Shown here one piece after another: positions 1 to 64,000 of a stretch of DNA of 64,000 bases; the first letter of the stretch is position 1; every line of letters begins with the position of its first letter. Source of the stretch: Halisarca cf. caerulea. Its lineage: Eukaryota; Porifera; Demospongiae; Chondrillida; Halisarcidae. Location: the NCBI GenBank assembly GCA_963170055.1, contig CAUJGJ010000087.1:1322601-1386600 (forward strand), written 5' to 3'. The notes beneath the pieces are model-generated. The model was not told where the DNA came from. It was given only the letters and a program-made list of their open reading frames with translations, and did not search any database. The translations under genes were made by a program, and so were the position numbers.

Positions 1-732
1 AGAGCTATCCCTGGTATACATACGTAGAAGCAACGCACATTTGATACATATGCACAGTGCTTCCCCCCAAACAAAAATTAAAAGAGGGGAGAGTGGGGCA
101 TGGCGTTTAGCGATGGTGGGTGCCTGGCTTTCTAGTTTTCTTGGCTGAAAACTACGAACCATGTAGTTAGTAAGTTATGACAATCTGATGCATATGCTTG
201 CAAGCATGGTGGTTTGTGAGATTTTGAGATCTTGATCAGCCTGCACCATGCTGCATAGGATATAGATCCTCTGTAGGTGTGCTACACCCACACACCTGTT
301 AGGCAGGCTACAACTACGTACATACATATTGTTTGAAAGACATGACCGCATGAAGTCTCATAGCACAAGTAATTAAATGTATAAATGTATCTAACAACAA
401 CAACATGTAGATTAACACAGCAGATAAGGACTGTTTCCAGGTGTTGTGCACCTTCTCTGCCTTCCATAGTGACCGCTCAGCCTTTAATGCTGTAACAAAC
501 ATGTGCTTTGAAACATCACAGGCACCTCGGCCTGCAGATATTTTATTAACTAACACATTCAAACCAATTCCACACAATAACTACAGCACTAACTAAAAAT
601 ACCTAACCTCGCCATATGCGTGTTGACTACATGTACTTGGGTTGCACGTGCCAGCCTCATGTGAGGGATAGAAAAATATCAACTTACTGCATATATGGAA
701 GAAAATGGTGGCTACGACGGGACAGGTCCTAT

Positions 733-1032
733 TCAGCGAACCAATCCAGCAGAGTCTTCAAAGATGAAGTAAATTTCTAAAAATGTATTTACACCAAAGA
801 ATTGTCCGCCTTTTGTAAGAAAGATCCCGCTAGTCCAAGAGATATCCATAACTCGGTATCGCTTCACTTTCAACTTAACCGCGACTTCTCCATTGACAAT
901 CTTGTCGAAACTTCCAATAATCCACTCGGTTCTTGTTTCATTTTATCCTTTTTTTCCAGCCACCCTACAAGTATTTTGTTCGCTTTCCTCGGGATTGGGC
1001 GGATTCGTGTTCCAAGTCACAGTAACACACAG
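733..1032 (-). pseudogene. Unrecognised protein-like reading frame, one stop
   Basis: Read leftwards, this gives about 98 codons with a protein-like composition (for example WIIGSFDKIVNGEVAVKLK, then GGQFFGVNTFLEIYF) and a single in-frame TAA near 943-945, next to a run of A that could also hide a frameshift. It ends at TGA (733-735). The segment is richer in CpG than its surroundings. Most of it is unique to unit A: the C copy keeps only the upstream end, near 33,230-33,270, encoding VTLTWNTNPPN. I do not recognise the family. It could be a captured host exon, or part of a transposon or other mobile gene. Confidence 0.3.
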
Positions 1033-3870
1033 AACAAACGAAATGCTCGCTCTTCACACATTATCTATGAGCACTTATGTATTGAAAGTGAGTGTGAAAT
1101 TCCACACTCGTATGAGGCACGTGCGAGTCTCGCAAACTATCTGCAGATTAAGGGTAAGTTGCTTTTAATCACAACTGTAACTCATATATTCAGGCTTTGA
1201 TTAACAAACCACTTCCACACAGGAACCCAAAGTTGGCATAACACACACAAAGAACATATGTACCACAACTGCGTATAAGTCTTAGAGATTGGACAACAAA
1301 AGATGACATGCTTGCAGTAAAAAAAACATGTGCTATGAGGATGTCATGTCATAAATCACACTGACACCCCATACTGTACTGCTCAGGAATTTCATTAATG
1401 CTAGAAAAACATTACACAAAAGAACATTGCATAGGAAGAAAGGTACACACAATGACACATTACGCTATTGTAAATGCAATCGATAGGAGAGAATGAAAGG
1501 TCTATCATAGCATTGCTTGGGGTGTTGACAGTCAAAAACATCAGCTACTTGAGGTACGTTACCATATTTCAGGAACTACGTATGTGAGACCCACAACACA
1601 ACCACAACCTACAGTAAGACCTCTAATGTGACACACGTACGTATGTACTTATGATTAAGTGAAGAATTATGCACTTCTCAAGCAAACCACACTAGTGTCT
1701 GTAAGATGCAGAAGATGTAGTGTAGGGACCTCATGCAGAACAGTAGTACAGCATGTCAGCACGAGCCAACATCACATGTACGTACATACGTACATATTTG
1801 TATGTGTGAACATATGCACAACCATAGACAAATTAATAGTGGGAATGTCATGTCACGCTCTGCATTATAGAGTGATGTACGCATGTACGTACCAATTGGA
1901 TAGTATGGCTTCACTTGGCCATGCTATGCAATGCTGTTGACAAATAAGCAATAGGCTGTAAACTCTACAGTTCAAATACAGTAGCATAATATCACACATA
2001 CAACATGCGTATGTACGCTAGTAAAAATGTTCAAGTAACACCAAAGTATATTGTTCAGCTCACACACCAATAGTAAGGACTAGTACATGACATCACAACT
2101 TCACCTGAATATACTTACGTACGTACTTAAGCATGTACATACTCATTCATGTACGTACATTCGAAGTAAGTACAACTTCAAAACTCAACACTTGTATGAT
2201 AGAGGTACATACGTACACAGCTTCTTTCATTACCTACACTGTGGAACCTCCGTAGTACAGACTCTTTAGAAATGTAAAAAGGTTTACTACACATATTATG
2301 TACATTCTCACTGCAGCGAGACTACATTACACTGTGGTTGGGTGAAAGTGGATTTTGCACTCACAATCATTGTTGAGAAATGTGACGATTGTTGCAATAC
2401 TTACTTTATGCCAGAACTCAAAGAATACACTTCATCAGGTCAAATACATACATATGCCACAAAGTGGGAGTTGAACCTGACAACTCAGAATACTTGAATC
2501 AGTGTTTAGTGAAGTAGCCAATGTGGCTACAGACCTCCCCGAGGTACTTCAGCTTGCATATCCACAAACAGTTGGACTAATGATGTTATGATTGTCACAA
2601 TATCAAACTTTGCCATCAATAGGATCATTGTCAGCAGAATTATCACAGTACAGTGATGATATTGAACTATTGCACAACTCTACTTTGCGAACATAACAAT
2701 CTGCATATCAACATATATTCTTCACAAAAAGCTTCCTGTAGAGAACTCTGCTATTAGGTGAGTTGGCTACCTACGTATGTAGAAGAGGTTTCAATGTACA
2801 CACAGTAAGTACGTATGTACGTACGTACATACCTGAGAGCAAAAGCACTCTATTACTAGGGTTTTACTCTTACACATTGGTTGTTTTCAATGCACCAAAA
2901 TAACATTGGCCGAAAGGATGATGTTAATGGTGATAGGGCTTCCCTTCAGTTTGGTAGACTCAGCATACTTAAGGTCCTTGGAAAACCACTTACAATGAAG
3001 TGAAAAGTCCACCATGTCCCAGTAGTGAGAATGGTTATGGGTATGTATTCTTGTTTCTTGTTGTATTCTTGTACATTCTTGTATTCCAGTATCACTGATA
3101 GCCCAACGTGTATGTATATGTACGTATGTGAAACACATGTACTGTCACAATATGGGGATCTCACAGTCCAGCCCACTGACTCATCCCCATTCAGTTAGCT
3201 GGGTAGAATAGGGCTCTCAGTGAAAATGCTAATCAGTCTGTGGATGGATATTTTATGACTTCATTAAACATTTCAGTTTTGATTTGAGTAATGCAATCTC
3301 ACTTCACAGAGCTAGTGTTGGTGGGGATAATATTGATCATTGTCCCCAATTCTCACATCCTTGTCCTCACTGTTCTCACAAGGTTAATACAATGCAAAGT
3401 TACATACGTACATACATGCACACTATTATGTATGCAGTACTAACAAACAGCAAAGGATCAATAGAATAAGATTAACTTGCATGAGGAGTCACTCTAGTTA
3501 TTAAACTGTTCTAAAAACAACAAGAGTTAAACGGGGATCAGGAAATGGAAACGTTCATGAGAGACTGTAGAATTTAGATATGCAGTCCTTCGAGGATAAA
3601 ATGGAATACTTTGTATGTGAAATTTCATACGTACTCAAAGCACATACACTTTCACGATAACTATACTGTACTAAACTGAAGAGAGTGCTGACGTCGAAGT
3701 GACTGACTGATTACTTATACAATACAGCATAAGAATGTATGTACGTATGTACGTATATACGCATGTACGTAAATGTTCTAGATAATAATCTATATGCACA
3801 TACGTACATAGGTGCTGAACAGGAATTCATAGAAACAGGTGTGCAGGTGTATATATATAATATATGTGTG

Positions 3871-3893
3871 TGTGGGTGGAGGGGGGGAGGGGG
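3871..3893 (+). repeat. G-rich tract beside the TG microsatellite
   Basis: Runs of seven and six G separated by a single A, preceded by GGGTGGA. It sits about 40 bp upstream of a 300-bp TG tract. The C copy (about 36,619-36,643) keeps the same arrangement with different G-run lengths. It is a candidate G-quadruplex by sequence only. Confidence 0.5.
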
Positions 3894-3936
3894 GTAATAA
3901 TAATAATCTGAGGATATGAACCCACAAGAGCAAAAA

Positions 3937-3937
3937 T

Positions 3938-3972
<35 letters not shown>

Positions 3973-3994
3973 GTGTGTGTGTGTGCATGTGTGT

Positions 3995-4034
<40 letters not shown>

Positions 4035-4050
4035 GTGTGTGTGTATGTGT

Positions 4051-4126
<76 letters not shown>

Positions 4127-4240
4127 GTGTTTGCATGTGTGTGTGTGCGTGTGTGCATGTGTGCATGTGTGCATGTGTGTGTGTGTGTGTGTGTGTGCGT
4201 GTGTGTATGTGTGTGTGTGTGTGCGTGTGTGTGTGTATGA
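3937..4240 (+). repeat. (TG)n microsatellite, ~300 bp, interrupted
   Basis: Near-continuous TG dinucleotides with occasional TA, CA and CG variants. All bases alternate purine and pyrimidine except at a few interruptions. The orthologous tract in unit C (36,690-36,785) is about 95 bp. Open frames of Cys-Val or Thr-His repeats across it are artefacts. Confidence 0.95.
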
Positions 4241-4569
4241 TTGTACGTATACACACGTACAATCACACACACACATACAATCCTCTTTGCTTACTCAACA
4301 GTCACAAACATCTAAAACAACATACTGTACATGGCAAATATGTATACATGAAAACTGGACTCTTGGACATCACACAATAATTGGTGGACCCATCCCCTAC
4401 TGGACCTGTATGTACGTATGTAATGTCACACTAAGAAGTATGTACATATTCTTGTATATCTAAAGTCATGCTTCAACCATGCACAAGTATATACGTATGT
4501 ACTGTATGCACATTTGTCCAATGAATAAAAGGTCCTAAAAATGATTGTGCACCTCAAAGGTACACACTA

Positions 4570-4729
4570 CAGTGGAACCATTATAATCTGAATCTCTGTG
4601 GGCAAAAAAATTGTGTCAGATTTCAAAGGTTGTCAGTTTACAGAGTGACTCTTAGTACACTTCAACATGGTGACTGTACCTCATAAGATGGTTGGATTAT
4701 AGAGAATGTCAGATTAGAGAGGTTTCCTG
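4570..4729. mobile_element. 160-bp MITE, TA target duplication
   Basis: The ends CAGTGGAACC... and ...GGTTTCCTG are imperfect terminal inverted repeats flanked by TA (4,568-4,569 and 4,730-4,731). The inner parts share the TATAATCTGA and TCAGATTAGAGAGG words. Ends and TA duplication fit a nonautonomous Tc1/mariner-type element. It is also present in unit C (about 37,125-37,260), where the left end has been lost, so it predates the A-C duplication. Confidence 0.7.
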
Positions 4730-7367
4730 TATAAGACTATGTTTACATGCAGTGCTTGCATGATGGAAAAGGCCTCCCTTGCACTCTAGATCTGAGCATA
4801 AAGCATTCCAATTAGCCCTTCTGCACTAGGGTTCTACTCATTACACTCATTGGCTGTTATGAATAAACTGCTTAAACTAACATTGCCTAATAAGGTATTG
4901 TTAGCTGCAGGAAGGCTTCCCTCACTTATGCAAACACCACATACTAGGGGTGCTTGGGATGACAGTAAACGGATACAGTCATACTTAACATTACTTAGTT
5001 TAGAGTGTCTTTGGTCAAACCTCTTTATAAAGTCATTTGATACAACATCACTCTCTCTACACCAACACACATGCAGGGAACTGTTTCACTGGTCTATGTA
5101 CTGGTTATAACAACGTGTTTATAGCAGCAGAAAGAGTGGAACCAATGGTGTTGTTGTTGTAAAGAGGCCTGACTGCAGCATGTATGTATAGTATTAAATC
5201 AGAATCAACAACAAAACACAAGTGCAGCACTCGATCATAATTAAATGGCATGTCTGAGACATACATACAGTATATACAGTGCATGCGTGTGTACATACAC
5301 ATAAGAATGCATAGCCAGCACCTTGATAACATGAAATCATTTATTCATTACTCATGTCCAGCTACCTTGGTCTGTGTCACCATGCCACATAATAGTTGTA
5401 TGTTCTCTTGGGTACCACAGCAGCACACCTTCCCACTAGGGAGGATACAACTGTGCATGTACGTACGTATTGCCTGAAGCACACGATAGCACGTAGTCTC
5501 CTATCACGAATAATTAGATGTTCATACACACACATATGTATGTATGTACTGCTGTATGTATGCTTTGCAGATGAAAGTATCTTTGCTGGGTTTTTTTTTG
5601 CCATTTGGAACAGCACAGAAACATCTGCCTGCATTGCATTGCACAGTGGAACCCACTCCACATGACACTCAAGGGACTAATGAAAAGTGTTCTTGTTATC
5701 AGAATTTCATATTACTAGAACCATTAGGAATATTAGAGCATTGAAGGGGACATTTGCAGCTTTCATGTTAACCATAATTTTGCATAAAATGAGTTTGTGC
5801 TGACAGGGTTCCATTGCACTCATGTAATTGCAGATGCCGCTAATCTGAGGGTAGAAGTAGAAGACGTTCCAATCAAAATGAAGTCTGTTGGATTCCCAGG
5901 GGACATGTGTAACCTCACAGCTCAAATGAAGGAGCCCATACCACCTATACCACCTATACCACCAGAAGGAGCCAGTACAAACCACAAAAAATGACAAACA
6001 TAAGTACGTACCTTAAACTTTATTAAAGGTTAGCATTACTCTAAAAATGCTAAGGAATACTGTTCCACTGACCACTTTCCTCCGAATACGAATAAGACAA
6101 ATGTGTACAAACAATAGTCAAGCAAAATCATGCCACAGGACCCCAGAGGTGAATGACTACCCGGACAACTACACTTGTATCTAGAAAAGTTAGGACTGCT
6201 TGTGGTTAGCGGGACATCGGCACTACTTGGCTGTCATTGCTATCAACCTCTGCCCAGGTCACACATCAAAGCATTGGAAACCACAGCAAGTCAGGATTTA
6301 AGGCACACACTCCACGTATGTACATAGGGTTCTGTTCAGGTAATCTCCTGATGTGGTGCTCAGTCAATCAATTCACAGCTAACACAAGTTTAATGTATGA
6401 CACTATTCGCCGAAGATGGTTGCTATTGGTATCACTTATATACGCATGTACTATGAGAAAAAAATGAAGACCTGTGTACCTTTAAGTGTACCATCCAGCT
6501 AAAAACATGACCAAAGGTTCTTTTCAAGGTAGCAAGACTAAGCATGAGGTTAATGTAGTGTTTCATTCAAAAAAACAGTTTAGAGAAAAGACAAGATCTT
6601 AGAATACTGCATTGAGATTTCAACTTCTCTGGTCTTTGAAGAGTGGCTTTACTTGGTCAGCATAGTGTAATGTTAACAAATAGGCAATGAACCACTAATC
6701 CCATAGTTTACATACAGCTGCAGTAGATACATACGTATGTACACTTGGCTATGTACATAAGTACGTACGTATGTACGTACATGTACATATACAGTACTTA
6801 AATGCTCAGGCAGTTCAGCTCACATATCAATACACATACGTACGTACAAATATATGTACTCCCTGATCACATATGGCATGTCACTACGTAGCACCTGTAT
6901 ATACGTACGTAATTACATACATTTCAAAGTACTACTGACCACACGAGCATTGAGTATTATCTTAATAATGTGCATACGTACTTTGACATAACTTATAGTA
7001 AACCCCAAACCTTCAAAACATGTTGTGCACACATGTTAACAGCACATTCCAAAAAGTGTTCTAATTAGTGCACGTAACACGGCAAACATTAACAGTAATA
7101 CTACAAGACAATAACCATGGTCATTGGAAGCATTCTGTATTCTGAACCTCACTAGGGGTTAACATTGTGACAAGATGTATATGTAAATACATATGCACAA
7201 CAAAACTAGTTTATCAAAAGGAAACCATTCATACACGAATAAATGTTCAATCTAGGCACATGTCTGGGCACTACTACATACTTTATGTCAGGTTTTGGCT
7301 GAGAAAGCCACTTCTACACATGAACCTAAGAATAGCGTAACACTCAAGGAACTCAGCACACGAGGAA

Positions 7368-7695
7368 GAATTGGGGGGTGCTGGTGGCTTAGTGGGCTGC
7401 TGATGTGACTGCAGAGCTAAGTTATGGGATGGACTAATGTCCAATCCAATGATGGTGTCTTTGACATTGTTTCTCTGTACCCCCCCTACCACCACGAAGA
7501 GAGAAGAGCAAAGAAGAAGGGCCACTACAGCCACCAAAAACTGCTGAACATTGCATGATTTAACATGTGACAGTTTATAATAACAATATTTGTTTGCTAG
7601 TTGTTTGGTTTGTGTACTTGTATTCCTGGGTCCCCTGAAAAGTAGCCATTGAGCTAAGTGGGTGTCCCAGTCTAAATAAGATCAATCCATCAATC
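7368..7695 (+). mobile_element. LINE 3' end inserted in unit A
   Basis: About 325 bp interrupts the recurrent module, which is uninterrupted at 20,620 and 40,205. It ends with GGTGTCCCAGTCTAAATAAG followed by short ATCAATC-type repeats, the style of 3' tail seen in CR1/L2-like LINEs. No reverse-transcriptase frame is left, so this would be a heavily 5'-truncated copy or a SINE that uses the same tail. Flanking A/G-rich sequence makes the target duplication hard to define. Confidence 0.45.
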
Positions 7696-9129
7696 AAAAA
7701 GAAAGAAAAGGTCATGTCTGCAGCAATACACGGATGTCATATTCTGCTCTGTATTATGGAGTGAGGCATCAAGTTTGAGCATCATGGCTTAACTTGGATG
7801 TTTGTCCTTTCCATGCAGGAACTGAACATCCTCTAGTTTAATTACAGCTGTTAGTACATACGTATGTACATGCATATGCATGTATGCTATATACCACAGC
7901 ACATTGTGCAGCTCACAAACAATAGTTCAGCTCAAACACCAATATGTACTATTGAATCACACATGACAAGACACCTTTACCTGTATATACGTACGTACGT
8001 ACATCTGAAGCACCACTGCAAACTCAATGCCAGTGAGACAGAGGTTCATACATACGTACTGTAGGTAACTACATCTACTACTAGCCACACTGTGGAGTCT
8101 CTGCACTACAGACGCGTTTGAAAAACAAAGGTTTGCTGCACATCCGTTTTCACTGTAATGGGGTTACTTCACACTAGAGTGGGGCGATATTGAACTTTGC
8201 AAGTGATGATTGTCAAGGAAAGCGAAGATTGTCGCAATACTTGCACAATGCCAAATAGTCCAAAAAATACACTTAATCAATACATGCGCATGTATGTCAC
8301 AAAGTTGACGTTGAACCCGATCAATCAGTACATTTTTGAGTTGTTGTTTAGCACACATAGTATCCTTGGGGCTACACACCACCCCGGGGTGTGTTACTTC
8401 GTGTAACCACAAACAGTACAATAATATTGTCACGATATCAAACTTTGGCAACAACACACGATTATTGTCCAAAAAATTATCACAGTATTATGATCAAATC
8501 AAATTATTGCCCAACCCTACTGTACGAACATAACAATCTACATAACCATATATGTATGCATGTACCGGAGAACAAGAGCATTCTATTAGGCCTTGTGTAC
8601 TAGGGTTTTACTCCTTACACATTGGTTGTTTTCAATACACATACACTAACTTAAAGATAAAATTGCCAAACAAGATCTTAATGTCAGAGGTGATGCATAG
8701 GGCTTCTCTTTAGTTTGGTAAACTCAGCATACTTGAGGACATTGGGATACCACTTTTACTGAAGTGAAAAGTCCTCCATGTCGCAAAGTGAAAAAGGATA
8801 TGAGCATGTATCATTCATATAGCTCAGTGTCTTGATAGCCTATACTCATATGTATGCATATCATGTGTACATATGCGTATGTATGCATATGTACACATAC
8901 AGGTGCTGCCATGCTTCTGCGGGCTCATAGTCTAGCCAGCCAGATCAATCCCATTCAGGAATTAGTGTAGACTATGAGACTAGTGAAAATACTTATCCTT
9001 GTACATGACTTCATGAAACATTTTAGTTTCAATTGTGTAATACAATGTACAATCCTTGGAGGACTGAACAGACCCAGGATATTAGATAACACACTTGAAG
9101 TACACACCCTTTCACTGACAGAACACTAA

Positions 9130-9865
9130 AGCGCACCATACACGAGGCAACTTTCGAGCAACTTAGTTGCCTTCAACTTAGTTGTCTCCGAGTTGCTTTC
9201 CCAAAAATACTGGCAACTTTTCAGAGGCAACTTTGTGTGAAGCCACGAAGTTGACGTAACCACTTTTTGCGCGAACGATGGCCGACAACACAAACCATGT
9301 TGTCTGTGAAGTTATAATCATTTTGCTACTAAAATGACGTAGAAGACGTAGGAACAGGGTTCAATGGACGCGAGAGTGGATTCTAAATTGAGAATTCCAA
9401 GGAGCATTCCATTAGCTCATGAAGATTTGCATTTGTGATGTTAGCAGCTATCGAAACTTCGTTTATATGGATGCTGGGACTGTTGAGAAGCTTTTGCGTG
9501 TTGTTGCACTGAGTATCCCCTACCAAGATACGAATATGAGGCAGGCCATATAACCAGCTGAAAGACTGGCAGTTACCTCTAGCTTCGTAGAGAGTAATCA
9601 ATTAGGTCTAGCTTTGTAGAGAGTAATCAACTCCTCAATCTTCTCGTGCGTGCACTCGAATGCGGCCATTTTTACTTCGTGACATCAGAAATATTGTCGA
9701 TGCCTTTGATGTTTCAGGCAACTAGTTGCTCAAAGTAGACACTCACGCAACTTGCTGGCAACTGTTGCGCAAAACTTTTTGACTGGCAACTTTGCAACAT
9801 ACACGAAGCAACTTTTAGTTGCTTTCAACTAAGTTGCTTGAAAGTTGCCTCGTGTATGGTAGGCT
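9130..9865. mobile_element. Harbinger-type MITE, 736 bp, TAA duplication
   Basis: Terminal inverted repeats of about 40 bp: AGCGCACCATACACGAGGCA at the left and, on the other strand, AGCCTACCATACACGAGGCA at the right. Flanks are TAA (9,127-9,129 and 9,866-9,868). The subterminal regions are full of CAACTT/AAGTTG words, which look like repeated transposase-binding sites. Unit C has the matching empty site at about 36,296-36,306 (GAATGCTAAGATGC). A 3-bp TAA duplication is characteristic of PIF/Harbinger elements. No transposase is encoded. Confidence 0.8.
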
Positions 9866-11187
9866 TAAGATGCACACATGTGGTTCAGAATCCTTTTTGC
9901 AGAGCGCTGCAGCCTGGTCTGGAAACACGTGTGCATATCACAATCCATAGTGTGAGGGTGACTCTTACGGTAGACAATCTCAGAGTCATGATAACTATAC
10001 TACATGTGTGCCCAGGAGAGTGCTGGTGGTGAGGTGACTGATCGACCGTAAATACAAAGATCACTCTTTCCTCTTGTACGTATGTAAATGTCTCCTTAAA
10101 TGCGTACTTCATAAGGTGGCATTTGAAGTCTCTTTCATCACTTAATTCGGAATAGATCTTCGACACAGTTCACAGCATATACGTATGTGCGTGCCCACAT
10201 GCATGGACACCTGTAGCCACATGAAAACATCACTTTCAAGCTAAGAATACGTCTTGAGGTACAACACAGCATATGTATGTACGTACGTACGTACAGTACA
10301 TATTTCTAGATAAGAAAATATATGTACCATGTACTACATAGGCACTGAGCAGAAACTTACTGAAACAGGGGCTGACTACATGGGACTAGGTGTGCACAGT
10401 CTCGTCTAGAGTTGATCAGTTTCAGCCACTTACCCTACCAATTTACATCGATTAGGAGGTGTGCTGACATCAATGACCTGTGCTTCATCACAAATGTCAG
10501 CACACTTTTGCCTTTGCTCCAACCAGACGCTGCCCACGCACCAGATACAAACGAACAACAAAGCACAAGTGCAATACTCACAAATCGCATGTCTGACATC
10601 TACGTATAATATGCACTGTACATGTTAGAACGCATAACCAGCACCTTCCCCGGTCACTCCCTGCACAGATAGTAGAAGCTATGAACTTCGTATTCAGTTA
10701 TTACTCATGACGTTTGCTGTACTGCAGTCATTCAAGGCATACATACAAGTGAACTAATGACATATGCACACTATCACATGACAACAAGACACTTCAAACA
10801 AGGGCACACTATTGAACTACACATCAGCAATGAAGTGTGGTTCTTACTCTTGGCACTACAAGCTTATGTAGTTTATAGTGACAACCGTAAGAGCCAGGTA
10901 GTGTAAAGCTCTTATTGTCATGTGTACAACAATCATCTGTGTACTTACATACATGCTCACGTACACACAGATTGCAATTTTACAAAGTAACAGAGTTCAC
11001 ACACACATCAAGTAGTAATGCAAAACAATGAAGCGAACAAAAGAACATTACACTGAGAATATGTGCATGAAAACAAAGTTATCAAATTCAAAAAAAAAAA
11101 AAAAATTCTAAATCACATACATACGTACACATGGATTGAAAAACACTTGTTTTAAGGCAAGAAAGTTAATACAAGGATGTCAAGAAA

Positions 11188-11245
11188 CACACACACACAC
11201 ACATACACACACATAGACACACACATTCACACACACAAACACACA
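11188..11245 (+). repeat. Short (CA)n microsatellite
   Basis: CA dinucleotides interrupted by TA, AA and TTCA variants, in a unit A region that also carries the recurrent AGGGGAACCCAAAGTTGGAG motif at 11,315. The reading frames over it are repeat artefacts. Confidence 0.85.
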
Positions 11246-11775
11246 TGCAAGTATTATAAATACAAAAGCAATGTTGAAGCGACATGCATGCAGGTAATGC
11301 ACATACGTAATGCTAGGGGAACCCAAAGTTGGAGAATACTCACAGTGACTTTTCGTAGTTAAATACACATACGTATGTAGGTGCTGGTACATACGCACAC
11401 CTGAATATGCAGAAATGCCCCAAAAACACCAAAGCACACTATTAAAACACATACCAATACATACGTACTCCAGATTACATTTGGCATGACACTAGCACAT
11501 GCACGTACCTATGTATATACGTATATGTGCATTGGCGTAGGAATGATTTGTACTTTGGGGGGGCTCATTCAATATCGTGTGCAATTCATGTGTAGTATAA
11601 TCTCCAGCCCCCATGGTTCCTACACCTATGCATGTGTATGTATGTCCGCACATACGTACATCTGAAAGTACGCACATTGCTCACACTAATGTTGGGCATT
11701 GTAGAATAATAACTGTTATGAGAATGGTTCTGAACATATGTACAAAACCATATAAAAACATTGAAAATTAGACAT

Positions 11776-11845
11776 GCATAGGGCTAGACGGGCATAGGCT
11801 AGGCATTTATAGGGCTAGACAGGCATAGGGATAAACAGAGGTGGG
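11776..11845. repeat. Degenerate GGGCTAGACAGGCATA repeat
   Basis: Three to four imperfect copies of a 16-20-bp word containing CTAGAC(A/G)GGCATAGG. The B copy at 24,606-24,740 is longer, with about six copies, so the array has changed length since duplication. Confidence 0.7.
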
Positions 11846-12109
11846 TTAGACTGGGTACAGTGTGTGAATTCCTACTCCCGCAGCAATAATATCAATGCAG
11901 GATGTAGGAATTGAACTACGTATGTATGTATGTATACAGCAATGCAAGTTGTACACTTTGCAATACAACATACGTTAGTACATTAAGCTGCTTTTTGTCA
12001 TACACACAGCAATCATCCTTAGTACTTTCGCATGTACACACAAATTCTGTTTTGTAACAGAGCTTTGGAGTTACGTACACATGCACACATGCATGTATGT
12101 ACACATGTA

Positions 12110-12135
12110 CACACACACACACACACACACACACC
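12110..12135 (+). repeat. Short (CA)n microsatellite, anchored by a duplicated flank
   Basis: Follows the flank TTTTGTAACAGAG...GTTACGTACA and a run of CATGCATG-like sequence. The paralogue in B is at 25,005-25,032. Confidence 0.8.
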
Positions 12136-12889
12136 ACACAATGCTACACATAAGGACACATTACACTATATATTGCAGATACAATCTACAGGAGACGTTG
12201 GGATTTCTATAACTGCATTGGTGTGGGTATTAGCAGTCAAAAACATCAGCTGTTAGGAGGTGGTCACATTTCAGGAACTATGTACGTGAGACCTGCAATC
12301 GTACCAACCACCTCAAAAACAACATACTTGGTACATACGTACGTAAATACGTAAAAACATGATTAAGCTGTGCATTATGCCATGTTCCAGCAAACCATGA
12401 AGATGCCCATAGGGTGCATTGTAGGGAGCTCATGCAGAACAGCAAGTGCAGCTTGTCAGCATGAGCCAATATTACATTCATACACAACCAAAGACAAACC
12501 AAGTAGTAGAGCTACAGTACATACTAAGAGACTAAAACATACACACATACGTATGCATATACAAACTCTTAAGGAATAATGTAATGTGGAGAAAAAGAAG
12601 CTTGGTAGATGTGTGCGTATGATGACCGTCTACATACAAGTAGGGTTGATCCATGGATGCATCCGTAAGATACGAACAATGTCTTCACTTCTAGATGAAG
12701 TCTTAGAACAATATATGGAGAACAATGCTTGTGACGATTTCATGGGTGCAAATTTCTAATACCGATCGGCATGTTCATTCCTGTGGATGTTTTACAAGGT
12801 CAGTCACATTTGCTAAGACCATTCCTAGATCCTAGTACACTCCAGTGCCATTCTCACAATGAGCACATGTGCTCATTGACATCCTGACC

Positions 12890-12980
12890 ATAGATGATAG
12901 GCTATGGTCGCTTACCACGGCATGACGCCCTAGGTCCTATGACGCTATGCGTTCGCGAGCGTTATAGCCTAGAATCTATG
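12890..12980. mobile_element. 91-bp hAT-like foldback element
   Basis: Its ends pair with each other: ATAGATGATAGGCTATGG at the left against CCTAGAATCTATG at the right, so the whole element folds into a hairpin. It is flanked by an exact 8-bp duplication, TCCTGACC (12,882-12,889 and 12,981-12,988). The paralogous site in unit B has one TCCTGACC (25,623-25,630) and no insert. The element is GC- and CpG-rich compared with its surroundings. An 8-bp duplication fits hAT or P-type transposition; it encodes nothing. Confidence 0.8.
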
Positions 12981-13194
12981 TCCTGACCAAATGAAAACTC
13001 AACAAGAGGAGAATACCTGGCTTAGTACAAGTGCTAGCACAACATTTCCATATTAGGGGATGCTATTGGAAACAGATAATTCAGCAAATACAATGAGTAA
13101 GACCCTAGCATTAAAAAGCTAATTAGCATTCCAATACCATCCTAAATTCAAATGCCATGTATTTATGTACATACACATGCACAACATATCCACA

Positions 13195-13470
13195 TACGTA
13201 AGTGCATCAAAAACTTAAGGAAATCATCTCACACTATTGAACACTTGACTGCTATCCTCCTAACAATATTCAGGCAAAGGTGTGTACACTACAGCTTCAT
13301 GTCAGGTTTAACTAAAACGTCATCAATACAGGAACCCAAGGTTAACGCAACACTCAAGGGATTTAGCACACGAGGAAGGAAGAAAATGTCATGTCAGCAG
13401 AATATGGGGATGTCCTGTCATGATCTGTAGCATGGAGAGTGGCATTCAGTTTGAGCAGCAACGGCTTCCC
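13195..13470. repeat. Recurrent ~250-bp module (type copy of at least ten)
   Basis: A recognisable block containing the words GTCAGGTTTT, CAGGAACCCAA and GGTCATGTCTGCAGCAA, ending in CATGCTCTGTATTATGGAG. Other copies lie near 7,205-7,790 (interrupted by an insertion), 18,280-18,460, 20,440-20,720, 25,845-26,095, 31,220-31,400, 34,340-34,560, 40,025-40,290, 45,480-45,740 and 51,205-51,390. Weaker ones are near 1,200-1,360 and 33,440-33,600. Within a unit the copies sit about 5.0-5.7 kb apart, suggesting an older ~5.5-kb repeat beneath the three large units. No conserved open frame crosses the copies, so I treat it as noncoding. Confidence 0.7.
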
Positions 13471-16400
13471 TTGGTAGCTAGCAGTGCGTACATACGTATA
13501 CATATGTATGTACATACGTGCACACATTGCATACGTATGTATGTACTACATACATGGATATGTATGTACGTATGTACGCTAGAGTAAGTACAAACACACA
13601 AGAAATACCACGGAACATTGCTCATCTCAAACACCACTACTGCTAGATCTGCATGTGTGCCCAGGAGAGTACTGGTGGTACGTAGAAACTTATACATCCT
13701 TGGGATATGATCCTACTTGAGGGGTGTTCCCCAGTTCCCAAAGAGGACAATGCAACTGTCTATGGTTCCCATTGCTTGGATCACTGACCTGGATAGAGGC
13801 TGGTAACCATGGGAATCAAGTTTGCTATTGCTATCAGCTTTGCTATTATTTTCACTTGTACATACGTACATAGTACATATGTATTTTGTCATGCTGAACA
13901 CATATACACAGAAACTTTTACATCCTTGTGACATATTCCTACTAGAGGGGTGTTCCTGAAGAGTCTGTTTTAGCCCCATTGTGTGTGTAGTATAGTAGCA
14001 GTGAACTTGATGAGTGTCATGTAGCAACAAGTGTTAGCATGACATTGTGGTTTTGGGATTGCATAAAAGGAATGTGGTCCGAACAGTTAAGTGCGTACCA
14101 TGCTGATGAGTTCCCAAAGAGGACAATGCAACTGTCTATGGTTTCCATTGCTTGGATCACTGACCTCGGTAGAGGCTTGTAACCATGGGAACCAAGAGAA
14201 CATAATGTCCTGCTAAACACAAACAGGCCTCTGACATGCACAAGACTTACGTACACAGGAGATGGATGACTAGGCTTTCTGGCGTACTGCCTCAATACAT
14301 AACCATAAGGTCATCAGGAGATAATTATAATATATAATTATGTAGGGTTACAGTATGTATCTCAATAATATTGCAGAGTACACTCTACAACAACACAAGG
14401 GAACATGAAAATATGAAAACCAGTGCACAGCTGCTTGTGAAGGCCATGGAGTGTGCCTCAATGCTGTGATATACTGGACCTGTACACAGTGTCATGCCAA
14501 TGGCTAGAATATACGTAAATACATTTAAAGGACGAGGGCTGGAGCATGTGAAAAATTGGTGCACTACTTGGTACTAGGCAAATGCTGAATGACAGACCAG
14601 CAAAAGTTTTTCCAAAGAGATTTAAATGTGGTCAACCACCAAAAGTTTATCTCCTTGAAAAATTTAGCACTATAATATGGTAGTAGATAGGTATGTACGT
14701 ATGTAGATTAGACTTACGGACATTAGCATAATAGCAGTTGGACCCATCCTCCCCTGGACAAAGATGTACGTATCTAGCTTGGCGATAGACGTGTAATGAC
14801 GCCAGTGGGTGTGGTGTGGTCCATTTCATGTGTGACAAAAAATGATTGTTCTGATCACAGATATGCACATACAACAAGATCACATGTTTTACATGCAACG
14901 CCTGTATGATGGAAATGGCTTTCATACCCTTACTGTCTAAGAATAAAGCATTCCAATTAGCCCTTTCTACACTAGGGTTTTACCCCTTACACTCATTGGC
15001 TGTTTTTATAAATTGATTACACTAACATTGCCAAATAAGGCAATGTTAGCTGCAAGAGGGCGTATACAGAGTGTCTATGAAGGGGGCTTACCCTCACCTA
15101 TGTAAACTCAGCATACTAGGTATACAGATGGGCATGCATACATTATGCATTTAGGATACCAACTCAATGTAGTACACAAGCATAACTTGTCACTGTTCTA
15201 AGGATGGCTATGGGCATGTAGCAATATGGTACCAGTCTGTTCATGAGCACACGAGATGCATACTCAGGGACATCTGAAAAAATTATGACTATTAGTGAAA
15301 TGATACAAATTTGTAAATTTGAACTTTATGACTTCTACATGTTTAGTGTTGATTTCTGCACTGCAGTCACACTTCATAGCAGTGATTTATCAAAGCTTGT
15401 CCCAAACCCTCTCTTTCTGATATTCCCACAAAGTCATAGGAATGAGGTACAAACGTTTACGAATGAGCCAACGTGTGAGGATTCAAACAATGAATACTAT
15501 CTTTCTGAACTTCTAGGCACATCCTAGTTGGGAGAGTACAGGGAACGTAGGGAGAGGTACTGCTGGGGGGATTTTAACCACACCATTATTGGAGCTACTC
15601 TTGAAAAAACTCTAAGCAGTGTGAGTTCTATTATTGATGCAACATCATACGTACTGTATATTAATATAATATTACATGCAATTTTATACAAAGACAACAG
15701 GCTATTTAGTTCTATGTTCTCCATGTTTAGAGAGATCATTCCTAGACTCTAGTACACTCTAGTACTATTTAACATTCACCACAACTGGCACATTATTGAG
15801 TGTATATATTGTATGCAGCTGAGCTAGGGAACCCTGTTAGACAACATTCCCTTATTAGGGAATGCTATATTTAGTGGCAATTCGAAACAATCTGCAAGTG
15901 TGATGACCCCAACACACAAACGCTAATACCACCTTCAAACGTTATGCTAAATCTCTCCAATACCACCAACATGACAACCCCGGTGTACTAAAAGCCTGCA
16001 TATGCACAACACCACACCATACATACATTCAATACCACCAGTATGTGCCATTCAAAGGCACACTCCATATAGAACTACATACGTACATAGTGAAATAATG
16101 GAGGTCCTGTGATCTGTATTAGACTAGTTATTATAAAAAAAATTACTGCTACTATTTTCATGGAAAAGGTGCACCCGCCCCATCAACATACGTACGGAAA
16201 TTAGAATACCAACACATGACAATTCCAATGTACACACTATACATGCATACACACAACACCAGGTATACGTAGTACTGAGTTTATGTTCACCAAAAAATCG
16301 AGGCAGAGTTGTGCACATTACAACTTAATGCATGTATGTATTATTTTTAGTACGTATGTATGAACAACAAACCAGAAGTGCAATACACTGTACTAACAAA

Positions 16401-16788
16401 TCGCATGTCTGAGACCTACAGTATGTACATGAAATAACGCATAGCTAGCATCTTCCCCGATCACTCCCTACACAGGTAAGTAGTAGAAGCTAGGACACTT
16501 TATACTCATTCATGACTCATGAAGTTTGCTGTGACTGCAGTTGTTCAAGACGAACAAGTAAAGTATGCAATAATGCATGATCATATTCACTTAACAATAA
16601 GACACTTCAGCCAAGGGCGCACAATTGAAGTACACATTAGGAATAAAGTGTGGTCCTTACGCTAGTCACTACAAACTACATATGTAGTGCAAAGCTCTTT
16701 AGTTTTATGTGCAAAACAATCATCTGTGGTCTTATCTACGTACTTACGTACTTATGTATACAGATTACAATTTTACAATGTAACTGAG

Positions 16789-16792
<4 letters not shown>

Positions 16793-16841
<49 letters not shown>
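16793..16841 (+). repeat. (CA)n microsatellite
   Basis: Pure CA run after the flank TTTTACAATGTAACTGAGCT. Paralogous anchors: 11,003 (about 6 repeats), 23,091 (long) and 42,133 (short). Confidence 0.95.
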
Positions 16842-16842
<1 letters not shown>

Positions 16843-17229
16843 AATTAGTACTTCGAGACAGTGTAGAGAAAAAAAAGAGAATGTTACACTGAGAATATGT
16901 GCATGAGATCAGAGTTATCAAAGTCAAAAAACAACCTATGATCCCATCTGTACATACGCATGTTTGTATGGATTGAAAAACACATGTAAGGAGATAGGAA
17001 AGTTAACACAAGGATGTCAAGTAAGCTAAGCAGTATGCATTTACATAGGAAATATGCTGCAATACAGCAAATGGTGTCCCCTGCACACAAGCTATCATTG
17101 GACCCATAAGCACGTACCCATTTTACGTACGTATGTACGTAGCAAGGTGTGTGGGTGAATGGGGGCTGTTGAAAGGATGTCCAGCTGTCTTGGTCTGCAT
17201 GCACCATGCCACTTAACCGCTGCATCCTC

Positions 17230-17346
17230 TCTAGGTGAGCTACGTACGTATAGCAACACACCTATGCACTAGGCAGGATATAACTGTATGTACATATTGC
17301 CTAGAACACAAGACAGCATGAAGTCTCATATCGCAAGGAATGAGAT
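17230..17346. repeat. Recurrent module preceding CA microsatellites (type copy)
   Basis: Block with GCACTAGGCAGGATA and CATGAAGTCTCATATC, also found near 270-380, 5,410-5,530, 23,580-23,690, 32,845-32,945, 38,215-38,330 and 42,545-42,655. In three copies (17,347, 23,691, 42,657) a long CA run begins immediately after it; in the other four it does not. No coding potential is evident. Confidence 0.7.
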
Positions 17347-17358
17347 GTACACACGCAC

Positions 17359-17426
<68 letters not shown>

Positions 17427-17432
17427 ACAAAC
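17347..17432 (+). repeat. (CA)n microsatellite
   Basis: CA run of about 80 bp following the recurrent CATGAAGTCTCATATC module; paralogous to 23,691-23,937 and 42,657-42,750. Confidence 0.95.
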
Positions 17433-20400
17433 ACTTGCATATGTACAGTATGTATGTACATATCTAGAATTAGACAAAGTCTGCATGCAGTGTACGTGTG
17501 TACGTACGTATGCATGCACAGAGTGGAGAGTAATCCTAGAGGATTTCACTTAACAAAATTAACTCCTTGGAATTTCGGGGAACACTTTCCACCTCATACC
17601 TGAAATAAAAGAGCCCATGACATCTACCACAGTCACACAATACACAGTGGAGAACATATATAGGTACGTAGGTAGGTAGTTTGAATCTTATCAGGGGTTG
17701 ATCATTACTCTAGACAAAACAAACATCAAAGTGTAAACACTGCACAGCACAGCATCATTGACCACTTCTACCTGCATAATTTTACGCATACAGAAGCAAT
17801 GTTGGAACGACATTCATTCAGGTAAGTACACGTTGTGTAATTTTAGGGGAACCCAAGGCTGGAGAATAACCACAGCGACTTTTAGAAGTTGATGGGGCAT
17901 CACCTCTGCTTGGTTGCTATGGGTAAGAACATCTGTGCATGTCAGCAGTGGGAACACAGAAACTCATTAGTATGCGATATCATCGTTATTACTCAAATCA
18001 CACTCCAATCGGGTCACTATAAGATAACTCTGGTGGTTTTAGGATGTAACTGCAGTTGATCACAGCAGTTTACCACAATCCCTTGAGACCTGTGGATTGC
18101 ATATGTACGTACATACGTACGTACATACAACAACCATAGCCTGGGGGAGTCCAGTGGACAACATGGCAACCAACCGAAAGTGATGTCCTGCTAACCTCAA
18201 ATGGTCCTAGTCACTTTCATGGTCAGTTGCTATAGCTACAATCCAACCACCTCAGACCACAACCCATTGACAAGCTTTGGTTAATAAACCACACTCCACA
18301 CAGGAACCCAAAGTGGTCACGACACACAAACACACTACAGACACACCAGATGACAAAGGAAAAGAGGTCATGCCTGCAACAATGAGGGGATGTACGTAAT
18401 GTCATGCTCTGTCATAAGGAGTGATGTATTAGGCATGATCAGCTGTGGCTTCACTTCATTGGTATTGCACAATGCTAACAAGTAAACAGTAAACTAACGA
18501 TCCTTCCATTCACATACAATATACTACATACATATATACATACAGTACGTACGTACACTTGACTATGCATTATGCCCAAGAAACACTGAAGCACACTATT
18601 AAAACATACTCCACAATCACATACGTATGGCATGACACTAGCAAATGTACATATGTACGTACATATGCACGCACAAAATATGTACATTGAAAAGTATACA
18701 GATTGCTCACACTAAAATTGGGCATTATATCAACAATACATGTGATAAGGCTGTAAAATGATCACTGTTGTAAGAATGGTTCTGGGTGTAAAACAATCAT
18801 AATACCGTGCCAGTTTGATCGCGATCACTCTAAGATGGACGTATACACAAGGAGAATTTAGGGCTATTGGAGAAATGCTCGCTACTCAGTACTTAAAGGG
18901 AAGGTGTACGAGGCAAAGGAATTGTGAATGCATACAACACTGCTGAAAGTGAATGATCTTAGGACTAGAACGCAAAAATTCTCAGCTATAAAGGCGATAA
19001 TATCACATAGTACAATACTTGGCTCACTTCAAGCATTGAAGCAAGTTTTTATGAAAAGTGAGGCAAGAGAGAGGAATGTTGAGTAAAAGTGGTAGCAAAA
19101 CTGCTTCCCGTTAGAAACACCTGTCGTTCCCGGTGAATTCAATCACACTTTTCTTTCTTTACTAGACAATGAAGAGTATTCTCAAGCACAACCATGTGTG
19201 CATACAATGCTGAAACGGCGGATGTTGATTGCGGGATAATGGCTTTTAGTGCACATGGCACAGCCTCAAAACTGCTCTTTAGGTGACACAATCTGTCCCA
19301 TGGGATAGCACTAATAGATGAGCCCAATACATTGACCGGTGATGGTGCAAGGGCAAGGGAAATATTTGCCAGAGGTTTGTAATGTCTTCATTGCAAGTGT
19401 GCGGCATAGTCAAAAGTGGTTTGTACGACTCTTACAAAATACGTACATTTACCTTACATACGTATATCTACCCACTCACCATGACACAAGGACAAGTACA
19501 GCAAAGGTTTCCCTGGCATGCATAGAAGCCACAGACATTTGCCACATGTGCATGTAATACATACGTATCACAGTGTGTGGGTTAAGGTTGGGCTGATCAT
19601 AGGATGCCCTTATTCTGCCAACACTACGCCAGATAACATGCTAGGTAGTTAGTTAGTTAGCAAAGAATTATGCAGTGCTCAAGCAAATCATAACAGTGTC
19701 TGCAAGCTGCAGTGTAGGGAACCCGTGCAGAACGCGCAGTACAGCTTGTTGACATGAGCCATTATCACATGTACGTACGTATTTCTATGTAAGTACATAT
19801 GCACAAACATAGACAAACTGGTATAGTGCTACAAAATGTACGTACAACGAGACTAAACCATACATACACATGTATGTACGTACAAACTTTTAAGGAGAAA
19901 CAAATGTAATGTAGAGAAAAACATGCTAAGCAGATATGCACATACGTACATGTATGTACATGTCCGTACATACGCTTGTGTACATGGCAATCATCTAAAA
20001 CTTGTAGGGGCAAATCTAAGAATGAATCCGACATACGTACGTAGGTACTACCGCATAAAGTACATGGAAAAAAATAATGGAGACTTATGCTTGAGATGGT
20101 TGCACGGGAGCAAATAGTGATTGCCATGTTCTTTGTCTTGGGTGCTCTACAAGGTCGGCCACATCTGCCAAGGCCACCTCTACATCCTAGTACTCTCAAG
20201 TACCATCTGTACAGCAATGGCTGCATGTGTGTTCATTGGCATCGTGACCAATAATATCCCTAAGTACCTGGCATACAAGTAAGTGCTAGCAACATTAGTT
20301 TCTAATTTGGGAATGCTATTGCAAACAGTTTAATTTATCCAGCAACTGAAATGAGTAAAACCTTAACACAAAAGCTAATTAGTATTGAAACCACTGTAAT

Positions 20401-20774
20401 TCGGATGTCAGAGACACATACATAATACGTAAGTGTGCAACGAATCCAAGTTTATCAAAAAAGAAATCATTTATACACTATTAAATGCTCAATTACTATC
20501 CTTCGCACAATATAAAGGCCTAGGTGTGCGTACTAATACTTTGTCAGGTTTTGGCTAAAAAGCACCACTTCAATACAGGAAGGCAACATTGATATGACAC
20601 AAAAGAAACTTGTTAGATGAGAAAGGAAGAAGAGGTCATGTCTGCAGCAACGTGGGGATGTCATGTCATGCTCTGTATTATGAAGTGATGTACGTAGGTA
20701 TCAATATGAGTGCATGGCTTCACTTGGTAATGCCATGTAAAATAGACTGTAAATCCAACGATTCAAATACAGCA

Positions 20775-20905
20775 GTACGTACAGTAGTACAGACAGCAGT
20801 ATGTACAGTAGTACGGACAGTAGTACGGACAGTAGTACGGACAGTAGTACAGACAGTAGTACGGACAGCAGTATGTACAGTAGTACGGACAGTACTTACA
20901 CAGTA
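20775..20905 (+). repeat. 12-bp tandem repeat (ACAGTAGTACGG)n
   Basis: About ten copies of a 12-bp unit ACAGTAGTACGG, with variants ACAGCAGTATGT and ACAGTAGTACAG. Confined to unit B; A (about 1,975) and C (about 34,650) have only AATACAGTAG at the same place. Val-Arg-Thr-Val frames over it are repeat artefacts. Confidence 0.9.
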
Positions 20906-22029
20906 CTAACGGACATACAGCATGTGTAAGTAAGTGAAAATGCTCAAGAACTACCAAACACATTGTTCAGCTCACACACCAATACTACATACTAGTACAT
21001 GACACGACAACTTCACCTGTATTATACGTACGTACGTATGCATGTACATACTTGTGCACATACAATTCAAGTACGTACGTACAACTTCAAAACTTAACAC
21101 TTGTATGATAGAGGTACATACACAGCTTCTTTCACTGCCTACACAGTGGAAACTCTGTACTACAGACACAGAGGTTTGCTACACATATTACGTACATTAT
21201 CACTGAAACGAGGCTACTTTACACTGTGGGGTGTGGTGATCGTGGATTTTGCAGTCAAAATTATATTGTCAAGAAATGTGACAATTGTTGCAATACTTAC
21301 TTTATATGCCAGAAATGGAAGAATACACTTCAGCAGGTCAACTACATGTGCTACAAAGTTGGAGTTGAACCAATAGAAGTAACCATTGTGGCTAAAGACC
21401 TCCTTGGGGTACACTAGCTTGCATATTCACAAACAGTTGGGCTAACCACGTTAGGATTGTCACAATATCAAACTTTGCCATCAATGCAATCATTGTCTGC
21501 ACAATTATCACAGTATAACAACAACATTGAATTATTGCACAACTCTACGAACATAGCAATCTGCAAATCCATATCCACTAAAAGCCTCTTGAGTCGACTA
21601 CACACGTACAAGAGGTTTCAATGTACACACAGTAAGTACATATGTACATACGTACGTATGTGCTTACCCGAAATCAAAAGCATTCCATTAGGTATCATTA
21701 ATAGCCCAACACGTATGCATATGTACATATGTGACACACATGCACTATCACCATTTAGGGATCTCACAGTCCAGCCTACTTACACCTCCCCATTCAGTTA
21801 GCTGGGCAGAATAGGGCTTTCAGTGAAAATGCTAATCAGTCTGTGGATGCCCTATATATAACTTCATTAAACGTTTCAGTTTTCATTTGCGCAATGCAAT
21901 CACACTTCACAGAGCTAGTGATGGTAGGGATAATAATGATCCTGGTCTGGGAACACGTGCGCATCTACAATCCATAGTGTGAGGGTGAGGCTTACAGTAG
22001 ACAATCTCAGAGTCATGATAACTATACCA

Positions 22030-22125
22030 CATGTGTGCCCAGGAGAGTGCTGATGGTGAGGTGACTGAACCAGGAGAGTGCTGGTGGTGAGGTGACTGAA
22101 CCAAGAGTGCTGGTAGTGAGGTACT
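22030..22125 (+). repeat. 31-bp sequence in three tandem copies
   Basis: CCAGGAGAGTGCTGATGG followed by TGAGGTGACTGAA occurs three times with minor changes. Unit A has a single copy at about 10,012-10,042 and unit C a single related one near 36,437-36,465. Confidence 0.85.
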
Positions 22126-23088
22126 GATTGACCGTAAATACAAAGATTGCTCTTTCCTCTTGTACGTATGTAAATGTCTCCTCAAATACTTTACAAGGTG
22201 GCATTTGAAGTCTCTTACATCACTTCATTTGGAATAGATCTTTGACGCAGTTCACTAACAGTATATACGTATGTGCGTGCCCATATGCATGGACACCTGT
22301 ACAGAGAATAGCTACATGAAACTTCACTTTCAAGTTAAGAATACGTCTTGAGGTACAATACAGCATATGTATGTACGTACAGTACATATTTTTAGATAAG
22401 AAAATATATGTACCATGTATTACATAGGCACTGAACAGAAACTTACTGAAACAGGGGCTGACTACATGGGACTAGGTGTGCACAGTCTCGTCTAGAGTTG
22501 ATCAGTTTCAGCCACTTACCCTACCAATTTACATCAGTTAGGAGGTGTGCTGACATCAATGACCTGTGCTTCATCACAAATGTCAGCACACTTTTGCCTT
22601 TGCTCCAACCAGACGCTGCCCACGCACCAGATACAAACGAACAACAAAGCACAAGTGCAATACTCACAAATTGCATGTCTGACACCTATATTATGCACCA
22701 TACATGAAATAACACATAACCAGCACCTTCCCCGGCCATTCCCTACACAGGTAGTGGAAGCTATGACACTTCTTACCCATTCATTACTCATGACGTTTGC
22801 TGTAACTGCAGTAGTTCAAGGCATACATACAAGTGAACTAATGACGTATGCACATTATCACACTATAACAAGACACTTCAACCAAGGGCACACAATTGAA
22901 CTATATATTAGCAATGAAGTGTGGATCTTACGTTGGGCACTACAAGCTTACGTAGTTTGTAGTGACAACTTTGAAAACCAGGTAGTGTTAAGCTCTTTAT
23001 TGCCATGCACAAAACAGTCATCTGTGCACTTGCATACGTACGTACATGCTTATGGACACACAGATTGCAAATTTACAAAGTAACGGAG

Positions 23089-23090
<2 letters not shown>

Positions 23091-23149
<59 letters not shown>

Positions 23150-23162
23150 ACAAACACACACA

Positions 23163-23199
<37 letters not shown>
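23091..23199 (+). repeat. (CA)n microsatellite
   Basis: Roughly 108 bp of CA with a few TA/AA interruptions after the flank AAGTAACGGAGCT. Confidence 0.95.
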
Positions 23200-23200
<1 letters not shown>

Positions 23201-23688
23201 AATTAGTACGGCGAGACAGTGAAGAGAAAAAAAAACATCACACTGAAATATGTGCATGAAAACAGAGTTATCAAAGCCAAACAAAATAATCCAAAATCAC
23301 ATACATACGTACGTATGTACATATGGATTGAAAAACATTGTGATAAGACAAGGAAATTAATACAAGGATGTCATGTAAGCTAAGCAGTTTGCATTTATGT
23401 AGGACAAATGCAACAATACAGCAAATTAGGTGTCCCTTGTCAAGCTACCATTGAAATCATAAGCATGCAATCACGTCTGCAGCAAGGTGGGTGGGTGAAT
23501 GTTGGACTGATCTAAGGATGCCCAGCTTTCTTGGTCTGCATGCACCATGCCACATACGTAGTATTCCCATCCTCACTTGGTGTGCTACAGCAGCACACCT
23601 ATACACTAGGCAGGATATAACTATGTAGGTACGCACAAATTGCCAGAAACGTCATAACAGCATGAAGTCTCATATCACAAGAATCAGA

Positions 23689-23690
<2 letters not shown>

Positions 23691-23751
<61 letters not shown>

Positions 23752-23762
23752 ACATTCACACA

Positions 23763-23817
<55 letters not shown>

Positions 23818-23851
23818 ACACACACACACATACACACATTCACACACATTC

Positions 23852-23892
<41 letters not shown>

Positions 23893-23937
23893 CACATTCA
23901 CACATTCACACACACATTCACACACACAAACACACAT
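23691..23937 (+). repeat. (CA)n microsatellite with TTCA interruptions, ~245 bp
   Basis: CA tract broken by CATACACACATTCACACACA blocks that themselves recur, so the array has grown partly by copying a larger compound unit. The paralogous tracts in A and C are about 80-95 bp. Confidence 0.95.
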
Positions 23938-24605
23938 GTACGAACACATGTACGCATGTACGTACGTACGTACATATCTACAATTAGACAAAAAAGCAAT
24001 TTAGAATTGCCAAGAAACTTTTACCTACAGTTGCCACCAATACGTATGCATGTACATACGTACGTACATACGCATGTACATATGTACAGAGTGGAGAGTA
24101 AGCCTAGAGGATTTCATGAACTCCTCTGAATTTTAGGAACACTTTGTACTTTACACCTGAAATGAAAGGGCCCATGTCGCCTACCACAGTCTCTCCACAC
24201 ACAGTGGGAACATACGTATGTACGTACATTATGTACTTTGAACCTTATCAGGGTAGATCATTACTCTAGATGGAACAAACACCAAGTTGTAAATGCTGAG
24301 CAATACAACATCATTAACCACTTCTAATGTCATAATACAATACATACTCCAAGATTACATGTATACATATGGCATGACACTAGCACATGTATGTACGTAT
24401 GTGTGTACGTACGTATGTCCGCACATACATACATACATTTGAAAGTACACACATCGCTCACACTAAGGTTGGGCATTGCAGAATAATCACTGTTATGAGA
24501 ATGGTTCTGGACATACGTATAAAACCATAATAATACCATATAAAACATGTAAAATTGGGATGGAGATGTAGAGATAAGAATTGGAACAAGGTGTAGGATT
24601 GATTG

Positions 24606-24740
24606 TTACATAGGGCTAGACAGGCATAGGGCTAGACAGGCATATAGACTAGGCATACAAGGGGTTAGACGGGCATAGGCTAGGCATACGGTACATGGGG
24701 CTACATGGCCATAGGGATAGACAAAGGTAGGTTGGACAGG
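24606..24740. repeat. Expanded GGGCTAGACAGGCATA repeat
   Basis: Longer paralogue of the 11,776-11,845 array, with about six degenerate copies. Confidence 0.7.
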
Positions 24741-27700
24741 GTACAGTGTGCATATTCCTACTCCTGCAGCAATACTATCAATGCAGGATGTAGGAATTGG
24801 AATATGTATGCATGTATACAGCAATGAAGAGTGCAAGTCGTACACTTTGCACTATAACATACAGTAAGCTGCTTATTGTCATACACACATCACTCATCCT
24901 TAGTACTTTTGCATGTACACACAAATTCTGTTTTGTAACAGAGTTTGGAGTTACGTACATGCATGCACACATGCATGCATGTACGCATGCATGTACACAC
25001 GTACACACAAACACACACACACACACACACACAATGCTACATACGTACGTACGTACAAGGACACATTACGCTATTGCAAATACAATCTACCGGAGAGGTT
25101 AGGAAGTTTATCACTGCAGTGGTGTGGGTATTAGCAGTCAAAAACATCAGCTGTTAGGAGGTGGTCACATTTAAGGAAGTACGTACGTAAGACCTGCAAT
25201 CAAACCAACCACCTCAAAATTAACATACATATGTCGGCACACACATATGTACATACAAACGAAGACAAACTACATAGTAGTGCTACAGAACATACTAAGA
25301 GACTAAAACATACACACGCACGCATGTACAAACTCTTAAGGAATAATTGGCAGATGTGTACGTATGGTGACCATCTACGTATGTACAAGTAGGGTTGATC
25401 CATGGATGCATCAAACAATGCCTTGACTTCTAGATGAAGTCTTAGAACAATATATGGAGAACGATGCTTGTGACAATCTCATGGGTGCAAATTTCTAATA
25501 CGGATTGCCATGTTCATTCTCATGGATGCTTTACAAGGTCAGCCACATCTACTAAAACCGACCCTAGATCCTATAGCACACTCTAGTGCCATTTTCACAA
25601 TGGGCACATGTGTTCATTGACATCCTGACCTAATAAAAACTGAACAATAGGAGGATACCTGGCTTAGTACAAGTGCTAGCACAATAATCCCATATGAGGA
25701 AATGCTATTGGAAACAGATAATTCAGCAACTGCAATGAGTTCAACCCTAGCATAAAAAGCTAATTAACATTCCAATACCATCCTAAATTCGAATGTCATG
25801 TAGGTATGTACATACGTACGCATGCGCAACATATCTACATAAGTGCATCAAAAAGGAAATCATCTTACACTAGTAAACATTTGATTGCTATCCTCCTCAC
25901 AATATCCAGGCAAAGGTGTGTACGCTACAGGTTCATGTCAGGTTTTAACTAAAAGGTCATCAATACAGGAATCCAAGGTTAGAGTAACATTCAAGGAATT
26001 TAGCAGACAAAGCAGGAAGAAAATGTCTCAGTAGAATATGGGGATGTCCTGTCATGCTCTGTATTATGGAGAGGGCATTCAGTTTGAGCAGCAACGGCTT
26101 CCCTTGGTCATTCTCATGCACAAACTGAACATCCTCTAGTTCAAATACAGCTAGCAGTGCGTACATACCTACGTACGTACATACGTATACATGCGTATGT
26201 ACATACGCACACACATTACATACGTATGTACGCACGTATATACTACATACATGCATGTGTATGTACGTATGTATACTAGAGTAAGTACAAACACTCAAGA
26301 AATACCACAGAACATTGCTCATCTCAAACACCACTACTGCTAGATCACACATGACATGACAACGCTACATGTACATACGTACACACGCATATTTGAAGCA
26401 TCTAATCCGTATTGTGAGGGTGAGGCTTGTGGCAGCCCCCTTCACTTGTGTGAGCCTTCCTACACCCCTGAAGTGAGATGTAAAGATGCATGGAAGTACC
26501 ATGGGGCTGCTTTGCTATTGTTTTTACTTGTACATACGTAGTACGTAAGTACCTACGTCCATACATATTGTGTCATGTTGTACACATATACGTAGAAACA
26601 TATACATACATCCTTGTGATACTTTCCTACTTGAGGGGTGTTCCTGAGTTCCCAAAGAGGACAATGCAGCTGTCTATGGTTCCCATTGCTTGGATCACCA
26701 ACCTGGATAGAGGTTGGTAACCATGGGAACCAAGGTTTGTTATTGCTATCTGCTTTGCCATTGTACATACGTACCGTAGTACGTACGTATGTACCTACGT
26801 GTGTATTTTGTCAGTACATCCTTGTGATATTTTCCTACTCAATTCCCAAGAATGCTATCACATGAATGCACAATACTTACCTATGTACACAGGAGATGGA
26901 TGATTAAGCTTTCTGGCGTATCAGCTCAATACATAACCATAAGGTCATCAGGAGATAATTATGTAGGGTTACAGTATGTATCTCAAAAACATTGCAGAGT
27001 ACACACTACAACAACACAAGGAAAACATAAACACCAGTGCACAGCTGCTTGTGAAGGCCATGGAGTGTGCCTCAATGCTGGGATATACTGGACATGTACA
27101 CAGCGTCATGGCAATAGCAAGAATATGTATACGTAAATACATTTAAAGGATGAGGGCTGGAGTGTGTGAAAAATTGGTGCATTATTGGTAGGTAATACCT
27201 GAATGACAGACCCGCAAAAGGTATTTCCACAGAGATTTCAAAAGTGGTCAGCCACAAAAGTTTAGCTCCTTGAAAATTTAGCACTATACGGTAGTAGATA
27301 CGTATGTAGATTAGACTTACGGACATTAGCACAATAGTGGTTGGACCCATCCTCACCTGAACAAAGATGTAGTTCTAGCCATAGGCAGACAATGGCACCA
27401 GTGGGTGTGGTGTGGTCCATGTCATTTCATGTGTGCTTCATACGTACAATTAGCATGCACGCACCCATCCCAGCTGGGCTCAATTCACTGTACAGAGCCC
27501 TGCATACACCTCAGCTGGGCACAATCTCGCTATAGTACAACAGCCATAAAGCAGGTAGGGCGTCCGTAGTAATGATAGTGACTTTGCCATTTCATCCTCC
27601 AAAGCTCTTAGGCTATGGTCACCATGTCAAGGAAGCCCTACAGTTAAGATTTTAGGGATATCCCCCTTTCTATACAGAGGGATATTGACGACTAGTCTTT

Positions 27701-29139
27701 CAACACTTGGGCCAATAGCCCAGTTACATGAGCACAGTCACCAAACTAATACTTATAGACGGCATGGGATCTAGTCCGGGCACTAATATTGTTCACAGCT
27801 ACATATTGTGTAGGGGACAGTGCTACACAGGCAATGACATCATTCCAGGTGCCAAGGCCGCAATAGAGATATTATAGGTCGTAGTCACAAAAATAGACAA
27901 AGAAAGTAAAGAAGCAATGTTGATGAAACAAGCAAATGCATACATTATCAGTTCTACCCTCACTAGTAATTTGAACATGCGAAACAAGAACATAAAACAT
28001 CTGTGCGTACATACGTATGTACGTATGTACGTACATGTACATACATTCCTGCATGTACATACGTACATGTATGTTTAAATGATGAAGAAGTCCAAAAATG
28101 ATTGTGCCTATCACAGATCCATACTATAAGATCTCATGTTTTACATGCAATGCCTGTATGATGGAAATAGCTTCCATACCCTTACTGTCTAAGAATAAAG
28201 CATTCCAATTAGCCCTTTCTGCACTAGGGTTTTACCCCTTACATTCATTGGCTGTTTGTATAAATTGATTACACTAACATTGCTAAATAAGGTACTGTTA
28301 GCTGCAAGAAGGCGTATACAGAGTGTCTATGAAGGGGGCTTACCCTCACTTATGTAAACTCAGCAGCTAGGTATACAGATGTACTTGTGCACTTAGGATA
28401 CCAACACAATGGTGTACACAAGGATATCATGCCTCTGTTCTGAGGATGGCTATGGGCATGCACCAGTTTGATCATGAGCACTATGAGATACATACGTATT
28501 ATTTAGGGACACCTGAAAAAAGCTATGATGACTATTTGTGAAATGCTACAAGTTTGTGAATTTGACCTTTATGACTTCTACATGTTCGGTGTTGATTTCT
28601 ACACAGCAGGCCCACTTCATAGCAGTGATTTATCAAAGCTTGTCTCAAACTCTCTCCTTCTGCTCTTCCTACAATGTCATAGGAATGAGGTACAAATGTC
28701 TACGAATGAGCGAATGTGCGAGGATTCAAACAATGAATACTATCTTTTCTCAACTTCTAGGCACATCCTAGTTGGGAAAGTGCAGGGGTGTAGGAAGAGG
28801 TACTGTTGATGGGATTTTAGCCTCATCATTATTGGAGCTACGTATTCTTGAAAAAACTCTATAGATAAGCAGTGTGAGTTCTATTTTTGATGGAATATTA
28901 CGTAGCTAATGTTACCATGTTTATTTTCATTGTTTTCCACTGGATACCATAAGAATCAAAGTGATATAAATTGGAGTGGTGTGATATATAAATTGGAATA
29001 GTGTGATATGGATTAAAGAGATGTGATAAATGCAACCTTAGAAGGATAGTAGCTAAGTGACAAACAATGATCAGGAGATGTACCAACTAGCAGTGCATAC
29101 AATAGCAGCTTCCAAGACTGGTGTAGAGCTAAGACAATG

Positions 29140-29368
29140 CACCATGTACGTATGTAGCCCCTCAATGCACCATGTATGTAGCCCCTCAATACACCATGTA
29201 TGTAGCCCCTCAATGCACCATGTATGTAGCCCCTCAATGCACCATGTATGTAGCCCCTCAATACACCATGTATGTAGTCCCTCAATGCACCATGTATGTA
29301 GCCCCTCAATGCACCATGTATGTAGCCCCTCAATGCACCATGTATGTAGCCCCTCAATACACCATGTA
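29140..29368 (+). repeat. 24-bp minisatellite, first block
   Basis: About nine copies of a 24-bp unit, TGTATGTAGCCCCTCAAT plus (A/G)CACCA, varying at one purine position and occasionally as GTCCCT. Because 24 is a multiple of three and the unit lacks stops in several frames, it produces long repetitive open frames on both strands, which I regard as artefacts. Found only in unit B. Confidence 0.95.
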
Positions 29369-29704
29369 CAGTGCAACCTCTCATATCCGGGCAGTTTGGG
29401 ACCAAGGGGTGCCCGTAATTGTGAAAGTGCCCGTAAGTATGAATCCTCTACTACCCGTGTAGACTTTGAGACATTCCACACTTTAAATATACCTTTTTCT
29501 TTAATTTCCTTTAAGCAGTGACAAGTGGATGCTTTCTACCAGTCATTCAACCTAATCTTACCCATACACATTCACCACATGGTACGGCTATAGACCCATA
29601 ATGCAGTCCACATTAGTACTGATAATAGAAGTACATGTATGAAACACTGCCCGGTTGAGTGAGGTGCCCGTAACTACGGGGGCCGGATATGCGAGGTTCT
29701 ACTG
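29369..29704. mobile_element. 336-bp MITE inside the minisatellite, TA duplication
   Basis: Ends CAGTGCAACCTCTCATATCC and, on the opposite strand, CAGTAGAACCTCGCATATCC form terminal inverted repeats; TA flanks both sides (29,367-29,368, 29,705-29,706). Removing it rejoins the array unit as CCATG-TA-TGTAGCCCC. Subterminal GTGCCCGTAA words occur at both ends. No coding sequence. A nonautonomous Tc1/mariner-type element is the best fit. Confidence 0.85.
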
Positions 29705-30218
29705 TATGTAGCCCCTCAATACACCATGTATGTAGCCCCTCACTACACCATGCATGTAGCCCCTCAATGCACCATGTATGTAGGTATGTAGCCCCTCAAT
29801 ACACCATGTATGTAGCCCCTCAATGCACCATGTATGTAGCCCCTCAATACACCATGTACGTACGTATGTAGCCCCTCAATACACCATGTATGTAGCCCCT
29901 CAATACACCATGTATGTAGCCCCTCAATACACCATGTATGTAGCCCCTCAATACACCATGTACGTACGTACGTATGTAGCCCCTCAATGCACCATGTACG
30001 TATGTAGTCCCTCAATGCACCATGTATGTAGCCCCTCAATACACCATGTATGTAGCCCCTCAATACACCATGTACGTACGTACGTATGTAGCCCCTCAAT
30101 GCACCATGTATGTAGTCCCTCAATGCACCATGTATGTAGCCCCTCAATGCACCATGTATGTAGTCCCTCAATGCACCATGTATGTAGCCCCTCATGCACC
30201 ATGTATGTAGCCTCTCAA
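29705..30218 (+). repeat. 24-bp minisatellite, second block, with ACGT expansions
   Basis: About twenty further copies of the same unit. Several have 4, 8 or 12 extra bases, all ACGT-type tetranucleotides placed between CCATGT and ATGTAG (for example at 29,856-29,868, 29,958-29,976 and 30,070-30,088). The last unit, near 30,185, loses AA. Confidence 0.95.
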
Positions 30219-32522
30219 TCATTGAATGCTTTCTTTGTACGTTTTAACACCCCAGTGAAACTTCATATACTAAGCTATGTATAGTATGTAGTTTGGTGGG
30301 AAATGTAAGGGCTTGGGACTACTTGGTTCACAAAATCGTAGTGCAGCCTGTTTCAGGGCCAATTTACAAGAAGGCAAAACATGGTTTAAGGTAGGCTATC
30401 ATTCTGCAAAAGACCCTGTGTATGCTAGTTTATCTTATACTCTAGTACGCACAGTACAACACGCTTAGTAGCAATGTGTTAGTAGGTTTTGTGAGGCAAT
30501 GTCTCAAGAGAAACATTATTATCCGAAGTAGAAATACAACACACAGTGTCACAGAGAATTTGACGTCATCAACAAATTAATATAGTTTAATGTATATACA
30601 ATTTTTCGTAGTTTGAACTGTAGAGTGTATACAGCCATGTTAGATGTAGTCTGACGAGTAAAACCCTACACTCTATCTGTTTAATTAGTGGGCAAGCCCT
30701 TTCTAAACACATTTTACATATACAAAAGCAATGTTGAAACAACATACATTGACGTTACACATGTTGTGCAATGTTAGGGGAACCCAAGGCTGGAGAATAA
30801 CCACAGCGACTTATTGTAGTTGATGGGGCATCACCTCTGCTCTGCTTGGTTGCTATGGGTAAGAACATCTGTGCATGTCAGTCATCCAAGCAGGAAGAAC
30901 ACGGAAATATATCAGCATGGGATACCATCGTTATTACTCAATTGACACTCCAATTGGTTCATTACAAGATAACTTTGGTGGTTTTTGGGATGTACGTAAC
31001 TGCAGTTGATAAAGGTAGTTTACTACTATCCCTTGAGACCTGTGAATTGCATATGTACGTATGTACAATGTCATACAACAACCATAGCCTGGGGAGTGGG
31101 GTGGTCAACGTGGCAACCAACTGAAAGTGATGTCCTGCTAACCTCAAATGGTCCTTGTCACTTTCATGGTCAGTTGCCATAGCAATATTCCAACCACCTC
31201 AGTCCTAAACCACAACCCAAGCTTTGGTTAACAAACCACCTCCCCACAGGAACCTAAAGTGGTCATGACACACAAACACACTACAGACATACCAGATGAC
31301 AAAGGAAGAAGAGGTCATGCCTGCATCAATGAGGGGATGTAATGTCATGCTCTGTCACAAGGAGTGATGTACTAGGCATGATCAGCTGTGACTTCACTTC
31401 ATTGGTAATGCACAATGCTATCAAGTAAACAATAAACTAATGATCCTCCCATACAATATACTACATACATACGTACAGTACGTACGTATTATACATGTAC
31501 ATACGTACGTACACTTGACTATGCATAATGCCCAAGAAACACTGAAGCACACTATTAAAACACACACACACACATCAACACATACTCCACAATCACATAC
31601 GTATTGCATGACACCAGCACATAATATGTACATTTAAAAGTATGCAGATCGCTCACACAAAAGTTGGCTATTATATCAACAATACATGGACTATGGTTGT
31701 AGAACGATCACTGTTGTGAGGATGGTTCTGGGTGTGTAAAACAATAATAATACTGTACCAGTCTGACCGCGATCACTGTGAGATTTATGTATACACAAGG
31801 AGAATTTAGGACTCTTGGAGGAATTAATGCTCCACTACTCAGTACTCAAAGGGAAGGTGCACAAGGCAAAGGAATTGCGAATGCATACAACACTGCGGAA
31901 ATTGAATGATTTTAGGACAGAGAACACAAAATTCTCAGCTATAAAGGTGATAATCACACAAGGTACAAGACTTGGCTCACTTCGAGCATTGAAGCAAGTA
32001 TTTTTTATGAAATGTGAGACAAGAGAGCGGCATGATGAGTAAAAGTGGTAGCATAATTGCTTCCCACTAGAAATATCTATCGTTCCCGGTGAATTCAATC
32101 ACACTATTCTTTCTTTACTAGACCATGAAGAATATTCTCAAGCGCAACCATGTACACAATGCTGAAACGGCGGATGTTGATTGGGGAATAATGGCTCTTA
32201 CTGAACATGGAACAACCTCAAAACTGCTCTTTAGGTGTTACACGCTATACGTAAAGTGTGCCACGGGCTAGCACTAATGGATGTGTCCAATACATTGACC
32301 GGTGATGGTGCAATGTATGTTTGTATGTAAGTACACACATACATATTACTTAAAGCATACAAGCATAATAAAGTGTACATTCGTACGTACATATGTATGT
32401 ATGCTGCGAACAGTATGTACGTATGTATCCTGCATTACAGCAAAGGTTTCTCTTGCACATACGTACATAAGTTATGACAAGCTGATGCATATGTGTGCAA
32501 ATACGCATGATGGTTTGTGAGT

Positions 32523-32795
32523 TTTTATAGGATATAGGGTATAGGGTATAGGGTATTCTTATTTAACCTGGGGAACCTTTAGCCAGAGACTACTGTAAGT
32601 GGCACCCAGAAAAGAAAAGGGACAAAAGGCAAAAAACAAAAACAACAAAGGGGGTGACTGTACAAAGATTCAACAAAAAGAGTTCGAAGTTTGTATTATG
32701 GTGAAATGATAATAGAATGAATAGATGAGCAAAATTATAAATTTAGTGAGAGAGACATTGGTGAATGGAATAAATTCAATCTGTAATGAGATAAG
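32523..32795 (-). mobile_element. LINE 3' end inserted in unit C
   Basis: About 270 bp absent from unit A (junction near 222). Read on the minus strand it ends with CCAGGTTAAATAAGAA followed by a heptamer tail (ACCCTAT)n, seen on the plus strand as ATAGGGT repeats at 32,531-32,553. A 3' microsatellite tail preceded by a TAAATAAGA motif is typical of CR1/L2-like LINEs, and the same motif ends the insertion at 7,368-7,695. No protein remains. Confidence 0.5.
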
Positions 32796-35700
32796 ATCAT
32801 GATCAGCATGCACCATGCTGCATAGTAGATACATCCTCTGTAGGTGTGCTCCACCCACACACCTGTTAGGCCGGATACAACTACGTACATACATATTGTT
32901 TGAAAGACATGACAGCATGAAGTCTCATACCACAAGTAATCAAATGTGTAAATGTATCTATGCTGTAACAAACATGTGGTTTGAAACATCACAGGCACCT
33001 CGGCCTGCAGATATTTTCTCTGAATTACAGATGCCAACAATCTGTACATACGTATGTACGAAAGTAAAGAGTGGAGCATAGGCCTAAAGGATTTTGTTGA
33101 AAAAAGTGAAGTTCACTGAATTCTTGGTGAGCACTGCACCTCACCTCATACCTCAAACGATGCAATGCCAATTACCAGAATCTCACAGTAGAAAGAGGAA
33201 CATATAAACGTACATACGTAAGTATGTCAACATTGGGTGGATTCGTGTTCCAAGTCAGAGTAACACACGTATCAAACGAAATGCTCGCACTTCACATGCT
33301 ATCTATGGGCACTTATGTATTGAAAGTGAGTGTGAAATTCCACACTCGTACGAGGCACTCGTGAGTCTCACGGACTATCTGCGGGTTTAGGGCAAGTTAC
33401 TTTTAATCACCACTGTAACTCACATATTCAGGCTTTGATTAACAAACCCCTTCCACACGGGAACCCAAAGTTGGCATGACACACACAAGGCGCATACTAC
33501 AACTATTTACAACTCTTTGAGATTGGAAAGGAAAAGATGACATGTTTGCAGTAAAACAACTTGTGATATGAGGATGTCATGTCATGCTTTGTTCGGTGCA
33601 GCACTACCAGTTCCTATGGTCATACATGTGTACAGGTGCATGTGATGTAGGCTCTCGCTGACACCCCATACTGTACTGCTCAGCAATTCATTAATGTTGG
33701 AAAAACAATAAACAAAAGAACATTGCACAGGGAGAAAGGACACAATACGCTATTGTAAATGCAATCAGTAGGAGAGAAAGAGAGGTCTATCACGGCATTG
33801 CTTTGGGTGTTGACGGTCAAAAACATCAGCTACTTGAGGTACGTTACCACATTTCAGGAGCTACGTATGTGAGACCCACAACACAACCACAACCTACAGT
33901 AAGACCTCTAATGTGCCACACGTACGTATGTACTTATGATTAAGTGAATAATTATGCAGTACTCAAGCAAACCACACCAGTGTCTGCAAGATGCAGGAGA
34001 TGCGGTGTAGGGAACCCATGCAGAACAGCAGTACAGCATGCCACCATGAGCCAACATCACACTTACGTACATATTTGTATGTGTGTACATATGCACAACC
34101 ATAGACAAATTGATAGTGCTACAAAATTTACGAGACTAAACCATACACACGTACGTACGTATGTACGTACTCTTAAGGAATAACTAATGAACTGTAGAGA
34201 AAAACATGCTTAGAAGATTCGTACATACATGTACGTACATGCGTTCATATACATGGCAATCATCTAAAACTTGTAGGGGCAAATCTAAGGGTGAATCCAA
34301 TACACGTAGATACTACCACAGAAAGTACATGGCATAATATCCTTCTCCCAATACAAAGACATAAATGTGCATACTACTATACTTTATGTCAGGTTTTAGC
34401 TAATTAGCCTCACTCCAATACAGATACCCAAAGTTGACACGACAAAAAGAAACTTGTTGGATGAGAAAGGAAGAAGAGGTCGTGTCTGCAGCAACATGAG
34501 AATGTCACGTCACGCTCTGCATTATAGAGTGACGTACATACGTACATATGTGTGTACCAATTTGATATACGTAGCATGGCTTCACTTGGCGATGTTATGC
34601 AGTGTTGTCAACAAAGAAACGATAGATTATAAACTCCACAGTTCAAATACAGTAGTAGAATTACACACATACAACATACATATGTATGTACGTACGTATA
34701 TACTTTAGTAAAAGTGTTCAAGTAGCACCAAAGCACATCGTTCAGCTCACACACCAATAGTAAGTACTAGTACGTGACACGACAACTTCACCTGTATATA
34801 CGTACGTACATACGTATGCATGTACATATTCATGTACGTACATTTGAGGTACGTACAACTTCAAAACTCAACACTTGTATGATAGAGGTACATACACAGC
34901 TTCTCTCACAACCTGCACTGTGGAGCCTCCGTAGTACAGACTCTTTGAAATGTAAAAAGGTTTGCTACACATACTACGTACATTCTCACTGCAACGAGGC
35001 TACTTTACACTGGGGTTGGGCGATAGTGGATTTTGCACTCACAATCATTGTTGAGAAATGTGATAATTGTTGCAATACTTACTTTATGCCAGAACTCAAA
35101 GAATACACTTCATCAGGTCAAATACACATGCCACAAAGTGGGAGTTGAACCTGACCACTCAGAATACTTGAATCGGTGTTTAGTGAAGTAACCATTGCGA
35201 CTAAAGACCTTCCCGAGGTACTTTAGCTTGCATATTCACAAACAATTGGACTAATCATGTTATGATTGTCACAATATCAAACTTTGCCATCAATAGGATC
35301 ATTGTCTGCAGAATTGTCACAGTACAGTGATGGTATTGAATTATTGTACAACTCTACGAACATAACAATCTGCATATCAACATATTATATTCACTAAAAG
35401 CTTCTTGTAGAGAACTCTGCTATTAGGTGCATGAGTCGGCTACCTACGTATAAGAGGTTTCAATGTACACACAGTAAGTACACATGTACATACATACCTG
35501 AGAGCAAAAGCATTTTATTACTGGGGTTTTACTCTTACACATTGGTTGTTTTCAATGCACCAAAATAACATTCGCAAACAGGATAATGTAGTGGTACTAA
35601 GGCTTCCCTTCAGTTTGGTAGACTCAGCATACTTGAGGTCCTTGGGATACCACTTACACTGAAGTGAAAGGTCACCATGTCCCAGTATTGAGAAAGGTTA

Positions 35701-36689
35701 TGGGTATGCATTCTTGTTGCTTGTTGTATTCTTGTACGTACATTCTTGTATTCCAGCATCACTGAGAGCCCAATACATATGCGTACGTACGTACGTATGT
35801 GACACACATGTACTGTCACAATATGGGGAACTCACAGTCCAGCCTGCTGACTCATCCCCAGTCAGTTAGCTGGGCAGAGCAGGGCTTTCAGTGAAAATGT
35901 AAATCGGTCTGTGGATGGATATTTATTACTTCATTAAACATTTCAGTTTCAATTTCAGTAATGCAATCACGCTTCATAGAGCTAGTGATTGTAGGGATGA
36001 TATCCATCCTTGTCCTCACTGTCCTCACAAGGTTAATACAATACAAAGTTACATACATACGTACATGTATGCAGTACAAACAAACAGCAAAGAATCAATA
36101 GAATAAGACTAACTTGCATAAGGAATCACACTAGATATCCAACTGTTCTAAAAACAACTAAGAGTTAAGCAGGGATCAGGAAATGGAAATGTTTGTGCTA
36201 GACAGTAGGATTTTGATGTGCAGTTCTCCGAGGATAGAATGGAAGGCTTCACATGTGAGATTTCATACTTGAAGCACATACCCTTTCCTTGATAGAATGC
36301 TAAGATGCACACAAGACCCAATCCTTCTCTCTAAGCGACTGGTCTGGAATCCCATGTGCATCTAAGATCCATAGTGTGAGGGTGAGGCTTAAAGTAGACA
36401 ATCTCAGAGTCATGGTAACTATACTGCACTATACAGGAGAGAGTGCTGAAGCCGAGGTGACTGACTGATTGCTTATACAATACAGCATAAGAATGTATGT
36501 ATGTATATACGTACATACATACGTACGTAGATGTTTTAGATAATTATCTAAATGTACATACGTAGGTACTGAACAGAAATTCACTGAAACAGGTGTGCAG
36601 GTGTACATATGTGTGTGTGGGGTGGGGGGGTGGGTGGGGGGAGGTGTAACACAATAATAATCTGAGGATATAAACCCACAAGAGCAAAA

Positions 36690-36701
36690 AAAGTGTGTGT
36701 G

Positions 36702-36767
<66 letters not shown>

Positions 36768-36785
36768 TGTGTGTGTGTGTGTGAA
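36690..36785 (+). repeat. (TG)n microsatellite
   Basis: Paralogue of 3,937-4,240, about a third as long, with the same upstream G-rich tract and AGAGCAAAAA flank. Confidence 0.95.
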
Positions 36786-39700
36786 TGCGTGCGTGTGCAT
36801 GTACATGCGCATGCATGTATACACACGTGTTTGTGCACATCCTCTTTGCTTACTCAACAGTCACAAACATCTAAAACAACATACATGGAAAATATGTATA
36901 TATGAAAACTGGATTAACGAACATCACACAATAATTGGTAGACCCATCCCCTACTGGACATGTATGGACGTACGTACGTATGTAATGTCACACTGAGAAG
37001 TACATAATCCTGTATATATACCAAAAGTCATGCTTAAACCATGCACGAGTATATACGTATGTACTGTATGCACATTTGTCCAATGAATAAAAGGTTCTAT
37101 AAGCGATTGCCCAACTCACAAGTACATCAGGCAGGGAAATTGTGTCAGATTACAGAGGTTGTCAGTTTACAGAGTGACTCATAGTACACTTCAACATGTT
37201 GACTGTACCTCATGAGATGGTTGGATTATAGAGAATGTCAGATTAGAGAGGTTTCCTGTATAAGACTATGATTACATGCAGTGCCTGCATGATGGAAATA
37301 GCTTCCTTTGCTCTCCACATCTGAGAATAAAGCATTCCAATTAGCTCTTCTGCACTAGGGTTCTACTCCTTACACTCATTGGCTGTTTTGAATAAACTAC
37401 TTAAACTAACATTGCCTAATAAGGTATTGTTAGCTTCAAGAAGGCTTCCCTCACTTATGCAAACACCACATACTAGGGGTGCTTGGGATGACAGTAAACG
37501 GATACAGTCATACTTAACATTACTTAGTTTAGAGTGTCTATGGTCAAACCTCTTTATAAAGTCATTTGATACAACATCACTCTCTCTACAACACACATGC
37601 AGGGAACTGTTTCACTGGTCTCTGTACAAAATGTATTGGTTACAATAACAACAACGTGTTTATAGCAGCACAAAGAGTGGAACCAGTGGTGTTTTTGTAA
37701 AGAGGCCTGACTGTATCATGTCATGTTATGCAGATGGTTCTGGGCATGTACGTAAACATTGTAGGAATCTTATTGTGACCACTATAAGACGCATACACAG
37801 GGGGATTTAGGAATCTTAGAGAAATACACCCACTGTAGTATGTACTCCTTTGCCTAGATACACGCTTTGGGAAGGTTAGCTGTGCCACCTTTTACGTGTG
37901 CAGGTGGTATCATTTACCGCAAACATAGCATAACGTTGTGCATATGCATGTACGCATAGTGTTAAATCAGAATCAACAACAAAACACAAGTGCAGCACTC
38001 GATCATACGTAAATTGCATGTCTGAAACATACGTACATACATACGTACATACAGTATATACAGCACATACAGTACATACGTACGTGTGTACATACACATA
38101 AGAATGCAAAGCCAGCACCTTGATAACATGAAATCATCTATTCATTACTCATGTCCAGCTATGTATCTTGGTATGTGTCACCATGCCACATACTATTTGT
38201 ATCTTCTCTTGTGTACCACAGCAGCACACCTTCCCACTAGGGAGGATACAACTGTGCATGTACGTACGTATTGCCTGAAGCACATGACAGCACGAAGTCT
38301 CCTATCACAATAATTAGATGTTCATACACACACGTACGTACATACGTACATACGTACGTGTGTACTGCTGTATGTATGCTTTACGGATGAAAGTATCTTT
38401 GCTGGTTTTTTTTGCCATTTGGAACAGCACAGAAACATCTGCCTGCATTGCATTGCACAGTGGAACCCACTCCACATGACACTCAAGGGACTAATGAAAA
38501 GTGTTCTTGTTATCAGAATTTCATGCTATAAGAACAATTAGGAATATTAGGGCATTGAAGGGGACATTTGCAGCTTTCATGTTAACCATAATTTTGCATA
38601 AAATGAGTTTGTGTTGACAGGGTTCCATTGTACTCATGTAATTGCAGATGCCACTAATCTGAGGGTAGATGTAGAAGACGTTCCAATCAAAATGAAGTCT
38701 GTTGGATTCCCAGGGGACATGTAGGACCTCACAGCTCAAATGAAGGAGCCCATACCACCTACTATAAACCACAAAAAATGACAAACATAAGTACTTTAAA
38801 CTTTATTAAAGGTTACCATTACTATAAAAATGCTAAGGAATACTGTTCCACTGACCACATTCCTCCGAATATAAATAAGACAAATGTGTACAAACAATAG
38901 TCAAGCAATGCCACAGGACCCGGAGGTGAATGACTACCCTGACAACTACACATGTATCTAGAAAAGTTAGGACTGCTCGTGGTTAGCGGGACATCAGCAC
39001 TACTCGGCTGTCATTGCTATCAACCTCTGCCCAGGTCACACATCAAAGCATTGGAAACCACAGGAAGTCAGAATTTAAGGCATACACTCCAAGTACGTAG
39101 GGTTCTGTTCAGGTAATCTCCTGATGTGGTGTTCAGTCAATCAATTCACAGCTAATACGTACAAGTTTAATGTATGACACTACTCGCCGAAGATGGTTGC
39201 TATTGGTATCATGTATATACGCACGTACTATGAGAAAAAATTGAAGACCTGTGTACTTTTAAGTGTACCATCCAGCTAAAACATGACCAAAGGTTCTTTT
39301 TCAAGGTAGCAAGACTAAGCATGAGGTTAATGTAGTGTTCATTCACAAAAACAGTTTAGAGAAAAGACTAGATCTTTGAAATACTGCATTGTGATTTCAA
39401 CTTCTCTGGTCTCTGAAGAGTGGCTTTACTTGGTCAGCATAGTGTAATGTTAACAAATAGGCAATAAACCACTAATCCCATAGTTTACATACAGCTGCAG
39501 TAGATACATACGTATGTAAGTACACTTGGCTATGTACATAAGTATGTACGTACATGTACATATACAGTTCTTAAATGCTCAGGCAGTTCAGCTAACATAT
39601 CAATACACATACGTACATATGTACTCCCTGATCACATATGGCATGTCACAACATAGCACCTGTACGTATATACGTACGTAAGTACATACGTAGGTACATT

Positions 39701-40509
39701 TCAAAGTGCTACTGACCAAACAAGCATTGGGTATTATGATAATAAAGCACATACGTACACGTACACAATCAGGCTGTGACACTCCTACTTTGACTGTTTG
39801 ACATACGTAACTTATAGTAAACCCGAAACCTTCAAAACATGCAGTACACACATGTTCATCGCACATTCCGATAATGGTTCCAATTAGTGCACGTAACATG
39901 GCAATCATTTACAGTAACACTACTAGACAACAACCATGGTTATTAGAACATTCTGTATTCTGAACCTTACCAGGGGTTAACATTGTGACAAGATGTATAT
40001 GTATGTACATATGCACAACAATATTAGTGTATCAAAAGGAAACCATTAATACACTATTAAATGTTCAATCTAGGCACAGGTCTGGGTACTCTACTTTTTG
40101 TCAGGTTTTGGCTGAAAAAGCACTATCCTTCTCCCAATATCTAGGCACACCCCCTTCTACACATGAACCCAAGGATAACGTAACACTCAAGGAACTCAGC
40201 ACATGAGAAAAATAGAAAAGTTCATGTCTGCAGCAATACACAGATGTCATTTTGTGCTCTGTATTACGGAGTGAGGCATTAAGTTTGAGCATCATGGCTT
40301 CACTTGGTTGTTCGTCCTTTCCACGCGGGAACTGAACATCCTCTAGTTTAAATACAGCTGTTAGCACATACATACGTATGTATGTACATGCTATGTACGT
40401 ACGTATGTATGCTATATATGTAGAGTAAGTACAAACACTCAAGAAATACCACAGCACCTTGTGCAGCTCACAAACAATGGTTCAGCTCAAACACCAGTAT
40501 GTACTATTG

Positions 40510-40790
40510 AATCACACATGACAAGACACCTTTACCTGTATATACCTGCGTACGTACATTAGAAGCACCACTGGAAACTGAATGCCAGTGTGACAGACGT
40601 TCATACGTACATACGTACTGTACGTAACTTCTTTTACTATCCACACTGTCATATATGATAAGACACCTTTACCTGTATATACCCGCGTACATAAATTTGA
40701 AGCACCACTGGAAACTCAATGCCAGTGTGCAGAAGTACGTACATACATACGTACTGTATGTAACTTTTTTACTATCCACACTGTGGAATC
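40510..40790 (+). repeat. ~140-bp tandem duplication
   Basis: The block from GACAAGACACCTTTACCTG to CTATCCACACTGT occurs twice in a row in unit C (about 40,514-40,650 and 40,655-40,788). Unit A has it once, at 7,967-8,093. Confidence 0.85.
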
Positions 40791-42132
40791 TCTGCAATAC
40801 AGACATGTTTGAAAAGTAAAGGTTTGTTACACATCCATTTTCACTGTAATGGGGCTACTTCACACTAGAGTAGGGCGATATCGGATATTGCAGGTGATGA
40901 TTGTCAAGGAAAGTGAAGATTGTCGCAATACTTGCACAACGCCAAATGTTCCAAAAATACACTTAGTCAGTACATACGCATGCATGTCACAAAGTTGAAG
41001 TTAAACCCGACCAATCAGTACATTTTTGAGTTGTTGTTTAGCACACATAGTATCCTTGGGGCTACGCACTACCGATATCACATATGGGGATACACTGAAG
41101 TGAAAAGACCTCCATGACCCGGTAGTGAAAAAGAATATGGGCATGTACGCATTATTCATATAGCCCAGTGTCTTGATAGCTTATGTGCACATAAAATGCA
41201 AAAGTATGTATGTACTGTATATGTATATTGCTCTTTCCTCTTGTACATATTATGTAAATGTCTCCTTACATACTTCATAAGGTGGCATTTCAAGTATCTT
41301 ACATCACTTAATTTGGAATAAATCTTTGACGCAGTTCACTAACAGTATATACGAACGTATGTGCGTGCCCACATGCATAGACACCTGTACAGAGAATAGC
41401 CACATGAAAACTTCACTTTCAAGCTAAGAATAAGTCTTGAGGTACAATACAGCATATGTATGTACATACGAACGTAGGTAGAGTAAGTATTTTTGGATAA
41501 GAAAATATATGTACCATGTATTACATAGGCACTGAACAGGAATTTACTGAAACAGGGGCTGACTACATGGGACTAGGTGTGCACAGTCTCGCCTAGAGTT
41601 GATCAGTTTCAGCCACTTACCCTACCAATTCACATCCATTAGGAAGTGTGCTGACATCAATGACCTGTGCTTCATCACAAATATCAACACACTTTTGTCT
41701 TTGATCTACCCGGCAATTGCCCATGCACCAGATACAAACGAACAACGAAGCACAAGTACAATATTCACAAATTGCATGTCTGACTCCTATAATGTGCACC
41801 ATACATGAAATAACGCATAACCAGCACCTTCCCCAATCACTCCCTACACAGGTAGTGGAACCTATGACACTTCATATTCGTTCATTACTCATGACATTTG
41901 CTGTAACTGCAGTCGTACAAGGTATACACTGTACATGGAAGACGTTAGCAATGAAGTGTGGATCTTAAGTTTGGCACTACAAGCTTACGTAGTTTGTAGT
42001 GACAACCGTAACAACCAGGTAGTGCAAAGCTCTTTATTGTCATGCGCACAACAGTCATCTGTGCACTTGCATACGTACGTACAATGTCATGCTTATGGAC
42101 ACACAGATTGCAAATTTACAAAGTAACGGAGC

Positions 42133-42165
42133 TCACACACACACACAAACACACAAACACACAAT
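42133..42165 (+). repeat. Short (CA)n microsatellite
   Basis: CA run with AA interruptions after the AAGTAACGGAGCT flank; the short paralogue of 23,091-23,199. Confidence 0.9.
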
Positions 42166-42655
42166 AATTAGCACTGCGAGACAGTGAAGAAAAAAACACC
42201 ACACTGAAATATGTGCATGAAAACAGAGTTATCTAAGCCAAACAAAATAATCCAAAATCACATACATACAGTATATACACGTACGTACATATGGATTGAA
42301 AAACATTGTGATAAGACAAGGAACTTAATACAAGGATATCAAGTAAGCTAAACAGGATACATTGATGTAGGACAAATGCAAAAATATAGCAAATTAGGTG
42401 TCCCTTGTCAAGTTAACATTGAATTCATAAGCATATAGTTACGTCTGTAGCAAGGTGTGTGGGTGAACACTGGGCTAGTCAAAGGATGCCCAGCTTCTTG
42501 GTCTGCATGCACCATGTCACATAGTATTCCCATCCTCACCTGGTGTGCTACAGCAGCACGCACACCTATGCACTAGGCAGGAAATAACTATGTACGTACG
42601 TACAAATTGCCAGAAATGTCATAACAGCATGAAGTCTCATATCACAAGAATCAGA

Positions 42656-42656
<1 letters not shown>

Positions 42657-42724
<68 letters not shown>

Positions 42725-42750
42725 ACACACACACATTCACACACACAATA
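42657..42750 (+). repeat. (CA)n microsatellite
   Basis: CA run after the recurrent CATGAAGTCTCATATC module in unit C. Confidence 0.95.
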
Positions 42751-43102
42751 ATACACATGTACGCATGTATGTACGTACGTACGTATCTACAATTAGACAA
42801 AAAAAAACAATTTGGAATTGCCAAGAAACTTTTACCTACAGTTGCCACCAATGCGTATGTACGTACGTACATATGTACATACGTATGTACGCATGTAAAG
42901 AGTGGAGAGTAAGTCTAGAGGATGTCATGAACTCCTCTGAATTTTAGGAACACTTTGTACTTCACACCTGAAATGAAAGAGCCCATCCGTCACCTACCAC
43001 AGTCTCCCAACACACAGTGGGAAACACATGTACAATACGTACTTTAAACCTTATCAGGGTTGATTATATACATACATATACACAGATATACATACATATG
43101 TA

Positions 43103-43653
43103 CCGTACTCTCTCTAAAAATTCGTCACACCTAATGCAGCAAAAAATTCGTCTTTCTATTAGAATAGAATAGGGTTTCCCTAAATTGTTTGCCCTGACGA
43201 AAATATAGAATTTTTAGACGAAAATTAGAATATGACGAAACTTTAGAAAGCTACTCTCGAATCCTATAATTCCAGCTTTTAGTGATGGGAGGTACGCCAT
43301 TTTGACCCTCTCGCGTACTGGGACAAACAAAAATCCAAAAAGAAAGCCGAAATAAGCACAAACGTTGTGTATTCCCTTCTTTAAAGACGAAGAAAATATC
43401 GCAATTGTTCGTCTTAGTGAGACTCTGTGTCTACAAGAACAAAATACACTCGTTGCAGGAGATCGTCGCGAGCGAATTCATCGAGTACTGCGGGGAGATG
43501 ACGCAATATTAGATCACTTCCGGTACCTGACGAAAATTAGAGTCACATGACGGAAATTAGAATGGCTGCAAATTCGACAGGTTTAGAATACAAATAAACC
43601 AAAGATTTAGACCTGACAAAAATTAGAATGACGAATTTTTAGAGAGAATACGG
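43103..43653. mobile_element. 551-bp TIR element, TA duplication
   Basis: Terminal inverted repeats: CCGTACTCTCTCTAAAAATT at the left and CCGTATTCTCTCTAAAAATT read from the right end. TA flanks both sides (43,101-43,102, 43,654-43,655). The interior is CpG-rich compared with the duplicated background and repeats the word GACGAAAATTAGAAT. A 61-codon plus-strand frame at 43,365-43,550 resembles nothing I recognise. Probably a nonautonomous mariner-type element; the corresponding stretches of A (about 17,690) and B (about 24,250) lack it. Confidence 0.8.
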
Positions 43654-44589
43654 TATTTTAGGAATGTAAAGTAACGAATTTCGTTTAAAGGTACAAAGGC
43701 AAAAGCCATAAACCAATTGCGAAAGCGTCCGCTAGAAAAAAAACCCATAGGCACAAACAACACCCGTACGTACACAGTTTGACCGCCGTTCGGCGTCCAG
43801 TTTTTTGTGAAAAGTACCGTATGTACGTATGTGTGTACGTATGTCCCTACGTATGTACATACGCACATATTTTGTCATACTGTATACATGTACGTACGTA
43901 CGTACGTAGAAACTTATACATCCTTGTGATACGTATTTTCCTACTTGAGAGGCGTTCCCGATTTCCCAAAGAGGACAATGCAGCTGTCTATGGTTCCCAT
44001 TGCTTGGATCACTGACCTAGATAGAGACTGGTAACCATGAGAATCAAGGTTTTCTATTGCTATCTGGTTTGCTATTGTTTTCCCTTGTATATACGCAGTA
44101 CGTATGTACCTACGTACGTGTGTCTTCTGTCATGGTGTACACATATATGTAGAAAGTTATACATTCTTGTGATATTCTCCTACTTGAGGGGCATTCCAGA
44201 AGAGCCTGTTTCAGAAACATTGGGTGTGTATAGTATAGTAGCAGTGAACTTTGGGATGGTTATGTACAAGAGTGTCATGTAGCAACAAGTGTTATCATGT
44301 GGTTTGGGATTGCGGAATGTGGTCCAAGCAGTTAAGTGGGTACCATACTTAGAGGGAATGATTTTCCGTGATCATGGAATACGGACAGAAAACACGGAAT
44401 TAGCAGTGTGAAACGGAATTGTTGTTACCAAAGGGAGTTGTGAATCTTTTGGCAGGATGTGACAATTTTAGTAGCAACCTCTAATCACTCAATCAATTAA
44501 TCAATTCGAGTCAATCAAGACAATTCAAAGTGCACAGCAGTACCTTCTAAATAGCACTACAAAGGTGGCAAAGGTGTCACTACAAACCA

Positions 44590-46915
44590 GCATCAGCACA
44601 ATAGTGGTTGGACCCATCCTCCCCTGAACAAAGATGTAGCTTAGCCATAGGCATGTAATGATGACACCAGTGGGCGTGGTGCGGTCCACATGCTTTATAC
44701 AATTAGCATGCACACACCCATCCCAGCTGGGCTCAATTCACTGTACAGAGCCCTGCATACACCTCATCTGGGCACAATCCCACTATAGTACAACACCCAT
44801 AAAGCAAGTAGGGTGTGCGTAGTAATGATAGTGACTTTGCCATTCCATCCTCCAAAGCTCTTAGGCTATGGTCACCATGAATGATGTCAAGGAAGCCCTA
44901 CAGTTAAGATTTTAGGGATATCCCCCTTTCTGTACAGGGGTATATTGACCACCACTTGAGCCAATAGCCCGGTTACATGAGCACAGTCACCATACTAATA
45001 CTTATAGACGGCATGGGATCTAGTCTGGGCACTAATATTGTTCACAGCTACATATTGTGTAGGGGAAGTGCTACACAGGCAATGACATCATCCTAGGTGC
45101 CAAGGCCGCAATAGAGATATCATAGGTTGTAGTCACAAAAATAGACAAAGATAGTAAAGAAGCAATGTTGATGAAACAAGCATATGCATACATTATCATT
45201 TCTACCCTCACTAGTAATTTGAACATACGAAACAAGAACATAAAACATACGTATGTGTGTACATACGTATGTATGTACGTACATGTATGTTTAAATGATG
45301 AAGTAGTAGTAAGTAGGAAGTACGTATTCTTGTGAAAATACTAAAATAGCAGACAAACTTGGGTATTGTGCAATAATTCGGGAGTCCGTGGGACAGGTCA
45401 GTCCGTAATAGAGAAGTCCATAATACAGGAATCCGTAATAGAGGAGTTTGAGTGTACATAATACACAAGTACGTACGCGTGTAACAAATCAAAATTTATC
45501 AAAGAAAGAAGTCATTTATACACTAATAAATGTTCAATTACTATCCTCCACCCATTACAAAGACATAAATGTGCATACTACTACTTTATGTCAGGTTTTA
45601 GCTAAATAGCCTCACTCCAATACAGGAACCCAAATTTGACATGACACAAAAGAAACTTGTTGGATGAGAAAGGAAGAAGAGGTCATGTCTGCACCAACAT
45701 GAGAATGTCATGCCATGCTCTGTATTATAGAGTGATGTACACATGTGTATACCAATATATACTTGGCGATGTTATGCAGTGTTGTCAACAAATAAGCGAT
45801 AGACTGTAAATTCTACAGTTCAAATATAGTAGCATAATTATACACATACAAACATACGTATGTACGTTAGCAAAAATGTTCAAGTAACACCAAAGCACAT
45901 TGTCCAGCTCACACACCAATAGTAAGTACTAGTACATGACATGACAACTTCACCTGTACATATGTACGTACGTACGTAAGCATGTAGGTACGTACATATT
46001 CATTCATGTACGCATATTTGAAGTACGTACAACTTCAAAACTGAACAACAGACCCGCAAAAGTTGTTCCACAGAGATCTCAAAAGAGGTCAACCACAAAA
46101 GTTTAGCTCCTTGAAAATTTAGCACTACACGGTAGTAGATACGCATGTAGATTAGACTTACGGACACTGGCACAATAGTGGTTGGACCCATCCTCCCCTG
46201 GACAAAGATGTAGCTTATGATGACGGTGGGTGTGGTGTGGTCCACGTCATTTCATGTGTGCTTCATACAATTGACATGCACGCACCCATCCCAGCTGGGC
46301 TCAATTCACTGTACAGAGCCCTGCATACACCTCAGCTGGGCACAATCCCACTATAGTACAACAGCCATAAAGCAGGTGGGGCGTCCGTAGTAATGATAGT
46401 GACTTTGCCATTTCATCCTCCAAAGCTCTTAGGCTATGGTCACCATGAATGATGTCAAGGAAGCCCTACAGTTAAGATTTTAGGGATATCCCCCTTTCTG
46501 TACAGGGGTATATTGACCACCACTTGAGCCAATAGCCCGGTTACATGAGCACAGTCACCATACTAATACTTATAGACGGCATGGGATCTAGTCTGGGCAC
46601 TAATGTTGTTCACAGCTACATATTGTGTAGGGGACAGTGCTACACAGGTAATGACATCATCCTAGGTGTCAAGGCCGCAATAGAGATATTATAGGTCGAA
46701 GTCACAAAAAAGACAAAGAAAGTAAAGAAGTAATGTTGATGAAACAAGCATATGCATACATAATCAGTTCTACCCTCACTAGTAACTTGAACATGTGAAA
46801 CAAGAACATACGTAGAACATATGTGCATGTGCATACATACATACGTATGTACATACCTGGTTGTACGTACATACATTCCTGCACGTACATACGTACATGT
46901 ACGTATGTTTAAATG
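44590..46915 (+). repeat. Local tandem duplication within unit C (~1.57 kb period)
   Basis: 44,590-45,300 and 46,155-46,915 are near-identical blocks (starting at CACAATAGTGGTTGGACCCA and running through CATCCCAGCTGGGCTCAATT to the ACGTATGTTTAAATGATGAA end). They are separated by a piece of the ~5.5-kb repeat (45,480-46,040) equivalent to 34,340-34,880. Unit B has one copy (27,330-28,085). Unit A keeps only the left edge (14,730-14,840). Confidence 0.8.
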
Positions 46916-47168
46916 ATGAAGAAATCCAAAAATGATTGTGCCTATCACAGACACAAACTACAAGATCTCATGTTGTACATGCAATGCCTGTATGAAGGAA
47001 ATGGCTTACATACCCTTACTGTCCAAGAATAAAGCATTCTAATTAGCCCTTTCCGCACTAGGGTTTTACCTCTTACACTCATTGGCTGTTGGTACAAATT
47101 GATTACACTAACATTGACAAATAAGGTACTGTTAGCTGCAAGAGGGCGTGTATAGAGTGTCTATGACA

Positions 47169-47189
47169 GGGGGGGGGGGGGGGGGGGGG
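47169..47189 (+). repeat. G homopolymer, 21 bp
   Basis: A run of 21 G where the paralogues at 15,081 and 28,336 have five G in otherwise matching sequence. Confidence 0.95.
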
Positions 47190-47726
47190 CTTACCCTCAC
47201 TTATGTAAGCTCAGCATACTAGGTATACAAATGTACTTATGGTAGACATCAAAAAAAGTTTCCGTAGCATAATCGTTAAGTAACGTACCGTAATCGTAAT
47301 CGTAGTTACGGTGTGCGTAGTGAAGATCGTAATTTCATGTGGATGCCATTTATTACCACTCATCTTATCTGATGATTTTGAAGCTGTGAACATCCTAGAC
47401 TAACTCATGATCTCCAAGCAGAGACCATCCCCTTGATCAGCATCGTGAGGGTAATTTGATCTGCAGGCAAATGTAAATCGTAATCCGATCAGCACATCTA
47501 GACCAGAAGCAATCCTTTTACTGAGGTCCATCCAGGATCTCGAAGATCCAATCATCGTATAGGCTAGCTCACCATCTCCAACCCAACGACCATCATTCGA
47601 GATGGTAATTCGATCTCCAAGATAATAAAAATCGTATGCGGGTGACACTGCACGGCTATAGCTGTGTTCCAAGTGCTAAGCAAAATTGTTTACACGAAGT
47701 GTATGGGGATCAAAGTTCCAGAAATA

Positions 47727-48298
47727 CCGTATAGCGGGCAATTTTCGGGGGGGGGGGGTAAAATTTTCGTGCATCTCAAAATTTTAGCACATTCGTGGGG
47801 AAAAAATTCGTGGAGTCGACCATACGGTATAAGTAAAAATGGCGGATTACTTCGAAGTTGAGGCTATGGTACGAGGCTACGACCGGTATAGAGAGATTTG
47901 GGAAGCTGAAGTTGGCGAACAGCTTGAATGCCGAAGAGAAAACTCTAATCTCCACGATATTCCTCTCTTTCGACTGTTTGTTGTCGCCGTTATTACAGAG
48001 CGTACCTCTACATTGGCTGCTGCAATGGACGAAGATGGTATCACCTTCGCTAAAGATCCATGAGGTAGCTGTGGACTGCCTTTTCTTTCTTAAAATATCG
48101 AAACAAAGACATAGCTATCGATATAATAGCCGTTCTAAGAACACCAGTAAGTGTTGACCAATGAACAAACGTCAAAGACCGCGCAAAAGACGAAGGCGAC
48201 GCGTGGCTTGAATAATTCGTGGGTAAAATTTTCGTGGGGTGAATCGCAACCACGAAAACCACGAAAATTTTACCCCCCGAAAAATACCCGCTATACGG
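47727..48298. mobile_element. 572-bp MITE carrying a HIRAN-type fragment
   Basis: Inverted repeats CCGTATAGCGGGCAATTTTC and CCGTATAGCGGGTATTTTTC (read inward from each end), then a G run and TAAAATTTTCGTG. Flanking TA at 47,725-47,726 and 48,299-48,300. The internal sequence is a cluster of coding-like DNA (see 47,839-48,063). The CCGTATAGCGGG end type with TA duplication fits a mariner-type MITE. It sits inside the element at 47,240-48,531. Confidence 0.8.
47839..48063 (+). pseudogene. HIRAN-domain fragment carried by a MITE
   Basis: The frame starts with ATG and reads EVEAMVRGYDRYREIWEAEV, then GEQLECRRENSNLHD. The pattern GY..Y...W.A.VGE.L.C.RE..N.HD is the N-terminal half of the HIRAN domain, a DNA-end-binding fold seen in HLTF-type proteins and also in many short, repeat-borne open frames of invertebrates. 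After HD the family normally continues with an aVAV strand and a GhvP motif. Here LFVVAV may be the displaced strand and the rest is not recognisable, so the reading frame is probably broken by an indel near 47,960. The frame stops at 48,061-48,063. It lies wholly between the MITE ends, so it is cargo rather than a resident gene. Confidence 0.55.
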
Positions 48299-48842
48299 TA
48301 CATAGGTAATTCGATCTGATGATTTTGCCAGCGCAGCGTCCTGATTCACTTCAGTTTAGTTTCGTTGCATATCGCTAGCGTAATTCGAACTGGGATTTCC
48401 ATAATTTCTCTACTTTAGCACGGTAATTCGGCCTTCGTCATATATCAACAAAATCGTGATCATATCGGAACGTAATCGTAATTTGACCATTTTATGATTA
48501 CGATACAGAAACTCTTTGTTGACGCCTACCGTATACACTTGAGATACCAACGCAATGTAGTACACAAGGATACCATGCCACAGTTCTGAAGATTGTACCA
48601 GTCTGATCATGAGCACTATGAGATACATATTATTCAGGGACACCTGAAGAAAGGTATGACTATTAGTGAAATGATACAAGTTTGCATGTAAATTTGAACT
48701 TATAATTATATTGATTGTCATATCCATTGTTATACTAACAATTCCCTTCATTGTGGTTAACCGCCGATACATATAGATGAAGATGTCGATGATATCGGTG
48801 GTACTTGTTGCTGTATAACTTCGAAACTAGTGATATTCTGAA

Positions 48843-49091
48843 TGTACGGTGACTACGACACATGCAGCCTTCTTTTGGCTATCGATTGCTGAAAACAGAG
48901 AAGTCAACCGACGTTGGAGGACTGCGCTAGCTCTTCCACCTTGGAAGGAGATGGAAATTACCTATAAAGTAAAGAAATTGACTGGTTTCGTGAAGATAGT
49001 ACTGAATCTTAGTGAATACTCTGTACTAGTGCACAGAGGAGATGGTGGCGATTCAAATGATAGCATGTGGTTACGTAGGTGGGAAGTGTAA
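48843..49091 (+). other. Coding-like segment of unknown identity
   Basis: An open frame of about 80 codons (contains NRRWRTALALPPWKEMEITY) in sequence richer in GC than the surrounding repeats, with GTAG|GTGGGA near its end resembling a splice donor. It has no recognisable domain. Its right part continues into sequence shared with unit B at 30,290, where the frame is not kept. It could be a captured exon or chance. Confidence 0.2.
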
Positions 49092-49273
49092 GGGCTTAGG
49101 ACTACTTGGTTCACAATATCGTAGCGCAGCCTGTCTATGGTTTCAGGGCCAAGTAAAGTAGGCGTTCACTCTGTGAAACGCCCTGTGTATGCTAGTTTAT
49201 CCTATACTCTAGTATGCACATAACAACACATTCGGTAACGATGTGTTCATGAGGCAATTTCTTAAGAGCAATA

Positions 49274-49886
49274 CCTTAAGGTTACAAATGTTAGCGGGTA
49301 CTAATTTTAGCGTTTTTCGGTGGCCAATATTTAGCGGGTACTTATTTTAGCGATTTGATAGCATTGTACCAAATCTGTAGTTAGCGATTTTGGAAATGTT
49401 ATCTACTTTTCCAATTCTTATCTAAATCACCATGTCTAATCTTTATATAGAGTACTATACTGTTGAAATCGAAAGGTGCAGAAACGAAACACTGAGATCA
49501 CAAAACTTAAGCTTGTAGATACTGCTAGAAGAATCGATCTTGTCGGCGTACAGCTTGAAGAAATCGTTATCGCTTTTAGGTGAATTTAAATCGAAAATGA
49601 TTAAATCGAATATATGTTACAATCCAATGATTCTTTTGAACTTTACGTGTATTTGGTTCACTAGTTGCCGTCAATTTCGCTGACTTTGCGTAGAATTTAC
49701 TTTTGTTCGGAGCCGCCATTTTCTCCCGTGTAGTGCACAGTACATCCATACTTTATTGTACAATACAAAATTAGCGGGTACATTCATTGGCGGGTACAAT
49801 TGTTAGCGGGCACTTAAGTTAGCGAATTTGAGGCTTCTCGCTAATTTCGCTAAAGTTAGTACCCGCTAACATTTGTAGCCTTAAGG
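49274..49886. mobile_element. 613-bp nonautonomous Tc1-type element
   Basis: Long terminal inverted repeats: CCTTAAGGTTACAAATGTTA at the left and CCTTAAGGCTACAAATGTTA from the right, both continuing GCGGGTACTAA. TA flanks (49,272-49,273, 49,887-49,888). Unit B shows the empty site at about 30,508-30,520. The first ~165 bp, through AAATCACCATGTCTAATCTTTA, match the stretch 53,766-53,930 just beyond the 3' end of the Tc1 transposase, so this looks like an internal-deletion derivative of that transposon. The internal TTAGCGGGTA words are repeated subterminally. Confidence 0.85.
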
Positions 49887-51599
49887 TATTATTATCCGGA
49901 GTAGAAACGCAACACACAGTGCCACACAAAATGTGACGTCATCAACGAATTTATACAGTAAGTGTGCATACGTAGTTAAAACATAATGAAGTACACAATA
50001 CTGAATGATTCCAATCCCAGTTGCGTAGGTTAGAGTACCTATGGTATTAGGTGCTCCCAGGGCTAGGAGAGAGACGTATGATCAGTGTCCTGGTAGAATT
50101 CTCTGCAACAAGCTACCGCTTCGCTTGTGTGATAAATGTCCAGCGCCACAGTGCGTCGTGGTTAAACTACGTAATACACATTGCATGGAATTTTATACAA
50201 AGACAACAGGCTATTTAGTTCTATGTTCTCCATGGTTACAGAGATCACCCCTAGACTCCAGTTCACTCTAGTACCATTCAACATTCAACTCAACAGGTAG
50301 GTACATACGTATGCAAGTGTGTACTCAAGCAAGGTACATGAAGAATGCTGAGTTTGCAGCTGAGCTTGGGAACTCTGTTAGACAACATTTCCTTATTAGG
50401 GGATGCTATATTTAGCGACAATTCAAAACAATCGGCAAGTGGAATGACTCATTGACACATTCAAATACAGTACTATGATAAACCTCTCTAACCGTCCTAG
50501 CCTCACTCGTATCGAAAAGGAACACTTTTTATGAATTTTCGTAGCTCAAACGGTAGCGCGCATACAGGCATGTTATAAACATATCAACTGTAGCTTGTTT
50601 CTGATAGATTTAGCCTGATGAGTAAAACTCTACTATATCTGTTTAATTAGTGGACAAGCCCTTTCTAAACACATTTTATGCATAAAAAGCTATGCTGAAA
50701 CGACATGCATTGAGGTAATACGTACATGTTGTGTTATGTTAGGGGAACTCAAAGTTGGAAAATAACCACAGCAACTTTTTATAGTTGGTGGGGCATCACC
50801 TCTGTTTGGTTGCTATGGTTAAGAACATCTGTGTATGTCAGTCATCCAAGCAGTGAGAACACAGAAACTCATCAGTATGCGATACCTTTGCTATTACTCA
50901 AATTACACTCCAATCGGTTCACTACAAGATTACTCTGGTAGTTTTGGGATGTAAGTGCAGTTGATAAAGGTAGTTTACCACTATCCTTGTGACCTGTGGA
51001 TTGTGTATGAACAGTACGTACATACGTACAAGAACCATAACCTGAGGGGGAGTGGGGTGGTCAACATGGCAACCAACGGAAAGTGATGTCCTGCTAACCT
51101 TTCATGGTCCTAGTCACTTTCATGGTCAGTTGCCATAGCAATAATCTAACCACCTCAGTCCTAAACCAAAGCTTGCCCAAACCAAAACCCATTGACAAGC
51201 TTTGGTTAACAAACCACCTCCACACAGGAACCTACAGTGGTCATGACACACAAACACACTACAGACATATCAGATGACAAAGGAAAAGAGGTCATGCCTG
51301 CAACAATGAGAGGGGATGTAATGTCATGCTCTGTCGTAAGGAGTGATGTATTAGGCATGATCAGCTGTGGCTTCACATCATTGGTATTGCACAACGTTAA
51401 CAAGTAAGCAATGAACTAATGATCCTCCCATTCACATTCAATATACTACATACATACGTACATAGGTACATACGTATATACGTACGTACGTACATATCCA
51501 TGTACATACATACATACGTATGTACACTTGAATATGCATAATGCCCAAGAGACACTGAAGCACACTATTAAAACACACACACACGCGCATCAATGCATA

Positions 51600-51944
51600 C
51601 TCTAAAAATTGCATATACAGTTTTTAACTCGAATTACTTCTTCCCTTACAACAAAACAAAATTTGTGAACTGTTGAGGCCTCTTCCTTGAGCATTTCATG
51701 TTTTTTTGAGTTCGATTGACTGACCTTAATGCTGCATTCAACGCGTGGGTTAATTATGATTTATTAATACTGTAACAACATCTACATCAACTCCAAGGGG
51801 GGCAGGGGTAGGGGGTGAGTGTCCCCCCGGTAGGTATGTACACAGAAGTATACTGAGTTTTCAGAAATACATATGACACCAATACTGAATGTCAAAATAA
51901 ACAAAAATTAACTCTCTCTCTTTCTCTCTTTGTGTGTGAGGGCT

Positions 51945-51945
<1 letters not shown>
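51600..51945. other. Transition between array and transposon-rich region
   Basis: AT-rich single-copy-looking sequence with G-runs at 51,796-51,826 (GGGGGGCAGGGGTAGGGGG) and a pyrimidine-rich stretch at 51,912-51,930. I see no gene or repeat family in it. Confidence 0.5.
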
Positions 51946-51987
<42 letters not shown>

Positions 51988-52031
51988 GTGGGTGTGTGGG
52001 TGTGTGGGTGTGTGTGGGTGTGTGTGGGTGT
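51946..52031 (+). repeat. (TG)n/(GGTGTGT)n microsatellite
   Basis: TG dinucleotides passing into GGTGTGTG repeats, directly abutting the LINE fragment. Confidence 0.9.
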
Positions 52032-52930
52032 ATAGCGTTGCCAGAGAGACACTCAGGATGGCACCTGGAGGATGGAGTATTGAGTACACCAATACAGAGG
52101 GACTATTCTTGTCATACAGAAAGAGGATACCCTGTACAACAGACATCCAAAACATCCAGTACGCTGATGACCTCACCCTGGTTACAGAATCTACCAACGA
52201 GCTGTAGACCATGGTGAGTGCACTGGACAGAGCATGCACGCGATGGGGCATGATTATCAATACTACCAAGACAAAGACAATGACTGCTGGCAAGGATGAT
52301 GAAAATGATGCGTCAATCAATTTGCGAGGGAACCCTTTAGAAGCCGTGGAGCTCTTCTCCTATGTAGGGAGTGAAGTGGGGAAGAATGCCAGAATAGGTG
52401 GTGATGTGGGAACCAGACTGGAGAAGGTCTCCAGAGTGTACCAGAAGTGGAGGAAAGAGGTCTTTCGGAGCAGAAGTGTCAGCAAGAGAACCAAGGTGCA
52501 TGTCTTGAGAGTGATGGTGATGCCTGTGCTCCTTTATGGAGCAGAGACATGGGTTGTCACACAACAGGAGCTCAGGAAACTTCATGCTTTCCAAATGAAG
52601 TGCCTGCGAGATATTGTTGGGGTGACACTATGGGACAGGAGGAGAAATGCTGACATCTTGGAAGAAACTGGTAAACTACCTGTAAAGTACGTACAGCTGC
52701 GCCGTAAGCAGCTGCAGTGGTTCGGTCACCTCCAAAGAATTCCAGAAAGCCGGCCACAGAAGCAGGTATTGAGATGCTGACCATATGGAAGGAAGCGTAA
52801 ACCTAGAGGAACATATTGCAACGCTGGGTAGACCTCATTCACAAGGACCTGTCCAACATTTCCCAATGGAGCGAACATGTGAAGGACAGGTCTCAATGGC
52901 GATCCAGTATTCACCAGCTGTGTTTCGCAG
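52032..52930 (+). pseudogene. LINE reverse transcriptase, C-terminal fragment
   Basis: Encodes the end of a non-LTR retrotransposon reverse transcriptase. The palm motif YADD appears in [12 protein letters not shown] (about 52,158-52,193), followed by an in-frame TAG (52,206-52,208). A long frame (52,211-52,780) then holds the family's thumb and connector signatures: LFSYVGSEV, VLLYGAETWVV, and QLRRKQLQWFGHLQRIPESR. Beyond 52,780 the frame shifts, but RKPRGTYCN- and WVDLIHKDLSNISQWSEH-like words continue to about 52,930. The endonuclease and the N-terminal half of the RT are missing, so it is 5'-truncated and inactive. TG microsatellites flank both sides. The clade (CR1- or jockey-like) cannot be fixed by eye. 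Confidence 0.85.
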
Positions 52931-53032
52931 CCAGCTAACTAACAAAGACATTTGCATACCAAGATTCTGCCAAACATCCAGCCATGGACAAGGAGTTCGG
53001 AGGAGTAGGAGGAGGAGGTGTGTATGTGCGTG

Positions 53033-53034
<2 letters not shown>

Positions 53035-53106
<72 letters not shown>
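53035..53106 (+). repeat. (TG)n microsatellite
   Basis: About 70 bp of TG after the LINE remnant; it could be that element's simple-sequence tail or independent. Confidence 0.95.
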
Positions 53107-53110
<4 letters not shown>

Positions 53111-53392
53111 CACGTGCATACATGTACAAATTATGCAACCGCCTTGAAATCATGCTATAGCTACGCACTTACAATATGCACCAACACAAAGTGAAAAAGA
53201 GACTGTGGAAGACAAATGTAGGTTTTGCAAGCTAAGTAAAGTACTATTATTACGAAAAGAAACATCAACTGGCATAAATTTCAAGTCTGCATAACACTGT
53301 AATATTAAAACATACATATGATTATAGCAAACAAAATGAAGATGACAATAAAACAACAATTTTCCTACTCAGCAAGTCAAGAAATCACTCAC

Positions 53393-53689
53393 CTGCAGAC
53401 ACAGCAGTCATTCCCTGAACAGCACCACTGACCAATTCAATACACTGAACAACTCCATTGTCTGCCTCAGTAAATCCAGTGATAGTAATGTTAGAGGTGA
53501 GAAAGTCACCTGTGTCAGTATTAATGATCCTGGGATTGGTGTTGGCTGCTACCATTCCACTGACCGACCCAGCATTTATCCCATTCAATCCAGTGATATT
53601 CCACCCAGCTGCTGCACCAGTTACACTACAACTGAATGTCTGTTGACTCCCACAATCCAGAAAGAGAGGACCACTTGGAGTAAGAGTGC
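53393..53689 (-). CDS. Ig-like exon of the leftward receptor gene
   Basis: A 297-bp exon with acceptor TTTGTAG before 53,689 and donor GTGAGT after 53,393, both phase 1. It encodes one Ig-like domain: B-strand Cys in TFSCSV, core Trp in AGWNITG, and an F-strand ending ADNGVVQC. NIT sequons at two places suggest N-glycosylation, expected for an extracellular domain. It is a near-perfect inverted copy of 60,728-61,024 (7 of 297 bases differ). Its upstream partner is the signal-peptide exon at 59,991-59,919, 6.2 kb away across an intron full of transposons. I find no following exon to the left, where the next sequence is LINE and then the repeat array, so the gene may be truncated or have very distant exons. 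Confidence 0.8.
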
Positions 53690-54073
53690 CTACAAATAAA
53701 TCAATAAACAATATTAAGGAAAAGTATCGTACAGGATCACAATAAATACAATAAATAAATAGTTTACAAATGTTAGCGGGTACTATTTTTATCGTTTTTC
53801 AATGACCAATATTTAGTGGGTATCTATTTTAGCGATTTGATAGAATATTTGTACCAGATCTGTAGTTAGCGATTTTGGAAATGTTACCTTCTTTTCCAAT
53901 TCTTTTTTAAATCACCATTTTCAATCTTTACTTCTTTAAGCTCATGCCACATGTTCTCGATCGGATTTAGATCAGGCGATTCTGCTGGCGTCCTCCACCA
54001 TTCAATATCCATTTCCTTATAGAAATCTTGTGCCATTTTAGAACAGTGCTTGGGATCGTTGTCTTGCACTAAG

Positions 54074-54853
54074 CAGTGTAGATTATAGCAGTCGGTCACC
54101 GGACATTTACCGGCAGTCTTGGTCACATGACAGGTTATGAACCTGTCTAACGGACAAAATGTCCAGCGCATGAGAGCTACTAGTCTACAAATGAACCTAG
54201 CTAAAAAAAGACTAAGGGACAACTTTCAGCAGCCACTGTTCAGAGGTGGTAAATTAATTTTGGCAAAGACCAACAAACGCTGGCGTGGTTGTGATTCGCG
54301 AGGAAAAATACCATACGTTGCAAGTTTCGTCGGAGCCGGTGCGACTGGTATGCCCATATCCATACCAATTTTTGGTCAAAAGTAAGTTAATTTGCTAGCT
54401 AAACTATATTCACGAAGAAAATACCTTGCTCAATTATCTAAAATCCAGCTTCTGACCTCTGAAACTGTCAAACAATCGCCATGCTGTTTTCCGTCATTGT
54501 GTTGTGACACAATGAGCATCATATTGCAACTACGTACATAAGTCCATTGCCTAGTGAAATACTCCAAATAATACCTCTATAATATTATTTAGCTGTAAAA
54601 AGCAGTTTTCTATGGGATATAGCATCTTATCTCCCCTTTCCAGGGCAAATGGCAATAACTGTTGCTTAGAATCATAAACTTACTTTATATGTACGTACAT
54701 ACCTGTGGCCCCTTAATATAAACTATGAGTAGCAAATAAGTTACAATAATACTACATTTAAATGTTTAAATGACTTGTCCGGCTATGACAGGTGAAAACT
54801 ACACCTGTCTGACATATTGTCAGGATTACCTCCTGAGGTTATAATCTGCACTG
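54074..54853. mobile_element. 780-bp hAT-like element inside the Tc1 gene
   Basis: Ends CAGTGTAGATTATA and, from the other side, CAGTGCAGATTATA; target duplication CTAAG (54,069-54,073, 54,854-54,858). Each end also bears a perfect internal palindrome: GACAGGTT-ATG-AACCTGTC at 54,129-54,147 and GACAGGTG-N7-CACCTGTC at 54,787-54,809. CAGTG ends with a 5-bp duplication suggest a hAT-family element. A plus-strand frame at 54,137-54,385 (contains RRGCDSR-like basic residues and ends just before a GTAAGT) is of unknown meaning. Confidence 0.75.
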
Positions 54854-55539
54854 CTAAGCGACAACCGTCAGGATAAACTTCCCTGATGAAAGGTACCAAT
54901 GTTTCTTCGAGAATGGTTGTGAACAGGGGAGCGTTCATTCTTCCTTCGAAGATGCATACTCCTGTCCTTCCTCAAACGCTAATTCCTGCCCAAACATGAA
55001 CTTTGACTGGGTGCTTTGCACGCGGCTTGTACCTGGGTTTTCGCCCCGTGTGAAGTTGTTCTTCTATGGTTTTCCAATTGTACTGTTGTCTCGTCCATAA
55101 AAATGAGATGGTCTAAGACTAAGTTGATATTGTGAACGTTTTCTTTTGCCCAGGCCAGACGCTTATCAACATTCGCTTCCCGTACCATTTGACAACACTT
55201 GGTGCCTTTCAATGTCCAGCCCAACTCTTGTTTCCAGCGATGGACATTGCTGATTGACGCCTTAAGACCTTGCTCCTCAACCTTTGACTTCAAATCGTCC
55301 AATGAAATTTTGTCATCCTTTGTTATCTCCCTGTCGATGAAGTCAAGGACAGTATGCGTCTTGGTGGGCTTTCTGCCAGATCCCGCTTTGCTAGTAATGG
55401 TGCCTGTATCTTTAAATTTCTTGAGGAAATATGATATTCTGGGCTTCCTAACGTGGTTGCCTTCTGATACTAGTTGATTCACAATCTGAGAAAAAGATCT
55501 GCCTACTCGGTGTAGATAGAGAATTCGCTGCTTCACGTA

Positions 55540-56010
55540 CAGTGAAACCTGCCCAATCCGACACCTCTCTAAACCGACAAATGCCTAAACCGACACTGAA
55601 TTCGAGGCACCGATAGTTTTTCAATACAAAATCACCTGCCTAATCCGACAAATTCCTAATCCGAAAACCGACATCCATTGTGGAGTCCCTAGAATAAAAT
55701 TAACCTGTACAATCCGACAATCGTTGCAAATTGGCTGGAGTTTCTCCTTCTATTTTTCGCCGTACGTGTTATGCTTGCATGCGGACGCCATATTGCTTCA
55801 TTACGTAATGATTCAATAACTAACAAACACTGTGACGCAATAATCGGACTCAGTTGTAATAACTAACAAAACACTGATGCAATAATCGGACTCAGTTGTA
55901 ATAACGAATCAAAATTCTAACCCTAACCCTAACCCTCTGGAATCCGACAACCTCCTAATCAGACATTTTTTTCCAGTCCCATTGAGTGTCGGATTAGAGA
56001 GGTTTCACTG
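55540..56010. mobile_element. 471-bp MITE inside the Tc1 gene, TA duplication
   Basis: The left end CAGTGAAACCTGCCCAATCC and the right end GGATTAGAGAGGTTTCACTG are inverted repeats. TA flanks at 55,538-55,539 and 56,011-56,012. The word ATCCGACA is repeated along both arms. It contains a 45-bp direct duplication (about 55,815-55,905) and a short CCCTAA run (55,917-55,936). It interrupts codon 22 of the transposase frame. Confidence 0.9.
55917..55936. repeat. Telomere-like (CCCTAA)3 within a MITE
   Basis: CTAACCC repeated three times, internal to the MITE at 55,540-56,010. Too short to be a telomere. Confidence 0.8.
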
Positions 56011-56533
56011 TAGTTGGAATAAACCATAATGTTCGTTTGCACTCTCCAATAAACTGAGAGATAATAGTTCGACATCTGCTTGCGCATTATGACGCTTCCA
56101 CTATCGTGTGATTGATCAGAACGAACGAAGGTTGAACGAAGGCTTGAATGAACCCAAACGAACGCTGAATGAAGATGTAATTAACGAACTGACGTCGTTA
56201 AAATTTCTATGGGGAGTACTGTACATCCATACTTAACTTTTTCACGTCCATAAGCCAATTTAGTGGCTTATGATAACAAGTATACTTCCCGTCCGCAAGG
56301 TGCGAAAGTTGTGCAATCGCTATGTAACTTATATGGTTAGATAGAGCATTAAAAGAATAGTTCACAGGCCAAATTTTAAGCAGATATACTGTTGCAGAAC
56401 GACATACTAATACAAAGAGAAAAGTATTAAAAACGCAATTGAATATACTTACATGCAATTATCCAAATAGTATAAAAGTCTAAAAACAAAAATGGCGACT
56501 GCAGAATTAGTTGTGTCTGTACGTTACTATTTC

Positions 56534-58494
56534 TTAGCTATATTCTGGCGAGTGTGGTATATTCTGAAGCAAGGAGTGGGACAAAGAGGTATGGGTACCT
56601 CAGTGCAGCAGTCACTACAACAATAGATGGTCCTCCTTCGTTCGGTGCACACGTGGCATTGCAGCTTGTCGACATTCTTCGATGGGAAGTGTCTTCCTTG
56701 GAGGCAGGCGGCAGGTGGTGCCTGAGACACGGCAGGCCTCTTCCTAGAGTTGTGACAGGAGATGAGATGCTGTGCTACGGCGAGAAAAAACTCAATATGG
56801 GTGAGTTTCTTCGTGTGGGGAGTAGTGTTGTAGATGGTATATGCACTAGTGATTGTCGTGTCCAATAAGTAGTGTATCTGCATCCACCACTTGTTTGACT
56901 TCCTGCTACATGAGTAGGCTCTTCGTAGTACATCAAATGTGTCTACTCCACCCATGAAGCGATTGTAAAGACGAATTGCTTCAGGGCAGGGAATTTGAGC
57001 TCTTGTGCCATCGCTTGTTGGGGTCCACTGTATTGTTATTGAGAGAAACTGCTTTGTTGTCTTTTCAAAGAAGACACTGAATGCCATCTACCACAGTAGA
57101 TTTGGTATCACCTCTAGCCATCTCCTTACTCAGCTGCTGCTCTTTCTTGAATTCCACAGGCCACCCTCTTCTACTTACCATCATAGTGCCAATCATGTAG
57201 GTGCCTTTTTCGGCCAATTTCTTGCACATATCCAGACTACTGAAAAAATTCTCCATGTAGACATGGTGGTTTCTCAGGTACAGGGGCTCCATCAAATTCT
57301 GCACTACCCTCAAGGAGAGTGAATCCTCTACACTGTGGTTGGTGTCATTGGCTGCGCCTGTGTACATGTTGAAGTTCTACACATAGCCATTGGTTGCATC
57401 ACAAATGCACCATATCTTGTAGCCAAGTTTGATAGGCTTTAAAGGCATGTACTGCTTCATGGAGCTTCGGCCTTTGAAAAGAATCATGGCTTTGTCTACT
57501 GAGAGCTGTTGCTGCGATTAATAGCAAATTTGGCTGTTGTTACGAATACGAACATCAAAGAGAATTATCTAAGTGCTACTAATTAGCGGCTATATTGTTT
57601 ACAAAAGCGATTGTTGCTGGACCCACGTTTCTTCCCTTCCACCCCCGGCGCTTGTACGTATGTGGGTCACAGCTGGCTGGACTAAGGCCTAACCTTGTAC
57701 AGCTGGTCGAACTGTTGTGATGATTGGTCTGGGGCAATGGAGTTGTCGTTTGGGTAGAGATGGCTCAACAGTGATCAAAACTTGTGCCTAGATATGCCCG
57801 AAGTGATGCCTAGGGTATTCAGTAGAGGATTAGTATTCCAGTAGTTATACATAGATGGTAGGCGTACTATACCCATAGCCAACTGTATACTTATCAATGA
57901 CTGTATTTCTTTCTCACTTGTTGTTACCCATTCGGCAGTTTGCTTCTGCTGTGCATAGAGGTTGGATTGATCAGCAATGTGCTGAAAGGTGTCGTCACCC
58001 CAGATCTTGCAGAAAAACTCATAGGGATGACTGCTTCCATGAAGTGTGTCGTGGATGATTGGGGTTGGGCCTGGGATAAACTGAAATGGATCAGTTGCAG
58101 AACTGCTTGACGAAGACACTGGCATGGTATGGCTGGCACTGGATTGCAGTAAGGTGGGAGGCTCAGAAGCTGTGCATGTGCTGGTTTGAGGATGTGAACC
58201 AACTTAACTGTCAATCTCTTGAGGTGTGTTGCTTTCCTGCATGTTCGTGATGCCACTATTGACTGATGTATTCTGTTGTGTAGGCAATGGAGTGTGTGAT
58301 ATCTCGTTAATTTGGTCTTCAACATGTGTCTCCAGCTCAAACCTATCAAGTGTATCCTCAGATGCAGATTCGCAGCGGACTTATACCAATGTTCCTAGCG
58401 CTATTCGGTGGGTGACCTCGAAGGGGTTTCTTTCCGTTTGCTTGCGATATGAAGGATTTAGGAAATTTGCACGTACTTGGCTACGAGGCGCCAT
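56534..58494 (-). pseudogene. piggyBac-type transposase, decayed
   Basis: Read leftwards from ATG at 58,494: MAPRSQVRANFLNPSYRKQ, an acidic N-terminus with in-frame TAA at 58,383-58,381 and 58,206-58,204. The DDE_Tnp_1_7 domain begins about 58,090 (FQFIPGPTPII, AMGIVRLPSMYNYWNTNPLL). After SRHKF there is a stop, then SIAPDQSSQQFDQLYKVRP. The first catalytic Asp is in LSVDKAMILFKGR (57,494-57,496). The second should be Asp in a V-DN-F-S context but reads HHVYMENFFSS, so Asp is replaced by Glu (57,251-57,253). The third is intact in GGVDTFDVLRRAYS (56,941-56,943), after a frameshift near 57,080. A cysteine-rich C-terminal finger (CHVCTERRRTIYCCSDC) ends the frame at 56,527. Not functional. It lies in the first intron of the leftward receptor gene. 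Confidence 0.9.
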
Positions 58495-58935
58495 ATTTAG
58501 TTTGCGAACGAAAGTGGACAATTATACAGCTTTTCCTTTACAATCCTTTGTCCGGTAACTCCTCCTAGGAAAAGAAAGCGATCACTTTATGGCCACCATA
58601 GATTAATGACATGACGATTGGAAAGTGTTATTAATTATATAGTGGAAAGCGGTCTCTGCGCAAAATGTGAGCGGCTATAACCTGCCTTGGGGAGATCGGC
58701 CAATGTGTGCAGTATACAGAATTTTTTGGAGAATATACGATACGCTGCCCTGACACGCATGTGTGGCAAAACTTTAATTTTACAAAATAACTCATTCATA
58801 AACACAATAGAAAACACACATAGTCAATGAAAATTGGTCTATAACACCAATGCAACAAGCAACTAGTATGTGTGGTACAATACTCTAATTCTATCCTTAT
58901 ACAGCAAATGATAGTGGAATGTGGTGCAGTGTGTG

Positions 58936-58937
<2 letters not shown>

Positions 58938-58990
<53 letters not shown>
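58938..58990 (+). repeat. (TG)n microsatellite
   Basis: About 50 bp of TG in the large intron of the leftward gene. Confidence 0.95.
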
Positions 58991-58993
<3 letters not shown>

Positions 58994-59226
58994 GTGTGAG
59001 TGCACATGCGGTACTTAAAAGCAGCTCTGAAGCAATTCTGAATACAAGAATTGCACTTTATGTAACTACCATACACTTGCCATAAGAGTTACACCCATGT
59101 GACTACCTATAACTAGCTTACTACAAGCTTATTCTTGATAATATAAACACAATACTAAAATCAATTGATTAATTTACTTGATACAACCTCTTTACTTGAT
59201 AGAAGGGTTGCACCTGCCACCCAAAA

Positions 59227-59262
59227 TAGGGGGAAGGCGGCCAAAAGCCGCCTTCACCCCTA
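59227..59262. other. Strong stem-loop in intron
   Basis: TAGGGG-GAAGGCGGC-CAAAA-GCCGCCTTC-A-CCCCTA: 15 paired bases with one bulge and a 5-nt loop. Too short for a microRNA precursor of usual animal length; could be a foldback relic. No function is assigned. Confidence 0.6.
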
Positions 59263-59584
59263 GTGATTCTAATGCAGCTCAACAGCTGTTACATATAACC
59301 AAAACAGCTAAAAATTTCTAAAAGCCGCCACCTACCTAAAGATGAAACCAACTAAAAAATTCCACTGACCCAATAATTGATAAGTATCCTTGGGTGCTTC
59401 ACGCCGTCACAGAACAATAAGAATTTCATCAGTCTTGTGTCTCGTTTAACCAAATCACAAAACAATTCAGGCTTATTTGTACAAATAATAGGTCTGTTCA
59501 GTCTGCAGACTCCTTTCCATGGTCCGTAGACGCAGGCAGTCCACAAAATAGAAAGTACCAGCTTGCCCCCTGAATGCAGGCCTT

Positions 59585-59722
59585 ACTGTAATCCGACACC
59601 TTGATAATCTCTCTTTAATACGACTATGCTACACAAAGAGTTTAAGAAGTGTGGGGAAAGTCACTCTATAATCCAACACTTATTTCAGGTCCCACTGAGT
59701 GTTGGATTAGAGAGAATTTACG
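59585..59722. mobile_element. Relic MITE related to 55,540-56,010
   Basis: TTACTGTAATCCGACACC at the left and GTGTTGGATTAGAGAG at the right are decayed inverted repeats of the same ATCCGACA family; the termini are eroded and no clear target duplication remains. Confidence 0.5.
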
Positions 59723-59918
59723 TAGAGATTACAAATCAAACAGAGATACAAATCAAAATACAACGGGCAGGTAACATACGTACCCTAATGACTACATGAT
59801 TATCTACGTTAGTACGTACGTATGTTCCTACGCGAGGAAAGACGCTGTCTGATCATGGAACGTGGGAAATACAACAAGACTAAAGAGTAAATTCCCCAAA
59901 CTACAACCATTGTATTAC

Positions 59919-59991
59919 CTTTTACTTCAGAAACAACAAACAGTACCAAATAAACTAAAGAAAATCCGAGCACATGTCTTCTTTCCATCAT
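59919..59991 (-). CDS. Signal-peptide exon of the leftward receptor gene
   Basis: ATG at 59,991 opens a 73-bp exon encoding MMERRHVLGFSLVYLVLF, then VVSEVK: a basic n-region followed by a hydrophobic core and a polar end, as in a secretory signal peptide. It ends in phase 1 at AAAG|GTAATA, which joins in frame to the phase-1 Ig exon at 53,689. Its layout matches the rightward gene's first exon (basic RR, FS.VY..L, V.SEV before the splice), so the two are paralogues. Transcription would start from the 262-bp region shared with the rightward gene. The intron behind it is 6.2 kb, against 398 bp in its partner, because of transposon insertions. Confidence 0.7.
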
Positions 59992-60253
59992 CTTCTTGTA
60001 TCGGGAAGGTAAGCTCTCTTTGGCGACTTTGACCGTCCAAAATATGTACGGTCATATGCTAGTCCACCCGCATAAATTACTTCTCCACTCCGTGGCCACA
60101 AGACCTTCCCCCTCCAGCTTATTCACAAAATAATTATAAGAAATTCGGCGTAACCAATATTAAAAAATTGAGCAGTAAATTTACCGACTAGACCGTCTAT
60201 TTTCGACGGTCAAAGACGACAAGCCGAGAGCTTACTGTTCTCGGCATGCGAAG
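59992..60253. promoter_or_regulatory. Shared upstream region of two divergent genes, palindromic
   Basis: 262 bp separates the two start codons. Its outer parts mirror each other: GTAAGCTCTC (60,009-60,018) against GAGAGCTTAC (60,226-60,235), and TTTGACCGTC (60,028-60,037) against GACGGTCAAA (60,205-60,214). Each arm also contains a small dyad, GACCGTC-N7-GACGGTC at 60,191-60,211 and GACCGT-N11-ACGGTC at 60,031-60,053. The layout shows the gene pair arose by inverted duplication and suggests a bidirectional promoter; the conserved dyad is a candidate factor-binding site. No clear TATA element. Confidence 0.6.
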
Positions 60254-60329
60254 ATGATGATGGATAGGAGACCTATGCTCAAATTTTCTTCAGTGTACTT
60301 CTTACTTTGTGTTATTTCTGAAGTAATAG
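60254..60329 (+). CDS. Signal-peptide exon of the rightward receptor gene
   Basis: Three ATG codons in a row (60,254-60,262) open a 76-bp exon: MMMDRRPMLKFSSVYFLLCV, then ISEVI. Basic residues followed by a hydrophobic stretch fit a secretory signal peptide. It ends in phase 1 at ATAG|GTAACA and joins after a 398-bp intron to the Ig exon at 60,728. Which ATG is used is uncertain; the second or third aligns best with the MM start of the divergent partner at 59,991. Confidence 0.75.
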
Positions 60330-60727
60330 GTAACAACGGTTTATAGTTTGATGCTTTCGCTGTAGATTTTCCAGGTTCCATTAGTCCGTTTCCCGCTCGG
60401 TGAAGCCCGGGCCGGGGCTTCACGTAGAAACGTCCGTGGATCTTGGAAAGTTACTTACCCGTTGTATGATTTTGTAACTTGGTGATAATTGGGTTGTTCT
60501 TTCTTTGCGTGTCGAGTAGGATTAGGTTCATGCTTATGAGACCATAGTCTATGCCGGCAGAGTATATACAAGAATTCCAATTTGCCATAGACAGTTATAT
60601 TGGCTTTCATCATATCTACCAAGGACTATAAGCTACTCCCTCCTCCTTGCCATGGACATTTTGTTTTGTTATGGTCCTGTACTATACTATATATTGATAA
60701 GTTAGCTTAATATTGATTTATTTGTAG

Positions 60728-61024
60728 GCACTCTTACTCCAAGTGGTCCTCTCTTTCTGGATTGTGGGAGTCAACAGACATTTACTTGTAGTGTAATAGG
60801 TTCAGCAGCTGGGTGGAATATCACTGGATTGAGTGGGATAATTGCTGGGTCGGTCAGTGGAATGGTAGCAGCCAACACCAATCCCAGGATCATTAATACT
60901 GACACAGGTGACTTTCTCACCTCTAACATTACTATCACTGGATTTACTGAGGCAGACAATGGAGTTGTTCAGTGTATTGAATTGGTCAGTGGTGCTGTTC
61001 AGGGAATGACTGCTGTGTCTGCAG
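60728..61024 (+). CDS. Ig-like exon of the rightward receptor gene
   Basis: 297 bp between acceptor TTTGTAG and donor GTGAGT, phase 1 on both sides, coding for a single extracellular Ig-like domain: TFTCSV (B-strand Cys), AGWNITG (core Trp), and TEADNGVVQC (F-strand, with the D.G..C pattern). An extra Cys at about residue 13 and two NIT sequons are present. Residues 20, 24, 26, 36 and 39 differ from the leftward paralogue; everything else is identical. A 1-1 phase exon can be duplicated or shuffled without breaking frame. It follows the signal peptide directly and precedes the FN3 exons, so the Ig domain would be the outermost part of the mature protein. Confidence 0.85.
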
Positions 61025-61232
61025 GTGAGTGATTTCTTGACTTTTTGAGTAGGTAAATAATTATTGTAATGGTTTCATTAATGTCTTGAAATTATTTGCT
61101 GTAATCCTGCATGTTTAACCTTGCAATGGTACACGGAGTTAAAATTTATGGCATTTGATGCTTCTTCTACAATTACAGTACTCTTAGACTGCTAAACATA
61201 CATCATCTTATTTAATATTTATTTTGTCATGT

Positions 61233-61385
<153 letters not shown>

Positions 61386-61761
61386 CAAAGGGGGTCTGGG
61401 GTCATACTCTTCCATAAAATTTTGAATTTATACCCCAAGAGGTGCACTTTCAGACCCTTTTGTGGTTCTCAAATGATATGATAAGATGACCAGATTTCTG
61501 GTGCTAGCTGATCTGGCACACGTACGTGTATGAGGGTTCTATCCAGGATTACCGGATTTACTTCAAATTTGTGGGGAGAAGTATCAGTTATAACTCAGTT
61601 TATATCTGCTACATGCCAATAGTTTTATATGTACTAGGTATCCTAATATCTATAAAAAAACACATGCAGTGCAGTGATGTAAGTGGGGGTACATATATAG
61701 CTAGGGGGTCTGGGAGTATGCTTCCCCAGGGAAAATTTGAGTTTTCAGCTTATATAAGGTG

Positions 61762-61800
61762 GTATCTGCTAGCATTAGCTCAGTGGTGAAGTCGAACGCT
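61762..61800 (+). repeat. tRNA-derived head (A-box like), not a tRNA gene
   Basis: TTAGCTCAGTGGTGAAGTCG resembles the D-arm and A-box of a tRNA gene and is followed by AACGCTTGCCATTC. No B-box or closing acceptor stem is visible downstream, so it is more likely a SINE remnant than a tRNA. Confidence 0.3.
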
Positions 61801-62170
61801 TGCCATTCATCTCACTTCTGTCAAATGCTTCTGATTGGTGCTATAATTGTAGTACTGTAACAGTAACTGTAACTGTAATAAGGTACAGTTTCGCTGTCAC
61901 ACATGCAGCTCATTATTATATCAACTGACAGTAAGTATCAAGCAGGCATCACATGCAAGTCCTACCAAAACACAACATGTTACTACCAGTTAGAGTAGTC
62001 TGTTAGGTCTACCTCTTAAGTTAGACACTCACAGCGCATGGTCAGAATATTCATCATACCACAATGTCATATCATTTATCTGTAATAGCTATTATAGCCC
62101 CCCCACGTGCCTTCTATAATGTTCAATCTGTATCTGTAACGATGGAATGTCGTGATGTTCATCTCAATAG

Positions 62171-62461
62171 GTACACCTTCCTGCCCAAGGTCATTTAATT
62201 TAACAACTTTTAGGAGACTCAGTGTTGATTTTACCAGTGCTATAGCCTGGTCACAACCCACAGCCTATCCAGTCACATCCACTACAGTCACCTACTGTCC
62301 TACATCATCACCAAACTGTGGGGATAGTGTGACTTGTACCAGTCCATGTACTATCAGTGGACTTGATCCCTGTGTGAACTACAGTGTTACAGTTACTCCA
62401 TCTAACAATTGTGGAAGTGCTACTGAATGTTCTGCAAACATTGTAACTATCCCCGCTGAAG
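62171..62461 (+). CDS. Fibronectin-III exon of the rightward receptor gene
   Basis: A 291-bp phase 1-1 exon: acceptor CTCAATAG before 62,171, donor GAAG|GTCAGT. It encodes one FN3 domain of 97 residues: B-strand Trp in SAIAWSQPTAYPVTS, and the F-strand Tyr motif in DPCVNYSVTVTPSNNCGSA. At least eight cysteines (CPRSF, YCPTSSPNC, VTCTSPC, DPCV, NNC, TEC) imply extra disulfides, a style frequent in sponge FN3 repeats but unusual for vertebrate FN3. It would be extracellular, following the Ig domain. No transmembrane or cytoplasmic part lies inside the window, so receptor type (kinase, phosphatase, adhesion GPCR or simple adhesion protein) cannot be decided. Confidence 0.85.
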
Positions 62462-62699
62462 GTCAGTGCAGCTACATTTTCATTGATGAACGCAGGTAGG
62501 TTATGTGCACATCGAGTAGCTGAGGGGCATTTTTGTGGCTTCACTCTATGTAATCAATTTGCATCTAATTATCGAGCTGTGATCAGGTGCAGTTTGCATG
62601 GCTATTCACGATGCATTTTGACATCTAGCAAGCAAAGTTGAATTTGTGCACATGTAAGTCTCAAACATCTCCAGTTCTTCCTTTTGTTTGAATTTTTGT

Positions 62700-63340
62700 A
62701 CTCATTTTGTTCCCTTTCGCCCAGTTTCGCTTCGAATTCGAACTATAAGGCTTTGCGTACGAAAATCCGTATACTTTTGCAACTATACGTTTACGAGTAA
62801 CAGTCACCTGACGTCCGTGTGAGTGTAGCTAGAAGAAGAGTATTTTGGATGACTAGTTTTCTTCTCGAAACGCGGAGATGAAAACCACCCACTGGTGCTT
62901 TGATAATTTACAAGCTTGTTAACAAAGGGTAAGACTAACTTTTCACCGTAGGGCCTCGTAAAAGCTTGTTTCTTTCGTTTTATGTACATGTGTTTGTGTA
63001 ATATTTCTCCTAAAATAACAGAAAAACCTGCACATCTCAGGAATGAAGTCGAATTTCTTGAGGCCCTACAGTGAAAAGTTAGCTACCGTTCCAAAGAACT
63101 CTTCGCTGTACATAGCTTGCCTCCACACAATCGTTGAGTATTCCGCGTTTTGGGATGAAGTTAAAATCATATACGTACATCAAATAAGTCCTAATTTTCT
63201 CCTTCAATCAATACATTGGTTCGAAGTAAACAAAGTAAAGAAATATGGGGTTAAAGTGTTCTAAAAGCTTACTTTTATCTTAATTTGTTTCTTCACATTA
63301 TCCACTCCGAAAGAAGAAAAAAAGGGGTGTATTTGTGACC
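62700..63340. repeat. Intronic inverted repeat, probable TIR-element relic
   Basis: CTAACTTTTCACCGTAGGGC (62,935-62,957) is repeated in reverse at 63,060-63,082 with one mismatch over 23 bp. Shorter mirrored words (AAACGCGGA at about 62,869 and TCCGCGTTTT at about 63,142) extend the symmetry. Each arm encodes an RPY.EKL-like peptide on opposite strands. I could not find clean outer ends. Confidence 0.45.
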
Positions 63341-63499
63341 AACTTTGCGGTGGCCATTTTGAAATTTCGCTTTATGTGCACATACACCTGCAAAAAGGTG
63401 ACATTTCGCAATCATCAATCTCAGCACAGCTAGTCCATCAACATCTCAGCACGATGATCATGAGTATTTATTTTCATATTTATTATCATAATGCAATTA

Positions 63500-63675
63500 C
63501 AGTGGAACCTGTCTATTGTGGTCACCATTGGGGCGAAATTTTTTGGCTGTTATAGACAGGTGGCTGCTTTAATGAGGTAGAATACCATACATTACTGCTG
63601 ATTCGGAGAAGAATTAGTGGCTGGTATGGAGAGGTGGCTGCATTACACAGTGACCACAATAGACAGGTTCCACTG
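63500..63675. mobile_element. 176-bp MITE with near-perfect ends, TA duplication
   Basis: Terminal inverted repeats CAGTGGAACCTGTCTATTGT / ACAATAGACAGGTTCCACTG match for about 26 bp without a mismatch; TA flanks at 63,498-63,499 and 63,676-63,677. GGTGGCTGC words recur inside each arm. Lies in the FN3-FN3 intron. A Tc1/mariner-type MITE, the best-preserved in the window. Confidence 0.92.
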
Positions 63676-63941
63676 TACTTGCAAAAAGGATGATAGTTTA
63701 TTTGAGTGCATATGCAGCTTTCAAATCCTATTATTGTTGCGTGGTATTGGCACTGTAACAGTAACTGTATCATTATACTATTTATCATGCAGGTACGTAT
63801 GTGTTTTGTTCATAGTCTGTAATCATCTGACATGCATGTAGCCTGATTTTGCTTACCTCACTATACACGTATATAGTTTCTGTTTTGGATATTTCAACAT
63901 ATTAAATGATCTGTAATACTCTAATATACTCCCTCCCTCAG

Positions 63942-64000
63942 GGGTTCCAGATTGTCCTAGTGATGTCAATGTTGTCGAAGGAGATCTTTGTGATAGTGTT
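63942..64000 (+). CDS. Second FN3 exon, cut by window end
   Basis: Acceptor CCCTCCCTCAG precedes 63,942, and the phase-1 frame reads GVPDCPSDVNVVEGDLCDSV before the window stops. The G-P-CPS..V start matches the opening of the first FN3 exon (GTPSCPRSFNL), so this is very probably another cysteine-containing FN3 domain of the same gene. Confidence 0.75.

What the first reader, a model, noticed from the sequence alone, without database searches (positions are those of the whole stretch)
53393..64000. Divergent pair of Ig/FN3 receptor genes from an inverted duplication
Two genes with matching signal-peptide exons and matching Ig exons run in opposite directions from a 262-bp palindromic gap. 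Splice sites and phases match in both. This is the only clear host gene content in the window and is a candidate lineage-specific surface recognition or adhesion family.
Basis: partly seen in the sequence, partly recalled or inferred. Interest (0 to 1): 0.8.

Follow-up and report, generated by a model that had tools for sequence, protein, structure and literature searches.

The report
Head-to-head immunoglobulin receptor gene pair
Two neighbouring genes that point away from each other appear to encode cell-surface receptors sharing almost the same ligand-binding domain, which looks like an invertebrate version of the paired immune receptors known from mammals.

Summary
At the reported coordinates two genes start back to back from a 262-bp gap, with matching signal-peptide and Ig exons, GT-AG sites and phase-1 junctions. 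They belong to a clustered family in a 194-Mb assembly: 62 Ig/FN3 exon matches (44 on this contig) and 33 tail-exon matches (23 on it). Intron-free assembled sequences support the splicing.

New point: the two Ig exons are 97.6% identical (Ks 0.03), while the signal exons differ at Ks 0.32 and adjoining introns diverge. A second head-to-head pair, some 37 kb further on, repeats this (98.4%, Ks 0.04). Of 78 pairs among 13 of 25 Ig exons, only these two exceed 90%. Between the pairs Ig Ks exceeds 1.1, whereas the FN3 exons beside them do not follow the pairs. This fits gene conversion keeping one binding domain matched across two different receptor genes, as in human SIGLEC11/SIGLEC16 (PMC5701461, passages).

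Not shown: opposite signalling, ligand, species. No cytoplasmic tail of either window gene could be read, and evidence that the partners' membrane exons differ is weak.

The parts
60254..60329 (+). Gene F exon 1: start codon and signal peptide (MMMDRRPMLKFSSVYFLLCVISEVI), donor GT, phase 1
   Evidence: same 26 residues (with the split Gly) joined to an Ig exon in P0008; signal peptide judged by eye
60728..61024 (+). Gene F exon 2: Ig domain, phase 1-1
62171..62461 (+). Gene F exon 3: fibronectin type III domain, phase 1-1
   Evidence: family HMM 124 bits; Pfam fn3 24.4 bits, just under its cut-off of 25
63942..64000 (+). Gene F exon 4 (start only): VPDCPSDVNVVEGDLCDSV, like the second FN3 exon of three paralogues; runs past the window
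59919..59991 (-). Gene R exon 1: start codon and signal peptide (MMERRHVLGFSLVYLVLFVVSEVK), donor GT, phase 1
   Evidence: signal peptide judged by eye
53393..53689 (-). Gene R exon 2: Ig domain, 7 of 297 bases different from F's; donor GT intact
59992..60253 (.). Shared divergent 5' region between the two start codons; arms partly inverted-repeat, centre unique
53346..53706 (.). Inverted-repeat arm holding R's Ig exon (partner 60711-61071)
60711..61071 (.). Inverted-repeat arm holding F's Ig exon (partner 53346-53706)
53884..55584 (-). Tc1-like transposase remnants (DDE_3 over cut-off; HTH_Tnp_Tc3_2 below cut-off) in R intron 1
56527..58203 (-). Transposase remnants (DDE_Tnp_1_7; the name piggyBac is recalled) in R intron 1

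Best explanation
The locus is a head-to-head pair of cell-surface receptor genes from a clustered Ig/FN3 receptor family. Shown: exon structure, family membership, an Ig fold, and near-identity of the two Ig exons against diverged signal exons and introns, repeated in a second head-to-head pair. Supported inference: gene conversion between the inverted Ig exons keeps the two partners' binding domain the same while the rest of the two genes diverges. Further inference, not shown for this pair: both partners are membrane receptors that bind the same ligand and pass it to different signals, so they work as paired receptors in recognition of self, symbionts or neighbours; tyrosine motifs in paralogue tails suggest phosphotyrosine signalling.
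For: Ig exons: Ks 0.028 in pair 1, 0.041 in pair 2; signal exons of pair 1 Ks 0.316; Ig between pairs Ks 1.15-1.36. Only the two head-to-head pairs exceed 90% among 78 comparisons of 13 Ig exons; next is 88.8%. FN3 exons beside the pairs: same side Ks 0.13-0.23, opposite sides 0.30-0.41. Trees: Ig exons join by pair with support 1.000; the FN3 exon 1289035 on R's side joins 1403338 of the other pair (0.954), and F's and 1438767's FN3 fall in another clade (0.904). All 7 Ig differences of pair 1 lie within 60 bases (P = 0.0003 under random placement). Ten paralogue tail loci read: 9 with NPxY or SPxY, 7 with two Yxx-hydrophobic motifs 5-9 residues apart, 2 with a strict ITAM pattern. Assembled spliced-looking sequences P0001, P0002, P0008.
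Against: F's exons after exon 4 could not be read, and R's link to FN3 and membrane exons across about 87 kb is inferred from order and strand. No tail of either window gene was seen. The membrane exons assigned to the two minus partners (1277.3k, 1401.3k) resemble each other only weakly: 10 of 2000 shuffles reach their score, a blastp of ORFs did not pair them, and one of them scores against the other tail class about as well relative to shuffles. FN3 type and tail type are not tied to strand in the family at large: minus-strand exons at 1232178, 1248446 and 1249549 lie in F's FN3 clade, and minus-strand tails at 1247857 and 1229316 match the plus-type tail. The tails of P0001 and P0002 match neither the strict nor the relaxed double-tyrosine pattern. 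12 of 25 Ig matches were not in the identity table. No convincing signal exon was found for the second pair. No expression, binding or population data.
Confidence: 0.55

Rival explanations
1. A plain recent inverted duplication of a whole gene start; the Ig exons are alike only because of strong constraint.
For: The inverted repeat is real and includes signal exons and the 5' gap.
Against: Signal exons Ks 0.316 (few sites: 15.5) against Ig Ks 0.028 between the same two genes; introns diverge a few dozen bases from the Ig exon; codons 39-98 have 0 of about 44 synonymous sites changed. A second pair repeats the pattern.
Confidence: 0.12
2. Inversion by recombination between the inverted Ig exons, flipping the block with both 5' regions and signal exons, so that signal exons swap partners.
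For: P0008 joins F's signal (26 of 26 residues) to R's Ig variant (99 of 99 including the last Gly), and its last 12 residues match an out-of-frame stretch of the FN3 exon at C83:1289035 on R's strand 12 of 12; F's own FN3 gives 10 of 12.
Against: F and R are identical over the first 55 bases of the Ig exon, so an assembler could join them falsely; the junction into FN3 is not at an AG as far as it can be inferred from the protein. FN3 exons not in hand were not compared. One cluster of assembled sequences only.
Confidence: 0.12
3. Adhesion molecules with no immune or recognition role.
For: Ig plus FN3 is common in adhesion proteins; top Foldseek hits of the weak P0002 model include PTPRK, PTP delta and NCAM2, and the top hit of the Ig model is myelin P0.
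Against: Large clustered family with tyrosine motifs; variation highest at FG and C' positions. None of this excludes adhesion.
Confidence: 0.15
4. Decayed locus (pseudogenes in a transposon-rich region) or an assembly artefact.
For: Transposon remnants in R intron 1; repeat array of about 51 kb beside R; some family copies carry stops; R's next family exon is 87 kb off.
Against: The window exons are open with intact splice sites; P0008 matches F's signal and R's Ig exactly; the signal regions of the two genes differ by 22%, so they are not one sequence placed twice.
Confidence: 0.1

Closest known systems
Human SIGLEC11/SIGLEC16 paired receptors (PMC5701461; abstract start and passages seen)
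   Same: Ig-superfamily receptors, head-to-head, about 9 kb apart there and about 7 kb between Ig exons here; gene conversion homogenises the exon of the ligand-binding domain.
   Different: There one partner is inhibitory and one activating; here tails of the pair are unseen. Here the near-identical tract is about one exon. No claim of common descent.
Hydractinia Alr family (passages in PMC12065747 and PMC11999971; the original PNAS paper not held)
   Same: [quoted passage not shown] ITAM/ITIM motifs in candidates.
   Different: Alr is tied to allorecognition; nothing of the kind is known here. Sequence relation not tested.
Botryllus fuhc Ig receptors with ITIM and hemITAM motifs (passages in PMC12065747)
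   Same: Invertebrate Ig receptors with tyrosine motifs; activating and inhibitory receptor pairs are proposed there.
   Different: Different animal group; no test of relatedness.
T-cell receptor V, NCAM Ig1 and shark IgNAR V domains (structures)
   Different: 13-25% identity; many Ig domains tie, so no subtype is settled.

Membership tests
Immunoglobulin superfamily | Ig beta-sandwich fold | tested here: met
   [not shown]
Immunoglobulin superfamily | Curated sequence-family match | tested here: inconclusive
   No Pfam Ig family at E <= 0.1 for F Ig-FN3; C20, W29 and C82 sit where canonical residues are expected (by eye; C82 invariant in the 6-sequence alignment)
Fibronectin type III | Pfam PF00041 over cut-off | tested here: inconclusive
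   F 24.4 bits against 25; paralogue 28.9; P0001, P0002, P0003 34.7, 25.3, 27.2
Type I membrane receptor | Signal peptide, single TM, cytoplasmic tail | tested here: inconclusive
   Read in P0002 and in paralogues, by eye and a predicted long helix; for the window genes only signal peptides were read
Paired immune receptors | Near-identical binding domain in two adjacent genes | tested here: met
   Ig exons 97.6% identical, Ks 0.028; that this domain binds the ligand is inferred
Paired immune receptors | Opposite signalling, same cells | not testable with these tools
   Needs expression and signalling assays; own tails unread
Hydractinia Alr-type allorecognition receptors | Allele-specific self recognition linked to the locus | not testable with these tools
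   Needs grafts or population data
ITAM receptors | YxxL/I-x6-8-YxxL/I in the tail | tested here: inconclusive
   2 of 10 paralogue tails read, neither P0001 nor P0002; F and R tails unread; pattern recalled
Receptor tyrosine kinases | Kinase domain in the gene | tested here: inconclusive
   No PF07714 match on contig C83 among the rows listed, but 127 of 948 candidates were scored and rows were cut

The most novel reading that the evidence does not exclude
An early-branching animal carries matched-specificity paired receptors: head-to-head genes with the same Ig binding domain and different signalling halves, kept matched by conversion or inversion between inverted Ig exons, within a roughly 1-Mb receptor cluster that is a candidate recognition complex. 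P0008 would then be a natural recombinant.
Probability: 0.25. Interest if true: 0.9.

Novelty: new variant of a known kind. Interest (0 to 1): 0.7.

Why it matters
Receptor pairs with matched binding domains are known from vertebrate immunity and proposed in the tunicate Botryllus. If an early animal uses the same layout, with conversion tied to head-to-head order, that solution arose independently or very early. It also gives a defined locus for recognition in such an animal, testable with long reads and cDNA.

Tried and rejected
No phage relative of window:60001-64000, no tRNA, no Rfam family at gathering score. A link to receptor kinases was considered and left open. A full-length protein of the R series was sought: 3 matches, covering 51, 43 and 24% of the query. 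Signal exons for the second head-to-head pair were looked for with a simple script and not found convincingly.

Full-text searches (papers holding the terms): sponge + immunoglobulin domain + fibronectin type III + ITAM, 0; 3 of 4 of Amphimedon queenslandica, immunoglobulin, gene family expansion, allorecognition, 26, 20 listed; Hydractinia + immunoglobulin superfamily + histocompatibility complex + ITAM, 3; sponge + allorecognition + aggregation factor + immunoglobulin + receptor, 5; Porifera + immunoreceptor tyrosine-based + Syk, 4; Siglec pair, 8; 4 of 5 demosponge receptor terms, 200, 15 listed; 4 of 5 V-set sponge terms, 25, 10 listed. In these listings I saw no report of this family; subscription papers are mostly not held, so this is no proof of absence. 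Passages seen in PMC12065747, PMC5701461, PMC11999971, PMC11876637 (nothing useful) and PMC4704026; the other papers listing and abstract start only.

Ks between Ig exons of different pairs is near saturation and means only 'deep'. The changes in the patch (5 nonsynonymous, 2 synonymous by the counting method) are no evidence of selection.
Full report
WHAT IS THERE. The window is G000:C83:1322601-1386600 of a 194-Mb assembly in 454 contigs. Gene F (+) has a signal exon at 60254-60329, an Ig exon at 60728-61024, an FN3 exon at 62171-62461 and the start of a further exon at 63942. Gene R (-) has a signal exon at 59991-59919 and an Ig exon at 53689-53393. The start codons are 262 bp apart. The outer parts of that gap are inverted copies at about 78%; the inner 137 bp are not. 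R's first intron is 6.2 kb and holds transposase remnants; F's is about 0.4 kb.

FAMILY. The F Ig-FN3 protein finds 62 exon matches in its own genome, 44 of them on C83 between 1.198 and 1.772 Mb, the rest on C1, C47, C124, C155, C226, C388 and C433. A paralogue tail exon finds 33 matches, 23 on C83 from 0.709 to 1.771 Mb. Both counts are lower bounds by the tool's own statement. Paralogues at C83:1.713 and 1.771 Mb read as Ig, FN3, then a transmembrane exon with a short tail. Assembled proteins from unnamed sources agree: 7, 46 and 3 matches at E <= 0.001 in three searches, overlapping. P0002 is a complete 343-residue signal-Ig-FN3-TM-tail protein from a 1415-base contig. P0001 runs continuously over three exons of the C226 gene at 83, 91 and 91% identity, so it looks spliced and comes from a paralogue or close relative. 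P0008 joins F's signal exon to an Ig exon without the intron. That these contigs derive from RNA is inferred from the missing introns.

THE PAIR EVOLVES ODDLY. Between F and R the Ig exons differ at 7 of 297 bases, all in codons 18-38, the rest being identical; the adjoining introns diverge within a few dozen bases. Ks is 0.028 for the Ig exons and 0.316, from few sites, for the signal exons of the same genes. A second head-to-head pair lies at C83:1420862 (-) and 1429669 (+). Its Ig exons differ at 5 of 318 bases, Ks 0.041, with divergent flanks; its signal exons were not found. I compared 13 Ig exons, those long enough and free of N among the loci in hand, out of 25 Ig-type matches. Of 78 pairs only these two exceed 90% identity; the next is 88.8%. 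Between the two pairs Ig Ks is 1.15-1.36. The FN3 exons beside the pairs behave otherwise: Ks 0.13-0.23 on the same side, 0.30-0.41 between sides. In trees of 13 Ig and 23 FN3 exons, Ig exons join by pair (support 1.000), while the FN3 exon at 1289035 on R's side joins 1403338 on the minus side of the other pair (0.954) and F's FN3 lies in another clade with 1438767 and C433 (0.904). That clade also holds minus-strand exons at 1232178, 1248446 and 1249549, so the types follow the sides of these two pairs, not strand in general. Assignment of FN3 exons to genes rests on order and strand.

TWO KINDS OF PARTNER? On the minus side of each pair the FN3 exons (1289035; 1408083 and 1403338) are followed by a second FN3 type (1283291; 1401563) and by an exon with a membrane-like stretch, then Cys-rich residues and a phase-1 donor (1277.3k; 1401.3k). 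Their likeness is weak: 10 of 2000 shuffles reach the alignment score, a blastp of ORFs did not pair them, and the 1401.3k exon scores against the other tail class with 2 of 2000 shuffles reaching it. F's exon 4 resembles the second FN3 exon of C433:8762, C83:1586016 and 1600953; in these three the next exon is a TM-tail exon with YDQV, YxxI and SPAY. So R and F may continue into different membrane parts. This is inference: F beyond the window could not be read, and R's next exon is some 87 kb off, past a repeat-rich stretch without a family exon. Other minus-strand genes (tails at 1247857, 1229316) carry the YDQV-type tail.

TAILS. Ten paralogue tail loci were read. Nine have NPxY or SPxY, seven have two Yxx-hydrophobic motifs 5 to 9 residues apart (looser than an ITAM), two the strict ITAM pattern, one of these in a copy that may be broken. 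P0001 and P0002 have NPxY but neither double motif. Motif definitions are recalled. Whether a Syk-like kinase exists in this genome was not tested.

P0008. Its signal is F's (26 of 26), its Ig is R's variant (99 of 99), and its last 12 residues equal an out-of-frame piece of the FN3 exon at C83:1289035 on R's strand, 12 of 12, against 10 of 12 for F's FN3; several other exons give 11. Read plainly this is F's start on R's gene, as inversion between the Ig exons would give; conversion or an allele would give part of it. But the first 55 bases of the two Ig exons are identical, so a false join by the assembler is possible, and the joint into FN3 does not seem to lie at an AG. I treat it as a lead.

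HOW IT LIKELY WORKS. Two receptors starting from one short 5' region share a binding domain that conversion keeps matched, while the rest differs. That is the layout of paired receptors. In SIGLEC11/SIGLEC16, head-to-head about 9 kb apart, conversion of the binding-domain exon keeps ligand preference alike (PMC5701461, passages). Among 11 Ig exons (one of each near-identical pair dropped) variation is highest at the FG and C' positions, as on a binding face; the F/R differences fall in the B, BC, CC' and C' region by the model's strands. Ligand, signal direction and cell type are unknown.

VERDICT. Observation confirmed, interpretation supported with refinements. Structure and family: about 0.9. 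Conversion within pairs: about 0.8. Paired signalling: about 0.3.

Noticed in passing
window 994-51602: Blocks of about 300 to 1900 bases recur at 75-92% identity in the same orientation, often at offsets near 12 and 32 kb: a long array of degenerate repeats between R's Ig exon and the FN3 exons on its strand.
   Followed up: partly
window 51912-52780 (+): ORFs read like the C-terminal part of a non-LTR reverse transcriptase (YADD-like stretch; recalled); Pfam gave no match for 52208-52780.
   Followed up: no
G000:C83:1420862-1421179 (-) and 1429669-1429986 (+): Second head-to-head Ig pair with 98.4% identical exons.
   Followed up: yes
P0008: Assembled sequence with F's signal, R's Ig variant and a piece of an FN3 exon of R's strand: recombinant or assembly chimera.
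   Followed up: partly
window 61025 (+) and 53392 (-): Reading through the donor of the Ig exon gives only GE and a stop in both genes, so intron retention would yield a secreted Ig protein.
   Followed up: no
L049 (C83:1705001-1715000): A long open tandem repeat (SEAGPQDHL and variants) lies downstream of the 1.713-Mb receptor gene.
   Followed up: no
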